Source of the DNA: Candidatus Woesearchaeota archaeon
GTDB taxonomy: Archaea > Nanobdellota > Nanobdellia > Woesearchaeales > GW2011-AR9
DNA: 54,842 nucleotides
Assembly: GCA_018664115.1 (NCBI GenBank)
Contig: JABJOX010000055.1
Span: 1 to 54,842 of the forward strand
Reading direction: 5' to 3'
Shown here: positions 1 through 54,842 of the stretch, piece by piece
Layout of the letters: each line of letters begins with the position of its first letter
Position numbering within the stretch: the stretch's first letter is position 1
Notes under the pieces: generated by a model
What the model was told of the DNA's origin: nothing
Database searches by the model: none
The model's input: the letters and a program-made list of their open reading frames with translations, nothing else
Made by a program: the position numbers and the translations under genes

Positions 1-76
1 CTAAAGCTGGTCCTAATGGTGGTGCGGCTGTTGCCTTTCCACCTTCAATTAATGCTTCTACAGTTTGTTTTCCCAA
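1..76 (-). CDS. rpl11: Ribosomal protein uL11 (L11), 5' fragment running off the window; TTG start
   Basis: Reverse complement reads (TTG)GKQTVEALIEGGKATAAPPLGPAL, the archaeal L11 N-terminus; AGGTGA SD upstream and an in-frame TGA just before the TTG. Confidence 0.85.
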   Translation of the reverse strand, partial: MGKQTVEALIEGGKATAAPPLGPAL

Positions 77-171
77 TTTGATTCACCTATAATTATTATA
101 TTTGTGCGTAACTTTAGTTAAAATGAATGTTTTCTTTATAAGGTTTACGGGAAAGAATTAACAAGTATTAC

Positions 172-2022
172 CTAATCTTTTGCTTCATCTGAATCATCAA
201 TGTCATTACTGGGATCATTATTTTCTTCAGGTTCAGAGGTACAACTTTCATTGGAATCATCTCTTAAATCAGGGGAGAGATAAATTTCGTTTATTAATCT
301 ATGATTCCTTTCGTCTCTACCTTCTCCTAGAATAAGTGATTCTAAAGAATTTGTAGATCTCTCTTCTCTTGGTTCTCTATTAGGTCTTTCATTTATTGAG
401 CTTAAATAGTCTATAGGTTCAAATATATTATACATATTATTTAAATTATTTAAATTACGCTCGTTTAAAATAATATTGTTATTAATTAATGAGTCTAAGT
501 TATTATGATTATTATAACGAATTATTTCATTGTTAGCTGATTCTCTATTTAATTGATAAATCTCACTTATTGGTTCTCTATTAATTCGATAGATCTCATT
601 TGATGGTGGTATAACTGATCCACTCAAGATATCATACAAACTTCTTCCGTCACCATAAGGTATTTCATCTCTTGGTACCTCAAAACGATTATTCAAATTA
701 AGATTACTTAAAAGTTCATCACTTAAACCAAAATTATAAACAGAATCTCCTATAGGCCTACTTGGTGGAGTTATTAAAGCACTTGGATCAGTAATGCCAT
801 ACGATTTAAACAAAGCCAATTCTTGTGCTGAGAATTCTCTTTTTGCTAATGAAGCTAATAATTCAGGATGCTCTCTAACAATTTTGTCAAAAGCCACTAA
901 TTGTGTTTGAGGAACATTAAACGTAACAACCTTATTATCTTCGTCCCCATTTTTGTATTGAAAACCAATAGAATCCCAATCAACTGCTCTTGGTTTTAGT
1001 TCGTGCTTGCCAACTTTATATTCTTTAGCTGCTCTTCCAAAAGCACCGCCAAGACCACTCATCGCTTTTTCTTGATCAACTTCAGTAGTGTGAACATGTT
1101 TATATCCAATAGGTGAACCTTTAGAATCAATGTGTAATAATCTTTCTCCACTAACATGTTCCATTAATAATATTCTTTCATCTTCAGAAAGAACTTGATC
1201 AACATAAGGTTCAAATAATTGGAAATAATGTTCTAATAAACCCTGAGCACGCATAGTAATGTTTCTGCCATTTCTATCAACTAAATTTAATTTTGCATCT
1301 CTTCCATGTTTATTAATTTCAGGAGTTGGTAAAGCATAACCAGATCTAGATTTTGCTGGATTAATTTGTCCTGGTAAAGTGTAACGAAACTGTTCTTCAA
1401 TGTCTCTCATTGATGCGCCAAGTTTTAACATTTCATCAATTTTCTGAAACATAATTAATTGAAATGCTAATGCAGAAGTAACATTTTCAACGCCTGGAAT
1501 ATATTCTCCACAAACTTCAACTCTTCCTTGTGGTCTGTATCGATACATTCCCCCTTTACTATCTCTATTTTGAATAAATAATCTTAATGCTGGATTAACT
1601 GTTTTTGTTAAAAGATGAGCAATTTCTGCAGTTTTCTGTTCTGTATGAGGAAATGTAAAATTAAAATGTCCAGAATGACCTTGCAAATGAACTTGTTCAT
1701 GTTGATAAACGTTGGTATTATATGAATTAATTGCTTCAGTGACTAAATTAATATTTGCAAAAAGATTATGTGCAGTTGCTTCAGCAGAACCAGGTTGAAC
1801 AAAGAATGGTGCTGAAGTAACTTCTGGTGCGTCCCCATCAATATAAAAAGCACCACCAGTAGAAAGTCTTAAAGCACTGTTTCCTCTTTGAAAATGTTCT
1901 CCTTGAAGTCTTTGAGCAAATTGTCTGAAATAATCATTTAATGTATAATGGTCAGAGATTTTTCTATCTTTTCCTATTAACAAAAACTCATTTTCTACAC
2001 CCAATACAGCTTTTTTAGTCAT
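172..2022 (-). CDS. PafA/Dop-like (Pup ligase/deamidase, glutamine-synthetase fold) protein with an Asn/Glu-rich C-terminal tail
   Basis: N-term VLGVENEF resembles PafA/Dop IMGIETE; GGAFYIDGDAPEVTSAPF resembles NGARLYLDxxxHPEYATAE; GHSGHFNFTF and GRVEVCGEYIPG segments; low-complexity tail. Confidence 0.45.
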   Translation of the reverse strand: MTKKAVLGVENEFLLIGKDRKISDHYTLNDYFRQFAQRLQGEHFQRGNSALRLSTGGAFYIDGDAPEVTSAPFFVQPGSAEATAHNLFANINLVTEAINSYNTNVYQHEQVHLQGHSGHFNFTFPHTEQKTAEIAHLLTKTVNPALRLFIQNRDSKGGMYRYRPQGRVEVCGEYIPGVENVTSALAFQLIMFQKIDEMLKLGASMRDIEEQFRYTLPGQINPAKSRSGYALPTPEINKHGRDAKLNLVDRNGRNITMRAQGLLEHYFQLFEPYVDQVLSEDERILLMEHVSGERLLHIDSKGSPIGYKHVHTTEVDQEKAMSGLGGAFGRAAKEYKVGKHELKPRAVDWDSIGFQYKNGDEDNKVVTFNVPQTQLVAFDKIVREHPELLASLAKREFSAQELALFKSYGITDPSALITPPSRPIGDSVYNFGLSDELLSNLNLNNRFEVPRDEIPYGDGRSLYDILSGSVIPPSNEIYRINREPISEIYQLNRESANNEIIRYNNHNNLDSLINNNIILNERNLNNLNNMYNIFEPIDYLSSINERPNREPREERSTNSLESLILGEGRDERNHRLINEIYLSPDLRDDSNESCTSEPEENNDPSNDIDDSDEAKD

Positions 2023-2122
2023 ATTTTAACTAAAATAAAAGCTATTTATAAACTTTTCGTTTGTTTTGTCACTCGTTAGTTATTACAAACAATAATAAAC
2101 TATTTTACTTTGATATCACATA

Positions 2123-2785
2123 ATGAAACTAAAGATCTACCTATTCCGGCACGGGCAAACGTATTATAACAAGAAACATATCTTTACTGGCTGGAAAGAT
2201 TCTAAATTAACTCCTAAAGGAATTAAAGATGCTAAAAAAGTTGCTAATAAATTAAAACAAAAAAAATTTCAAATAGCATACCAAACAAGATTATCTCGTT
2301 CCAAAGATACTTTAAAACATGTTTTGAAATTTCATCCTGAATGTCAGAAAATTATCAAAGATGATCGGATGATTGAACGTTCTTACGGTAAATTGCAAGG
2401 TCAATCGCATAAAACTTTTGTTGAAGAAGAAGGTAAAGAAGATTATCAAACTTTATTACATTGGCATAAAGTTGACCATCTCAATGGTAAAGAACGAAAA
2501 GATTTTATCAAAAAAATGGGCGAAGCAGAATTAAAGATAGTAAGAAGAAGTTATGACGTCCCTCCTCCGAAAGGTGAATCTGTCAAGATGGTTGAAAAAC
2601 GAGTAAATTCTTTCATTAAAGACCTCTTAAAAAAGATGAAAAAAGAGAGAATTAACGTCGCTATTTCCGCACACGGAAATTCTATGCGACCATTTAGAAA
2701 ATATTTCGAAAAGCTATCTCGAGAACAAATGATGGAATTAGAGAATCCTTGGGATGATTACTTCGAGTATACTGTTAATGTTTAA
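2123..2785 (+). CDS. Histidine phosphatase family / 2,3-bisphosphoglycerate-dependent phosphoglycerate mutase-like
   Basis: LFRHGQTYYNKKHIFTGWKDSKLTPKG and SAHGNSMRPF motifs. Confidence 0.85.
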   Translation: MKLKIYLFRHGQTYYNKKHIFTGWKDSKLTPKGIKDAKKVANKLKQKKFQIAYQTRLSRSKDTLKHVLKFHPECQKIIKDDRMIERSYGKLQGQSHKTFVEEEGKEDYQTLLHWHKVDHLNGKERKDFIKKMGEAELKIVRRSYDVPPPKGESVKMVEKRVNSFIKDLLKKMKKERINVAISAHGNSMRPFRKYFEKLSREQMMELENPWDDYFEYTVNV

Positions 2786-3141
2786 GAAATAGTAGTCTGC
2801 AGTTTCCGCTTCGGTTTCTTAACCTCTTTAAAATACTCTTTCACGTCAATAAACTGCTTAACTTCTTTGTTAATTTTATCCATGATCTTAACCCCTTTCT
2901 CAGTGAATTTGACCATTCTTTTCTCATATTCAATTAGTTTTTTATCTTCTAAAGTTTCCAGATTCTTATATAACGCTCGTTCCTGTTTTCCAACAATTCC
3001 CGACGCTAAAAGTAGTTCTATAAACGCTATTTTCGACGTTCGAAGACGTAAATGTTTCTCAGAAAGTGGTTGATTTAACGATTGGTAAAACTGTCTTAGA
3101 GAATACAAAATTAATTTCTGAGTTTTAGTGATTTTAATCAT
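2782..3141 (-). CDS. Winged-helix protein, hypothetical (start trimmed to MIKITKTQK)
   Basis: Helix-rich wHTH-like sequence ALYKNLETLEDKKLIEYEKRMVKFTEKG; the longer ORF start would overlap the divergent PAC2 gene. Confidence 0.55.
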   Translation of the reverse strand: MIKITKTQKLILYSLRQFYQSLNQPLSEKHLRLRTSKIAFIELLLASGIVGKQERALYKNLETLEDKKLIEYEKRMVKFTEKGVKIMDKINKEVKQFIDVKEYFKEVKKPKRKLQTTIS

Positions 3142-3250
3142 ATTTAGAGTAAAAGACGTTGAAATATAAAAAGATATAGAGCCTAAATCAGTAATATTTA
3201 AATACCCTAATATAATAACAAAAATATCAACAAAAAAACAGGTGATACAC

Positions 3251-3958
3251 ATGAAAATAACTTTACTTAAAAAACCAAAAAATGTTACTCTTGTAGAAGG
3301 CTTTCCCGGTTTCGGATTAATCGGAACAATTTCCATTGAATTCTTAATGGATCATTTGAAAACAGAGAAGATTGGCGTCGTAGAAATGGAAGAAATTCCG
3401 GCAATGATTGCTATCCATCAAAACAAAGTTATTGAACCAATTTCTATTCACTATAACAAAGAATTTAACATGGTTTTAATCCATGCTATTAACGTCGGTA
3501 AAAATCTAGGTTGGAAATTAGCCGATATGGTAGAACAATTAGCTAAAGACTTAACTGCAAAACAAATTATTTCTTTAGAAGGTGTAGGTAGTCCTAATCC
3601 TGATTCTGGAAGAATATTTTATTATTCAACAACTAATGGAAATACTAGTAAAAAACTTGAAGAAACTGCAAAACCTTTAATGGAAGGGATTATCGTTGGC
3701 GCTACTGGCGCTTTGTTAGCTAAACAAATGAAAATTCCTTTATTAGCATTATTTGCAGAAGCTAAATCGGGTATGCCTGATAGTAAAGCAGCGGCAGAAA
3801 TTATTAAAGCACTAGATGCTTTTACAGGTTTAAAAGTTGATCCTAAACCACTTCTAAAACAAGCAGCAATGTTTGAAAACAAACTAAAATCTATTGTTGA
3901 GAAAGGTCAAAAAGCAGAAGACACACATCAAAAGAAAAAATTATCTTATGTTGGTTAA
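3251..3958 (+). CDS. PAC2 (proteasome assembly chaperone 2) family protein
   Basis: MKITLLKKPKNVTLVEGFPGFGLIGTISIEFL motif. Confidence 0.85.
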   Translation: MKITLLKKPKNVTLVEGFPGFGLIGTISIEFLMDHLKTEKIGVVEMEEIPAMIAIHQNKVIEPISIHYNKEFNMVLIHAINVGKNLGWKLADMVEQLAKDLTAKQIISLEGVGSPNPDSGRIFYYSTTNGNTSKKLEETAKPLMEGIIVGATGALLAKQMKIPLLALFAEAKSGMPDSKAAAEIIKALDAFTGLKVDPKPLLKQAAMFENKLKSIVEKGQKAEDTHQKKKLSYVG

Positions 3959-3960
3959 AA

Positions 3961-4229
3961 TGGCTAAAGAAAAACAACCAAAACCAGAGAAGAAAGTAGA
4001 AGTTCCACAAACCCATAAAGAAGAAAAACACAGTTACTTCCCTAGACTATTAATTGTTTATAGTTTAATTGTAATTGTCATAGCACTAAACCACTTCTTT
4101 AATTGGTATTCTTTCCCAAGTTATGTAACCACTGTAATATTATTAATCTCTGGATTATGGATGTTAAAGATTGGTGTTGCTAAAGGTTTCTATGGGAGAA
4201 GAAAAGAAATATTTAAAAAATATATTTAA
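3961..4229 (+). CDS. Small membrane protein, hypothetical
   Basis: Two hydrophobic segments (LLIVYSLIVIVIALNHF, VTTVILLISGLWML); start trimmed to MAKEKQ after the PAC2 stop. Confidence 0.55.
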
Positions 4230-4981
4230 CACAAGAATTCTTCCAATATTTTATTTATTTCTTCTTTATTATCTAACATTACTACGTGTTTTCCTGGAAT
4301 TTTAATTATCTTGGAATATGATAATTCTTTGTCTAAGAAATTTACGACTTCTTCTTTAATTAATTCATCGTCATCACTTCGAATTATTAACGTATCTGTA
4401 TTAACTTCAGATAGATTTTTTGGCACACCATAATCCATTAACGCGTGAATGTTAGCATATAATCCTGCTGCAGAAGTTGCTCTTAAACCGTTTAAGAATG
4501 AGTAATGAGCGTTAGAAAACATTGCTCCAGATAAATCTGCTGGTTTATCTCTAACAGAATTATCATTCTTAGCAAACCCTTTAACAATTTCAAGTACATT
4601 ACGTACTAACTTAACCTGTAGTGTTAAAAAATAATCATTATATAATGCCGGATTAATTAAACAAACATAATCGACTTTATTTGGATGTTTAGTAGCATAT
4701 TCTAATGCTACTGCCCCACCTAAACTAAATCCCACAAGATCTACTTTTGGAATCTTTTCAGTCGTTAAAACTCTATCTAAAGATTCTGCTTGTCTAGGAA
4801 TAGAAGTTTTACCATCTGTTAAAAGAGATCTTCCGTGTCCTTCTAAATCAACTGCTAATGTAGACTTTAAAAGACCATCTAAGTAATTAATTTGATGGTT
4901 AAAAATAGAATGATCTTCTCCTAATCCATGTAAGAATACTATTGGTTTACCTACTCTTTTTTTAAATTCGTAATGTAACAT
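4226..4981 (-). CDS. Alpha/beta hydrolase
   Basis: FLHGLGEDHS oxyanion motif, GFSLGGAVALEYA nucleophile elbow, GKHVVML C-terminal His. Confidence 0.85.
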   Translation of the reverse strand: MLHYEFKKRVGKPIVFLHGLGEDHSIFNHQINYLDGLLKSTLAVDLEGHGRSLLTDGKTSIPRQAESLDRVLTTEKIPKVDLVGFSLGGAVALEYATKHPNKVDYVCLINPALYNDYFLTLQVKLVRNVLEIVKGFAKNDNSVRDKPADLSGAMFSNAHYSFLNGLRATSAAGLYANIHALMDYGVPKNLSEVNTDTLIIRSDDDELIKEEVVNFLDKELSYSKIIKIPGKHVVMLDNKEEINKILEEFLC

Positions 4982-5214
4982 ATTAATTCATCATTTTTCC
5001 AGTTTTTATTAATTTTATGCATAATGAAACTTCTTACATTTGATTGTATCTTTTAAGTATTTAAGTTTTAGTTATTAGTCGCAAGAATCTTATGTTTTTC
5101 TGCTTAAAAGCTTTAAGTATTTCAAGAATAAAACCTTTAATCAAATCCAATAAATTTCAGAACCAAAATCACCCCAATAAAAACATTTTTATAGTCTAAA
5201 ATAATAACCCTAAC

Positions 5215-5511
5215 ATGATCAAAAAGTGGTTGATAAGAATCGCAATAGTAACAGGAATACTAATTTTCTTAGGGATTCTAACATACGGACAAGTGTTTAA
5301 CTTTGTATTGAAACCTTTTTCAGAAAGATGTGGTGTTTCTTCATTATTTGATTATGATCAAAATTGTGAATGCGATGGTTTCAGTTTTAATGAATTAACT
5401 GAAGGAAGCACAAATACTTATTGCTTAGGAACTTGCGGCGAATGTACTTGCAATGATTACATAAATGAAACTTGGCAAGAAACAGATTGCAAACAACCAA
5501 ACGCAGAATAA
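5215..5511 (+). CDS. Small secreted or membrane-anchored Cys-rich protein
   Basis: N-terminal TM/signal plus clustered Cys (CGVSS..CECDGF..CLGTCGECTC). Confidence 0.55.
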   Translation: MIKKWLIRIAIVTGILIFLGILTYGQVFNFVLKPFSERCGVSSLFDYDQNCECDGFSFNELTEGSTNTYCLGTCGECTCNDYINETWQETDCKQPNAE

Positions 5512-5593
5512 AACTTTTAATCAATTCTTGAATTTTCCATTATCAACATTACCTCAAAAAAACCATTAAAAAAACGAAGCACTTATTTCTTGC

Positions 5594-5611
5594 AAAAGGC
5601 CGGCTTTTTTT
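5594..5611 (+). terminator. Possible terminator: GC-rich core followed by T7
   Basis: AAAAGGCCGGCTTTTTTT downstream of 5215..5511. Confidence 0.35.
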
Positions 5612-5726
5612 AACAAAAAGTACTAAAAGTCGCTAAACGTCACACTTTATACAGAATGTTACGAAAAAAGTAATAAAATATGCTCAAAACGTAACATTTA
5701 AATAATCCGTTACCTTTTCTTCGAAG

Positions 5727-6347
5727 ATGAATGAAAAAGTGGTGAAGAAAGGACATAGCAGAAGCCAGTTTCATCTTTCTGAAGAACAAATCAAACAATT
5801 GATAAAACACACTGACAAATTAAGGGACAAAGTAATTATCAAACTTTTGGCATATTGTGGATTAAGACGTTTCGAATTAGCAAAAATAAAAATTTCTGAT
5901 GTTAATTTAGAAACTAACAAAATTTATATTCTTGGTAAAAAAAATATTGAACGACTTGCAACTCTTTTTTCTGATCAACTTGTTGAAGACATTAAGATTT
6001 ATATGCAATATGTGTTAAATAATGCAAAACAGGGATATCTCTTTCCAGCTGTTTCAAGTTTAAATGAACGAGAACATATTACCTCTACTCAAATCAATAG
6101 GATTGTTGCCAAAGCCGGGCATCGTGCTCAATTACATAATCCCATCCCTGGATTAAAGAATATTAACCCTCATATTTTACGTCATAGTTGCGCTAGGCAT
6201 CTTAAAGACAGAGGGCTTAGTTTAGAGGTAGTTCAGCGTGTTTTGGGCCATTTATCGTTCAAAACTACTATGGATTTGTATGGTACAAAGAGTATTTCTG
6301 AAATGGACGGTGAATTAATAGAAAAAGCGGGCAATTTGTTTGAATGA
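5727..6347 (+). CDS. Tyrosine recombinase/integrase, catalytic domain only
   Basis: GLRR, HILRHSCARH, GHLSF and DLYG give the R..K..HxxR..H..Y set; no N-terminal core-binding domain. Confidence 0.85.
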   Translation: MNEKVVKKGHSRSQFHLSEEQIKQLIKHTDKLRDKVIIKLLAYCGLRRFELAKIKISDVNLETNKIYILGKKNIERLATLFSDQLVEDIKIYMQYVLNNAKQGYLFPAVSSLNEREHITSTQINRIVAKAGHRAQLHNPIPGLKNINPHILRHSCARHLKDRGLSLEVVQRVLGHLSFKTTMDLYGTKSISEMDGELIEKAGNLFE

Positions 6348-6517
6348 TTAAAATTCTTCTAAAATGGTTAATAAAATATTCTTGTTTTGATTGTAATTTA
6401 TTAGTTTGTTTCTTTTAGTTGTTGGTTTTAGTCTTTATGTTAAAAATAGTAAATAGTTCTTAGTATTTGATTAAATGATGAGTTATTAAAACATCTAATC
6501 AGAAATAGCAAGTTTTG

Positions 6518-7237
6518 TCATTGAAATTGGTCTGGAAAATTGCTATAAATCCCATCTACTGCTAAAAGTTTTAATCTTTCGATATCTTTTTTAGAATTTG
6601 CCACCCAAACATTAACTTTTAAATTGTTTTTATGTAAAAAATCAATCATTCCTTTCGTTGCTAAAGGCGATGTTAAATTAACTTCATTAACGTTTGCAGC
6701 TTTTACTCTTCTTAAGATCAATCTTTTTGTAATTGGCAAAATTAATAAACGAGAAATATCAAACAATATTTGTCCGAAATCAGTTTTTGTTGACCAATAA
6801 ATCAATGCGGACCTAATCCCTTTTTTTTTAGCTTCTAGTAAACTTTCTTTATGGTTAGAAGAAATAATGGTTTGTTTAACAAAACGTTCTTTAACAACAA
6901 TTTCTATAACTTTCTTGACAGAATTTAATTCTTTTATTTCAATATTTAATTTACATTTATTTCTACAAACTTTTATCACTTCTTCTAAAGTAGGAATCTT
7001 TTCTCCTTTCCCTGCATCTAGTTTCTTAAGTTCCTTTAATGTTAGTTCAGAAACTTTTCCTTTGCCATTAGTTGTTCTATTAACAGTTTCGTCGTGAATA
7101 ACAACTAACTTATGATCTTTTGTTAACTGTACATCTAACTCTATGGCGTCAGAATTAAGCTCTATCGCTTTCCTGAAAGAACGTAATGTATTCTCTGGTT
7201 CGTATCCAGAAGCACCTCTATGAGCGATTTTAAGCAT
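6518..7237 (-). CDS. Glycerophosphodiester phosphodiesterase
   Basis: IAHRGASGYEPENTLRSFRKAIELNSDAIELDVQLTKD and VIHDETVNRTTNG motifs. Confidence 0.9.
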   Translation of the reverse strand: MLKIAHRGASGYEPENTLRSFRKAIELNSDAIELDVQLTKDHKLVVIHDETVNRTTNGKGKVSELTLKELKKLDAGKGEKIPTLEEVIKVCRNKCKLNIEIKELNSVKKVIEIVVKERFVKQTIISSNHKESLLEAKKKGIRSALIYWSTKTDFGQILFDISRLLILPITKRLILRRVKAANVNEVNLTSPLATKGMIDFLHKNNLKVNVWVANSKKDIERLKLLAVDGIYSNFPDQFQ

Positions 7238-7395
7238 ACTAGAAGGAATGTTTTAGAAGTTATAAAGATTTCTTATTTGAATGGTTTAAATGTTTTAAAA
7301 TTGCCAGAACATGAACACCAAATAAATCAACCATTTTCTTTTGATTGATTTGACCTTTTTCTTGACCTCGGGAAAATGGTCCAGAATATCCACCC

Positions 7396-8244
7396 CTATT
7401 CTTTATGTTCTATCTTGTTCTTATCTTTAAAATGAATCTCTTCTGCATTTTTTTTGGTTACTACTTTTTCGCCCAATCTTTTTTCAATCCGATCTTTGGC
7501 AACTTTTGCAGTTGCTCCACCTTCTTTAGCAATATCTTTACTTTCATCAAAATTAGAAGGATCTTCTTTTTCAGAGATTTCTTTAGTTGCTGCTTCTGCC
7601 AACATGTTAAGAACTAATTCTATATTAGTCATGTTATCTCTTAAGTTTTCTTTTTTCAAACCCTTAAACTGCTTATAATCTTTGATTGTCTTTCCAGACC
7701 ATGCTTTAGTAATCTCATTTGTTAAAATCGCATAATCGTTTTGTTTGTTAATTCCCACTCTATTCCACTCATCAGTCAATTCTTTTCTGACTTCAATAGT
7801 TTTTAACCTTTGGTTAATCCAATCTTTAGAATAACCTTTTTGTAAATATGTCTTCATGGCCCTATCAATAGTTAACTCTGGATCAGACATTTCATCAATT
7901 CTCTCATTACCAACTTCTGCCAGCCACATCTTAAACGGTTCTGCCTTTTTAGAAGGTATTGACTGAATTAATCTTAAAAGTTGTTCTGTATCAGCACAAT
8001 CGGTTTCTCTTAATTTGCCATCAGATGCAAGTAATTTCAAACGGTGACAATTTGTCACCACTTCACTTCCTTCTTCTTTTAGTCTCTGACTTAACTTATT
8101 CCAATATTTTCTAGCAGTTTGAAAATCTACTTGCTCGGTCAAGATAGCAACAATATCAACTATTGAGAAATACCATTTTTCCTCATCTTCATTCCATTTA
8201 GTTCTTATTTTCTGATGTTCAAAGAGTTTTATAGCATTTTTCAT
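7396..8244 (-). CDS. BRO-N domain / phage antirepressor-like protein
   Basis: WYFSIVDIVAILTEQVDFQTARKYWNKLSQRLK and EPFKMWLAEVGNERIDE resemble Bro-N/DinD-type proteins. Confidence 0.7.
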   Translation of the reverse strand: MKNAIKLFEHQKIRTKWNEDEEKWYFSIVDIVAILTEQVDFQTARKYWNKLSQRLKEEGSEVVTNCHRLKLLASDGKLRETDCADTEQLLRLIQSIPSKKAEPFKMWLAEVGNERIDEMSDPELTIDRAMKTYLQKGYSKDWINQRLKTIEVRKELTDEWNRVGINKQNDYAILTNEITKAWSGKTIKDYKQFKGLKKENLRDNMTNIELVLNMLAEAATKEISEKEDPSNFDESKDIAKEGGATAKVAKDRIEKRLGEKVVTKKNAEEIHFKDKNKIEHKE

Positions 8245-8339
8245 ATTAAACTTAATAGTAGAACTTATTTATATATTATTTGTATACTTGACCAGTGGGT
8301 ATGTGGGTATTAAAAGCACCTTTTTAGAATCTATTTATC

Positions 8340-9698
8340 TTACTTCTTCTCTAATTTTTCTATCTTCTTATCTCGCATACCAAGTTTTTCATCAAGCTTA
8401 TCATTTTCATGGCTAAGCTTGATTATTTCCTTTTGTTTTTCTTTACTTTCAGCTTCAGTTTTCTTAATAGAATATTCTTTTCTTTCAATCTCTGCGTTTA
8501 GTTTGGAAATTTCTTTTTCCAACTTTTTAATTTCATTTTCTTGATCCTGATTTGAAACTTCTAAAGCTTTATACTTATCTTTTTCCTTCTTAATCCTTCT
8601 AAGCTCTTTATTAAAATAATCTGCACGTTCTTCTTCATCAAAGTTTTTTACAATTTCTTTGTATTCTTTCCGATCTTTAACAGGAGTAATTTGTATTTGT
8701 TCAGTTTCATCTTTTGAAGAGAACAAATAGTAACCTAACCCTGCAGTTTTTAATTTTTGAAAATTAACTTTAGGTATCCTTAATTGTTTTGAGAGGAAGA
8801 CTGCATCTTTATCTAATGATTCTTGGAAAGCAATAATAGTTCCGGCATTAGCCAAAATAGTTTCTGAGAAGTCTGTAGGCCTCTGTGAAGCTAGAATAAT
8901 ACCAACACCATACTTTCTAGACTCTCTCAATAATAATTCAACAGGAGAGCCTGGATACATCATTCGATGTGCTTCATCAATGATAATGTAAAGCCAATAA
9001 TCTTCACACTTTCCTTTAATGTACAGAAAGTTAACTAGTTTTTTTAATAATAAATCTGCTACCAATGCTTTAACTTCATCTGTAGGAAAATCTAATAATT
9101 CAATTACACTTAGATTTTTTATGATAGTGTCTAATGATAAAGAAGTACCATCAGCTTCCATGAACAGATCAACATCGAATAAAACTGAGATTTTTGCTAA
9201 TAGTTTTGGTACGCCTTGATTCTTTATTGGCGTATCGAAAATAATATCTCTGAAAAATGAGAATGGTAACAATTCGATATCGCCGTTGTTTGCTTTTTTA
9301 ATATCTTTAATACCTGACTTTAAGTAGAATGCTTTAATCGCTTCCCTAATAATAGCTTCTTGCACATCTCCTAAAGAGAAAACACTAGCAATCATTTTAG
9401 AAACTTTATAACAAACATCTAACGGCTTTTCATTAATTTGTACTTCTAACGGATGTAAAGTTGCTTTATCTATCTGTACTAAATTGTCTGCGAAAACTTT
9501 GAAATCATTATGAAAGTCTAGAATTATTGAGTTGATTTTACTCTTCTTTAATTCCAACATAATCGCTTTAAGAGTTTCTGTTTTCCCTGATCCTGAACCG
9601 CCTACTGTGATTAGATGCGGGTTCTTTTCTTGCTTCGGATTCCAGAATACTTTGTTTTTATTGCTAGTTCCCAAGTATACAGACAGTTCTTTAGTCAT
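8340..9698 (-). CDS. HerA/VirB4-like P-loop ATPase with C-terminal coiled coil
   Basis: Walker A GGSGSGKTETLKAIM; Walker B YIIIDEAHR; ILASQRPTD; Lys/Glu coiled-coil C-terminus. Confidence 0.75.
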   Translation of the reverse strand: MTKELSVYLGTSNKNKVFWNPKQEKNPHLITVGGSGSGKTETLKAIMLELKKSKINSIILDFHNDFKVFADNLVQIDKATLHPLEVQINEKPLDVCYKVSKMIASVFSLGDVQEAIIREAIKAFYLKSGIKDIKKANNGDIELLPFSFFRDIIFDTPIKNQGVPKLLAKISVLFDVDLFMEADGTSLSLDTIIKNLSVIELLDFPTDEVKALVADLLLKKLVNFLYIKGKCEDYWLYIIIDEAHRMMYPGSPVELLLRESRKYGVGIILASQRPTDFSETILANAGTIIAFQESLDKDAVFLSKQLRIPKVNFQKLKTAGLGYYLFSSKDETEQIQITPVKDRKEYKEIVKNFDEEERADYFNKELRRIKKEKDKYKALEVSNQDQENEIKKLEKEISKLNAEIERKEYSIKKTEAESKEKQKEIIKLSHENDKLDEKLGMRDKKIEKLEKK

Positions 9699-9805
9699 TT
9701 GTCCGATATATACGTATTATGGGCTTTAAGAATCTTTTGGTTATTTGTAGGAAATGGTGCTGTTTGTGTGATATATCTGAATGGGGGGTTGTTATAGAGG
9801 AAGTT

Positions 9806-10852
9806 TTAAACATTTACACCCATTTTTCTTAATTTGTCTGTTAATTTAATTTCTAAATCATCCAAATCTTCCTTTTTAAATTCAATCAATGTTGTTTTTG
9901 ACTCTTTATATAAACGTTTTTTCTTTTTCATGTCTCGATCATAATCAAGATCACCCATCATACCCCAATATTCGATAACAACATTAAATTCACCTAAATA
10001 AAAATCTGGCCTAATCCAATTAGTTTTGTAACCATTTTCATTTCTTTCATTACCTTCTAATGTGATCTGTTCATCATAATCAAAAGAAATATTATTTTTA
10101 AACAAAAAATCAGCTATTTTTCTCTCTCCGTTTGATTGTACCCTTATTCCAGAATCTGTAGTTATTACTTTCTTTTCTTCTATTTCATTTTCAAAATTAT
10201 TATTTGAAGAAATAAGCGGTTCATCAATGGTATTATTATTTTCATCCTCTAATTCATCCTCTTCCATTAATTCTGGATTTTGTTCAATAAAAAGAGTCTC
10301 TAATTCTTCCATTTTTTCTGAAGATAATATTTTATTAAGAGCAATATTAATTTCTGAAGCGTCTTCAAGCATTTTTACTTTATTAAATATATTTTCAATG
10401 GTCATTATTCGTTCTCCCATCTTTTTAATTAAAGAAAAATTCACTTCAGTTTTATTAACTTCATTGGATAACAAATCAAGAAGTAATTCAACATAATCTG
10501 AAAAGAGAAGATAATATTTTTTCTTGGCTATTTTTTCTTGTAATTTCTGATTGTGATATTCATATAAATTAAATAATCTATCTAATGAATAAAAAAGTTT
10601 TTGCTTACAAATCATTTCAATTATAAACACTTTATTACAATATCTAAAAGATTCATCAAAAGAATGATTTATTAAATATTTTGATTTGTCAGAAAAATGG
10701 ACTTTTATTTTCTTAGTTTCTTTAAGATCCTCTTTGAGTTTAGAGACATAATTCTTATTTACTGTTTTAAATTTTCCATCAATCCCTTTAATCAATTCTA
10801 CTTCCTTTGGGCTCCAAATTCTTTTATCCGATAAAAAACATTTAATTACCAT
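9806..10852 (-). CDS. Protein with C-terminal PD-(D/E)XK/Vsr-like endonuclease-type domain
   Basis: GIRVQSNGERKIADFLFKNNISFDYDEQ...RPDFYLGEFNVVIEYWG; paralogous to 11770..12267. Confidence 0.6.
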   Translation of the reverse strand: MVIKCFLSDKRIWSPKEVELIKGIDGKFKTVNKNYVSKLKEDLKETKKIKVHFSDKSKYLINHSFDESFRYCNKVFIIEMICKQKLFYSLDRLFNLYEYHNQKLQEKIAKKKYYLLFSDYVELLLDLLSNEVNKTEVNFSLIKKMGERIMTIENIFNKVKMLEDASEINIALNKILSSEKMEELETLFIEQNPELMEEDELEDENNNTIDEPLISSNNNFENEIEEKKVITTDSGIRVQSNGERKIADFLFKNNISFDYDEQITLEGNERNENGYKTNWIRPDFYLGEFNVVIEYWGMMGDLDYDRDMKKKKRLYKESKTTLIEFKKEDLDDLEIKLTDKLRKMGVNV

Positions 10853-10905
10853 TTTAAATTGATTTTTGATTACTTATATATAAAATTTATTTAAGATTAA
10901 TCAAA

Positions 10906-11010
10906 TTATTGCCTCCTTATCTTTCTAACAACCCATTTTCCCTGTATGTAAAATCCTAAAAACATACTAAAAGTAAAATAAAGTGTTAAAATAAGTGTTA
11001 ATGCATCCAT
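10906..11010 (-). CDS. 34-aa single-TM microprotein
   Basis: MDALTLILTLYFTFSMFLGFYIQGKWVVRKIRRQ; strong SD GGAGGAAATTAAA; not in the ORF track. Confidence 0.45.
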   Translation of the reverse strand: MDALTLILTLYFTFSMFLGFYIQGKWVVRKIRRQ

Positions 11011-11049
11011 TTTAATTTCCTCCAAATATTAAAAATCACTTTAGTTAAT

Positions 11050-11187
11050 TTAACCATATTTCTTTATGATCGCTCTTTTTTCTGAAGCACTTTTACGTTT
11101 CATTGTTTTTTCAGCTTTTCGAGGATTACTCGACCAAAATTTTGTTTTTCCTTCAAACTTTTTTCCTTTAGATATCCATTGACTCAT
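11050..11187 (-). CDS. 45-aa basic small protein
   Basis: MSQWISKGKKFEGKTKFWSSNPRKAEKTMKRKSASEKRAIIKKYG; starts 3 nt past the upstream stop; too short for the ORF track. Confidence 0.4.
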   Translation of the reverse strand: MSQWISKGKKFEGKTKFWSSNPRKAEKTMKRKSASEKRAIIKKYG

Positions 11188-11189
11188 TT

Positions 11190-11333
11190 TTAATACCCCC
11201 CACAACTATCTTTATGTTCTTTCCATCTTTTCGAAGTTGATCTTCTAGTCATTCCAACATAAACTTTCTTCTTTCCATCTTTTCGAGTACTTACACCAGT
11301 ATATACCCAGCCACCTTTTTTCTTATTTGCCAT
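11190..11333 (-). CDS. 47-aa minimal GIY-YIG-like protein
   Basis: MANKKKGGWVYTGVSTRKDGKKKVYVGMTRRSTSKRWKEHKDSCGGY; YTG..YVGMT..R..RWKEH; start overlaps the stop of 11333..11632. Confidence 0.4.
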   Translation of the reverse strand: MANKKKGGWVYTGVSTRKDGKKKVYVGMTRRSTSKRWKEHKDSCGGY

Positions 11334-11632
11334 TATTTATACCTCCTACCTTTTGCCGCGTTTCTTTGTCTCACTACATTTCCTTTTCCGCCCCTACCAT
11401 GTCCCCTGGAGACTCTTGGCCTATATTTATGGGCTAAAATTCCTATTTCTTCAGGTTTAGGGATTGTATGTCCTAGCTCGTCAAGTGCTTTATCAAAGAT
11501 TACCTGAACAGAAAGATTGTGTTTATCTATGAATTCCATCTGTGAAGGATAAAGTCTTATATTTGCTCGACAGATCCTTCTTTCACGTTGAAATATATTT
11601 TTTACATCTTCAAGTTTCATTTTGTTTGTCAC
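11333..11632 (-). CDS. Ribbon-helix-helix-like DNA-binding protein with basic Gly/Arg tail
   Basis: CRANIRLYPSQMEFIDKHNLSVQVIFDKALDEL resembles RHH; tail RVSRGHGRGGKGNVVRQRNAAKGRRYK. Confidence 0.5.
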   Translation of the reverse strand: MTNKMKLEDVKNIFQRERRICRANIRLYPSQMEFIDKHNLSVQVIFDKALDELGHTIPKPEEIGILAHKYRPRVSRGHGRGGKGNVVRQRNAAKGRRYK

Positions 11633-11645
11633 CTCGCACGTTTAG

Positions 11646-11657
11646 TTGTACGTACAA
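11646..11657. promoter_or_regulatory. Perfect 12-bp palindrome TTGTACGTACAA upstream of the RHH-like gene
   Basis: Self-complementary; lies between the TATA-like ATTTATATATTC and the start codon. Confidence 0.45.
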
Positions 11658-11685
11658 ACAGTAAGTACGGCTGAATATATAAATG

Positions 11686-11701
11686 TTTTGGTGATTGAGA
11701 A
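11686..11701 (-). promoter_or_regulatory. Copy 1 of 16-bp promoter motif TTCTCAATCACCAAAA
   Basis: Identical 16-mer at 12315..12330 in opposite orientation; adjacent to a TATA-like box. Confidence 0.5.
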
Positions 11702-11728
11702 TATGAATTTATAAATAGATTATTTCTT

Positions 11729-11759
11729 CAGAAGCTTCTTTGTGTCTAAGAAGCTTTTG
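11729..11759 (-). terminator. 12-bp hairpin directly downstream of 11770..12267
   Basis: CAGAAGCTTCTT-tgtgtct-AAGAAGCTTTTG (one G-U). Confidence 0.4.
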
Positions 11760-11769
11760 AGAGAACCAT

Positions 11770-12267
11770 TTAGTTCTTGATAACATTTGCTTTAATCAAA
11801 TCTTCTCTTAATATGCTACAACCAAAAATTTGTAAATCTTCACCAAAAACCTGAATTAATTTAATTCCTTCTTGTTGATAAAGTGCAATCTTTATCTTAG
11901 CTCTCTCATCATAATCTGGCTTATTAGAATTACCATATTTCATGCCCCAATATTCAATATATATCTTTGTCCCTTTAATAAGAAAATCAGGCCTCGCCCT
12001 TTGTACATAATCAGGTGTTTCTTCTTTACCAAATTCAACAAGAACATCGTATTCAAAATCAACATTATTACTCCATAAAAAATCAGCGATCTTTTTCTCA
12101 CCAAAAGACTGAACTTTAATTCCACTTTTAGTAGGTATAGTACACTTTTCTTTGACCATCTTTTCAAATTCTTTTGAATCTATTGGCGCAGGATTATATT
12201 TAGAATACTTTTGAACCCTGATTACTTTCCTGATAGGATTTCCATTCTCATCATAACTTACTCCCAT
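11770..12267 (-). CDS. PD-(D/E)XK/Vsr-like endonuclease-type protein
   Basis: GIKVQSFGEKKIADFLWSNNVDFEYDV...RARPDFLIKGTKIYIEYWGMKYG. Confidence 0.6.
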   Translation of the reverse strand: MGVSYDENGNPIRKVIRVQKYSKYNPAPIDSKEFEKMVKEKCTIPTKSGIKVQSFGEKKIADFLWSNNVDFEYDVLVEFGKEETPDYVQRARPDFLIKGTKIYIEYWGMKYGNSNKPDYDERAKIKIALYQQEGIKLIQVFGEDLQIFGCSILREDLIKANVIKN

Positions 12268-12314
12268 TTTAATTATATCTCATTAATTAGGTATTATATA
12301 AATAACTTATGATG

Positions 12315-12330
12315 TTCTCAATCACCAAAA
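12315..12330 (+). promoter_or_regulatory. Copy 2 of 16-bp promoter motif TTCTCAATCACCAAAA
   Basis: Identical to 11686..11701 (opposite strand); upstream of radC-like gene. Confidence 0.5.
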
Positions 12331-12362
12331 TCTATTTTAATTAACGTTGTATTTAGTTCAAT

Positions 12363-13022
12363 ATGCAAATAAAAGAAATGCCTTGGTGGAACAAACCGCA
12401 TCATCGGCTGAGAAGTAAAGGAGAAAGTAAACTTAATCCAGCAGAACTATTATCTTTAATTCTTTGGAGTGGGAAGAAAGGAGAAAATGCAATTGATGTT
12501 AGTAATAGGTTGTTGAACAAGTATAGTTTTAACAAACTAACTACCTTATCTTTAACAGAGTTAGAAAAAGAAGTAGGAAAAATACCTGCAGTTAAGATTA
12601 AAGCAATGTTTGAAATCTTTAAACTAACTAATTGGGTTAAAAGAGGCGGATTTAAACCAACAATAGAATCTGCTCAAGATGTTTACAATTACTTTGTAGA
12701 TTTTTTATCTGGGAAGAAGAAAGAACATTTCTATGTATTATGTTTAGATACAAAAAATAGAATTATTGAAAGAGAAGTTTTAGTTTCAAGAGGAACTTTA
12801 AATTCATCTTTAATACATCCCAGAGAAGTGTTTAAAGAAGCTATTAAACGAAGTGCTAATGCTGTTATTTTAGTACATAACCATCCTAGTGGCGATTGTA
12901 ACCCTAGTGATGAAGATTTACGTGTAACTGAGAAGTTAGTTTCTGCTGGTGAGTTATTAGGTATTAATGTCTTAGATCATGTCATTGTTGGTGAAGGTTG
13001 CTGGAGCTGGAAGGAGAGGTAA
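12363..13022 (+). CDS. radC: RadC-like JAB/MPN domain protein
   Basis: LNPAELLSLILWSG; ALxxHNHPSGDxxPSDED JAMM motif (LVHNHPSGDCNPSDEDLRVTEKL). Confidence 0.9.
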   Translation: MQIKEMPWWNKPHHRLRSKGESKLNPAELLSLILWSGKKGENAIDVSNRLLNKYSFNKLTTLSLTELEKEVGKIPAVKIKAMFEIFKLTNWVKRGGFKPTIESAQDVYNYFVDFLSGKKKEHFYVLCLDTKNRIIEREVLVSRGTLNSSLIHPREVFKEAIKRSANAVILVHNHPSGDCNPSDEDLRVTEKLVSAGELLGINVLDHVIVGEGCWSWKER

Positions 13023-13382
13023 TTATTTTAACATATTAAGATTGATATCAGGGAGTTTAAGATTATTTTCAAAAAAAGTCCTCCAAAGGGCTTTATTTTC
13101 TTTTTTATATTTATCATAAGCAATTCTAAGAGAAAAACGTAAATCATTTGCAATCTGTTCCATCAGTAATAAATATTTATTATCTTCCCTCTCAGATTTA
13201 TTAATCGTTGGGAAAAGTAACTTAAACTCATCAAGAAAATCCATAATTGTTTTATAAGCTTGATCCGAACTTAGTGATAATTTTTGGATTTCCTTAGATT
13301 TATTTATCCATCTTTCAACAAAATTTTTAATTAAATCTAAATTATTCTCACATGTTATTATTTTATTATTAACAATAATCAT
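13023..13382 (-). CDS. Hypothetical protein, last gene of the R-M operon
   Basis: 4-nt overlap with hsdS; all-helical-looking 119 aa. Confidence 0.55.
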   Translation of the reverse strand: MIIVNNKIITCENNLDLIKNFVERWINKSKEIQKLSLSSDQAYKTIMDFLDEFKLLFPTINKSEREDNKYLLLMEQIANDLRFSLRIAYDKYKKENKALWRTFFENNLKLPDINLNMLK

Positions 13383-14698
13383 ACTTTAACCTCAAAAGCT
13401 TCTCTTAATACTGCTTCCATTAACAGATTAGCATTTTTCTGATTTTCTTTAACTTTTATTTTTAATTCATCACAGAGTTTCATTAGTTGATCAATTTTTT
13501 CAACGATACGTTTTTGTTCGTTGAGTGGAGGAATTGGAATAATTAATTTTGGCATATCTGTTAAATTAAGTTTATTAGTATGTAAACCCCCAGCTTTAAT
13601 TTCAAGATATTGTTTATACATTATTGGAGAATTCATAAGTTGTTCAAAATAATCTTTATCAATAAAATTTGTGAAAAATTTTATTAGTCCTAAGCTTACG
13701 AAAATACTAAATTCTCTATCATCCCGAATTAATGCGCATCTGCCCAGTGTACCTATCCTACAAAACAACAGATCATTTTTTTCTGGTTTACAACGTTTAA
13801 TCAATTCTTTATGTTCATTTGAAGTAATGTGTCGGCAACTATTGTATGAGATCTTACCAAAATCAATATCTTTTATTGATAAAAATGGTACTCCTTCTTC
13901 TACATAACGAGGAGTATGATGAGTTCCATCTGTAATCTTGTAACAGACATCTATTATTCTAACAAAATCCCACCCACTTGGCAATTCAAACGGAATTTCT
14001 TCTTCTTTAATTGGAGGAAGAAATTTATCTTTTCTTATTTTTTTTTCTTTAATCATTTTTTCCTTCTCTTCTTTTATTTTCTTTAAAAGAACAGAAGCAG
14101 GTTCGTCATTTGGATTTTGAGAAATAATTTTTCCTTGTACTGCTTCTTGAAAAATTGCTTGACAAAGTTTATTTACGTAATTTTCGTTCTGGGCATAGAA
14201 ATGATTCATTTCATTAATCTCTTTACTGATATTATTGATTCTATCCCTAATATTCTCTTGGGTTGGTAAATCTGGAAGATCAATCTTAAGTGGTAAAAAG
14301 TGTTTTGGTTTCAATTCTGTTTTAATTCCACCCCTTACTTGACTTTGCATTACTTCCTTGAAAGTTCGACTCTTCAAAAACCATTTAAAGTAATCAATGT
14401 CAATTTGTGATTTATCAAAACCATAAGAGGAATAATGAATTGTAGCTAAAACATCTTCATCTCCTTGATAAATAGAAACCGCGCCCTTCTCAACGTTAAT
14501 ACCAGAAATAACTAAGTCTCCTTTCTTAATTAAAATCATATTAGTATTAGTTTGTTTACCCTCCAGTAAATGTATCTTTCCTGAAAAATCTATTTTATAC
14601 AATCTTTTTAATCCTAACTCATTTGCTTCAGCTGGTTTAAAACGATTCTTTCTCTCAGTTAAGAAAGAGCTAATCTCAATATTATTCCAAGTAGACAT
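13379..14698 (-). CDS. hsdS: Type I restriction-modification specificity subunit
   Basis: LPTQENIRDRINN and IPPLNEQKRIVEKIDQLMKLCDELK conserved segments around two TRDs. Confidence 0.9.
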   Translation of the reverse strand: MSTWNNIEISSFLTERKNRFKPAEANELGLKRLYKIDFSGKIHLLEGKQTNTNMILIKKGDLVISGINVEKGAVSIYQGDEDVLATIHYSSYGFDKSQIDIDYFKWFLKSRTFKEVMQSQVRGGIKTELKPKHFLPLKIDLPDLPTQENIRDRINNISKEINEMNHFYAQNENYVNKLCQAIFQEAVQGKIISQNPNDEPASVLLKKIKEEKEKMIKEKKIRKDKFLPPIKEEEIPFELPSGWDFVRIIDVCYKITDGTHHTPRYVEEGVPFLSIKDIDFGKISYNSCRHITSNEHKELIKRCKPEKNDLLFCRIGTLGRCALIRDDREFSIFVSLGLIKFFTNFIDKDYFEQLMNSPIMYKQYLEIKAGGLHTNKLNLTDMPKLIIPIPPLNEQKRIVEKIDQLMKLCDELKIKVKENQKNANLLMEAVLREAFEVKV

Positions 14699-16126
14699 TT
14701 ACGAAGCCTCCTGAATTAATTTAAGTAATTCTTGAGTTTTATTCATGTTTTTCTCAATTTTACTAATTATTTCCTCTTTGCTTAATTGTTTTTCTTCTTC
14801 TATGACGTGTGGGTTCTTAGAATCTAAATTATAGTTCTTATTTTTTATTTCATCCATAGAAACTTTCCAGCAATATTGAGAAAATTTTACATCTTCCCTA
14901 TTATTCCACCATTCTTTCTCTAAACCAAATTCTGAATATCTAATTGGTTTGGTCTTTGTGTATTTTTTATAGCCTTCTGGTAGGGGATGTTCAAAATACC
15001 AAATATCTTTAGTTGGTTCTCCTTTTTTAAAGAATAATAAATTTGTATTTATATCAGTATAAGGACTAAAGACACCATTTGGAAGTTTAATAATAGTATG
15101 CAAATTAAAACCAGAAAGTAATTTATCTTTAATTCTAATAGCAACACCATCACCAGTCATTAAGCCTCCATCCGGAAGAACTATACCACATCTTCCTTCA
15201 TCTCTTAATAATTTCATTATCAAAACAACAAATAAATAAGCAGTTTCTTTAGTTCTATATAGAGAAGGGAAATTGAGTTCTACTCCTGGTTCAATTGCTC
15301 CGCCAAACGGAGGATTTGTAACAATAACATTAACCATATCGCTTGGACCATAACCAACTAATGGTTTCCCTAAGGAATCTTTATGTTCAACATTTGGCAC
15401 TTCAATATCATGCAATATTAAATTTGTAGTACACAGAAGATGAGGTAATGGTTTTAATTCAGAACCTAAAACATTTTTTTCAATTAGTTTATGCTCATCA
15501 ATATTTTTTACATTTTTTTTTAAATAATCTATAGAAGAAGTCAAAAATCCACCCGTCCCACAAGCAGGATCTAAAAGAAGTTCTTTTGTTTTAGGGCCTA
15601 CCATATCAACAATAAACCTAGTTACTGGCCTTGGCGTATAAAATTCCCCATAATCCCCTGCACTTTGTAACTCTTTTAATATCCCTTCATAGATATCATT
15701 AAATAAATGTCTGTCTTCACTTTTATTAAAGTCAATTTGATTTAATTTATTTATTACTTGCCTAATTAAAACACCATTTTTCATATAATTTATAGAATCT
15801 TCAAATAGTGATTTAACAATAAATCCTTTTGGGTTACCATCTGGAGTAGCACTTATTTCTTTTAATTTTTTAAACATCTCTTCAATAAATTTTAAGAGTT
15901 CTTCTCCAGTAATGCCTTCATTATTGGCTGCCCAACTCCTCCATCTGAATTTTTCTGGGATTATTGATATATATCCCTCTTCTAACCCCCATTCTTTTTC
16001 TTTGTCATCAAAAACTTTAAGAAAAATCATCCAAACTAATTGTTCAATTCTTTGAGCATCCCCGTTAATGCCTCGATCTTTTCTCATGATATCCCTTATT
16101 GATTTAATAACTCCCGATATTGCCAA
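14699..16126 (-). CDS. hsdM: Type I restriction-modification methyltransferase subunit (TTG start likely)
   Basis: DPACGTGGF and VTNPPFG N6-MTase motifs; AGGAGGTGG SD before TTG at 16126; longer ORF start lies inside hsdR. Confidence 0.9.
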   Translation of the reverse strand: MAISGVIKSIRDIMRKDRGINGDAQRIEQLVWMIFLKVFDDKEKEWGLEEGYISIIPEKFRWRSWAANNEGITGEELLKFIEEMFKKLKEISATPDGNPKGFIVKSLFEDSINYMKNGVLIRQVINKLNQIDFNKSEDRHLFNDIYEGILKELQSAGDYGEFYTPRPVTRFIVDMVGPKTKELLLDPACGTGGFLTSSIDYLKKNVKNIDEHKLIEKNVLGSELKPLPHLLCTTNLILHDIEVPNVEHKDSLGKPLVGYGPSDMVNVIVTNPPFGGAIEPGVELNFPSLYRTKETAYLFVVLIMKLLRDEGRCGIVLPDGGLMTGDGVAIRIKDKLLSGFNLHTIIKLPNGVFSPYTDINTNLLFFKKGEPTKDIWYFEHPLPEGYKKYTKTKPIRYSEFGLEKEWWNNREDVKFSQYCWKVSMDEIKNKNYNLDSKNPHVIEEEKQLSKEEIISKIEKNMNKTQELLKLIQEAS

Positions 16127-18476
16127 TCTGTCCACCTCCTGAATAAATATGATTTTCCAATTCATGAATTGCTTCAAAATATTGTTCTTTACCACCAAAG
16201 AAATTTATTATCTCAACTGGTGTTCCAAAATCACGTAAAGGATTTACTTTTAATACTTTTAAATCTTCCATATCTTCAATACCTTCATCAGTATATTTAT
16301 CTAGAAGAGCATTGATTACTGCACGAGCTTTCTCACCATATTTCGTAAAGTAATCTCTTTTCTTTACATTATCTGCTCGTTCTTTTCGTGTTAATGGTTT
16401 TTTGTCAAAAGCCACATGACAAATTAAATCAAATTCATCAAAGTCTTTCCCCACTTCATGTTTTAATTCATCAATTAATACACCCTGCTCTCGTAATTCA
16501 TTAAGAATTGCTGATTTCTTCTCGGCTGTATTCCACTTTTTTAAAAAATCATTAAGAGAACGATATTCCTCTTGTAATGTTTTTTTTGTAAAATCATTTA
16601 AAGTTTCAGTAATCAATTTTCCATCTTTATCATAATACTGAACTCTTTCATTAAGAACAGACACTTTTAGATTGTTGATATAATATTTTCTAGGTTTATC
16701 AGATGTTTCCCTGATTATGTCAACGGACGATTTAGTATCATAAATTATTTCCTCTTTTTCTACTTTTTTTGCTTCTTTTATCTTCAGCTCAGTTTCTAGT
16801 TTTGGTTCATATATTTGCACAGGTTCACCATCAAAGTCTGGATCGGCAAATAGATGAGTCACATGACGAAAGTCCATAATAGTAAAGTAATGTTTTCCAT
16901 AATCCTCCCTGATTCTTGTACCTCTTCCAATAATTTGTTTAAATTCGGTCATTGATTTAATATGACTATCAAGAACAATTAATTTACATGTTTGGGCATC
17001 TACCCCCGTAGTCATTAATTTTGAAGTAGTTGCAATAACTGGATATTTACTTGCAGGATCAATAAAATTATCTAACTGCTTTTTTCCAATATCATCATCA
17101 CCAGTTATTTTAAGAATATAATAGGGATTTTTAATCATTAAATCAGAATTTTCATTCGCAAGTGCCATTCTCATTCTTTCTGCATGGTCAATATCAACAC
17201 AAAATATAATAGATTTTGCAAATCTATCTCCACTATTCTTCAGAAATTCGCTAACTTTTTTAGCAACTAATCTTGTTCTGTCATCAATAACAATATTTCT
17301 ATCGTGATCAGTGACATTATATATCCTATCTGGAACATTATGGCCATACTTATCTTTCATTCCTTTTGTTGGCCTCCACCCCTCAACATCTTTATCAATA
17401 GAGATCCTTACAACTTTATAAGGCGCTAAAAATCCATCATCAATCCCCTGTTTTAATGAATAGGTATAAACTGGTTCACCAAAATAATCAATGTTAGAAA
17501 CTTCTTTAGTTTCTTTAGGTGTTGCAGTCATTCCAATTTGAGATGCTGTTGAAAAATATTCTAATATCTCTCGCCATGCAGAATCTTCTCTCGCACTTCC
17601 TCTATGACATTCATCAACCACAATTAAATCAAAGAAATCTCTAGAAAACTGTTTATAAATATTCTTCCAATCTTCATTTCCAGATAGACCCTGGTAAAGA
17701 GCTAAATAAACTTCATATGAAGTGTCAATATTTCTTTTTGTTACTTTGGTCATAATATCTTTAAATTTCTTAAAGTCATTATTTCTTGCTTGATCAACAA
17801 GAATGTTTCTATCTGCTAAAAATAAAATTCTTTTCTTTGCTTTTGATTTCCATAATTTATAAATAATCTGAGAAGCAACGAAAGTTTTTCCTGTTCCTGT
17901 TGCCATGACCAATAAGATTCTATCTTGTCCTTTGACAACAGCTTCAACAGCTTTATTAATAGCAACTTGTTGATAATATCGTGGCACTTTCCCTTTTTCT
18001 TCAAGATGATATTCTTGAGTGATTATTTCTTCTTCATTTTTATTAATTCCTTTCCATCTTTTGTAAGTATTCCATAATTCTATTGGACTTGGAAATCCAT
18101 CAATAGGGAGTTCTTTTTCAATCTCTTCTAATTGACCCGTCCTATCATGTAAAATAAAACCATCCCCATTAGAACTAAATACAAAAGGAATATCTAAAAT
18201 TTCTCCATATTCAATACCTTGTTGTAACCCAGAACCAATTGAATGTTTATTATCTTTAGCTTCAATAATTGCTATAGGGATATTAGGTTTGTAAAAAAGA
18301 ATATAATCAGCACGTTTTCTTTCCCCTCGCACAATCTTATCACCTTTGATAATGATTTTACCATTAGTAAAAGAATATTCCTCCCTAAAAATATCCCAAC
18401 CTGCTTGTTTTATTGCAGGAGTGATATACTTTGTACAAATGTCCCTTTCTGATAATTCTTTTTTATTCATTTTCAT
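16104..18476 (-). CDS. hsdR: Type I restriction endonuclease R subunit
   Basis: IAIIEAKDN nuclease, MATGTGKT Walker A, VVDECHRG, GMTATPK, IGRGTRI. Confidence 0.93.
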   Translation of the reverse strand: MKMNKKELSERDICTKYITPAIKQAGWDIFREEYSFTNGKIIIKGDKIVRGERKRADYILFYKPNIPIAIIEAKDNKHSIGSGLQQGIEYGEILDIPFVFSSNGDGFILHDRTGQLEEIEKELPIDGFPSPIELWNTYKRWKGINKNEEEIITQEYHLEEKGKVPRYYQQVAINKAVEAVVKGQDRILLVMATGTGKTFVASQIIYKLWKSKAKKRILFLADRNILVDQARNNDFKKFKDIMTKVTKRNIDTSYEVYLALYQGLSGNEDWKNIYKQFSRDFFDLIVVDECHRGSAREDSAWREILEYFSTASQIGMTATPKETKEVSNIDYFGEPVYTYSLKQGIDDGFLAPYKVVRISIDKDVEGWRPTKGMKDKYGHNVPDRIYNVTDHDRNIVIDDRTRLVAKKVSEFLKNSGDRFAKSIIFCVDIDHAERMRMALANENSDLMIKNPYYILKITGDDDIGKKQLDNFIDPASKYPVIATTSKLMTTGVDAQTCKLIVLDSHIKSMTEFKQIIGRGTRIREDYGKHYFTIMDFRHVTHLFADPDFDGEPVQIYEPKLETELKIKEAKKVEKEEIIYDTKSSVDIIRETSDKPRKYYINNLKVSVLNERVQYYDKDGKLITETLNDFTKKTLQEEYRSLNDFLKKWNTAEKKSAILNELREQGVLIDELKHEVGKDFDEFDLICHVAFDKKPLTRKERADNVKKRDYFTKYGEKARAVINALLDKYTDEGIEDMEDLKVLKVNPLRDFGTPVEIINFFGGKEQYFEAIHELENHIYSGGGQIGNIGSY

Positions 18477-19479
18477 TTTCCTCTAAATCATTTGTTTTCA
18501 ACCATTTGTTAAAAACTTTAGCAAATTTCTCAGCATTTTCAATTAACCAAGTAAACTGTTGTTTTTGATCATCTTCATCAGTGAAATCAGCTTTCTTTTC
18601 AATTTTTACTTGACAAAACTTATTCATCCTATACCAACCCGATTCAATACCTAAATCAGATTCAATTTCTTCTTTTCGTTCTTCTAATTTATCCATTATT
18701 GATTTAGGATCAAATTTAGATGAATTTATATAAACCCCACAAGTAATTAAATTTTTTCTTGAATCAACTGTTAACGTAACATGGGCATGAGAACTTCCTA
18801 AACTGAAATTATACCAATGTCGTGGTCGTGCTTTTCTAAAACTTAAAACGGATCCTTTTTTTGTAGCAAAATCTTGAAATTCTTTCCAATAATTTAATTG
18901 TGCTAATTTAGTTTCAGTTAATTGTTCATTCTTAACAGCTTGTTTGATTGTCTTCGCCCAGTCATTTGGACTTTCAATAATTTTAAAATGGGGTGCAGAT
19001 AATGATTCACCAATTTTCCACAGTTCTAATTCTATTGCAAAAAAATGAGTGTCTTCATCGGTTTTTCTGTTTAACCATTCAATTGCACTTTTATGTTCAT
19101 CATTAACTCTTTTACAAATCCAAATAATCATCTTTGCCTCATGGCCAGAGGCATAAGTGATTAGTTTTCCTAAATGATCATGATCTGTAGGTTCTAATTG
19201 ATTTTCGATTAAAACTACTTTTTCAGAATTTGCTTCTTTAGCTAAAATATCGGAATTATATTTTCCAACACTGGCTTCAGTTTCCACCATTTCAAGTTCG
19301 ATGTCAATAGCATCACCAAGAAGTTTTAGATTTTCTTCTTTAGCAAGCCAGGTAGTAAAATCATATGCTTCATGTTTCCATCCCTCTCTTAAATCCACTT
19401 TTGATAATTTTCCAAATTCCATTTTATAATACTCCAGTCCCCATTTTTTATAAACTTTCCTCCATTTTAAACAATCCAT
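18463..19479 (-). CDS. DUF4268-type protein (probable nuclease-fold)
   Basis: KVVLIENQLEPTDHDHLGKLITYASG and DEDTHFFAIELELWKIGES; C-term 'SKFDPKSIMDKLEERKEEIESDLG'; real start probably MEFGKLSKVDLREGW. Confidence 0.75.
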   Translation of the reverse strand: MDCLKWRKVYKKWGLEYYKMEFGKLSKVDLREGWKHEAYDFTTWLAKEENLKLLGDAIDIELEMVETEASVGKYNSDILAKEANSEKVVLIENQLEPTDHDHLGKLITYASGHEAKMIIWICKRVNDEHKSAIEWLNRKTDEDTHFFAIELELWKIGESLSAPHFKIIESPNDWAKTIKQAVKNEQLTETKLAQLNYWKEFQDFATKKGSVLSFRKARPRHWYNFSLGSSHAHVTLTVDSRKNLITCGVYINSSKFDPKSIMDKLEERKEEIESDLGIESGWYRMNKFCQVKIEKKADFTDEDDQKQQFTWLIENAEKFAKVFNKWLKTNDLEENENE

Positions 19480-20791
19480 TCAAATGTAACAGATTAAACC
19501 CTGCCCGAAAGTCTTCAGAGATTCCAAAATTATTGTCTTTGAAATCTAACCAAGTACCTTTCAAAGCTTTCTGAGTTTGGCCCATTTTCGTTAAAAGTTT
19601 ACAATAATCTTCTTCATCAATGTCTTTGATTACAAAAACATATTTCTTTGCTATTTTACCATCCATGTAACGTAAGATTCTACCATCGCGCTGAATTGAT
19701 TGCCGTTTAGTTTTAGTAAAACTTACTAAAACTCCAATAGAAGCATCAGGTACATCAAAACCCTCATCAACAATTCTAGCAGCAACCAAAATCCCATTAC
19801 TACTTTGCTTAAAACCGGCCAATTGTTGATGTTGTTCTTTTTTCTTTAATCCGCTATGAATTACAAAGATTTTCCTGTCAGGATAACTTTTTTTCAAAAC
19901 TAAGTTTATTTTTTCAACAAAACTAATTCGATCACAGAAAATAATTGTTTTTTTATCTAAACTGTTTGCTAAACCTCTGACTGCTTTTAATTTATTAAAA
20001 GCAGTAAAACGAATATTTTCCATCTTTCTAATTACGCCAATATAAGCTTTAGCTTCATCAACACCGGCTTCAGATAATTCTTTCAATTTCTTAAAAAAGT
20101 TCTTACTATTAGGATTTAAACCGTACAGTCTTTTCAATTTAGATAAAAAAACCCCTAATTTTTTCCTAAAAGTGTTATATCTTTCTGACTCATCTCCAGT
20201 TAATTCTACTCTAATCATATTAAAATCCATTGGTGCAAGTTCAACATGTTCTTTAGGTACATCAATCTTAGTCCCAAAATATTTAACAATTTCTTTAGTG
20301 CCTTCAGAATCATATTCTCTGTCTGGAGTTGCACTAATTCCCAACTTATAAGAAAATTCAATTTTCAACAAATCTTTATAAGTTTCTGCACCAACATGAT
20401 GAACTTCATCATGGATAACAAAATCAAATTTATTTTCCAATTGTTGATAAAAAAGATTTCTATCTCTGGCTGCAGAATTAATGACATAAATCATAAACTT
20501 CTTACCTGAAGAATTATCTTTTTTAGGTCCATAAAATTCGCCAATCTCTTCCTCTGAAACTCCAAGAAACTTAACCAATTCTTTCCTCCACTGTTTCAAC
20601 AAATTAATTGTTGGAACAACAATTACTGTTTTCAATCCAGGTTTTCTAAACCTCAACAAATCTATAGCCATCATCGCAAAAACAGTTTTGCCAGCAGCAG
20701 TAGGAGCTTCTACTAAAGCTGAATAATTTACATTAGAGAGCTCTTTCAAAGCCTTTTCCTGCCACAAGCGAGGTCTGAAATTAGTTTTCAT
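19448..20791 (-). CDS. SF2 DEAD/DEAH-family helicase (XPB/RAD25-like)
   Basis: APTAAGKT Walker A, HDEVHHVG, GISATPDRE, QRDGRILR. Confidence 0.88.
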   Translation of the reverse strand: MKTNFRPRLWQEKALKELSNVNYSALVEAPTAAGKTVFAMMAIDLLRFRKPGLKTVIVVPTINLLKQWRKELVKFLGVSEEEIGEFYGPKKDNSSGKKFMIYVINSAARDRNLFYQQLENKFDFVIHDEVHHVGAETYKDLLKIEFSYKLGISATPDREYDSEGTKEIVKYFGTKIDVPKEHVELAPMDFNMIRVELTGDESERYNTFRKKLGVFLSKLKRLYGLNPNSKNFFKKLKELSEAGVDEAKAYIGVIRKMENIRFTAFNKLKAVRGLANSLDKKTIIFCDRISFVEKINLVLKKSYPDRKIFVIHSGLKKKEQHQQLAGFKQSSNGILVAARIVDEGFDVPDASIGVLVSFTKTKRQSIQRDGRILRYMDGKIAKKYVFVIKDIDEEDYCKLLTKMGQTQKALKGTWLDFKDNNFGISEDFRAGFNLLHLNGLFKMEESL

Positions 20792-20793
20792 TT

Positions 20794-22173
20794 TTATATA
20801 TTCACATTAGCAGTATTAGAACCACTAGCTAATTGTTGTAAATTAGCTTTTCCCAATAAAAGCTGAATTTTATTTGCTAAATCTATTAATGAATTGCTAT
20901 AAGATGAAAGTTTCATCTCAGTCATTGAATTACTATTAATTTCATTAATAGCTTCTTCATCTGTTTTACATTCAGTAATTATTCTTGAAGTTTCTTCGAG
21001 ATAACTAAGATGGCTGCTAATCTGGCTTAAAAGTTCAGTATGTTTTGAAATTGTTGCCGGCTTTTCAGAATCCATCTTCTCAATATCACTAGCATACACA
21101 GTCTCAGAAATCAACATTTCTCCATCATTATCTAAAGATTTAACTAATTCTTTAAACTCTGCAAGATTAGGTATATTTCCTGTTTCTTTTTGTATTTCCA
21201 ATAATTTTTCAATTTTGTCCCTCTTTAAACATTTTGTAGTAAACAAAGGTCTTAATGGATTTAAGTATTCTTTGAGAGCTTTCGCTGCCGCTTTATACTT
21301 ATCTGATTGTTCCAAAAATAGATTTTTTGTAAAATTCACATCACAAAAATCAAAATTTAATTCACCACAAATTAAAGCCCTCTCTCCATGAATCCCAACT
21401 CCTATTTTATCATTTACTTTTATGATTCTCTTATTTTTATACAAATCAAAACCATATTCTTGATGTTTCTGTGACCGCTTAGTTTGTATTCTTAACACCC
21501 CAGTAATAATATCATCTTTTTCAGTTGTAATTGAAATTGGTTCTTCCATGATGTAATTATTTTTTTGAGGTATACATTTATAACCCTCTACAAATATCTC
21601 AATTTCTCCAGAATTAATAAATGCTTTATATCTTTCAGCGAGATATTCATTTAATCGGTCTGATTTCTTGCAGGTAGGAGTAAATAATAAATCGCTAATA
21701 ATTATTTCTGTTCCACTTGTAAAATCATTAGTAGAAGGATAACTTTTTATTGAAACTTCCCAATTATTTTTTTTTTCAAATTCTACTTTATCAAATTCAA
21801 CAATGTATTCTTCTTTAGAATTATTTTGTTTTGTTCTAATCGTTAGGATATTGCCTAAAGATAGACCCGCAGTTTTCATTCCTAAACCAAAAAAACCTAA
21901 TTTGCCTTTTTTACTTGATTTTCCCAAAACAATAGCCGCTCTTGCAGTTTCTTTATCCATACCTTTACCATTATCTTTAATGGATACTTCTTTACTAAAT
22001 TCATCAAGTTCTAAATCTATCTTAAGTTTCTTTCCAGGTATCCTGGCATCAATAGAATTATCCACTAATTCACTTATTGCATCTCTTAAATTATATCCTA
22101 CTTGTCCTAAATGCCCATATATTTTTGTATCTGGTACTGCATTAAATTTTTCAATTTTCATTTTTGTATTCAT
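20794..22173 (-). CDS. MORC/Hsp90-like GHKL ATPase
   Basis: AISELVDNSIDA (N box), IKDNGKGMDKETA, KGKLGFFGLGMKTAGLSLG (G boxes). Confidence 0.85.
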   Translation of the reverse strand: MNTKMKIEKFNAVPDTKIYGHLGQVGYNLRDAISELVDNSIDARIPGKKLKIDLELDEFSKEVSIKDNGKGMDKETARAAIVLGKSSKKGKLGFFGLGMKTAGLSLGNILTIRTKQNNSKEEYIVEFDKVEFEKKNNWEVSIKSYPSTNDFTSGTEIIISDLLFTPTCKKSDRLNEYLAERYKAFINSGEIEIFVEGYKCIPQKNNYIMEEPISITTEKDDIITGVLRIQTKRSQKHQEYGFDLYKNKRIIKVNDKIGVGIHGERALICGELNFDFCDVNFTKNLFLEQSDKYKAAAKALKEYLNPLRPLFTTKCLKRDKIEKLLEIQKETGNIPNLAEFKELVKSLDNDGEMLISETVYASDIEKMDSEKPATISKHTELLSQISSHLSYLEETSRIITECKTDEEAINEINSNSMTEMKLSSYSNSLIDLANKIQLLLGKANLQQLASGSNTANVNI

Positions 22174-22176
22174 TTT

Positions 22177-22317
22177 TTATACCCCTAGTGCTTTAATATG
22201 ATTGGGTGCACTAATCCCATATATTTTTTCTAACGCTCTTTGATTTCCCGTATGAATAAAACCCACAAAAGGAGTTTTTATTCCCCACCTAAATTTTTGT
22301 GTTTGTTTTTTTTGCAT
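22177..22317 (-). CDS. 46-aa small protein, first ORF of R-M/GHKL operon
   Basis: MQKKQTQKFRWGIKTPFVGFIHTGNQRALEKIYGISAPNHIKALGV; SD GAGGTG; 3 nt upstream of GHKL start; not in ORF track. Confidence 0.5.
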   Translation of the reverse strand: MQKKQTQKFRWGIKTPFVGFIHTGNQRALEKIYGISAPNHIKALGV

Positions 22318-22428
22318 ATTTGACACCTCTTTCACAAGTATTGCTTCCAAAACTTGATAGTTTTATGATGAATAAACTGATATATGTACTTTTTGGGTGT
22401 AATAAACACATTTTAAGAAAAATACACA

Positions 22429-22448
22429 TTTTGTTTATTTTTGTTTAT
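22429..22448. repeat. Two perfect tandem 10-bp repeats TTTTGTTTAT
   Basis: Exact doublet adjacent to the TATA-like region of the AbrB-PhoU gene. Confidence 0.6.
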
Positions 22449-22489
22449 TAAACGAAATATTTAAATAATCAAAGTCATTTATTACAAAG

Positions 22490-23434
22490 ATGGTAACAAG
22501 AAAAATAGTTCAACACGGAAGTTCTTCACTAACTGTAACATTACCTAAAAAATGGGTTGAAAAAAATAATTTAAAAAAAGGAAACGAGATTAAAGTTGAT
22601 GAAAAGGGAACATATCTGGTTATCGGAGGAAAAGGAAAACATATTAAATCAAAAACAACAATTACTATTCCTAATGATATGCCTTCTTCTGCATTAATGC
22701 ATTATACCGCAGCCCTTTATAGAGCAGGTTATGATCATGTTAAATTTATTTTTTCAACAGCAGAAGCATATAATAACATTGCAAAAGTTACAGGAAATGA
22801 CTTAAATAGTTGGGATATAATAGAAAATAAAAAAAATTCTTGTGTTATTGATTCTATTTCTTCTTTAGATCACACTCAATTTGAAAATGTCCTAAAAAGA
22901 TTACTATATGGGATTACAGAATTATCAACGGACAGTTTAGAAGCAATTAAAAATAAAAATATTGAAGAAATTAAATTAGCACAAACAAAAGAAAACACGA
23001 TTAATAGAAATGCAAATTTCTGTGAAAGAATTTTGATAAAAGAGGGGTATAAAGAACCAGATAAGATACCATTCTTATTTTATATCATAAAAGAGTTAGA
23101 AAATATCGGAGATGAATATAATGGTATTTGTTATTGTTATCTAAAAGATGGTAAAATAAATAAAAAAACACTAGAATTATACAAAGAAATTAATGATCTT
23201 TTAAATGAATTTAAAAAACTTTACCTAAAAGAAGAAGCACAGAAACCGTTGAATATTCAAAATGCAGCAGAATTACATTCAAAAATAAAAGAAAAACAAA
23301 AAATAGGATATAAACTTCTTGCAGGAAATCAAACTGATGACTGTATATTACATCACTTAATAACAGTGTTACGAAAAACAAAATCTTGTTTAGGTTGTTT
23401 GTTTTCAATAATGATTGCTGAGAAAAAAAATTAA
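22490..23434 (+). CDS. AbrB/SpoVT-domain PhoU-like regulator (archaeal type)
   Basis: MVTRKIVQHGSSSLTVTLPKKWVEKNNLKKGNEIKV, then PhoU-like helical body. Confidence 0.8.
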   Translation: MVTRKIVQHGSSSLTVTLPKKWVEKNNLKKGNEIKVDEKGTYLVIGGKGKHIKSKTTITIPNDMPSSALMHYTAALYRAGYDHVKFIFSTAEAYNNIAKVTGNDLNSWDIIENKKNSCVIDSISSLDHTQFENVLKRLLYGITELSTDSLEAIKNKNIEEIKLAQTKENTINRNANFCERILIKEGYKEPDKIPFLFYIIKELENIGDEYNGICYCYLKDGKINKKTLELYKEINDLLNEFKKLYLKEEAQKPLNIQNAAELHSKIKEKQKIGYKLLAGNQTDDCILHHLITVLRKTKSCLGCLFSIMIAEKKN

Positions 23435-23459
23435 ACTATTGGATTCTATTTTATAATTA

Positions 23460-24048
23460 TCACAACATTTCTCTCATAAATAACCATTGTTCTGTTTTTT
23501 CTGGATTGATTTTGTTCTTCTTAGCATATTCAATTATTCTTTTTCTTAATTCTGACTGTTGATGGTTTCTAGCAGTAGTTCGTAATGTTCTAATTGTATG
23601 AACTTTACTTTTATTGGTTGAAATTAAATGCATATTAGATATTAATTTACAGACAAGCTTACTAAAATAATCATCATTCTCAAAAAGTTTTTCTAAACGA
23701 GGAAACTTTTGTTCAATATTAACTTTCAACTTTTTTATTCGTTCATATTCCAGTTTTTCTTTTTTTTTTTTGAGATTTTAAACCAAGAATACCGTATCTA
23801 ATTAAGTATGTTTTCTCTTTTTTAATTTCTTTAAGATATTCTTCTTTTTGAATATCACCATCTGGTCTTCTATTTCCAAACCTTTTCTTTTTTCTCAGTT
23901 TATTAATTTTTTTCTGTAATTTTGAACCAAGCAGACCAAATTTGATCATATCTTTTTGCTCTAAATTCTTTTTTTTAATTTTAAGGTATTCTTCTTTAGA
24001 AAGATAACCGCCTGGTTTTCCATTCCCGCGTTTTTTCTTTTTTTTCAT
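23460..24048 (-). pseudogene. Lys-rich repeat protein split by a 1-nt shift at an A12 tract (ORFs 23743..24048 and 23460..23729)
   Basis: CAAAAAAAAAAAAG in the coding strand; removing one A joins ...LKSQKKKK-EKLEYERIKKLKVNIEQKFPRL... into one frame; the 89-aa ORF starts at TTG without a clear SD. Confidence 0.5.
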
Positions 24049-24130
24049 TTTTTAAAAGATCATAAAAAATTATGGATTAACTTTCTCCAATTCTTCAATT
24101 TTAGTTATAATTTCACCCATTAATTATTCT

Positions 24131-25561
24131 TTATTTCGTTAATTCCTTTAACCCATCAACAATCCAGATCATCCCTTCGGTATCCAGTTCGCAATACTTC
24201 AATAAATCCGCACGGACATCAGGACCATCTTCATAAGTCATCTTTAAATAAGATATCAATGCTAAACTACCATCGTTAATGTTTAAGTCAGCGTACGGAT
24301 TTTTACCAACTATAGCTGGTAAAACAGACTTTAACCCGCATTTACCTTTTTGTTTAGGATTGTAATATGAAAAAGTCTTAAATGGAACGATTAAATCTAC
24401 TACTCTACTGACAACAGATTCAACCCAATCTTTGTAAGCAGGAAAAACCAAAGCCATTTCTCTCAACATTCTAATTTCAAAAGATTGATTATAAGTGAGA
24501 ATAGTTCCTTTATCTCCCAAAACTTCTTTCAAAGTTTTAAGAAACTCTTCCCGGGGATCATCTTTAGATGAAGCTAAAAATTCATAATGCTTCCCTGAAA
24601 CATGTAAAGACCATTGAAATGATACTTGTTGGTATGGCCTTGTCCCATCCAACACAGGAACAGCAGACATAAAAGTTTCAAAATCTAAATAATTAACAGG
24701 TTCTTTCAAACTACCCAAAAATTTCTTCAATTCTTGCTTGTTAACATGAACAGTTTCATTTTTCTCACAAGCATGTTGAATACCTTGCTTATCATTAAGC
24801 AAATCTATTGGAACGTCTGTTAATAACTGCATTCCATCATCTAACCATTGAAACGCTTTCTTCTTTCTAATGTTATACAAATCAAACACAGAAGAAGATG
24901 GTAAGAAACCCCAACATTCATCTTCTAAAGGACAATCGTAAGGGTCAGCACAATCTAAAGAAATATTAACATCAGGACATAAATCACTTTTCATAACATT
25001 AATCATGTTTTCTATCCTTTCTTCAATACCAACAATAAATTCTTCAACTTGTGAGGTGATATCTTCTTTAGTAAGAATTTGGTTAGGATCAATCTCTCCA
25101 TTTTTAACAAACTTATTATTAATATGAGCAAGAAAACATTTCCTAATTTTTAATCCTGCTTTTTCATAAACATGTTTCTGAAAAGAAACATCGTGAATAT
25201 TAATGTCTTTAATGGAAGTACCACTTTTAACTTCAAGAATGTCCCATTCATCTCCTACTGGAATTAATATGTCTGCTCTTGAATATAAATTGCCCACCAT
25301 AAACGCAGGTTCAAAAAGTGGTTTACCTAAACCAAGAACTTCTTTAGTTTTTTCTAAGTTTTTCTTAAAATCTGCTTCAGGGATATCAATACCTTCAGGA
25401 TATAACTTTTTAGCTAAATGTCCAACTTTATGACCTTGGTCAAATAAGTGTTGGGTAGCTAAATCATGTTCAGGAAGCCTATCTTTCTCATGTAAAGATA
25501 CCCAGAAGTACTTTAAGCATTGTAATCCGTTCAAGTATTTAGATTTTGATAGTAGTGTCAT
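24131..25561 (-). CDS. DUF2779-type protein: Cas4-like Fe-S PD-(D/E)XK nuclease plus DEDD-like exonuclease module
   Basis: GLQCLKYFWV; WDILEVKSGTSIKD; CADPYDCPLEDECW Cys cluster; NYLDFETFMSAVPVL. Confidence 0.75.
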   Translation of the reverse strand: MTLLSKSKYLNGLQCLKYFWVSLHEKDRLPEHDLATQHLFDQGHKVGHLAKKLYPEGIDIPEADFKKNLEKTKEVLGLGKPLFEPAFMVGNLYSRADILIPVGDEWDILEVKSGTSIKDINIHDVSFQKHVYEKAGLKIRKCFLAHINNKFVKNGEIDPNQILTKEDITSQVEEFIVGIEERIENMINVMKSDLCPDVNISLDCADPYDCPLEDECWGFLPSSSVFDLYNIRKKKAFQWLDDGMQLLTDVPIDLLNDKQGIQHACEKNETVHVNKQELKKFLGSLKEPVNYLDFETFMSAVPVLDGTRPYQQVSFQWSLHVSGKHYEFLASSKDDPREEFLKTLKEVLGDKGTILTYNQSFEIRMLREMALVFPAYKDWVESVVSRVVDLIVPFKTFSYYNPKQKGKCGLKSVLPAIVGKNPYADLNINDGSLALISYLKMTYEDGPDVRADLLKYCELDTEGMIWIVDGLKELTK

Positions 25562-26178
25562 TTTATGTCTCCCCCTAATTCTTTGATTTCTTTCAAGATT
25601 TTATCTCTTTTCTCTTTAATATATTCATCAACATCACCTTTTGGAAGTTGTCCTAAGTTCATTCCCCATTGAATCATTTCTTTTTTCTTAGTTGTTCCCC
25701 AATGGTAATAATGTTCTTTTAACTCTTCAATCTTTTTCTCTTTAGCTTTTTCTTTCTTTTTCTGGACTTCTGCTTCTTTCTTTGCCAAAACTTTTTCAGT
25801 CATATATTTTTCAATTATTTCTGGAGTAAAACCGGTTGTAATATCTATCCCACTATCTTTTGCCCATTTTGAAATATCATAATTTACCGCTCCCCTTCTG
25901 TGATCTATAGCAAACCAACTTCTGCCTGTTGCTAAAGATATTTCTTCACTAGTTTTTGTAGGCAAACATAATTGATAAGTTTCATTAGCTGTCCATTCGC
26001 AAGGAAAAGTTTTCTGTTGACCTAATCTTTTTCTATTAAAAGCATTAACATTCTCAAATTCAACAACTTCAAATATCCTTCCCAGTAACTCAATTAATTT
26101 TTCTTTCTGTTCTTCTGTAACCTCAATAGGATGTTCAAAGTCAAGATGTTTTTTTGTACCCACAAGTAATCTCATCAT
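25558..26178 (-). CDS. Hypothetical protein, paralog of 26175..26561
   Basis: RSWFAIDHRRGAVNYDISKWAK; ATGA overlaps at both ends. Confidence 0.6.
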   Translation of the reverse strand: MMRLLVGTKKHLDFEHPIEVTEEQKEKLIELLGRIFEVVEFENVNAFNRKRLGQQKTFPCEWTANETYQLCLPTKTSEEISLATGRSWFAIDHRRGAVNYDISKWAKDSGIDITTGFTPEIIEKYMTEKVLAKKEAEVQKKKEKAKEKKIEELKEHYYHWGTTKKKEMIQWGMNLGQLPKGDVDEYIKEKRDKILKEIKELGGDIK

Positions 26179-26561
26179 TTTATATCCTCTAAGTATTCTT
26201 TAATTAATTCAACAGTAATAAGAGCATTCTTTTTATTTTTTTTACTTGCCCAAGCATTGATATCATAAATTCTATTTCTGGAAAGTTTAATAGCCATTGA
26301 TGAACGTTTTAGTTTCCCAGCAAGAAACTCATCACTTTCATGGCTGTGATTTATCAGGTATAAAAAATCTGAAGCCCCCCATCTTTGTCCGCCAACGATT
26401 ACTTTTCCGTTATATTCTCTATCTGGTTCAATGGTGTTTATTTTTTCAACAGAACCAAATATTTTTTCTAATCCCAAAATAAATTCATCACGATTTTTAT
26501 CTTCTAAAAAATAGGGAGGTATTTTGAAATCAACTAAATTATCTCGTGTTTGTAAGATCAT
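26175..26561 (-). CDS. Hypothetical protein, paralog of 25558..26178
   Basis: RSSMAIKLSRNRIYDINAWASKK; ATGA overlaps. Confidence 0.6.
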   Translation of the reverse strand: MILQTRDNLVDFKIPPYFLEDKNRDEFILGLEKIFGSVEKINTIEPDREYNGKVIVGGQRWGASDFLYLINHSHESDEFLAGKLKRSSMAIKLSRNRIYDINAWASKKNKKNALITVELIKEYLEDIK

Positions 26562-27007
26562 TTTTTATTTACCTCATCTTCGCTTAAATCATAATCGCAA
26601 TTTATTAATTCATGTTTTTTTCTACTTTTCCATTGTCTTATTAAAAAAGCTTCAAATAAAAGAGTATCAGCATAAGCAAACTCGTTATTGTTGAAAATAA
26701 TATAATAGAATTCCATATTTTGCATGATATAATCTTTAGTGTCAGTATACTTAATCCCCATTTTTTTTTGAATATTTCTTCTAAATGAACTATTTGAACT
26801 TTTTGGACTATTGGATAAATGTTGTTTTATTCTTTTTTTAAGTTTGTTTGCCCGACCAACATATTTGACTTTTCTATCTTCATAAAAAATATACACTCCT
26901 GGATTATCTGGTAAATTCTTAATTAAATCATTAGTTATTTTTTTTGGAACGGCTTTACATACTTTTCGGTAATTCCTACTTAATTCTTCAAATATCTTTT
27001 TCTTCAT
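26558..27007 (-). CDS. GIY-YIG nuclease-domain protein
   Basis: NPGVYIFYEDRKVKYVGRANKLKKRIKQHL. Confidence 0.85.
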   Translation of the reverse strand: MKKKIFEELSRNYRKVCKAVPKKITNDLIKNLPDNPGVYIFYEDRKVKYVGRANKLKKRIKQHLSNSPKSSNSSFRRNIQKKMGIKYTDTKDYIMQNMEFYYIIFNNNEFAYADTLLFEAFLIRQWKSRKKHELINCDYDLSEDEVNKK

Positions 27008-27282
27008 TTCAATTTCCTCCTGAGAACATCTACCAACTTCCGATCCATATAACCATAAACATCAGATATATCTAAGTTAAGTATCCGTTTTTTTAAATAT
27101 TGTGTAGGAAATTGCTTCCCAATCTCTGATCGTTGTCTTTCCTCAAAAACATAAACAATGTCAGCCCACTCTAGATCTTCTTTTTTAAGATTAACAAAAA
27201 CACCTGCATATTTACCACCAAAGATATTAGCAGCTGTCCGACTTCGATACTTTCCTAGATTACAAACAAACAATTTATTCAT
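27004..27282 (-). CDS. Low-molecular-weight protein tyrosine phosphatase-like protein
   Basis: FVCNLGKYRSRTAANIF (CX5R) and EDLEWADIVYVFEERQRSEI. Confidence 0.75.
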   Translation of the reverse strand: MNKLFVCNLGKYRSRTAANIFGGKYAGVFVNLKKEDLEWADIVYVFEERQRSEIGKQFPTQYLKKRILNLDISDVYGYMDRKLVDVLRRKLK

Positions 27283-27737
27283 TTTATAAATATACAAAAC
27301 CTCACTTTAATATTATCTGTCGTTGGACATTCAGTAGAATTAGGTACATAAGAACTACCTAAAACAATCCCAGTTAAATCAATACATGCCCAATCAAAAT
27401 AATCCATAATTAAGTGAACTAATGTCTGACGATTGTTTTTCTCAAGAACATAAGAAAAGTTTCCTAAAAATCTTTTATTTTTGATATTATTTACAAAAAA
27501 AGATTTAATTAAATCATAAATTTCTTTTTTAATTTCAATTAATGATTTACTTGGGTCTAAAGTATAATCAAGAGATATAACTTCATAATTAATGTTATTA
27601 AACAATTCTTTCGCTGAAGGGATTTCTTTATTATCAAGAAAAATGTTGTTTAACTTTTTATTTGCATCTGCCTGTTTATGAAATAAATCGTTACGAAATT
27701 CTTGAATTTCATTTAAACTAAGTCTATCTAAAATCAT
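27279..27737 (-). CDS. Hypothetical protein in CARF operon
   Basis: 152 aa; ATGA overlaps with both neighbours. Confidence 0.6.
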   Translation of the reverse strand: MILDRLSLNEIQEFRNDLFHKQADANKKLNNIFLDNKEIPSAKELFNNINYEVISLDYTLDPSKSLIEIKKEIYDLIKSFFVNNIKNKRFLGNFSYVLEKNNRQTLVHLIMDYFDWACIDLTGIVLGSSYVPNSTECPTTDNIKVRFCIFIK

Positions 27738-27934
27738 ATTATCACCCGCACTTCTTCTTTACCATAACGAACACCATAAACCGGATTGTCAGGAAGATCA
27801 TACCCAGAAATTAAAGCAATAAAATAATCCATCTCAAAACTTTTAGGAATAGTTACTAAAACTAGATTCCCCTTACCAGTAGGAGCAACTAAAACTTCAT
27901 GTCCTTCACAAAAATTAGTAATTATTTCTTCCAT
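27734..27934 (-). CDS. Hypothetical 66-aa protein in CARF operon
   Basis: ATGA overlap with 27279..27737; abuts the CARF gene. Confidence 0.55.
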   Translation of the reverse strand: MEEIITNFCEGHEVLVAPTGKGNLVLVTIPKSFEMDYFIALISGYDLPDNPVYGVRYGKEEVRVII

Positions 27935-28531
27935 TCATAACCTCGCAATCTTACCGGCATCCGTTAACTTTAAATCTTCTACTAAACCCATCTCTTCTAG
28001 TTCTTTGATGTTTCGGTACAACATTGCCCGAGAGATATCAATCTTTTCAGATAGAACCATTAAAGAAGTAAACTTTTTTTCCTCTAAATATTCAAGAACT
28101 TTTTTTTGTGATTCATTAAGTTGAAATTGTAATTTTGGTAAAAAAACTGGTAGTTCACCTTTTTCCTCAGGATAATAGAGTATTTTTTTTACTCTCGATG
28201 GCCTAGCATAAGCACCAAATAATAAACCAATAGCTTTAGTCTTCCTTCCAGAAGTAATATTTACAAAAATTTGATCATCTTTAGGTTGCATATCAATTAT
28301 TTCTACGGCTTTAGTTGCAATAGCAACAATGTCATAAACTTCTGTTTTAACAACTTTGATATCAATAACTCTACCTAAAGAGTTTTTTAACAACTCTAAA
28401 CTCTTTTCCTGCTCTTTAGAAGGGACTTTGTCAATAAGAAGATACATTCTGCTAGGACCAAGTTTATTAGCTGCCACTAATACTGGATCTACATTGTATA
28501 ATGTTGCAATTAAGATTTTGTGATTTCCCAT
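27935..28531 (-). CDS. CARF-domain winged-HTH transcriptional regulator (Csa3-like)
   Basis: N-term Rossmann-like ILIATLYNVDPVLVAANKLGPSRMYLLID, IFVNITSGRKTKAIGLLFGAYA signature, C-term wHTH KVLEYLEEKKFTSLMVLSEKIDISRAMLYRNIKELEEMGLVE. Confidence 0.75.
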   Translation of the reverse strand: MGNHKILIATLYNVDPVLVAANKLGPSRMYLLIDKVPSKEQEKSLELLKNSLGRVIDIKVVKTEVYDIVAIATKAVEIIDMQPKDDQIFVNITSGRKTKAIGLLFGAYARPSRVKKILYYPEEKGELPVFLPKLQFQLNESQKKVLEYLEEKKFTSLMVLSEKIDISRAMLYRNIKELEEMGLVEDLKLTDAGKIARL

Positions 28532-28588
28532 ATTTAAGTATTATAATGAACGCTTAGTTTATAAATATTTCTATTAAAAAGCATAAAA

Positions 28589-28606
28589 TTCTACAAATGA
28601 GTAGAA
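28589..28606. promoter_or_regulatory. Inverted repeat TTCTAC-aaatga-GTAGAA in the divergent promoter of CARF and mini-MCM operons
   Basis: Perfect 6-bp arms, 6-nt spacer, between two opposed TATA-like boxes. Confidence 0.5.
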
Positions 28607-28639
28607 AAGTTTAAATATAAGTATATCTCACATACTTCT

Positions 28640-28756
28640 ATGAACGACAAAAAAGCAGTCAAGATTCATGATATAAAGGAGGATGAATTTGTAGATTTTA
28701 TGAAAGACAGGAAAAACTATAAATCTTTTAAAAAAGAAAATGGACCAGATAACTGA
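28640..28756 (+). CDS. 38-aa charged small protein
   Basis: MNDKKAVKIHDIKEDEFVDFMKDRKNYKSFKKENGPDN; overlaps start of next ORF. Confidence 0.4.
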   Translation: MNDKKAVKIHDIKEDEFVDFMKDRKNYKSFKKENGPDN

Positions 28757-29042
28757 AATGTTAAAACAAAGTAAAGAAAATATTGCAATTAGATACTTAC
28801 CCAGAAAAGATTATGAAAAGCGAAAAGAAGATTTAATTCTAACTTTACAAGAAAACTTAAGTAAATTAGAAGATAAAAAACAAGAGTTCATGGAGATTGC
28901 TGTAGAATTATTAGAATCTAAAGAAAAATCTGAAAAGACTTTACAGTTTATTAAGAAAGACTTAGAAAAGATCAATACCACTATTGTGCAAACTAGAGGG
29001 TATGTTTCTCTGATCAATAATAATCCTTTCTTTAGAGATTAA
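28740..29042 (+). CDS. Coiled-coil hypothetical protein
   Basis: 100 aa, heptad-like Lys/Glu-rich. Confidence 0.55.
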   Translation: MDQITEMLKQSKENIAIRYLPRKDYEKRKEDLILTLQENLSKLEDKKQEFMEIAVELLESKEKSEKTLQFIKKDLEKINTTIVQTRGYVSLINNNPFFRD

Positions 29043-29174
29043 AAATGAAATTAAAAACTATACCACTCGCCAAGAATATCGCTTATAAGAATTTCCAGTA
29101 ACTAACATATCTATCAGAACTTCGAAATAGATATTAAAGGGTTAATTCTCAAATATAAAAAGGGGTGATTGAAT

Positions 29175-30194
29175 ATGAATACAGAAAGTTTTTTACCAAA
29201 TATTTATTTAAATAAACACATGAAACAAGCATTACTATTGCAGTTAGTTTCTAAAGAACCAATTAATATATTGTTTGTAGGCGATCCATATAGTGGAAAA
29301 ACAACGATACTACAAGAGATGGCTAAACAAAAAGAAAAAGCAACATTTTGTGATGGAATATTATTTACAAAAATACTTACACCTACAAATGTTTTAATTA
29401 AAGAGACGATGAATAACACAGAATTGCTATGTGTTGATGATGTTGATTCTTGTACCGCTGAAGATAGAATGGTTTTAAAAGATATTCTTAATTCTAAAAT
29501 GTCAGTATTAGCCGTAGCTAACCCTAAATTTGGTAGGTTTGATCCTTATGATTTAATCCGGAACCAAATTAGTCTTGATACTAAGACCATTTCTTCTTTT
29601 GACTTAATCTTTCCATTGAAAGATTTTCCGGAAGAAAAGAAAGACAGAATGTTAGCTAAATTAATGTTTAACAAATCAGAAAATAAATTGTTTGATTTAC
29701 CTAAAGGACATAAAGTAATAATTAACATAGAACTTGAAGAGAAAATGATTGATTATTATGTTAAAAATAGGGCAACACCAGTTGAAGATTTTGTTGTAAT
29801 TAAACATGTCTTGAGAACTTTTACTACTTTAATCAAACTAACTAAAGCTAGTGCAATCTTAAATGAAAGATTAACAGCAAATGAAGATGATCTCAATGTT
29901 GCTATTGAGATTATTGAATATAGTTTTAATCAGATGACAAAAGATGCCGAAAGTGGGGTTATTGATATTGATAGAATCTCTTCTGCAAATTTAACTGCTC
30001 CAAAAAGAAAAAATATTAACATAGTTTTAAAGATTATAGAAGATTTAACTGAAAGAAATGTTCTTGTAGAAGATATAATCGAAAAAGGAAAACGTTTAGG
30101 AATAGAAACAGAGATAATTGATGAAGCATTGGAACAATTAAGAAGAATGGGAGAAATATATGAACCTCACGTAGGTTTTGTAACTAAATTATAA
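29175..30194 (+). CDS. Truncated MCM-like AAA+ ATPase with C-terminal wHTH
   Basis: NIYLNKHMKQALLLQLVS..ILFVGDPYSGKTT; VANPKFGRFDPYDLIRNQISLDTKTISSFDLIF; AGGGGTGA SD. Confidence 0.8.
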   Translation: MNTESFLPNIYLNKHMKQALLLQLVSKEPINILFVGDPYSGKTTILQEMAKQKEKATFCDGILFTKILTPTNVLIKETMNNTELLCVDDVDSCTAEDRMVLKDILNSKMSVLAVANPKFGRFDPYDLIRNQISLDTKTISSFDLIFPLKDFPEEKKDRMLAKLMFNKSENKLFDLPKGHKVIINIELEEKMIDYYVKNRATPVEDFVVIKHVLRTFTTLIKLTKASAILNERLTANEDDLNVAIEIIEYSFNQMTKDAESGVIDIDRISSANLTAPKRKNINIVLKIIEDLTERNVLVEDIIEKGKRLGIETEIIDEALEQLRRMGEIYEPHVGFVTKL

Positions 30195-30208
30195 AAGGGG
30201 GAATTAAC

Positions 30209-30367
30209 ATGACAAAACAAAAATTAAACAGAATTTCTATAGCGGGACTAACCATTGAATCAACAGATAGTATTGAAAAGATATCTAAAGTTGCAGATAA
30301 GATCTTAACTAAACATAAACATTTAGTTGAAGATAAGGTACAAGTGTTTCAAAACCCTTGTTATTGA
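30209..30367 (+). CDS. 52-aa hypothetical protein
   Basis: MTKQKLNRISIAGLTIESTDSIEKISKVADKILTKHKHLVEDKVQVFQNPCY; AAAAGGGGGAATTAAC SD. Confidence 0.45.
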   Translation: MTKQKLNRISIAGLTIESTDSIEKISKVADKILTKHKHLVEDKVQVFQNPCY

Positions 30368-30369
30368 AA

Positions 30370-30618
30370 ATGTTACCTAAATATCAAGAAGTTTCAGATG
30401 AAAAATTAGGGGAAATGAACGCAGAAGAAAAGCTTACTGAAATTAAGAAAGCATTTAATGAAATACTTAAAAAGACAATTCCTCCAGAACCAGAAGATTT
30501 AATTGACGGAATGTATAAAAGATTAGAACCTCCTTTTAACAAAGGTACAATTAAAAGGTTAGAATTTAATCATTATCTGTATATTTGTTTTGCTGATGTT
30601 GTGCAAAGGTTGATTTGA
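30370..30618 (+). CDS. Hypothetical protein (start trimmed to MLPKYQEV)
   Basis: Close packing with upstream small ORF. Confidence 0.5.
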   Translation: MLPKYQEVSDEKLGEMNAEEKLTEIKKAFNEILKKTIPPEPEDLIDGMYKRLEPPFNKGTIKRLEFNHYLYICFADVVQRLI

Positions 30619-30624
30619 GAATAT

Positions 30625-31920
30625 TTATTCTTCTACAATTATCAACGGACCAGTATATTCTGGAAGAACTATTGGTTCTATTTCTACTGCATTGGGTAAA
30701 TTCATTTTTTTAATATTATAATAAGTGCAAAATCCTGAGGTTTCTAAAGAACTCCCTATTTCAGCATTAAACTTTTCTGCCCCTAGTTTTGTGGTGAAAA
30801 ATTCGCTTTCACTTTGTCCTAAAGCAACAACGTCATGTGGATTATTAATTCCAAATAATTCAGGGCCAGTACAATCATCAGATTCATAATGAATATTTAA
30901 AGTGGACATTCCCGGCCAATCGCCACCAGTTACAACCTTACCATTAAAACGTAAATAATAAACTTTATCAATGTTCACATCATAAATTGTAACATAAGTA
31001 GAGTGACCCAGTCCAGACATTGGTTTCCATCCCAAAACATAACCAACCTCTTTACCTTCAGAATCATAAACTTTTAACGACGGACCAGTTGGTCCCATCT
31101 CGCCAGGAATTCCTTGTTCACCTTGTAAACCAGTATTTCCAGTATCCCCTTTTAGTCCGGCCAATCCAGTTAAACCTTGGATTCCTTGTTCTCCTTTTAG
31201 ACCAGGAAGTCCTTGTAAACCAGTTTCTCCCTGAATACCTTGTGGACCCATAATACCCATTAAACCTTCTAAACCCTGTTCGCCTTTCGGTCCAACTGGA
31301 CCTTGTAATCCGGCATCTCCTTTTGGACCTTGAATTCCCTGATAACCCTGTTCACCTTTCGGACCAGTCTCTCCAGCAATACCTTGAGGACCTACTTCCC
31401 CTTGCAAACCAGTATCACCTTTGTAACCCTGAATACCTTGTTCTCCTTTTTCACCAGGTATTCCTTGAGAACCAACATCACCTTTAAGTCCTTGAATTCC
31501 CTGAAATCCTTGTAATCCTGTATCCCCTTTAATCCCTTGCAAACCCATAAGTCCCATTGGACCTTGCGGACCAGTTAATCCAGTTTCTCCTTGCGAGCCA
31601 GTTTCTCCTTTTTCCCCAGGAACTCCTTGTAAACCAGTATCACCTTTGTATCCCTGAATTCCTTGTTCTCCTTCTGAACCAGGTGTTCCTTGAGGGCCAG
31701 TTTCTCCTTGCAAACCAGTATCTCCTTTAGAACCAGGTATTCCTTGTAAACCAATAGGACCTTGCTCACCAACTAAAGGTGTTTGATTTTCTAAATATTC
31801 AACACGTTGTTCTAACTGAGCAATTTTTTCATTATAATTAGTTGAAGGATTATTATCTAGATCACAAGAAGGTAATGCTGCACAAGCTGCAAATAATAAA
31901 GTAGTAAGTGTTTTTCTCAT
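30625..31920 (-). CDS. Collagen-like (Gly-X-Y) secreted lipoprotein
   Basis: Signal peptide with lipobox-like LPSC, coiled coil [16 protein letters not shown], ~76 GXY triplets, C-terminal globular domain. Confidence 0.85.
31083..31770 (-). repeat. Gly-X-Y encoding repeat tract
   Basis: Tandem 9-nt periodicity (GDTGLQG, GEQGIQG and similar). Confidence 0.85.
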
Positions 31921-31980
31921 TTATATCAAAATAGAGGTGTTTTTTAAAAATTTATGTGAAAAAAGAAAGAATTAAAGACT

Positions 31981-32409
31981 CTAGGGTAATGTCTCACAAG
32001 CAATTCCATCCCCATCTCTATCTAAATGATGTACATCAATACTGGGGCCACCATCTCTTTCAAATACTTTTTGAGCTTCAGCGTGAGTATTAAAATCAGC
32101 ACAATCATATATGTTGTTTGGGTCTTTTGAACCATCATAATCCGCCCCATATTTTTCTTTATATTGTTCTGTTTCTAGGGCTGTGTATTGATCACCAGAT
32201 GATTGATCATACATCATATCTTCATATAATTCATCTTCGTACGTATCAATCAGAAATACAAATAACATAATAGTAAAAAAATATCCCCAATGTTTCTTTT
32301 TGTCCGTTACTAAATTATAGAAAAAAAGAAATGCTAATATCACTACGAAAAACATCTTTGCATAAATTAGAGTCATTAATGTTGAAAATACCATTTTATT
32401 TAAGCCCAC
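31981..32409 (-). CDS. Membrane protein with C-terminal Excalibur Ca-binding-like domain
   Basis: YDCADFNTHAEAQKVFER..HHLDRDGDGIACETLP. Confidence 0.8.
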   Translation of the reverse strand: MGLNKMVFSTLMTLIYAKMFFVVILAFLFFYNLVTDKKKHWGYFFTIMLFVFLIDTYEDELYEDMMYDQSSGDQYTALETEQYKEKYGADYDGSKDPNNIYDCADFNTHAEAQKVFERDGGPSIDVHHLDRDGDGIACETLP

Positions 32410-32412
32410 AGA

Positions 32413-32721
32413 TTATTTTTTAAACTTCCCTATATTTGGATTATCAATTTTAATTGACATAGCAATCAAAAATATAAAAATTGTGATTAGATACATTCTG
32501 TTAAGATACTTTGTGCCATAGTATTGTTCTTCATCTAAACAATCCCCCCAAGGTTCTGAAAGTTCTTTGTTTGCAGGATCAGAAATATTCTCAAAAATCT
32601 TTTCACTATACATATTACACAAATCTCTTTGGTCATCAAGCATTTTCTTATCCCAATACCCCAGAAAAGCAAGCATTAAGAGAAATGTAATTAATGTTAT
32701 AGTAAGAATTTTTATTTTCAT
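32413..32721 (-). CDS. Small membrane protein
   Basis: Two TM segments; 4-nt overlap with 32718..33083. Confidence 0.5.
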   Translation of the reverse strand: MKIKILTITLITFLLMLAFLGYWDKKMLDDQRDLCNMYSEKIFENISDPANKELSEPWGDCLDEEQYYGTKYLNRMYLITIFIFLIAMSIKIDNPNIGKFKK

Positions 32722-33083
32722 TTTCTTATCTTCTTTTTATACCATTTAGGTTCCAGAAAAGCCATAATTAAACACATTATGTGTCCGAACCAAGTTAAAT
32801 AAATGAATGGTTCATACATCTCTCCACCAACAGTACAACGAACATCATGTTCATTTAGTGGTGAGTCATCATAGGCGCTTTGTTTTTCATACCATTCATC
32901 TTCTGTGATTTCCCCACTTTGATATCTATCCCAAAGTAAATTTTCTATAATAGTACAAGGATTTCCAACTATCTTCGCTACTTTTCCATAAGGCAAGTAG
33001 CCGTTATTAGAATCAAGTTGAATGAAGAACGTTCCCAAAAGGAAAAAACCCACCGACAGAATAATCCATTGTATTTTATTCAT
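32718..33083 (-). CDS. Small membrane protein
   Basis: TM segments at both ends. Confidence 0.5.
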   Translation of the reverse strand: MNKIQWIILSVGFFLLGTFFIQLDSNNGYLPYGKVAKIVGNPCTIIENLLWDRYQSGEITEDEWYEKQSAYDDSPLNEHDVRCTVGGEMYEPFIYLTWFGHIMCLIMAFLEPKWYKKKIRK

Positions 33084-33173
33084 AACATAATGAAATCACT
33101 TTTACTTTATAAATTTGTTCATAAATTGATGAGGGAAAATCTTCAGAAACTTCTGTACATCTAAAAAACAAAA

Positions 33174-33722
33174 CTAACTCAGCTCTCGCTTCAACATCTT
33201 ATGAGCTTTATTAACTTCTTTAAATTTCTCTGTACTACCGCCCTCAACATCAGGATGATATTCTTTAGCCATCTTTTTATAATGTTGACCGATTAATTCT
33301 AAATCATTACAATCTTCTTCAACACCAAGTAATTTACGAGCTTCTTTACGTTTTTCTTCCACATCACGATCTTCAGAAAAATCTAAAACAAATTGTTCAA
33401 CAGTTTTTTCTTTACTAAGAATTAAATCAACTTCAGCTTCAATCACTTTGAAAACAACATAAATATTTTCCACAAATTTTCTAGATAGCCCATAACTGTA
33501 ATAAAGATTCTGACCTTCAAAGTACCAAGAAGCAGATGCCTTACCTCGTTTGTATGCAACAGGTTGTAAAGGTATCTCAACATCATCTTCAACAACGCCA
33601 ATCTTTCTAAGTAAAGTGATGATATTGTTTTTGAATTGTAATGCTCTTCTGTCAAAAGAATCTCTAATTAAGGGAGCGTTAAATTCATGTCCTTTTACTG
33701 TCATTTTTGTAATATTAGCCAT
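33174..33722 (-). CDS. J-domain (DnaJ-like) protein
   Basis: C-terminal LELIGQHYKKMAKEYHPDVEGGSTEKFKEVNKAHKML with HPD motif. Confidence 0.8.
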   Translation of the reverse strand: MANITKMTVKGHEFNAPLIRDSFDRRALQFKNNIITLLRKIGVVEDDVEIPLQPVAYKRGKASASWYFEGQNLYYSYGLSRKFVENIYVVFKVIEAEVDLILSKEKTVEQFVLDFSEDRDVEEKRKEARKLLGVEEDCNDLELIGQHYKKMAKEYHPDVEGGSTEKFKEVNKAHKMLKRELS

Positions 33723-33839
33723 TTTTTGTGTGATTATACGAAATTCTACTCTCTGTTTATAAATGTATACTACAGAATATAAGTATTAAGAACACCAGAG
33801 AATAATAACAAATATAAACACTAAACATTTAATTCCCCT

Positions 33840-34112
33840 ATGGAAAACAAAGAATGGTTTGTTTATATCTTAGAATGCCACAACGATTCTCTTTATACAG
33901 GCATCACTAACGATTTAAAGAAACGTATGCTTACACATAAAAGCGGCAAAGGAAGTAAATATGTTCGTGCCAAAGGTTTTAAAAAACTATTACACGCAAT
34001 TTCTACAACAAATAAAAGTGAAGCAGCTAAGATGGAATATCAAATTAAACAATTAGAACGAAACGATAAAATTACTTTCTTTATGAAACATCCAAATCTA
34101 AAACTTCTCTAA
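33840..34112 (+). CDS. GIY-YIG nuclease family protein (UPF0213/YhbQ-like)
   Basis: WFVYILECHNDSLYTGITNDLKKRMLTHKSGKGSKYVRAK. Confidence 0.9.
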   Translation: MENKEWFVYILECHNDSLYTGITNDLKKRMLTHKSGKGSKYVRAKGFKKLLHAISTTNKSEAAKMEYQIKQLERNDKITFFMKHPNLKLL

Positions 34113-35642
34113 ACTCAGCTGTCCTTTACGTGTCCCTTTAGGAATCTCACGAACCTCAAGACCAAGCTGCTTATGAACGTCAACCGCTAATTTCACACCT
34201 AACATTTGTGCTAAAGAAGTTAAATCTGTTTTCTTCACATCACCCAAATCTTTTATCCCATTAATAACCATTTTTCTGGCACGAACACGACCAACACCTT
34301 TCAATTTTAATAAAGGTAACAACTCTTCTTTAACACCATTCTTAACACGAATTCTTAAATTATGAATTTCTTTGGTTAAACCACCAGCCATCATCGAAAC
34401 TCGAGCTAATTCTGAAGAAGCGTACAATAACCAATCAGCAATTTCAATTTTAACACGAATCTCTCCCGGACGAATATCAAAATTCTCTAATAAGAAATCC
34501 TCATTAGTTTCATTGATCCAAGCGTCAAAAAACAAGGAAGTTTTAATGGAATTAATAAATTCGTTATATTCTAAATCAAAAGCAGAAGGTTCTTCTTTCA
34601 ATAGTTTATCATAATTCTTAACCAGTTCTTCTTGAATTTTATCTTGTTCTTTTGCTTTAACTCTCAATAATGGCCGCATTTCTAAAGTATGACAAATCAT
34701 TTGTAAAAGAGAAAAACTATCTTTCTCAGAATTAAATTTTATTAAACAATCTAATAAATGTCTTGCAGTTAACGGATCAAGATACAATTCAGAAACTCTT
34801 TGTCCAAGCAAAGTAGCTTTTAATTTTCTAATTTCTTGATTCTTTTTGTTTAAATCTTTAGCAACAACAAAGTCATCTTGAACTCTATCTGCCCCAGAAA
34901 TTTTTACAAACTCCCATTCTTCTAACAGATTTAACATTTTATCCATAATCATTTCTAATTTAGCAAAATCTCGAAATTGTGAAGCCCAAAAAGTTTTTGA
35001 AAAGAAATCTTTCATATTCTTTTCATCTGTAATTATCCCAGAAGCGATTAAAGAAAGAAGATAAGTTCTTAACACCGGTTCAACAGCAAGTTTAGAATAT
35101 ATTTCTTCTGGTTTTCCTAAAACGTATCTGTCATAAATTTCTTGTTTATCATTTTCATCTTTTGCAACCGTTATCGCTTCTCCTTCTTTTTCAAACTCAG
35201 GCCGGCCAGCTCTGCCCGCCATTTGTAAATATTCTAAGACCGGAATCCAATCCATGCCCCATTTACCTGAAAACCTTTTAAGAGATTTGATAATCACACG
35301 ATAAGCAGGAAGTGACATCCCTGCTGCTAAGGTGGGAGTGCAACAAATTACTTTGATTTTCCCACTTCTAAACTCATCTTCAATCAAATCTTTTTGTTTC
35401 TGTACTAAACCAGCGTGATGAAAAGCAATTCCTTTCCTAACACAACGTGATAATCTCCGACACTGTTTTGTTGATGAAGAAGCAGCTTTAAGAACTTCTT
35501 CTTCCATTTCAGGATGTTGAAAATTAGTTAATTTAGAAATCTCTTCAGCAGATTTTTCTGCAGAAGCACGAGATGGTGCAAAAACTATTGCCTGCTTCTT
35601 CATCTTAATAGTTTCTACTGCTAATCGCTGAATATCATCCAT
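34098..35642 (-). CDS. Hel308/Ski2-like helicase lacking the N-terminal RecA1 domain
   Basis: QAIVFAPSRASAEKSAEEIS; GIAFHHAGL; GRAGRPEFEKEGEAI; C-terminal GVGRVRARKM HhH; no Walker A or DEAH box. Confidence 0.8.
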   Translation of the reverse strand: MDDIQRLAVETIKMKKQAIVFAPSRASAEKSAEEISKLTNFQHPEMEEEVLKAASSSTKQCRRLSRCVRKGIAFHHAGLVQKQKDLIEDEFRSGKIKVICCTPTLAAGMSLPAYRVIIKSLKRFSGKWGMDWIPVLEYLQMAGRAGRPEFEKEGEAITVAKDENDKQEIYDRYVLGKPEEIYSKLAVEPVLRTYLLSLIASGIITDEKNMKDFFSKTFWASQFRDFAKLEMIMDKMLNLLEEWEFVKISGADRVQDDFVVAKDLNKKNQEIRKLKATLLGQRVSELYLDPLTARHLLDCLIKFNSEKDSFSLLQMICHTLEMRPLLRVKAKEQDKIQEELVKNYDKLLKEEPSAFDLEYNEFINSIKTSLFFDAWINETNEDFLLENFDIRPGEIRVKIEIADWLLYASSELARVSMMAGGLTKEIHNLRIRVKNGVKEELLPLLKLKGVGRVRARKMVINGIKDLGDVKKTDLTSLAQMLGVKLAVDVHKQLGLEVREIPKGTRKGQLSLEKF

Positions 35643-35692
35643 ATTTATTCGGGATTAGTATAGATTTATTAAGTTAATGGTGATAAAGATTA

Positions 35693-36436
35693 TCATTTAG
35701 CTTGTTCCCAAATATGGTCAAAAAAAGTCCGAAAAGAATCAGCAACTTCTTTTCCTTTAATTACAATTAAGATAGGAATATCAGTCCATACTCCAAGAAG
35801 AGTATGATCTCTAAAAATATCTACTGTTGTCGGTGTTTCTTGAGAGGTATAACGTATATCACTATATTTTGATTTTGGTGCTAATTCAGGCGAACCTTTT
35901 ATTTTTTTGTTAGCAATCAATTTTTGATGAATACCAATTTGATCAGTTTTAACTCTCCAATGTTTGAAAAATAAAGCCCTTTCTTTTGACAATCTTTCTG
36001 GTAAACCAAAGGCATGCCAAACATCATTCTTTTTAGCATCTTTAATCAATAGATTAAAAACATTTTTTATGCCTGGCCACCCATTAAACACTTCTACAGA
36101 TTGATCTAATTTTTTTTCTTTCATTTCAGCAAGTAAAGTAGGAATGATTTTATTAAATTGTAAAGATTTTTCTTCAAATTCTTTTTTCTTTTTTTCTAAA
36201 TAATCTGGAATAAGTCGAGGGTCAATGGGATTAAATTTTTTCACACCATTTTCAATCACAGAACTTACAAAACCTTTTGTTTGTAAACGATCTAATATTT
36301 CATAAACTTTTGAACGAGAAATGCTAGCTATTTTTACTAATGGCCCTGCAGAAGTTAAACCAGTTTTCAATAAAGCAAGGTATACTTTACTTTCTCCTTT
36401 AGTCAAACCAATTTTTTCTAGTGCTCCAGTATCCAT
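35693..36436 (-). CDS. TrmB-family transcriptional regulator
   Basis: LEKIGLTKGESKVYLALLKTGLTSAGPLVKIASISRSKVYEILDRLQTKGFV. Confidence 0.85.
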   Translation of the reverse strand: MDTGALEKIGLTKGESKVYLALLKTGLTSAGPLVKIASISRSKVYEILDRLQTKGFVSSVIENGVKKFNPIDPRLIPDYLEKKKKEFEEKSLQFNKIIPTLLAEMKEKKLDQSVEVFNGWPGIKNVFNLLIKDAKKNDVWHAFGLPERLSKERALFFKHWRVKTDQIGIHQKLIANKKIKGSPELAPKSKYSDIRYTSQETPTTVDIFRDHTLLGVWTDIPILIVIKGKEVADSFRTFFDHIWEQAK

Positions 36437-36477
36437 TTTTAGTATCAATACTTATTGGTTTATATATTTGTCTGTTA

Positions 36478-36499
36478 TTGTCACGTAGGGGGGAGACAA
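36478..36499. promoter_or_regulatory. 22-bp motif TTGTCACGTAGGGGGGAGACAA, copy 1
   Basis: Identical to 37407..37428; TTGTC/GACAA arms; upstream of a TrmB gene. Confidence 0.6.
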
Positions 36500-36510
36500 G
36501 AATTTTAAGA

Positions 36511-37254
36511 TCACCAAGGGTCTTTCCAGAAGTAATTGAAATATTTCATGAAACTGTCTTTGATCTCTTCTGATTCTAAAACAAATGCAAATGGTTTCTT
36601 GGTCCAAAGAACTTGAGCAACTTTATTGCCGAAAATAATGATTACCATCGGTGAACTTAAGTGTTTAGGTAATTCACCGTATTTGTAATATTCATTTTTA
36701 TGTTTCTTAATATCTTTTGGTTTTAAACCCTGCAAAAAAGTTCCATGATCAACTAAATCATACATCAGATGTTTTTTTTCTACTCTTCTTTTCATCCAAT
36801 GTTCCCACCAATGTTTCAAAGGAGTGTTGTAAACACCTGAATTGCCACCAATCCAATGACTTGCTTTGTATTCTAAAGCTTCATTTAGTAAAGCTTTAAT
36901 TGCTTCATTTCCTCGATAAACTTCTGCTCTAATATCTGGTTTAGAAATGTTAAACAAGTCTTTAATCTGAGGTATTTGCTGTTTAAGATCTGTTAAAGAA
37001 TCTTCTTTCTTTTTGATCTCTTCTAATAATTTATTTGGATGAGTACATTGATAAGTTCTTTTACCTTTCTCAACGGTATATGAAACTAAACCTTTCTCAA
37101 TCAATTTGTTAAGTATGTCATAAATATTTCTTCTCTCAATACCCGTTTTCTCTTGAATTTTATTCAAACCTGTGATCCCTAACTCTAAAACTGCTGAGTA
37201 AACTGAGATCTGTCCATCGCTTAAACCAAGCTCTTTGAGATTTTCTAATTCCAT
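36511..37254 (-). CDS. TrmB-family transcriptional regulator (paralog)
   Basis: LENLKELGLSDGQISVYSAVLELGITGLNKIQEKTGIERRNIYDILNKLIEKGLV. Confidence 0.85.
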   Translation of the reverse strand: MELENLKELGLSDGQISVYSAVLELGITGLNKIQEKTGIERRNIYDILNKLIEKGLVSYTVEKGKRTYQCTHPNKLLEEIKKKEDSLTDLKQQIPQIKDLFNISKPDIRAEVYRGNEAIKALLNEALEYKASHWIGGNSGVYNTPLKHWWEHWMKRRVEKKHLMYDLVDHGTFLQGLKPKDIKKHKNEYYKYGELPKHLSSPMVIIIFGNKVAQVLWTKKPFAFVLESEEIKDSFMKYFNYFWKDPW

Positions 37255-37406
37255 TTTTATTGTAAATACTTTGTACTTTATAAGCTTTATGGCGTTGAAC
37301 GATACCACAAACATTTAAGTAACCAGGGAGTTCCTACTCATAAGTAAAGAAAAAGCAAACCTTATTTTTGTATAAAAATGGAGGAACAACAATAAAAATG
37401 CTTTTG

Positions 37407-37428
37407 TTGTCACGTAGGGGGGAGACAA
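37407..37428. promoter_or_regulatory. 22-bp motif TTGTCACGTAGGGGGGAGACAA, copy 2
   Basis: Identical to 36478..36499; just upstream of TATA-like TTATATAATTATAAG. Confidence 0.6.
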
Positions 37429-37507
37429 CGCTTATATAATTATAAGTTCCCACTGATAAGTAAAGAATGCAGTTACTCTTTTGGATAAAGAGAGAGGGGG
37501 AGATAAG

Positions 37508-37690
37508 ATGTCGTATGAACTAAGAAAAAATTTAGCAAGAATCAGTTTAGATGAAATCGATAATTTAGCAGCCAGTTATCTGTGTGGTGAACGATTTTCA
37601 TTTGATGATATGCTTCCAATGATGTTTGATCCAGTTTTGAATATGAAAATAAAAAACATTGGAATGAAGTATGGGATTGCAAAAATATAA
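37508..37690 (+). CDS. 60-aa hypothetical protein
   Basis: MSYELRKNLARISLDEIDNLAASYLCG; GAGAGGGGGAGAT SD. Confidence 0.5.
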   Translation: MSYELRKNLARISLDEIDNLAASYLCGERFSFDDMLPMMFDPVLNMKIKNIGMKYGIAKI

Positions 37691-37714
37691 ATTAAAAACA
37701 CGGAGGAAAATAAA

Positions 37715-38050
37715 ATGTATGCACAAGAATATGAATCAAGATTAGGAGAAAAATTAGTAGTTGAATATAGAGATTTTGCTCGGCCAGGAAGAGTTTCAAC
37801 TTTCAAAGGTAGTTACCCAGTTACTTCACATGAAGAAGCAGTGAAAATCTATGAAGTTATGGATGGAAGAAAACACTTACGAGGAGAACTTTGGTTAAGT
37901 GATACACTTGGACAAAGACAAGCACATTACACTGACCAATTAGAAATCATTGACCATCTAGATAGATTGTGTCATGAAAGAATGGATGCTGATGATTTAG
38001 GATCAGAAGTAGACGCGTTTTTACACCAAAGAGATTTTGTTAGACGTTAA
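37715..38050 (+). CDS. 111-aa hypothetical protein
   Basis: CGGAGGAAAATAAA SD. Confidence 0.6.
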   Translation: MYAQEYESRLGEKLVVEYRDFARPGRVSTFKGSYPVTSHEEAVKIYEVMDGRKHLRGELWLSDTLGQRQAHYTDQLEIIDHLDRLCHERMDADDLGSEVDAFLHQRDFVRR

Positions 38051-38067
38051 CACGGAGGAAAAATAAA

Positions 38068-38526
38068 ATGGAAAATGAAAGATTAGAAGTAAGACTTAGA
38101 GATGTTCCTGAAATAGTAAAGGAAACCATTAAAAAAATAACAAAATCAGATTATTTGACACAAAGAAGGATATATGTTGAAAGGACAGATAATCTTGAAG
38201 GACCGCATCATCAACCATTGTACTATATTATAACGTTAGGAAAAGAAGATGATTCTTTTACTGCACCCTACATAACATCATCTAAAACTGGAGCTGCACT
38301 AACAACTACTCATCCACAGATTTGGTTACATCAACAAAAAAACAGAATGAATATATCAATTAATAATGGTGGATTTACAGGAATTTGTGCTAGCGTGAAA
38401 AATGAGGATTTAGAGAACATTGTTTATGAAAAAAGAAAAGAATGTGAAATATTAACAATTCCCGTAACAGAACCACCAGGTTATCAATTAATGATCAGAA
38501 AAGAAGATTTAATGGAAATGTTTTAA
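38068..38526 (+). CDS. 152-aa hypothetical protein
   Basis: CGGAGGAAAAATAAA SD. Confidence 0.6.
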   Translation: MENERLEVRLRDVPEIVKETIKKITKSDYLTQRRIYVERTDNLEGPHHQPLYYIITLGKEDDSFTAPYITSSKTGAALTTTHPQIWLHQQKNRMNISINNGGFTGICASVKNEDLENIVYEKRKECEILTIPVTEPPGYQLMIRKEDLMEMF

Positions 38527-38570
38527 ACAAAAACATTTGTATAAAATAAACAATATGGAGGAAAAATAAA

Positions 38571-38906
38571 ATGACATACAAAAAAATAGATGATAAATTT
38601 GGAAAAAAAGACCAAGTAGGTTATGACCCAAAAGAATATCGTAAATACGATGATTTAAAATTAGATGAATTTGAAAAAAAAGAACCAGTAAGTTATGACC
38701 CAAAAGAATATCGTAAATACGATGATTTAAAATTAGATGAATTTGAAAAAAAAGAACCAGTAGGTTATGACCCAAAAGAATACTCTAAATACGATCCTTT
38801 AAAATCGCCTAAAAAAGACGAATATGTCCCTCAGCCAGAAGAAGATAAACCTTGGGACCATTGGGACCCTAGAAAACCACCAGGACCAGGGGCAATGCTA
38901 TTATAA
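38571..38906 (+). CDS. Charged protein with three 24-aa tandem repeats
   Basis: KK(D/E)xVxYDPKEYxKYDxLKxxxxx repeats; GGAGGAAAAATAAA SD. Confidence 0.6.
   Translation: MTYKKIDDKFGKKDQVGYDPKEYRKYDDLKLDEFEKKEPVSYDPKEYRKYDDLKLDEFEKKEPVGYDPKEYSKYDPLKSPKKDEYVPQPEEDKPWDHWDPRKPPGPGAMLL
38604..38819 (+). repeat. Three tandem 72-bp repeats within 38571..38906
   Basis: Units 38604-38675, 38676-38747, 38748-38819; first two nearly identical. Confidence 0.75.
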
Positions 38907-38919
38907 TAAAGTTTTTTTT

Positions 38920-39459
38920 TTATTTCTTCTTAGGAATATGTTTCCTTTTAGTAGGAACTTTGAACACGAACCAATCGTCTTTAGTTATCGGATGAAAGTG
39001 GTCTACTTCATTAATTAAAATACGAGCAGTTGTTTCTTTAACCGCGGCTATTTCTACCCGAACCCCTTCCGATTTCAAATGTCTAACCAACTCAACGTAA
39101 TCAGAGTCTCCAGACATGATAATGATTGAATCCACTTTAGAAGCTAGTTGTGTAGCTTTAATCGATAACGGAATGTCAGCAGACTTGTGACAAGGTATAA
39201 CTGAACCGTAATATTGATTATGTAATCTTTCAGCAAGTTTGTCAGAAATATTTTTCCCTTCTCTGAAATAGATTAATCGATTCAAACCTCGATTGCCTAA
39301 CAATTTAGGAATCAGTTTGTCAAAGTTGATCATTGCGCTAGTATTTTTAGCAATATCATGAATACTTCTTTCGATATTATTTCCATCACAAAGGATTGCT
39401 ACAGATTGATTAATTAATAATTGTGTCATTGTTATCACCCATTTTTTTGTGGGTACCAA
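38920..39459 (-). CDS. NYN/LabA-like PIN-fold nuclease
   Basis: VAILCDGNNIERSI, IPLSIKATQLASKVDSIIIMSGDSDYVELVRHLKSEGVRVEI. Confidence 0.85.
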   Translation of the reverse strand: MVPTKKWVITMTQLLINQSVAILCDGNNIERSIHDIAKNTSAMINFDKLIPKLLGNRGLNRLIYFREGKNISDKLAERLHNQYYGSVIPCHKSADIPLSIKATQLASKVDSIIIMSGDSDYVELVRHLKSEGVRVEIAAVKETTARILINEVDHFHPITKDDWFVFKVPTKRKHIPKKK

Positions 39460-39548
39460 AAAATTTTAATTTTTTCAGTACCTTTTTATTATTTTAATAG
39501 TACAAAGAAATCTATAAAAGTATTTAAGCGTTATGTTTTAGAATTAAT

Positions 39549-39683
39549 TTATTCTTTTTTCTCTTTTTGATATTTTTCGTAATTCTTCTTGCACTTATCA
39601 CAAATAACTGGCTGTCTACTTTCAACTAGAACCCATACATCTTTACAAACTCTACATTTCTTCTTAAATTGCAATTTTGCCAT
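39549..39683 (-). CDS. 44-aa zinc-ribbon-like protein
   Basis: MAKLQFKKKCRVCKDVWVLVESRQPVICDKCKKNYEKYQKEKKE; two CxxC; not in ORF track. Confidence 0.5.
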   Translation of the reverse strand: MAKLQFKKKCRVCKDVWVLVESRQPVICDKCKKNYEKYQKEKKE

Positions 39684-39809
39684 ATTAAATAAAAGTTGGC
39701 CGTTTATATAAGTGTTTGTGTTATTTTAGGTATTTATTAAAGATATTAACTAATTCACTTAAAAACCCAAAGCTTTATAAAACAAAACACTAATTCACTG
39801 ATATAATTT

Positions 39810-39846
39810 AATACCACAAGTAAGAGCACAACTCTTTCTTAGTATT
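39810..39846 (+). promoter_or_regulatory. Hairpin in the cold-shock mRNA leader
   Basis: AATAC..AAGAG-cacaa-CTCTT..GTATT nested inverted repeats before the SD. Confidence 0.4.
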
Positions 39847-39870
39847 ATTTAATTTGGAGGAAAATATCAA

Positions 39871-40062
39871 ATGGAAGGAACAGTAAAATGGTTCAATGGC
39901 CAAAAAGGCTTCGGTTTTGTACAAGGCGAAGACGGAAAAGATTACTTTGTTCATTTTAGCGCAGTACCAGAAGACGTACGACTAAATGAAGGAGATAAAG
40001 TAACTTTCGATGTTGTTGAAACAGAAAAAGGCGAACAAGCACAAAACATTCAATTAGCATAA
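39871..40062 (+). CDS. Cold shock domain protein
   Basis: GTVKWFNGQKGFGFVQGEDGKDYFVHFSAV. Confidence 0.95.
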   Translation: MEGTVKWFNGQKGFGFVQGEDGKDYFVHFSAVPEDVRLNEGDKVTFDVVETEKGEQAQNIQLA

Positions 40063-40172
40063 GATTTTATTTATAATTTATAATTATATTTATTAAATCA
40101 AACTTTTTTTTTCTTTATTTTTTCTCATTTTTTATCAATAAATATTTATAATCAAACAATTCTTTCTAATCT

Positions 40173-41153
40173 ATGGAACAAACTATTCTCAAAACATTAA
40201 AAAATAATTTACAATACCAAGAAGGAGAGAAAGTAGCAATTATTTATCAAGAATGGAATGATTCTTTCGATTCAGAGTTAAAACAATTCTTCATTAATTC
40301 TAAAGAAATCTCCAAAAAACTCTACAAAGTATTCAAAGAAAATAATATCAACACAAAACTTATCTCCTACATTCCATCAGAAGCTAGAAGTGGTGTTGAT
40401 GCTCCAAAAGAAATCTACGAACAAGCAAAAGATAAAGATATAATTTTCATGCCAACAGTATTTTCTTTAACCCATACAGATTTCACAAAAACTCAATTTC
40501 AAAGAGGAGCAAGACTTGCTAGTATGCCCAAATTTACTTTGCAATGGTTTGAAAAGTCTGGGCCAATGGACGTTGATCAAGATAAAATAATTGCTCTTAG
40601 TAAAGAATATAGCGATAAAATGAAAAATTCTTCTCAAGTGATAATCAAAGCACCAGAAACAGAAATTACAATTGAAATAAATCAAAATCTCGTACACGAA
40701 AGTACAGGAATTATTCCAAAAGGAGATTGTGGTAACCTTCCGGGAGCAGAAGTTTTCTGTGTTCCCAAAAATGCAAATGGATTTTTTACAATCTTCAAAG
40801 GTTGGGGCGGACCTTTTTCTTTAGAACATGATGTTAAATTCATCGTCAAAGATTGTAAAATCACAAACTTAGTTGGAAAAACAGAAGAAGCTAACAAATA
40901 TATTGAAGAAAAAGTCAAACCATTAATCTTCAAAGAAAAAAATTTCAATGTTCTAGCAGAATTTGGTATCGGCACAAATCCAAACGTAACTAAAGAATCT
41001 TTACAAAAATACGGTTGGTCTGGATTGTTAGCAGAGAAAATATTCGGAACAGTTCATTTCGCTAATGGCAATAGCGCAGGAATGGGCGGCGATAACAATG
41101 TTCCCGTGCATCTCGATTGGGTCATTGAGAATGCAGAACTAGAATGGAAGTAA
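40173..41153 (+). CDS. M29-like aminopeptidase
   Basis: GAEVFCVP; LAEFGIGTNPNV; GTVHFANGNSAGMGGDNNVPVHLDWVI. Confidence 0.75.
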   Translation: MEQTILKTLKNNLQYQEGEKVAIIYQEWNDSFDSELKQFFINSKEISKKLYKVFKENNINTKLISYIPSEARSGVDAPKEIYEQAKDKDIIFMPTVFSLTHTDFTKTQFQRGARLASMPKFTLQWFEKSGPMDVDQDKIIALSKEYSDKMKNSSQVIIKAPETEITIEINQNLVHESTGIIPKGDCGNLPGAEVFCVPKNANGFFTIFKGWGGPFSLEHDVKFIVKDCKITNLVGKTEEANKYIEEKVKPLIFKEKNFNVLAEFGIGTNPNVTKESLQKYGWSGLLAEKIFGTVHFANGNSAGMGGDNNVPVHLDWVIENAELEWK

Positions 41154-41204
41154 ACAATTTCAAACCCCTAATTTTATATATGTGTATTATTTAATAATAA
41201 AATC

Positions 41205-42413
41205 ATGGATGTTAAAGAAAAAGAGGTCATGAACAAAAACATCTGGAAATTTGGTTTATACAATTTTATAGATCACATTAGAATGATCTGGATGATTAAA
41301 ACTCTGTTTCTTTTATGGTTGGGATTTAATTTTACCAACATGAGTATCCATGAATCTATTTTGGCTTTAGTAATATTTTTGTTTGAAGTGCCATTAGGAG
41401 CTTTAGCAGATTTTATTGGTAAAAGAAAAGCAATCATTATTTCCGCAGGGTTGCATGGTGTTGGATTTATGTTAATGGGAATAATGAATGTTCCTGTTCA
41501 CTATTACTTTATTGCTATAATTATGGGTCTAGCATTTTCTTTCTTTTCTGGTTCTGATGTAGCATTACTTTATGATTCATTAAAAAAAGTAAACCGAGAA
41601 AAAGAATATAAAAAAATAAGAGGAAAAATTAATGCAATTGGACAGGTTGGTTCAATAATTGGTGTTTTTGTTGGACCTGCTCTTTATTTAGTAAATCCAA
41701 GATTAGGTTTTCTTTTAACAGGAGCAATATATCTGTTAGGAGCGATTGTTTTACTGACTATGAAAGAACCATATCAATTTCATCATAAATTTACACTTAA
41801 GAAACATTGGCAACAAACAATAGAAAGTTTAAAATTTTCTTTCAAACATGTTCAGGTAAGATGGATTATATTTTACTTTTTTGTAGGACATATTATCTAT
41901 GAATTAGTTTTTGCATTTTTTCAACAACCAATATTAACAAACGTAGGCGTTACGGTTGAATTTTTTGGAATATTATTTGCAGTAATGATGGGAATAAGAG
42001 CCATAGGTGCTTATTTTGCAGATCATATTGAAAAATTATTAAAAGAAAATTTAACTTTATTATTAGTTTTGTTAAGTCAAGTTGCTATTTTTTGGTTTTT
42101 AGCCAGTGGAAATTTATTTGTTGTAGTTCCTTTCATTGGTTTGTTGTACTTCATATATGGTTTTGAAGATGTTATTTTAGAAGATTACATTAATGCACAC
42201 ATTTCATCAAATAAAAGAGCGACAGTCCTTTCCGTTCAAAGCATGTTTCATAATGCAATGATGATTATCATTTTTATTGTTGTAGGTAAAGCGATTGATT
42301 TGTTTTCAATGGGAACAACCTTAAGATATATTTCAATAACATTGCTATTGTTTACTTTGATTCTATTTACATTCAAGAGAGGACTTACAGTAAATGGTAA
42401 GTTTCAAAATTAA
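41205..42413 (+). CDS. MFS transporter
   Basis: Multiple TM segments; EVPLGALADFIGKRKAI motif. Confidence 0.8.
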   Translation: MDVKEKEVMNKNIWKFGLYNFIDHIRMIWMIKTLFLLWLGFNFTNMSIHESILALVIFLFEVPLGALADFIGKRKAIIISAGLHGVGFMLMGIMNVPVHYYFIAIIMGLAFSFFSGSDVALLYDSLKKVNREKEYKKIRGKINAIGQVGSIIGVFVGPALYLVNPRLGFLLTGAIYLLGAIVLLTMKEPYQFHHKFTLKKHWQQTIESLKFSFKHVQVRWIIFYFFVGHIIYELVFAFFQQPILTNVGVTVEFFGILFAVMMGIRAIGAYFADHIEKLLKENLTLLLVLLSQVAIFWFLASGNLFVVVPFIGLLYFIYGFEDVILEDYINAHISSNKRATVLSVQSMFHNAMMIIIFIVVGKAIDLFSMGTTLRYISITLLLFTLILFTFKRGLTVNGKFQN

Positions 42414-42416
42414 TTT

Positions 42417-43766
42417 CTATACCAATTCTTTCTTCAACCAATCTTTTCTCCAGTAGAAATAATATGCAATTCCTGCAGAGATCACATTAGAAATCGGATA
42501 AGCAACCCAAATCCCTAATTGTTGCATCCCAACAATTGATGATAAAACATAACTAATCACAAATACCATAATTGTATTAAACAAAGCTAGAAACATTGCA
42601 GTTGTAGTTTTTCCAGCTGCTTTTAATGTTCCAAAGATTACCATTTGCATTCCAATAAAACCAAACGTTAATGCCATTATTCTAATAAAGAAAGCAGCTT
42701 CTAAAACCAATTCAATTTCATTCGGAACAAAGAAAGCCGAAATTGGTTTAGCAAAAATAAATAGTAAAACTCCTAATCCAGTTAAAGTTAAGAAACCAAT
42801 TTTCATTCCCGTTTTAACAATCTTCTCTGCTCGTTCATGCTGTCTTGCACCTAAATTATTACCAACAATTACTGAAGTAGCAATGGAAAAACCAATTCCA
42901 GGAATAATCACAAACATAAATATTCTCATTCCAATTCCAAAAGAAGCAATGGTTAAAGTTCCAAATAACGAAGCAACAAAAGTCATTAAAATCATTCCAA
43001 AAGAACGAGAACCCATTTCTAAAGATGACGGTAATCCTAATCTAAAAATTTTCTTCACCCAAGAAAACTTCATTTTTAAATCAGACCATCTTAATTTAAT
43101 CCCATAAGTTCCCCTAACCAATAGAATAATTCCAATAATTGCAGATAAGTATTCTGTGATTAATGTTGCAAGTGCAACTCCTGAAACTCCCATAGCGGGA
43201 ATGAATCTCCAACCAAACATTAATACTGGATCTAAAAAGAAATTCAACACAACCGTAATAGAAATAATGATTAACGGCACTTTAACTTCTCCAACCCCCC
43301 GTAATGATGATTGAAATAAAATGTAAACAAACATTGCTGTGATTGCTAAGAACGATATTTGTAGATAAGAAGTAGCTTGTTGTAAAACGGATAAATCTTT
43401 AGTGAGAAACGATAATAAATAATGTGAAGAAAAATATCCAACAACAGAAATAATTACTGCCATAATAGAAACTAAACTTAAACTTTGCCCAACAGTGGAT
43501 GAAACTTTATCAGGTTCACCTTTTCCATTATATTGAGCTACAAGAATAGATGAAGCCATTAATAAACCCATTGCTAAAGACATTAAAAAAAATAATATTG
43601 GAAAACTTAACGATACAGCCGCTACTGCTTCTACTCCTAACCGACCAACCCAGAATGTATCAATTAATTGATAAACTGTTTGCAAAATGTTGGCAAAGAT
43701 TATCGGCACTGCAATTATCAATAACGATTTTGTAATTGAACCGTTAAGTAATTTTTCTCTATTCAT
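42417..43766 (-). CDS. MATE family efflux transporter
   Basis: NILQTVYQLIDTFWVGRLGVEAVAAVSLSFP and MATE topology. Confidence 0.9.
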   Translation of the reverse strand: MNREKLLNGSITKSLLIIAVPIIFANILQTVYQLIDTFWVGRLGVEAVAAVSLSFPILFFLMSLAMGLLMASSILVAQYNGKGEPDKVSSTVGQSLSLVSIMAVIISVVGYFSSHYLLSFLTKDLSVLQQATSYLQISFLAITAMFVYILFQSSLRGVGEVKVPLIIISITVVLNFFLDPVLMFGWRFIPAMGVSGVALATLITEYLSAIIGIILLVRGTYGIKLRWSDLKMKFSWVKKIFRLGLPSSLEMGSRSFGMILMTFVASLFGTLTIASFGIGMRIFMFVIIPGIGFSIATSVIVGNNLGARQHERAEKIVKTGMKIGFLTLTGLGVLLFIFAKPISAFFVPNEIELVLEAAFFIRIMALTFGFIGMQMVIFGTLKAAGKTTTAMFLALFNTIMVFVISYVLSSIVGMQQLGIWVAYPISNVISAGIAYYFYWRKDWLKKELV

Positions 43767-43859
43767 AATTAAGATGGTTTTAGAATTAGTTTATAAAATT
43801 AATTGTTAACTTTTTAATTACCGAAATAAATATAAACCACCCCGAAAAATAATAAAACA

Positions 43860-44126
43860 ATGGAAGCTAGATTAAGAAATGACGCTCATGAACTTATAAA
43901 GAAGAATCTAGATTTAGCAGATATGGTCAGTAAAGTTTATTACAAAAAGTTACCAAATTATATTCCTTTTAGTGATGTAAGAGATGCTGCGTATTTGGGA
44001 TTAGTAGAGGCTGCTAATAAATATAAAAATATTGGGATTGGCTTTGGTGCATTTGCAAGACCAAGAATATTTGGAGCCATTACTGATTATTTAAGAAAAG
44101 AAGATAACCTTTTTAGATCAGCATGA
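43860..44126 (+). CDS. Sigma-70 (FliA-like) region 2 protein
   Basis: IPFSDVRDAAYLGLVEAANKYKNIGIGFGAFARPRIFGAITDYLRKED. Confidence 0.8.
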   Translation: MEARLRNDAHELIKKNLDLADMVSKVYYKKLPNYIPFSDVRDAAYLGLVEAANKYKNIGIGFGAFARPRIFGAITDYLRKEDNLFRSA

Positions 44127-44572
44127 AAAATGAAGTATTTAAAGCTAAAAGAAAATTAGAAAAAGAAAAAAAAGAAGTAAATAAAGAAAATCTTGCCAGA
44201 AAAATGGGTTTATCTTTAGATGAATATCTTGAACTAGAACAAGATTGGTCAATCAGCGTTAAAAATATAAATGAAGCTTTTACTGGTTATGATGGAAGCA
44301 AGACTTTTGCTGAAGTTTATAGTAATCATTCTCCAACTCCTGAAGATGAAACTTTATTAATGGAAGATAAAAGAATTTTATACCAAGCACTAAAAACAAT
44401 AAAAAATGAGAAAAAAAGAAAAGCAGTTGAATTATATTTCTTAGAAGGGGAAAATCAAGAAGTGATTGGAGAAATTTTAGGAGTCACTGCTAGTAGAATT
44501 TGTCAAATCCACACAGAAATATTACCACAATTGAAAGAAACAATTATTGAAATAAGAAGTGAAGGGATATAA
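44123..44572 (+). CDS. Sigma-70 (FliA-like) regions 3-4 protein
   Basis: VNKENLARKMGLSLDEYLEL; ALKTIKNEKKRKAVELYFLEGENQEVIGEILGVTASRICQIHTEILPQLK; ATGA overlap with the region 2 ORF. Confidence 0.8.
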   Translation: MKNEVFKAKRKLEKEKKEVNKENLARKMGLSLDEYLELEQDWSISVKNINEAFTGYDGSKTFAEVYSNHSPTPEDETLLMEDKRILYQALKTIKNEKKRKAVELYFLEGENQEVIGEILGVTASRICQIHTEILPQLKETIIEIRSEGI

Positions 44573-44578
44573 AAAAAC

Positions 44579-46939
44579 CTACCCTTCCACAACCCAAACT
44601 TTAACAGTAAACGGTTGTTCTTCAACTGAATCGTCAACAACAACAGCTTCTTCAACAACTTCTGAATAAACATTCACAACCCATTCTTTGGTTACAGAAT
44701 CTCTACCATCTGAAACAACAACTTTAACTTTCTTCTTTCCAGGTGATGTAAATGTTCTTGTGATTGTATCAGTCCCAATAACTTTTTGCTGTCTTAAACC
44801 AAGATTCCATTCATACGACAATTTATCGTTATCTAAATCTTTAACCGCAACATGGAATACTGTTTTCACTCCAGTCTCAACTGTGATTACTTCTTCAGGT
44901 AAGAAATCTAATACTTCAGGCTTCTGATTAACATTCTTCACAATAACCTCAACAGGATGAACAACTTCTAAAGAACCATCAGAAGCAACAAAACTCAAAA
45001 ATACAGTTTCTTGTTCCTTGTTGAACTTTCTATTCCAAGAAGAATATTTACTAACAAGATTATTCAAAAATCCACCCGTCTTTTCAGCAACAGTACTATG
45101 AGCTGGTGCCCAAGTAAATTGGCCATCATTAAATGATGCGCCGAAAGGAATGTTATCTAACCTAATTTTAAGTTCATCATTGTCAGGATCAGTTGCTGAA
45201 ACCCAGAAACTAAATTCTTCTCCCTCATTAACAATGTGTTTATCTTTTTTGATTTTTAAAGTAGGTTCACGATTATTTTTCTTAACTGTTAAATAAACAG
45301 TTTCAGTATTACTCAATTTACCATCAGTAGCAGTAAGTGTAACCGGATAAATGTCTTGATCATCATAATCAGTACTCCATTTACCTGACCTTTTATTTAA
45401 TGGCCAACCATAATAAATTTTAACTTTATCACCATCAGGATCAACTGCTTCAGCATTAAAATCAACAGAATCTAATTCAGTAATTGTTAAATTTTCAAAA
45501 CTTGTAAATTGTGGCATTCTGTTAACATTGTAAACAATTAATTTAACTTCGTTAGAAGTACATAATTCTTTTCCACAAGCGGTTATTGTAAATGGCACAG
45601 TTTTTTTCTTCAAAAAATAATGTTCTAACTTTAACGAACTAAGTAAATTACTAACAAAATTACCTTTCCTTTTAATGTAATCATAACCTGGTGTCCAAGA
45701 GAAAACATTATCTTTTTGATCAAATTCAAAAACTTCTGGGAAGCCAGCAAAACTAACTTCAACTTTATCATTATCAGGATCAGAAACATCAATTTCCCAT
45801 AATAATTCTTCATTTTCATTAACATAAATTTTTTCAGGAACATTTAATACTGGCGCTAAATCAACATCTAAAACAATTATTTCAACTTCTTTTTCAACAC
45901 TAAATTCACCATCAGAAGCAACTAATTCCAAATTATACTTCCCTGCATCATTAAAATTAGTTTGCCATTCACCTTCCTTATCAAGTGGAGTTTCAAACGA
46001 ATAAGATAACACGTCACCATCTAAATCAACGTCTGGTAAATCTAAATAAACTAATTCGCCTTCTTTAACAGTTACTGATAAAACATCCAAAACCGGTTTT
46101 CTGTTAACATTTTCAATATTAATAGTCCATTCTTTTTCTGAACTTAAAGTGCCATCAGTTACAACTAATTCTAACAAATGTTCACCTGCAGAATTATAAT
46201 CTAGATAATATTCGCCGGAATTTTCTTCTCCAACAATTTCGCCATCAAATTTCCAGACAAAAGATAATTCTTCTTTATCACCATCAACAGCTTCAACATA
46301 AAATTCTAAATCCTCATCTTCTTCAAAATTAACAATTTTACCTTCTGAAAAAGTATTAATTATTTCTGGTGCTTGGTTTGTATTTGATACAGACACATCA
46401 ACTCTAAATTTTTCATTAAACTCACCATCACTTGCTTCAAATACAGTTACAAAGTTTCCTTCATTATCATAATCAGGTGTCCACTTACCATTGTTATCAA
46501 ATGGCGCATTAAAATTAAAACTGATTGGATCATCATCAGGGTCAGTAACAAGTTTCTTTAAATCAATAGTTTGAGTTTCTTTGATAGAAATTTTATTCTC
46601 TGATAAAATAGGAGGTTGATTTTTATTATCTACAATTACTTTAACTTCTTGTTTAACTTGGTTAACACCATCAGAAGCAGTGATCTCTAAATCATGTTCA
46701 CCAGCATCATCATAATCTGTTTGCCATTCACCTTTATCATCTAACGGCGGAGAATAATAATAAACAATCTTATCATTATCTAAATCAGTTGCTTCAGCTT
46801 TAACTTTAACTAAATCAGTTTCTTGAACATGAAAAGTTTTTACAGCTGCAAAAGAAGTATTAACTAACAAAAATAGAGTCATCAGTCCAATCAGAACTAA
46901 AATTGTTTTTTTATTGTTCATTTTATTCCTACCATTCAA
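44579..46939 (-). CDS. Secreted multi-repeat Ig/cadherin-like surface protein
   Basis: Signal peptide; repeats of NxxP..l..i.v.E...v.....D.DgD.v.y.....l...G.W.tdy...G.y.v...asDg. Confidence 0.8.
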   Translation of the reverse strand: MNGRNKMNNKKTILVLIGLMTLFLLVNTSFAAVKTFHVQETDLVKVKAEATDLDNDKIVYYYSPPLDDKGEWQTDYDDAGEHDLEITASDGVNQVKQEVKVIVDNKNQPPILSENKISIKETQTIDLKKLVTDPDDDPISFNFNAPFDNNGKWTPDYDNEGNFVTVFEASDGEFNEKFRVDVSVSNTNQAPEIINTFSEGKIVNFEEDEDLEFYVEAVDGDKEELSFVWKFDGEIVGEENSGEYYLDYNSAGEHLLELVVTDGTLSSEKEWTINIENVNRKPVLDVLSVTVKEGELVYLDLPDVDLDGDVLSYSFETPLDKEGEWQTNFNDAGKYNLELVASDGEFSVEKEVEIIVLDVDLAPVLNVPEKIYVNENEELLWEIDVSDPDNDKVEVSFAGFPEVFEFDQKDNVFSWTPGYDYIKRKGNFVSNLLSSLKLEHYFLKKKTVPFTITACGKELCTSNEVKLIVYNVNRMPQFTSFENLTITELDSVDFNAEAVDPDGDKVKIYYGWPLNKRSGKWSTDYDDQDIYPVTLTATDGKLSNTETVYLTVKKNNREPTLKIKKDKHIVNEGEEFSFWVSATDPDNDELKIRLDNIPFGASFNDGQFTWAPAHSTVAEKTGGFLNNLVSKYSSWNRKFNKEQETVFLSFVASDGSLEVVHPVEVIVKNVNQKPEVLDFLPEEVITVETGVKTVFHVAVKDLDNDKLSYEWNLGLRQQKVIGTDTITRTFTSPGKKKVKVVVSDGRDSVTKEWVVNVYSEVVEEAVVVDDSVEEQPFTVKVWVVEG

Positions 46940-46960
46940 ATAAAAAAAGATAAAAAAAAA

Positions 46961-47986
46961 TTAATTTAAATCCAAAGAGATGTCAGTAATCACTGGCGGC
47001 ATGTTTATGTCTTCAACAGTTACAGTAACTTTCTTAGTAACTTTGTCTTTACCATCATCAGCAACAACAGTAACTACATAAACTCCATGATCAGTAAAAC
47101 CAGTTTCCCAGACTCCATCATTTCCTAATGGTTCAGAGATAGTTAAAGTGATTTTATCTTCATCTAAATCTGTGATTAATGGTTTTAATTCAACAACTTC
47201 TCCTTCTTTAATAGTAACGTCTTCTAATCCAGATACTACAGGTAATTCATTAACATCATTAATAGTTAATAAAAAGGTTTTATCAGTATCTAATTCACCA
47301 TCACTAGCAACAACTTTGATATCATACTCTCCAGCAGAAGTGTGGTCAGTTACAAAAGTTCCAGACTTTAATGGTTCTGAAATTGATACTGAAACAGCAT
47401 CTCCGTTTGGATCAGCAACTTTTGGTTCAAAGTTAATTTGTTCACCCTCACTTACAGTAATATCTTTAACTCCAGTAATAGTTGGTGGAACATTAACTCT
47501 CTCCACAATGATCTTAACTTTCTTTTCTGTAGTTAGTTTTCCATCAGTTGCAGTTAAAGTAACTACATACTCACCAGCATCCCCATAATTAGTTTGCCAC
47601 TCACCTTGTTTGTTTAATGGTTTAGTGAAAGCATAAGTAACAACATCTTTGTCAGGATCACTAACTTGAACATTTAACTTTACTAATTCGTTTTCTTTAA
47701 CATTAATAACTTCTAAATCTGATTCATAAACATCAACTTCTTCAACATCTTCAGTTAAGTCTGGAAGAACAATATCTTCTTCAACTTCTTCAAGAAGTAA
47801 ATCTTCTTCAGCTAATTCTTCTTCGAGATTTAATTGCTCTTCAATATTAGCAATCTCATCAATAAGACTTAAATCTTCTTCTGTAACATCATCTGCTGGA
47901 ACATCATAAGCTTTATAATCTAAACATCCTACTAAAAACACAAACATAACTAAAACTGTTAAACTCACCATAACTTTTTTTATCAT
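46961..47986 (-). CDS. Lipoprotein with Ig/cadherin-like repeats
   Basis: Lipobox LVGC; acidic linker; repeats as in 44579..46939. Confidence 0.8.
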   Translation of the reverse strand: MIKKVMVSLTVLVMFVFLVGCLDYKAYDVPADDVTEEDLSLIDEIANIEEQLNLEEELAEEDLLLEEVEEDIVLPDLTEDVEEVDVYESDLEVINVKENELVKLNVQVSDPDKDVVTYAFTKPLNKQGEWQTNYGDAGEYVVTLTATDGKLTTEKKVKIIVERVNVPPTITGVKDITVSEGEQINFEPKVADPNGDAVSVSISEPLKSGTFVTDHTSAGEYDIKVVASDGELDTDKTFLLTINDVNELPVVSGLEDVTIKEGEVVELKPLITDLDEDKITLTISEPLGNDGVWETGFTDHGVYVVTVVADDGKDKVTKKVTVTVEDINMPPVITDISLDLN

Positions 47987-48134
47987 TTTAAACTTCCCCC
48001 TCTTAAGACTGCAACAAACATGAGCCTCTTTTGATTAATTGAGTATTCTAGAATGATAACTCGTATTTAAAGATTTATACACAGGAAAGTATATTGTGCA
48101 GGAATAGTTTTAATTGTTAAGAATGAATAAAGAT

Positions 48135-49109
48135 TTAAAATTTCTTTGCAACATTACTAATTCTAACTTCATCAATAGCACCAATAAAACAATGTGCTGG
48201 TATTTGAGTGTACGGTTCTGAACCAATTCCCAAACCCATATTCTCAGTTTTAGTTATCGGTCCCGCTATTTCAAAAGAATCTAAACATTCACCATTAATA
48301 AATAATTTTGCAATTCCTTGTTCATAACTTAACCTTAAATGAGTAAATTTATCTGCTGGAAATAAATAATCAGCTTCCAATAAAACTTTATTTTGAGCAA
48401 TTCCTAAAACACCTACTAATTTAGAAGGTTTTTTTATGAAAAGACCATATCCTTTACATTCTCCATATTCTCCTAAAGGACAAGCAGCTTTATTAATTAT
48501 CCAACCCCGATCACCTTTAAAACTGGATTCTGTTGATTTAGGTTTAATTAATACATCAATGGTAATTTCATCTGGGTTAAGTTCCGGAAAATCAGACAAC
48601 ACAATTGCGGCATTACCATCAAAATATCTTGCATCACCTAAACCATTCTCAGAATTAACTTTTGTAGTCAAACCATATTCTACGGCTTCCTTTTCTGTAC
48701 AATCAGGTTTTAAATAATTTGGAGGTTCAAAATGAAATAAAGCAACACAATTTTCATCGGGTTCATAAGGTTCTAAAATTGATTGAGATATTTCATCAAC
48801 CATGTTTGAATCTTTAATTTCAATCAATTCCTCTAATTCTAAATCAAAAATATTCTTTTGATCTAAAAGTTCATTTTGACCAAATACATCATTAGGAATT
48901 ACTTCATTAAAAGAATCAATTAAATCTTTACCATAATAACTTTCACCATCTAAATTTACAACAGAATCTTTACTTAATGATTCTTCAATTCTAACATCAT
49001 TTGTTAAATCAACATTTGGAACCCAAGGGGCAGGTTTATTTACACATGCAGAAAAATAAGCCAAACTTCCGATTAATAATAATTTATTGTACCAGCGCAT
49101 AATATTCAC
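48135..49109 (-). CDS. Lipoprotein with LamG/concanavalin-like domain
   Basis: Lipobox YFSAC; CVALFHFEPP..GLGDARYFDGNAAIVL..GAIDEVRISNVAKKF. Confidence 0.75.
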   Translation of the reverse strand: MNIMRWYNKLLLIGSLAYFSACVNKPAPWVPNVDLTNDVRIEESLSKDSVVNLDGESYYGKDLIDSFNEVIPNDVFGQNELLDQKNIFDLELEELIEIKDSNMVDEISQSILEPYEPDENCVALFHFEPPNYLKPDCTEKEAVEYGLTTKVNSENGLGDARYFDGNAAIVLSDFPELNPDEITIDVLIKPKSTESSFKGDRGWIINKAACPLGEYGECKGYGLFIKKPSKLVGVLGIAQNKVLLEADYLFPADKFTHLRLSYEQGIAKLFINGECLDSFEIAGPITKTENMGLGIGSEPYTQIPAHCFIGAIDEVRISNVAKKF

Positions 49110-49137
49110 TTCCCATTTATCACCAGAATAATAAAAG

Positions 49138-49249
49138 TGGCCCCGCCGAGATTTGAACTCGGGACTTCACGATGTCTAGACCATACTTGATATATCAGTT
49201 TCGCATCCAATAATGGAACGTGCGCTCTACCAAGCTAAGCCACGGGGCC
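49138..49249 (-). tRNA. Intron-containing tRNA, isotype unresolved (Val-GAC or Trp-CCA depending on splicing)
   Basis: GGCCCCG/CGGGGCC acceptor, GCTT/GAGC D-stem, CCGAG-TTCAAAT-CTCGG T-arm; CACG...CGTG anticodon stem enclosing a ~40-nt insertion. Confidence 0.8.
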
Positions 49250-49495
49250 GTAATCAAGCAAAATCTACTCTTCTTTAAAAAGATTACGGCTGTTCTTAAT
49301 ATTAATAGCAAAAAACTAAATTCTCTATTTAGTAACACTGAGACAAATTCGTCATCAGTAGTAAAACTGTTTTTCACTTCCAGAATGGTATCGGGGTGGA
49401 GTATATATTTTAGACTTCAACATTATTTATAAACCGATTCTATTTCCAAAGAAGCTAGGTAGATGTTATAAAAAAAGAGGGGTGGGTGTTTTAAT

Positions 49496-49576
49496 ATGTC
49501 AAATAAAATTTCTTACAGGGCAGCAATGAGTTGTCACACATTAAGTTCTTTTATAGAAAGTGAAGAAGAAGAGTAA
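49496..49576 (+). CDS. 26-aa putative microprotein
   Basis: MSNKISYRAAMSCHTLSSFIESEEEE with GAGGGGTGGGTG upstream. Confidence 0.3.
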   Translation: MSNKISYRAAMSCHTLSSFIESEEEE

Positions 49577-49585
49577 TTTTTTTAT

Positions 49586-50320
49586 TTATTTTAATTTTTG
49601 ATTATAAAATTCTCTTGCTTGCTCTTTAGAATACTCTAAAGTTCCGCCAACATCCATGCTAACTAACTTAACTCCCTTCCGTTCAAACACTTCTCTGAAT
49701 TCAGAAGAATCATATTGTTTCTTTAATTTTAATTGAAACTCAAGATTCTCAAATTCACAATTATCATCTTTATCCCTAGAATCTAATCTATTAATTACTT
49801 CAGAAACATCTTCAATCGTAGGAACTATCATAAAATCCATTGGATGTCCATAACAGAAAGCGTTTCCTGACAATTTCATAATTTCATCCATGCTAAATTC
49901 TCTACCTAAATCTAAAGCAGTTTGCCGTTGATAAACAATACTTGTAGAAAAAGATCTACTTTGGTAAACATCAATCCCTGCTTCTAGAACCGGAAGTAAT
50001 AATTGTTCATACAAGATATGACGATCTAATGAATAACCTCCTGCAACTGTTTCCGGAGAATAAGTTCTACCATTCTTAGCAATTAACTCATCACGAACTA
50101 TTCTTCCAGCACCAACAAAAGTAGGTTCAGAAGTAAGAATAATATCATAGTTTCCAATAATTTCTTTTGGATTCGGGTGAAAATCATTTTCTTCCCAAAA
50201 CTTATGTACATCAAAAACTCTTTTTCCTGTTTTCTTTGCTTCTTCAACAAAAGTATCTATAATAACTCCTTTACCGCATCCATCTAGTCCATCAACAACA
50301 ATAAACTTACCTCTTTGCAT
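49586..50320 (-). CDS. Thymidylate kinase-like protein
   Basis: KFIVVDGLDGCGKGVI; TSEPTFVGAGRIVRDELI; SLDRHILYEQLLLPVLEAGIDVYQSRSF. Confidence 0.85.
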   Translation of the reverse strand: MQRGKFIVVDGLDGCGKGVIIDTFVEEAKKTGKRVFDVHKFWEENDFHPNPKEIIGNYDIILTSEPTFVGAGRIVRDELIAKNGRTYSPETVAGGYSLDRHILYEQLLLPVLEAGIDVYQSRSFSTSIVYQRQTALDLGREFSMDEIMKLSGNAFCYGHPMDFMIVPTIEDVSEVINRLDSRDKDDNCEFENLEFQLKLKKQYDSSEFREVFERKGVKLVSMDVGGTLEYSKEQAREFYNQKLK

Positions 50321-50371
50321 AAGAAAAAGAAAATATAACTTATTAATAAATTATATGGTGCTAGAAAGATA

Positions 50372-51532
50372 TTAATCAAAAAACTTCATCTCATTCAATT
50401 CTTCAGGCAAATGTTCCTGCTTGAAGTTTTTCTTCTCTTCATCACTTAAATCGTGATAATATTGATAATCTTTACCCCAACCTTGATCTTTCAAAAAAGA
50501 AGTTTCTGCGTTCTTCAAATGTATCGGCACATCTAAATTTCCAGTTTCTTTAATCGTTTGTTTAATTTTGTTAACAGCAACATAAACTTGATTATTTTTT
50601 TCAGCTTTAGCTAAATAAACAATCAACTGAGCAAGAATAGTTTCACTTTCCGGCAAACCAATAACTTCATGAGCTTGAAAACATTTGATAGCAAATTCTA
50701 AAGCTTTGTTATCAGCAGCACCAATATCTTCAGAAGCAAATCTGATTAAACGACGAAAAATATATTTCGGATCTTCGCCACCATTTAACATTCTAAAAGC
50801 CCAATATAAAGAAGCATCAACATCACTATCACGCAAAGATTTGTGTAAAGCAGAAATAGTATTATAATGCCATTCCTGATCATAAAAAATATTTATATTA
50901 AGTAATTTCTTTGCTTCTTCTAAAGTCAAATTATCTTTTTTGGACAAAAATTCTAAACTGTTCAAAGATTTTCTTAAATCTCCATCTGAGATGGTACAAA
51001 TGAAATCTATAATCTCTTCTTTAATCTCAATCTTTTCATTCTGACAAACGTGAAATAAATATTTTTTAATTTCAGGTTCAGGAATCTTTTCAAACTTGAA
51101 CACTTTCATTCTGGAAAGCAAAGCATTGTTAACTTCAAACGCAGGATTTTCTGTGGTAGCACCAATTAAAGTCAATGTCCCTTTTTCTACGTGCGGTAAA
51201 AGATAATCTTGTTGCATTTTGTTAAAACGATGAATTTCGTCAACAAAAAGGATTGTTTTCGTTCTAGAAAATAAAAATAAGTTTTTAGCTTTCTCAACAC
51301 ATTCTCGAAGATCTTTTACTCCGCTAGTAACTGCGCTTAGTTCAATAAAATTCAAATCAAGAACGTTAGAAACAATTTTTGCTAACGTTGTTTTACCCGT
51401 TCCTGGAGGACCCCAAAAAAGCATCGAAAAAATGTTATTGTTATCAATATAATCTTTAAGAACAATATTTTCTGAAGTGAAAACAAAGTTGTCCATACTT
51501 TTTGGTCTGACCCGATGTGCTAAAGGTTCCAT
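50372..51532 (-). CDS. rarA: RarA/MgsA/WRNIP1-like AAA+ ATPase
   Basis: PLAHRVRPKSMDNF; FWGPPGTGKTTLAK; FVDEIHRFNKMQQDYLLPHVEKGTLTLIGATTENPAFEVN. Confidence 0.92.
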   Translation of the reverse strand: MEPLAHRVRPKSMDNFVFTSENIVLKDYIDNNNIFSMLFWGPPGTGKTTLAKIVSNVLDLNFIELSAVTSGVKDLRECVEKAKNLFLFSRTKTILFVDEIHRFNKMQQDYLLPHVEKGTLTLIGATTENPAFEVNNALLSRMKVFKFEKIPEPEIKKYLFHVCQNEKIEIKEEIIDFICTISDGDLRKSLNSLEFLSKKDNLTLEEAKKLLNINIFYDQEWHYNTISALHKSLRDSDVDASLYWAFRMLNGGEDPKYIFRRLIRFASEDIGAADNKALEFAIKCFQAHEVIGLPESETILAQLIVYLAKAEKNNQVYVAVNKIKQTIKETGNLDVPIHLKNAETSFLKDQGWGKDYQYYHDLSDEEKKNFKQEHLPEELNEMKFFD

Positions 51533-51611
51533 ATCAACTCAGGAGTATAAGCATTTATTAAGATTTTCGTTGTTAGAGTGATTATGACAGAAACATTTAT
51601 ATATTATAGTC

Positions 51612-51626
51612 CACTATAGTGCACTA
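51612..51626. promoter_or_regulatory. Overlapping palindromes CACTATAGTG / TAGTGCACTA at the TA operon start codon
   Basis: TAGTCCACTATAGTGCACTATGG; both 10-mers self-complementary. Confidence 0.5.
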
Positions 51627-51844
51627 TGGCAACAACAATTCAGATTAGTGAAGATTTACAACAAGAACTTGCAAACAGAAAAATGTTTACTAAAGAAACT
51701 TATGAAGAAGTAATTTGGGATTTAATAGAGGATACTAAAGAACTTTCTGCAGAAACTCTAAAGAATATTGAGATTGCTAAAAAACAAATCAAAGAAGGAA
51801 AGACTCATAGCCATGAAGAAATTAAGAAAAAGTTAGGTTTGTAA
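51626..51844 (+). CDS. Antitoxin of type II TA pair
   Basis: TTIQISEDLQQELANRKMFTKETYEEVIWDLIED; adjacent to RelE-type toxin. Confidence 0.75.
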   Translation: MATTIQISEDLQQELANRKMFTKETYEEVIWDLIEDTKELSAETLKNIEIAKKQIKEGKTHSHEEIKKKLGL

Positions 51845-51847
51845 AGA

Positions 51848-52099
51848 ATGTACAAACTAATTTATTCTGATGAAGTTTTAAAACAATTAAAGAAATTAGA
51901 TAACATTCTTAGAAAAAGAGTTATTGCAACTTTAGAAAGAATGAGGTTTAGACCACATTCATACACTAAAAAACTTGTTGGGTGTCCTTATTTCTCTTTA
52001 AGAGTTGGAGATCATAGAATTATTTTAGATATTCAAGATAACAAATTAGTAATTTTTGTAATTGAACTAGGCCACAGAAGAAATATTTATAAGAAGTAA
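51848..52099 (+). CDS. RelE/ParE-family toxin
   Basis: YKLIYSDEVLKQLKKLD..RPHSYTKKLVGCPYFSLRVGDHRIILDI..FVIELGHRRNIYKK. Confidence 0.88.
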   Translation: MYKLIYSDEVLKQLKKLDNILRKRVIATLERMRFRPHSYTKKLVGCPYFSLRVGDHRIILDIQDNKLVIFVIELGHRRNIYKK

Positions 52100-52115
52100 C
52101 TAATTCTCAAAGCAC

Positions 52116-52682
52116 ATGAACAAAATAATTTGCTTAGTTGGAATGTCTGGAAGCGGGAAAAGTGTAGTTGCAGATGTATTAGTTGAAAATGGATTTGAGT
52201 TTGCTCGCTTCGGTCAAATCACATTAGATATTGTTAAAGAAAGAGGCCTAGAACCTTCTGAAGAAAACGAAAGACCAATCAGAGAAGAAATGAGAAAGAA
52301 ACACGGCATGGGTGCTTATGCCACATTAAACATTCCTAAATTTGATAAACTTTTGAAAAAAGCTAACTTGGTCGCCGATGGATTATACAGTTGGTCAGAA
52401 TACAAAATTCTTAAAGAATATTATAAAGACAGATTAACTGTAGTAGCAGTTTTAGCACCGCCAGAAACAAGGTATGCCAGACTAGCGGGAAGAACAGAAG
52501 TTGATGAAAAAATGCGTAACAGACCAGCAACTAGAGAACAAGCTATTGCTCGTGATTATGCAGAAATTGAAAATATTGAGAAAGGCGGCCCGATCGCTAT
52601 GGCAGATTATTATATTCTTAATATTGGAAGTCAAGAAGATTTGGTTGAAGAAAGTAAAAAGTTGTTAGAAAAATTAAATTAA
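52116..52682 (+). CDS. P-loop nucleotide kinase-like (UPF0200 / dephospho-CoA kinase-like)
   Basis: ICLVGMSGSGKSVVADVLVENGFEFARFGQI. Confidence 0.75.
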   Translation: MNKIICLVGMSGSGKSVVADVLVENGFEFARFGQITLDIVKERGLEPSEENERPIREEMRKKHGMGAYATLNIPKFDKLLKKANLVADGLYSWSEYKILKEYYKDRLTVVAVLAPPETRYARLAGRTEVDEKMRNRPATREQAIARDYAEIENIEKGGPIAMADYYILNIGSQEDLVEESKKLLEKLN

Positions 52683-52687
52683 ACTAA

Positions 52688-53314
52688 TCACTTTATTTTC
52701 TTTCTTTTTACTTTGATCCAATAAATGATTCCTATAAACATCAAAATTACTAGAAAAATAACTAATAACAAATAATATTTTCCGAAAAAAGAAATTTTCA
52801 AATAAGGTACTGTTACTGCCGCACTTAGAATTTCTGATAATGGAAATTTTTCTATATCACCAACAGCTAAAACATATTTCCCCTCGTTATTAGAATTAAA
52901 TACTTTGATAACATAATTGCCGGCAGGTAACATTTCAGTACTTTTAAAATCCTCACCAATTTCTGGACCTTTTAAATAATAATCTTTACCAAACTCTTCA
53001 TAAAAAAATTCCCAATCATGATTTTCACCGTCTAAAAAATAAATAATTTCATTATTTCTTGATAATTCAGCTGAAACTTTATGTGTCAATTCAGTTCCCG
53101 GAATTAATACATTAATATAAACATTAAATTCTTGATCTGAATTCAAATAGTAATAGTGCGGTTCTCTATCTAAATTACTATAATATGCTTTAGATATTTC
53201 CGGTTCAATAATATTAGTTCCATCACTATTAACAATTCTTGGTTGGTGTGCAATAACAGAAATTATTAATGATAAAAAAATAACTAACAATAATAAAAAC
53301 ATTGTTTTTTTCAT
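52688..53314 (-). CDS. Secreted/membrane-anchored protein, one C-terminal TM
   Basis: Signal peptide; C-terminal YYLLLVIFLVILMFIGIIYWIKVKRKK. Confidence 0.55.
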   Translation of the reverse strand: MKKTMFLLLLVIFLSLIISVIAHQPRIVNSDGTNIIEPEISKAYYSNLDREPHYYYLNSDQEFNVYINVLIPGTELTHKVSAELSRNNEIIYFLDGENHDWEFFYEEFGKDYYLKGPEIGEDFKSTEMLPAGNYVIKVFNSNNEGKYVLAVGDIEKFPLSEILSAAVTVPYLKISFFGKYYLLLVIFLVILMFIGIIYWIKVKRKKIK

Positions 53315-53410
53315 TAAACGTTAACAAATATTAAGATTATATAAAACTATTCCTGAACACAACCTTTCTATTATAACAATCAATTTAAGTAAAGCAATCA
53401 TCCAATAAAC

Positions 53411-54421
53411 ATGATAATAGGAATTACAGGATTAGATGGTTCTGGAAAAAATATGGTTACAGAATCTTTAGGACAGAACGGTTTTATTAGAGTTAGTTTT
53501 TCAGACATTTTAAGAGAAGAATTAATTAAAAAGAATCTTAAGATAACTAAAGAGAATCTTATTGAAACTGGAAATAATTTGAGAATAAAGTATGGTCGAA
53601 AAATTCTTGCCAGATTAGCATTACAAAAAGTTGAAGATGGCGAAAATTACGTTTTTACTTCTATTAGAAATCCGTTAGAAGCAGAATTTTTAATGTCCAG
53701 ACACGATTTCTTATTAGTTAATGTTACTGCTCCAGAAAAAATCAGATTAAAACGTTTACAAATCAGAAAATCTGCTGGTGACCCAGAAACATTAAAAGAA
53801 CTAAGAAAACAAGATAAACATGAAAGTTCTCAAGATTCTAAAAAACAACAATTACACAAAGTCACAAAAATAGCTAAAGTAACAATTAACAATGATTCTT
53901 CTTTAGAAAAATTACAACTAAAAGTTAATCAAATGCTTAAAGACTGGATGTATAAATTACAAGATCCTAGACCAGATTGGGACCATTATTTCATGGAAAT
54001 AGCAGAAACAGTAAAATCAAGATCAAGTTGTATGTCACCCAAGAAAGGAGCATTAATTGTTAAAGATAAACAAATCCTTTCTACTGGTTACAATGGTACA
54101 CCCAGAAAGGTAAGTCATTGTACTGCTGGCTCTTGTGAAAGATGTTCATTAAGACATTCTGGAAAAATTAAGTCTGCTGATTATACTTCTGCAATTTGTA
54201 TCTGTGCTCATGCCGAAGAAAATGCTGTTGTGCAAGCTGCAAATACTGGCGCTTCTACAAAAGGAGCAACAATTTATACTACTTTTACTCCTTGTAATAT
54301 GTGTGCTCGAATGATTATTAACGCTGGAATAAAAGAAGTTATTGCTAAAGTTAAATATCCAGACGATGTAGGCACAAAATTGTTAAAAGAAGCGGGTGTT
54401 AAACTAAGAGTATTAAAATAA
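53411..54421 (+). CDS. Fusion: N-terminal P-loop kinase-like domain plus C-terminal dCMP deaminase
   Basis: GITGLDGSGKNMVTESL; CAHAEENAVVQAA; TTFTPCNMCARMIINAGI. Confidence 0.85.
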   Translation: MIIGITGLDGSGKNMVTESLGQNGFIRVSFSDILREELIKKNLKITKENLIETGNNLRIKYGRKILARLALQKVEDGENYVFTSIRNPLEAEFLMSRHDFLLVNVTAPEKIRLKRLQIRKSAGDPETLKELRKQDKHESSQDSKKQQLHKVTKIAKVTINNDSSLEKLQLKVNQMLKDWMYKLQDPRPDWDHYFMEIAETVKSRSSCMSPKKGALIVKDKQILSTGYNGTPRKVSHCTAGSCERCSLRHSGKIKSADYTSAICICAHAEENAVVQAANTGASTKGATIYTTFTPCNMCARMIINAGIKEVIAKVKYPDDVGTKLLKEAGVKLRVLK

Positions 54422-54436
54422 AAAATTAGAAAAAAA

Positions 54437-54790
54437 TTATATCTTTCTTCCTAAATCAAATGGACCAGTTTCTTCATGAGCTTTAATTGCTCGATCAACA
54501 CAATGATGTGGTTCTTGATAATCTCCAGGAATCCTATTAAGAGTAGCACTATTCAATTCAGGAACAATTGAACGAGGGATAACAGAAACTGGTTGCTCTG
54601 ATCCAATATTAAAATTTTTGTCTTTATAACAATCCGGACAATCATTACCAGTTAACGGAACATAATCAGTGTGATAAGTATCTCCACATTCTTGACAAGA
54701 ATATGCATTATCTTCAACTATATTCTGTTGAATGGTTACCATTGCGTCATCAAAATCTTCTAATATTTCAACTAAATCATTATTTACCAT
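54437..54790 (-). CDS. Zinc-finger-like hypothetical protein
   Basis: YSCQECGDTYHTDYVPLTGNDCPDC. Confidence 0.55.
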   Translation of the reverse strand: MVNNDLVEILEDFDDAMVTIQQNIVEDNAYSCQECGDTYHTDYVPLTGNDCPDCYKDKNFNIGSEQPVSVIPRSIVPELNSATLNRIPGDYQEPHHCVDRAIKAHEETGPFDLGRKI

Positions 54791-54842
54791 TGGAAAACTA
54801 AAAAAATATATGTTGTATATAAAAGTTATGGAAAATCTAGAA

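What the first reader, a model, noticed from the sequence alone, without database searches (positions are those of the whole stretch)
24131..28531. CARF-wHTH-led operon with GIY-YIG nuclease, PTPase-like protein and Cas4-like/DEDD DUF2779 protein, no CRISPR in view
Seen: eight genes on the minus strand in one tight array: CARF-wHTH, 66 aa, 152 aa, LMW-PTP-like, GIY-YIG, two paralogous unknowns, DUF2779. After the CARF gene, each successive pair overlaps by 4 nt (ATGA). The DUF2779 protein shows EVKSG, a Cys cluster (CADPYDCPLEDECW) and a DEDD-like LDFETF segment. Established: CARF domains typically sense cyclic oligoadenylates in type III CRISPR signalling, and Csa3 proteins are CARF-wHTH regulators of CRISPR loci. 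No cas1/2, Cas10 or repeat array is visible in these 55 kb. Inference: a nucleotide-signal-responsive defence module, either controlled in trans by a CRISPR locus elsewhere or CRISPR-independent.
Basis: partly seen in the sequence, partly recalled or inferred. Interest (0 to 1): 0.85.

Follow-up and report, generated by a model that had tools for sequence, protein, structure and literature searches.

The report
CARF switch heading interchangeable defence operons
In Woesearchaeota, small archaea that mostly lack CRISPR, a CRISPR-type sensor fused to a DNA-binding domain sits behind its own operator at the head of an operon whose defence genes differ from genome to genome, so it looks like a portable switch for interchangeable immune genes.

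Summary
24131-28531 (-) is one tight operon: CARF-wHTH, six small genes, and a Cas4-like/DEDDy DUF2779 nuclease. The CARF protein is Csa3-family by NCBIfam score and fold. What matters is what relatives show. In 59 loci from Woesearchaeota and relatives the CARF gene heads a same-strand operon (52 of 55; gap 10 bp or less in 43), but the cargo differs even between sister CARFs: GmrSD, type I/II R-M, Schlafen, MNT-HepT, RmuC, YhcG, Bro-N/RhuM, UvrD, once a Cas12a locus. A Cas4/RecB-like nuclease recurs. A palindrome TTCTA-N8-TAGAA lies upstream (26/54 loci with at most 1 mismatch; 8/560 independent control promoters), spaced regularly from the TATA box, once in the host genome. Cas10 passes its cut-off in none of 46 CARF genomes, Cas1 in 4; the host's only CD-NTase-like hit is the CCA enzyme. 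DNA homology between sister loci ends at the CARF stop codon, and six loci carry a second copy of the CARF 3' end behind the first cargo unit. Best reading: a self-regulated, ligand-gated CARF switch for exchangeable immune cargo, independent of type III CRISPR. Ligand, direction of regulation and exchange mechanism are inferred.

The parts
28589..28606 (-). Predicted operator, TTCTACTCATTTGTAGAA (TTCTA-N8-TAGAA)
   Evidence: 9/54 CARF upstreams exact and 26/54 with at most 1 mismatch; shuffles 0.08 and 1.5; independent controls 8/560; only occurrence of TTCTAY-N6-RTAGAA in the 1.12 Mb genome
28558..28565 (-). Predicted TATA box TTTATAAA of the CARF operon, with a further half-site TAGAA just upstream (28569-28573)
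   Evidence: Sequence; palindrome-to-TATA distance 24 nt, within the common class of 22-26 nt
27935..28531 (-). CARF-wHTH regulator, 198 aa, Csa3 family
27938..27943 (-). Codon-constrained GCGAGG near the CARF stop, predicted ribosome-binding site for the next gene; cargo junction lies at the stop
   Evidence: GCG in 34/37 and AGG in 33/35; codon entropy 0.20 and 0.12 against a mean of 0.87; homology of sister loci ends at the stop
27734..27934 (-). 66-aa protein, no family
27279..27737 (-). 152-aa protein, no family; only weak similarities (JetB 0.0012)
27004..27297 (-). PTP-like protein (CX5R motif); related ORFs near CARF in L061 and L079
26558..27007 (-). GIY-YIG nuclease, UvrC/Cho-like
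26175..26561 (-). 128-aa protein, paralogue of the next; possible SANT/HTH-like DNA-binding protein (by eye only)
25558..26178 (-). 206-aa paralogue with a long C-terminal helix; one marginal relative in 364 genomes
24131..25561 (-). DUF2779 protein: Cas4/RecB-like PD-(D/E)XK nuclease (D97, E110, K112; C15, C204, C210, C216) plus DEDDy exonuclease (D293, E295, D389, Y456, D460)
   Evidence: same-strand partner downstream of CARF in seven loci
28740..29042 (+). Divergent 100-aa coiled-coil-like protein sharing the CARF intergenic region; relatives sit divergently next to CARF in L066 and L075. Association only, role unknown
29169..30194 (+). Divergent MCM-like AAA+ ATPase, possible second arm. 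Association only

Best explanation
A portable immune-operon switch. The CARF-wHTH protein binds the palindrome in front of its own gene, next to the TATA box, and sets transcription of itself and of the whole co-translated operon. Its CARF pocket senses an infection-linked, negatively charged ligand (a cyclic or linear oligonucleotide, 2',3'-cyclic phosphate or modified nucleotide) that is not made by a Cas10 of the host. Ligand binding changes operon output and so delivers whatever cargo lies behind it; here a GIY-YIG nuclease, a PTP-like protein, two paralogous unknowns and a Cas4-like/DEDDy nuclease that would degrade invader DNA. Regulator and promoter are kept while cargo is exchanged at the CARF stop codon, whose last codons carry the ribosome-binding site for the next gene. 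Shown by computation: family, operon, operator, absence of Cas10, cargo variability, junction at the stop.
For: Csa3 family by score and fold. CARF heads a same-strand operon in 52/55 loci, gap 10 bp or less in 43/55 against 33% baseline. Defence-type Pfam families in 24/40 scanned cargo proteins and 0/19 upstream neighbours. Operator enrichment and uniqueness with helical-turn spacing to TATA. No Cas10 in 46 genomes, no mCpol in 34, host CD-NTase-like hit is the CCA enzyme. Invariant pocket-side residues R96, K97, Y119, E123. Sister CARFs with different cargo and homology ending at the CARF stop.
Against: No binding, expression or challenge data. About half of the loci lack a recognisable operator. 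Sulfolobus Csa3a bound its analogous palindrome non-specifically in vitro (PMC8699464). MAGs are incomplete, so a missing Cas10 in any one genome is not proof. Four of eight window proteins have no family. Several cargo types (Bro-N, ORF6N, RhuM) are not proven defence genes.
Confidence: 0.7

Rival explanations
1. Ordinary Csa3: an accessory regulator of a type I/III CRISPR system that was lost by the bin or missed by assembly, responding to cA4 made by Cas10 in trans.
For: TIGR01884 above cut-off; Csa3 folds are the top Foldseek hits; Cas1 in 4/46 genomes, a Cas12a-Cas1 locus downstream of one CARF.
Against: Cas10 0/46, including 22 genomes at least 90% complete, while the same search finds it in 5 control genomes; the cA4-contact motif 1 of Csa3a is absent; cargo is mostly not CRISPR.
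Confidence: 0.1
2. Chance neighbourhood in a defence island: the CARF gene merely sits among unrelated defence genes, with no regulatory link to them.
For: Defence genes cluster and turn over in any island; the window has a type I R-M operon nearby; the whole gene order is not conserved.
Against: Orientation and spacing far from baseline (52/55 same strand, 43/55 within 10 bp); upstream neighbours of the same CARFs are not defence genes (0/19); codon-level constraint on a ribosome-binding site for the cargo inside CARF.
Confidence: 0.07
3. The CARF gene's 3' end is an active, site-specific cassette insertion site (integron-like), so the locus is primarily a gene-capture platform.
For: Six loci have same-direction copies of the CARF 3' end 0.7-1.1 kb downstream behind the first cargo unit, none for seven other gene segments; L081 has extra genes between CARF and a Bro-N gene that directly follows CARF in L080.
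Against: The 5' edge of the copies varies (26-68 bp) while a site-specific system would give a fixed length; the conserved 3' edge is explained by the ribosome-binding site; no recombinase was identified (none was searched for). Decay of duplicated CARF-cargo units or homologous recombination would look the same.
Confidence: 0.25
4. Self-contained effector system of the eight window genes, with CARF as allosteric subunit of a nuclease complex rather than a transcription factor.
For: Tight 4-nt overlaps through all eight genes; nuclease-rich content.
Against: wHTH domain, dedicated operator and a different gene set in every relative.
Confidence: 0.06

Closest known systems
Csa3 (Csa3a of Sulfolobales; TIGR01884)
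   Same: CARF plus wHTH architecture and fold; family score above cut-off; an 18-bp-scale palindrome with N8 spacer upstream of BRE/TATA (TCCC-N8-GGGA in Sulfolobus, PMC8699464)
   Different: No type I-A/III CRISPR context and no Cas10; cA4-contact motif 1 (T-h-G-F-D/N-E-x4-R) missing; different half-site; heads diverse non-CRISPR defence operons
BrxR / CapW (WYL-domain regulators of bacterial immune operons; PMC9122601, PMC9122588)
   Same: Ligand-domain plus wHTH regulator, first gene of many different defence systems, own operator, not tied to one effector
   Different: CARF instead of WYL; archaeal; BrxR and CapW act as repressors, direction unknown here; cargo junction at the regulator's stop codon
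CapK/CapS and RptR (regulators upstream of diverse immune or R-M operons in bacteria; PMC13373217, PMC12255303)
   Same: Shared regulator for varied defence cargo
   Different: Unrelated proteins (known to me from title and abstract only)
PADLOC CARF3 family PDLC01849
   Same: Full-length match at 2e-65: sequences of this type are already catalogued as CARF
   Different: The catalogue entry names the domain, not this organisation or role
Integrons
   Same: Variable cargo joined behind a fixed promoter end; extra genes at the proximal position (L081 against L080)
   Different: No integrase or attC shown; the repeat is the 3' end of the regulator gene with a variable 5' edge

Membership tests
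Csa3 transcription factor family | N-terminal CARF and C-terminal wHTH; TIGR01884 cut-off | tested here: met
   78.6 bits against 60.2; Foldseek top four Csa3
Csa3 transcription factor family | cA4-contact motif 1 (T-h-G-F-D/N-E-x4-R) | tested here: not met
   Window has T10-L-Y-N-V-D-P-V, motif from PMC8699464
Csa3 transcription factor family | Pocket motif 2 (L-x2-G-h-R) | tested here: inconclusive
   I92-T-S-G95-R96-K97 resembles it; R96 and K97 invariant
Csa3 transcription factor family | CRISPR-Cas context in locus or genome | tested here: not met
   No Cas1 or Cas10 in G000, with the caveat of 87% completeness
Type III CRISPR signalling | Cas10 as maker of cyclic oligoadenylate | tested here: not met
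   0/46 genomes over cut-off, positive in 5 controls
Type III CRISPR signalling | CARF binds cyclic oligoadenylate | not testable with these tools
   Needs a binding assay
CBASS | CD-NTase encoded in the genome | tested here: not met
   The SMODS hit of the host is CCA nucleotidyltransferase TIGR03671
BrxR/CapW family | WYL domain | tested here: not met
   No WYL match in Pfam scan of the regulator
Regulator heading diverse defence operons (BrxR/CapW-like role) | First gene of many different defence operons | tested here: met
Regulator heading diverse defence operons (BrxR/CapW-like role) | Specific binding to its own promoter | not testable with these tools
   Operator is predicted only
Cas4/RecB-like nuclease with DEDD exonuclease (DUF2779) | PD-(D/E)XK residues, four cysteines, DEDD residues conserved | tested here: met
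   All invariant in seven sequences; activity not tested
Integron | IntI integrase and attC recombination sites | not tested
   Repeats found are copies of the CARF 3' end with variable 5' edges; integrase genes were not searched

The most novel reading that the evidence does not exclude
The CARF 3' end is an active cargo-exchange site: immune cassettes are added directly behind the regulator, each gaining operator control and a ready ribosome-binding site, giving a CARF-controlled capture platform for defence genes in DPANN archaea whose switch senses an infection signal not made by CRISPR.
Probability: 0.25. Interest if true: 0.88.

Novelty: new variant of a known kind. Interest (0 to 1): 0.74.

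Why it matters
CARF domains are known as sensors of cyclic oligoadenylate from type III CRISPR; a 2014 survey found only 9 of 145 CARF-bearing genomes without cas1 and cas10 (PMC4012209). Here a CARF-wHTH family lives in genomes without Cas10 and, by prediction, controls many kinds of defence operon. That makes two questions testable: what non-CRISPR ligand a CARF reads, and how archaea with very small genomes regulate and swap immune genes. I found no paper in the library describing a CARF regulator in this role; the main CARF survey of 2020 (doi 10.1093/nar/gkaa635) was not held and may mention part of it.

Tried and rejected
Conserved eight-gene system: rejected, the middle genes differ in every relative. 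CD-NTase/CBASS: rejected, the host's SMODS hit is the CCA enzyme. mCpol: none in 34 genomes. CARF on phages: no match among 50,697 phage records. Structured RNA at 22-31 kb: none. A shared chromosomal slot next to the divergent AAA+ gene: rejected as a general explanation, because that gene is itself rare (12/356 genomes) and associated with CARF (7 of the 12). GCGAGG as a pure recombination site: not adopted, since it fits a ribosome-binding site; only the longer 3'-end copies point to exchange. Homologues of the 206-aa protein: one marginal hit, poor model. PDB matches for the 152- and 206-aa proteins: none significant. Viral-contig scans failed because the machine did not answer.
Full report
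OBSERVATION. The eight ORFs and their tight packing are as described. The first gene is a CARF-wHTH protein by Pfam (PF19810, CARF_Card1, HTH), PADLOC (CARF3 PDLC01849, 2e-65), NCBIfam (Csa3 TIGR01884 above cut-off), profile search of the PDB (6w11, 2wte and 6wxq at about 0.003) and Foldseek with a modest model (pLDDT 74; top four Csa3 chains, then Csm6, Can2 and a ring nuclease). The last gene has an N-terminal Cas4/RecB-like nuclease with four invariant cysteines and a C-terminal DEDDy exonuclease; all catalytic residues are invariant in seven sequences. GIY-YIG is sound; the PTP call is weak; the 66-, 152-, 128- and 206-aa proteins remain without a family, the last two being paralogues.

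HOST. The nearest named relatives are Candidatus Woesearchaeota MAGs. The assembly G000 has 1.12 Mb in 68 contigs and is 87% complete.

RELATIVES. The CARF protein has homologues in 30 of 382 genomes of the phylum and 43 of 362 of the order. I read 59 loci. The next gene is on the same strand in 52 of 55 and starts within 10 bp in 43 of 55, against 33% of other adjacent pairs. Cargo found by Pfam: GmrSD, PDDEXK_1, Eco57I, NucS/YhcG, UvrD-PDDEXK, RmuC, ORF6N, Bro-N; T5orf172-ResIII helicase, GmrSD, Schlafen AlbA_2, MNT-HepT, a dual-specificity phosphatase; Schlafen helicase, RNase H/Cas4, RhuM; YhcG, PLD-helicase, N4/N6 methylase; type I HsdR and, in L071, a Cas12a-Cas1 locus further downstream. 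Of 40 scanned cargo proteins I count 24 in defence-type families; of 19 upstream neighbours none. The label 'defence-type' is mine. A RecB/Cas4-like nuclease is the commonest cargo: PDDEXK_1 in 15 loci and DUF2779 in 7, always on the same strand as CARF. In the window's own family (window, L034, L065, L066, L075) DUF2779 is constant while the genes between it and CARF all differ.

NO SIGNAL MAKER FOUND. Cas10 passes the cut-off in none of 46 CARF genomes (22 at least 90% complete), while the same search finds it in 5 control genomes. Cas1 passes the cut-off in 4, two of them within about 10 kb of a CARF. The CD-NTase model hits proteins of about 400-450 aa in half of the genomes and also in Methanocaldococcus and Sulfolobus; the one in the host is the CCA-adding enzyme. 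One genome, G299, has a stronger hit of 323 aa that may be a true CD-NTase. mCpol: none in 34. The cA4-contact motif 1 of Sulfolobus Csa3a is missing, while R96, K97, Y119 and E123 are invariant. So a conserved pocket is kept but its ligand need not be cA4.

OPERATOR. Upstream of CARF a palindrome TTCTA-N8-TAGAA is exact in 9 of 54 loci and within one mismatch in 26 (shuffles 0.08 and 1.5). Of 591 control upstreams 25 match within one mismatch, but 17 of these overlap a CARF upstream region; independent controls give 8 of 560. In the host genome the full form TTCTAY-N6-RTAGAA occurs once, at 28589-28606. Distances from palindrome to TATA box cluster at 4, 14, 22-26 and 42-43 nt, roughly whole helical turns, although the TATA pick is a simple best score. 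Sulfolobus Csa3a has an analogous TCCC-N8-GGGA palindrome 12 bp upstream of BRE/TATA, but the purified protein bound DNA non-specifically there (PMC8699464), a warning for this prediction too.

CARGO EXCHANGE. In the CARF tree close sisters carry different cargo (L044/L045, L080/L081, window/L034/L065/L066). DNA similarity between such sisters covers part of the promoter and the CARF gene and ends at or within a few bases of the stop codon (L044/L045: from -66 to the last base of the gene; L034/L065: from -74 to the last base). In six loci a second, same-direction copy of the CARF 3' end (26-68 bp) sits 0.7-1.1 kb downstream, behind the first cargo unit (L081, L045, L078, L080, L042, L070). 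Seven other segments of the gene give no extra copies. L081 has extra genes between CARF and a Bro-N gene that in L080 lies directly behind CARF. The last CARF codons GCG-AGG are by far the most codon-constrained in the gene; GCGAGG followed by about five bases and an ATG overlapping the stop fits a ribosome-binding site for the cargo. The 3' edge of the copies is constant (stop codon and ribosome-binding site) and the 5' edge varies, which fits decay of duplicated CARF-cargo units or homologous recombination at least as well as site-specific integration. The mechanism is open.

MECHANISM. I commit to a self-regulated, ligand-gated transcriptional switch of an immune operon whose cargo here is dominated by nucleases (0.7). 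Whether it activates or represses is open: upstream, phased operators favour activation, TATA-abutting ones allow repression. By role it would be an archaeal counterpart of BrxR/CapW (PMC9122601; PMC9122588), but it has no WYL domain and is not a member of that family. By sequence it is a Csa3-family protein without Csa3's CRISPR context.

NOVELTY. The CARF family itself is catalogued, and regulators shared by diverse defence operons are known in bacteria. New here, as far as I could search, is a CARF-type regulator in that role in archaea without Cas10, its operator, and cargo exchange at its stop codon. Hence 'new variant of a known kind'.

LIMITS. MAG data, simple ORF calling, phylogenetic dependence of loci (p-values treat loci as independent), my own functional labels, no experiments, and the 2020 CARF survey could not be read.

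Noticed in passing
window 13023-22173 (-): A type I R-M operon (HsdR 16104-18476, HsdM 14699-16198, HsdS 13379-14698) together with an HSP90/MORC-like HATPase, a ResIII helicase and a DUF4268 protein: a second defence module close by, without the CARF operator.
   Followed up: partly
L036, L037, L046, L048, L068, L069, L071, L073, L074, L079, L082, L084: upstream of CARF: A divergent double-AAA+ ATPase, often with a small gene between, lies next to CARF in 12 loci; it is rare elsewhere (12/356 genomes, 7 of them with CARF). It may be a second arm of the system.
   Followed up: partly
L071 10064-15600: A type V-A CRISPR locus (Cas12a, Cas1, Cas2-like) in a Woesearchaeota-relative genome, downstream of a CARF-UvrD operon.
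   Followed up: partly
L069 1-3317 (-): Cas1 with Cas2-like, Cas4-like and a Cas12/TnpB-like ORF (the last three by eye) about 8 kb from a CARF.
   Followed up: no
window 30625-31920 (-): A 431-aa collagen-like repeat protein (GPQG/GEQG repeats), probably secreted.
   Followed up: no
window 23743-24048 (-): A very lysine-rich 101-aa ORF made of two copies of an 88-nt repeat (72% identical), directly behind the operon.
   Followed up: no
L040, L047, L050, L058, L063, L069, L073, L077, L081, L083: Bro-N, and in other loci ORF6N and RhuM, proteins usually regarded as phage antirepressor-like are among the commonest genes directly behind CARF, suggesting an immune role or a phage origin of this cargo.
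   Followed up: no

Follow-up and report, generated by a model that had tools for sequence, protein, structure and literature searches.

Sigma-70 proteins are particularly prevalent in Woesearchaeota, for which mis-binning has been ruled out and no anti-sigma factor has been found (Castelle et al. 2021, PMC8204110). These DPANN proteins are bacterial-type sigma factors residing on archaeal contigs beside TFB/TBP. Among sigma-70 factors, the FliA/WhiG (sigma-28) family is typified by a single polypeptide carrying regions 2, 3 and 4 in order. A division of these regions between proteins is described for SigO-RsoA of Bacillus subtilis, a working two-subunit sigma in which RsoA provides region 2 (sigma2) and SigO provides region 4 (sigma4) (PMC10028694, PMC8103513).

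In this study, we examine a sigma-70 locus in a Candidatus Woesearchaeota archaeon, within a window of 54,842 nucleotides (the whole stretch of DNA that was analysed; contig JABJOX010000055.1). Like the published DPANN examples, the gene lies on an archaeal contig in a genome that also encodes TFB, and the presence of sigma-70 in this archaeon is therefore not new, as an earlier note made from the sequence had suspected; the unusual part is the split. Regions 2, 3 and 4 follow in the order of FliA/WhiG factors and the best profile is TIGR02479, but unlike those factors this sigma is spread over two ORFs, with a linker two residues short and a changed core-binding motif. As in SigO-RsoA, sigma2 and sigma4 are found on separate polypeptides from neighbouring ORFs, whereas here sigma3 stays with sigma4 and the ORFs overlap by ATGA. 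Moreover, the function of SigO-RsoA has been demonstrated, while the present pair is a putative one and its split lacks conservation in the relatives searched. We favour, with middling confidence, an accessory FliA/WhiG-type sigma-70 gene whose frame was recently broken by a small linker deletion present in the genome itself; the weights given to this and other readings are judgements rather than a computed posterior. The features of the locus are as follows.

42417..43766, minus strand: MATE-type transporter, a flanking gene, 95% identical in the genus mate G002, where it adjoins a different insert.
43822..43836, plus strand: archaeal promoter, comprising a BRE-like CGAAA (43822-43826) and the TATA box TATAAA (43831-43836), assigned from the sequence and the TATAWA peak of this genome.
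43860..44126, plus strand: ORF1 (88 aa), which encodes region 2 (sigma2) of a FliA/WhiG-like sigma factor and ends in the stop TGA.
44115..44126, plus strand: the sole interval in which one frame shift could join ORF1 and ORF2, set by the stops TAG and TGA; its sequence is AGATCAGCATGA.
44123..44572, plus strand: ORF2 (149 aa), which encodes the remaining regions 3-4 (sigma3-sigma4) of the factor begun by ORF1.
44579..46939, minus strand: Ig-like repeat surface protein, a flanking gene whose counterpart in G002 (789 aa) occupies the corresponding site.

Elsewhere in the window, the minus strand encodes a collagen-like GXX repeat protein (30625-31920) and a Hel308-like helicase ORF (34098-35642) whose N-terminal DEAD half is apparently absent.

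The TATAAA begins 29 nt 5' of the ORF1 ATG. With 246 gene starts considered, the TATAWA motif of this genome shows a peak between -30 and -28 relative to the start codon, with 46 hits against 0-7 at each other position; since TATAAA at -29 falls within this peak, the ORF1 promoter is well supported, and the archaeal-style TATA box described in the earlier note stands. The spacing implies a transcript that is predicted to be leaderless. Bacterial contamination or a chimera was rejected on the basis of archaeal-type genes in the window, the archaeal leaderless promoter and synteny of the neighbours with a genus mate, all of which agree with the initial view of an archaeal genome; other sigma genes residing on contigs with archaeal genes further counter it. 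The genome itself is a 1.1-Mb draft of 68 contigs, 86.6% complete, in which (G000) TFB is present and TBP was not found. TBP occurs in 56 of 60 relatives and in all 40 that are at least 90% complete, so its absence is probably a gap in the draft assembly, and a loss of TBP was rejected as an explanation for sigma use.

Profile searches with the Pfam models place Sigma70_r2 (PF04542) in ORF1 at 31.3 bits (cut-off 24) and Sigma70_r4 (PF04545) in ORF2 at 38.7 bits (cut-off 24.1); region 3 is present in ORF2, its Sigma70_r3 (PF04539) match of 20.2 bits lying below the 25.3 cut-off. The proposed division into region 2 and regions 3-4 is borne out by scores above threshold for regions 2 and 4, the match for region 3 staying under its threshold. 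FliA_WhiG (TIGR02479) is the best-matching family of both halves (44.2 and 63.5 bits), in keeping with the FliA-like character first assigned to the pair. ORF1 covers positions 2-77 and ORF2 positions 84-222 of the 224-position profile, with almost no positions lost between the two matches. The split falls at the inter-domain linker, as had been claimed. Read as a fused protein of 237 aa, the pair scores 118 bits over positions 2-222. The halves and the fused reading all remain below the curated subfamily cut-off of 189.6 bits, and because even the fused score does so, the label 'FliA-like' is used rather than FliA.

Among solved structures, the nearest relatives are those of Pseudomonas FliA (9wsm, 9wsf) and WhiG (6pfj), all of them bacterial. 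The AlphaFold model of ORF1 (mean pLDDT 89) matches sigma2 domains with a TMq of 0.7-0.8, and that of ORF2 (mean pLDDT 74) consists of sigma3-sigma4-like helices whose relative domain placement is poorly defined, its top PDB matches being sigma chains. In region 2.2, the core-binding motif D-L-x-Q-E-G reads DVRDAA in ORF1. Among 41 sigma segments from fetched loci, nearly all of this clade, the two key positions hold Q in 26 and E in 33; in E. coli sigma-70, these positions are established contacts of the beta-prime coiled coil. Judged from these residues, the face of ORF1 that would bind core RNA polymerase is atypical. This bears on the suggestion that the factor is delivered to, or acts on, the RNA polymerase of a bacterial host. 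Such a role would suit a bacterial-type sigma in a DPANN archaeon, and many sigma relatives in the clade retain the canonical core-binding motif; ORF1, however, does not, and the gene stands under its own archaeal promoter, leaving this reading extremely improbable.

At the junction, the two ORFs lie where they were first reported and share the 4 nt ATGA (44123-44126). The frame of ORF1 ends at TGA (44124-44126), and ORF2, in the -1 frame relative to ORF1, is closed on its 5' side by TAG (44114-44116); because these stops close the frames, any single joining shift is confined to the 12 nt of 44115-44126. This interval contains no homopolymer, consistent with the earlier remark that the junction lies outside a long one, and no slippery heptamer; no Shine-Dalgarno core was found 5' of the ORF2 start. 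A programmed -1 frameshift joining both ORFs into one 237-aa sigma factor would agree with the frame of ORF2 and with the near-complete FliA_WhiG match of the fused reading, but there is no slippery site on which it could act, and the T-run just 5' runs straight into TAG in the shifted frame. This candidate was rejected and is, in our estimate, very improbable.

The length of the linker is informative here. When the junction is aligned to intact sigma homologues, of which nine belong to the order and one is bacterial, it is two residues shorter than in all ten, which show zero length variation at this position; compared with them, the net loss is 7 nt, namely 2 aa and 1 nt. An alternative is that the real genome carries one unbroken FliA-like gene, disrupted by an assembly or sequencing error. 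The evidence comes from a single incomplete draft in many contigs and FliA-like homologues are intact, both of which speak for such an error. Against it, a single-base repair is restricted to 12 nt free of homopolymers and would still leave the protein two residues short of the ten homologues; a one-base slip alone is insufficient because the true discrepancy is 7 nt. A one-base assembly error or base-calling slip seems unlikely, and to error in general we assign a small chance.

Sigma70_r2 is found in 41 of 60 relatives. The same genome carries three further, consecutive RpoD-like sigma genes of 475-482 aa (G000:C56, L115 86-4498, minus strand) on a contig with archaeal-type genes, and a comparable row of three occurs on G002 C28, with two sigma genes on G001 C8. 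The same-order sigma-70 genes found here are single ORFs, many of them RpoD-like with N-terminal extensions, whereas the present one is FliA-like and broken. Additionally, one ORF of 1552 aa in another relative (G014:C39, L038) contains three Sigma70_r2 matches, with repeated similar boxes between them, and represents a chained multi-sigma protein. Fused and profile queries were run against 353 genomes of the order and 378 genomes sampled from the class, and every FliA-like match in the family, order and class sample is a single unbroken ORF. No other break between regions 2 and 3 was seen among the approximately 150 sigma matches listed from the 353 genomes, and no homologue with the same split was found in the 378. 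One other lesion occurs among the matches listed: an RpoD-like gene (G250:C24, L117 352-1191, minus strand) is interrupted by an in-frame TGA after region 3 and before region 4, and an ATG a few codons on opens a region-4-like ORF.

The homologues found share at most 33% identity with this sigma. The closest of the FliA-like ones, at that value (G310:C58, L070 1218-5674), shares its contig with the archaeal RNA polymerase genes rpoH and rpoB'', at a distance of about 1.6 kb. Closer homologues were absent from viral_contigs, and the searches of genome_contigs and plasmids returned only a Bacillaceae FliA (28%) and bacterial FliA (23-32%), respectively; nothing in these three sets dates the break. 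At the syntenic site of G002, both flanking genes are kept and the sigma pair is replaced by an unrelated 141-aa ORF, and the locus is therefore accessory.

We return to the broken gene as the preferred reading. Its intact ancestor would have been expressed from a leaderless TBP/TFB promoter as one sigma-like DNA-binding initiation factor, with sigma2 serving the -10 element and core contact, and sigma4 serving the -35 element and the flap. A short deletion in the sigma2-sigma3 linker (net 7 nt) would then have broken the single reading frame, such that at present the only efficient product may be the 88-aa sigma2 piece. The sigma3-sigma4 piece would depend entirely on re-initiation coupled to the ORF1 stop at ATGA, so that this allele is probably inactive or heading for loss. 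The break is probably recent. The shortfall of the linker is as expected if a deletion occurred, and further indications drawn from sequence comparison include the unbroken FliA-like homologues of the order and class, the accessory locus, which lacks sigma in G002, and the DVRDAA motif together with the absence of a Shine-Dalgarno for ORF2 and of a slippery site. A priori, a functional fission is also a much less common event than an accessory gene with a broken frame. The missing Shine-Dalgarno carries limited weight: 4-nt ATGA overlaps commonly join operon genes in this genome (26 were counted over 461 kb), a Shine-Dalgarno core precedes 15 of the 26 (background 12.5%), and a strong inference from its absence was dropped, the other 11 being likewise without one.

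Several observations count against a broken gene. Among random 1- or 7-nt deletions simulated in the window's own genes, a junction this clean, with the ORF1 stop within one codon of the break and the ORF2 ATG in a 4-nt overlap, arose in about 0.9%, or 2.3% with GTG and TTG starts counted. Both halves are otherwise intact and retain a coding-type third-position GC bias, the promoter is intact, the break falls in a domain linker, and ATGA junctions are, as noted, common between genes of this genome. The junction drew notice owing to its neat look, which we weighed against reading much into that neatness.

The same observations can be read in favour of joint action, in which ORF1 (sigma2) and ORF2 (sigma3-sigma4) would work together from one leaderless transcript through translational coupling at ATGA. 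The roughly 1% chance of so clean a junction under random deletion, a cut placed exactly in the linker between halves free of other lesions, the native archaeal promoter, modelled folds kept by each half and the SigO-RsoA precedent (PMC10028694, PMC8103513) all suit this arrangement. However, the split is known from one genome and recurs in no homologue found in the 353 genomes of the order or the 378 of the class sample; in addition, the core-binding motif is atypical and the ORF2 start has no Shine-Dalgarno. We regard such a pair as possible, though doubtful, and the fuller claim of a first archaeal two-subunit sigma, FliA-like, fissioned at the sigma2-sigma3 linker and expressed as coupled cistrons from a TBP/TFB promoter, as a shade more doubtful. 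The three functional roles floated in the earlier note (a two-subunit sigma, a repurposed pair or a factor for a host RNA polymerase) lose ground together, given the unshared split, the absence of the gene from the syntenic site of G002, the lack of a Shine-Dalgarno for ORF2 and the atypical core face of ORF1.

The locus touches on the question of why archaea whose transcription is driven by TBP/TFB have retained sigma factors of bacterial type, and on which RNA polymerase these would act with. A naturally split sigma, if true, would offer separable parts with which to test the binding of sigma2 to an archaeal clamp. Should the frame simply be broken, this sigma gene would be an accessory one, dispensable and gained or lost between members of the genus.
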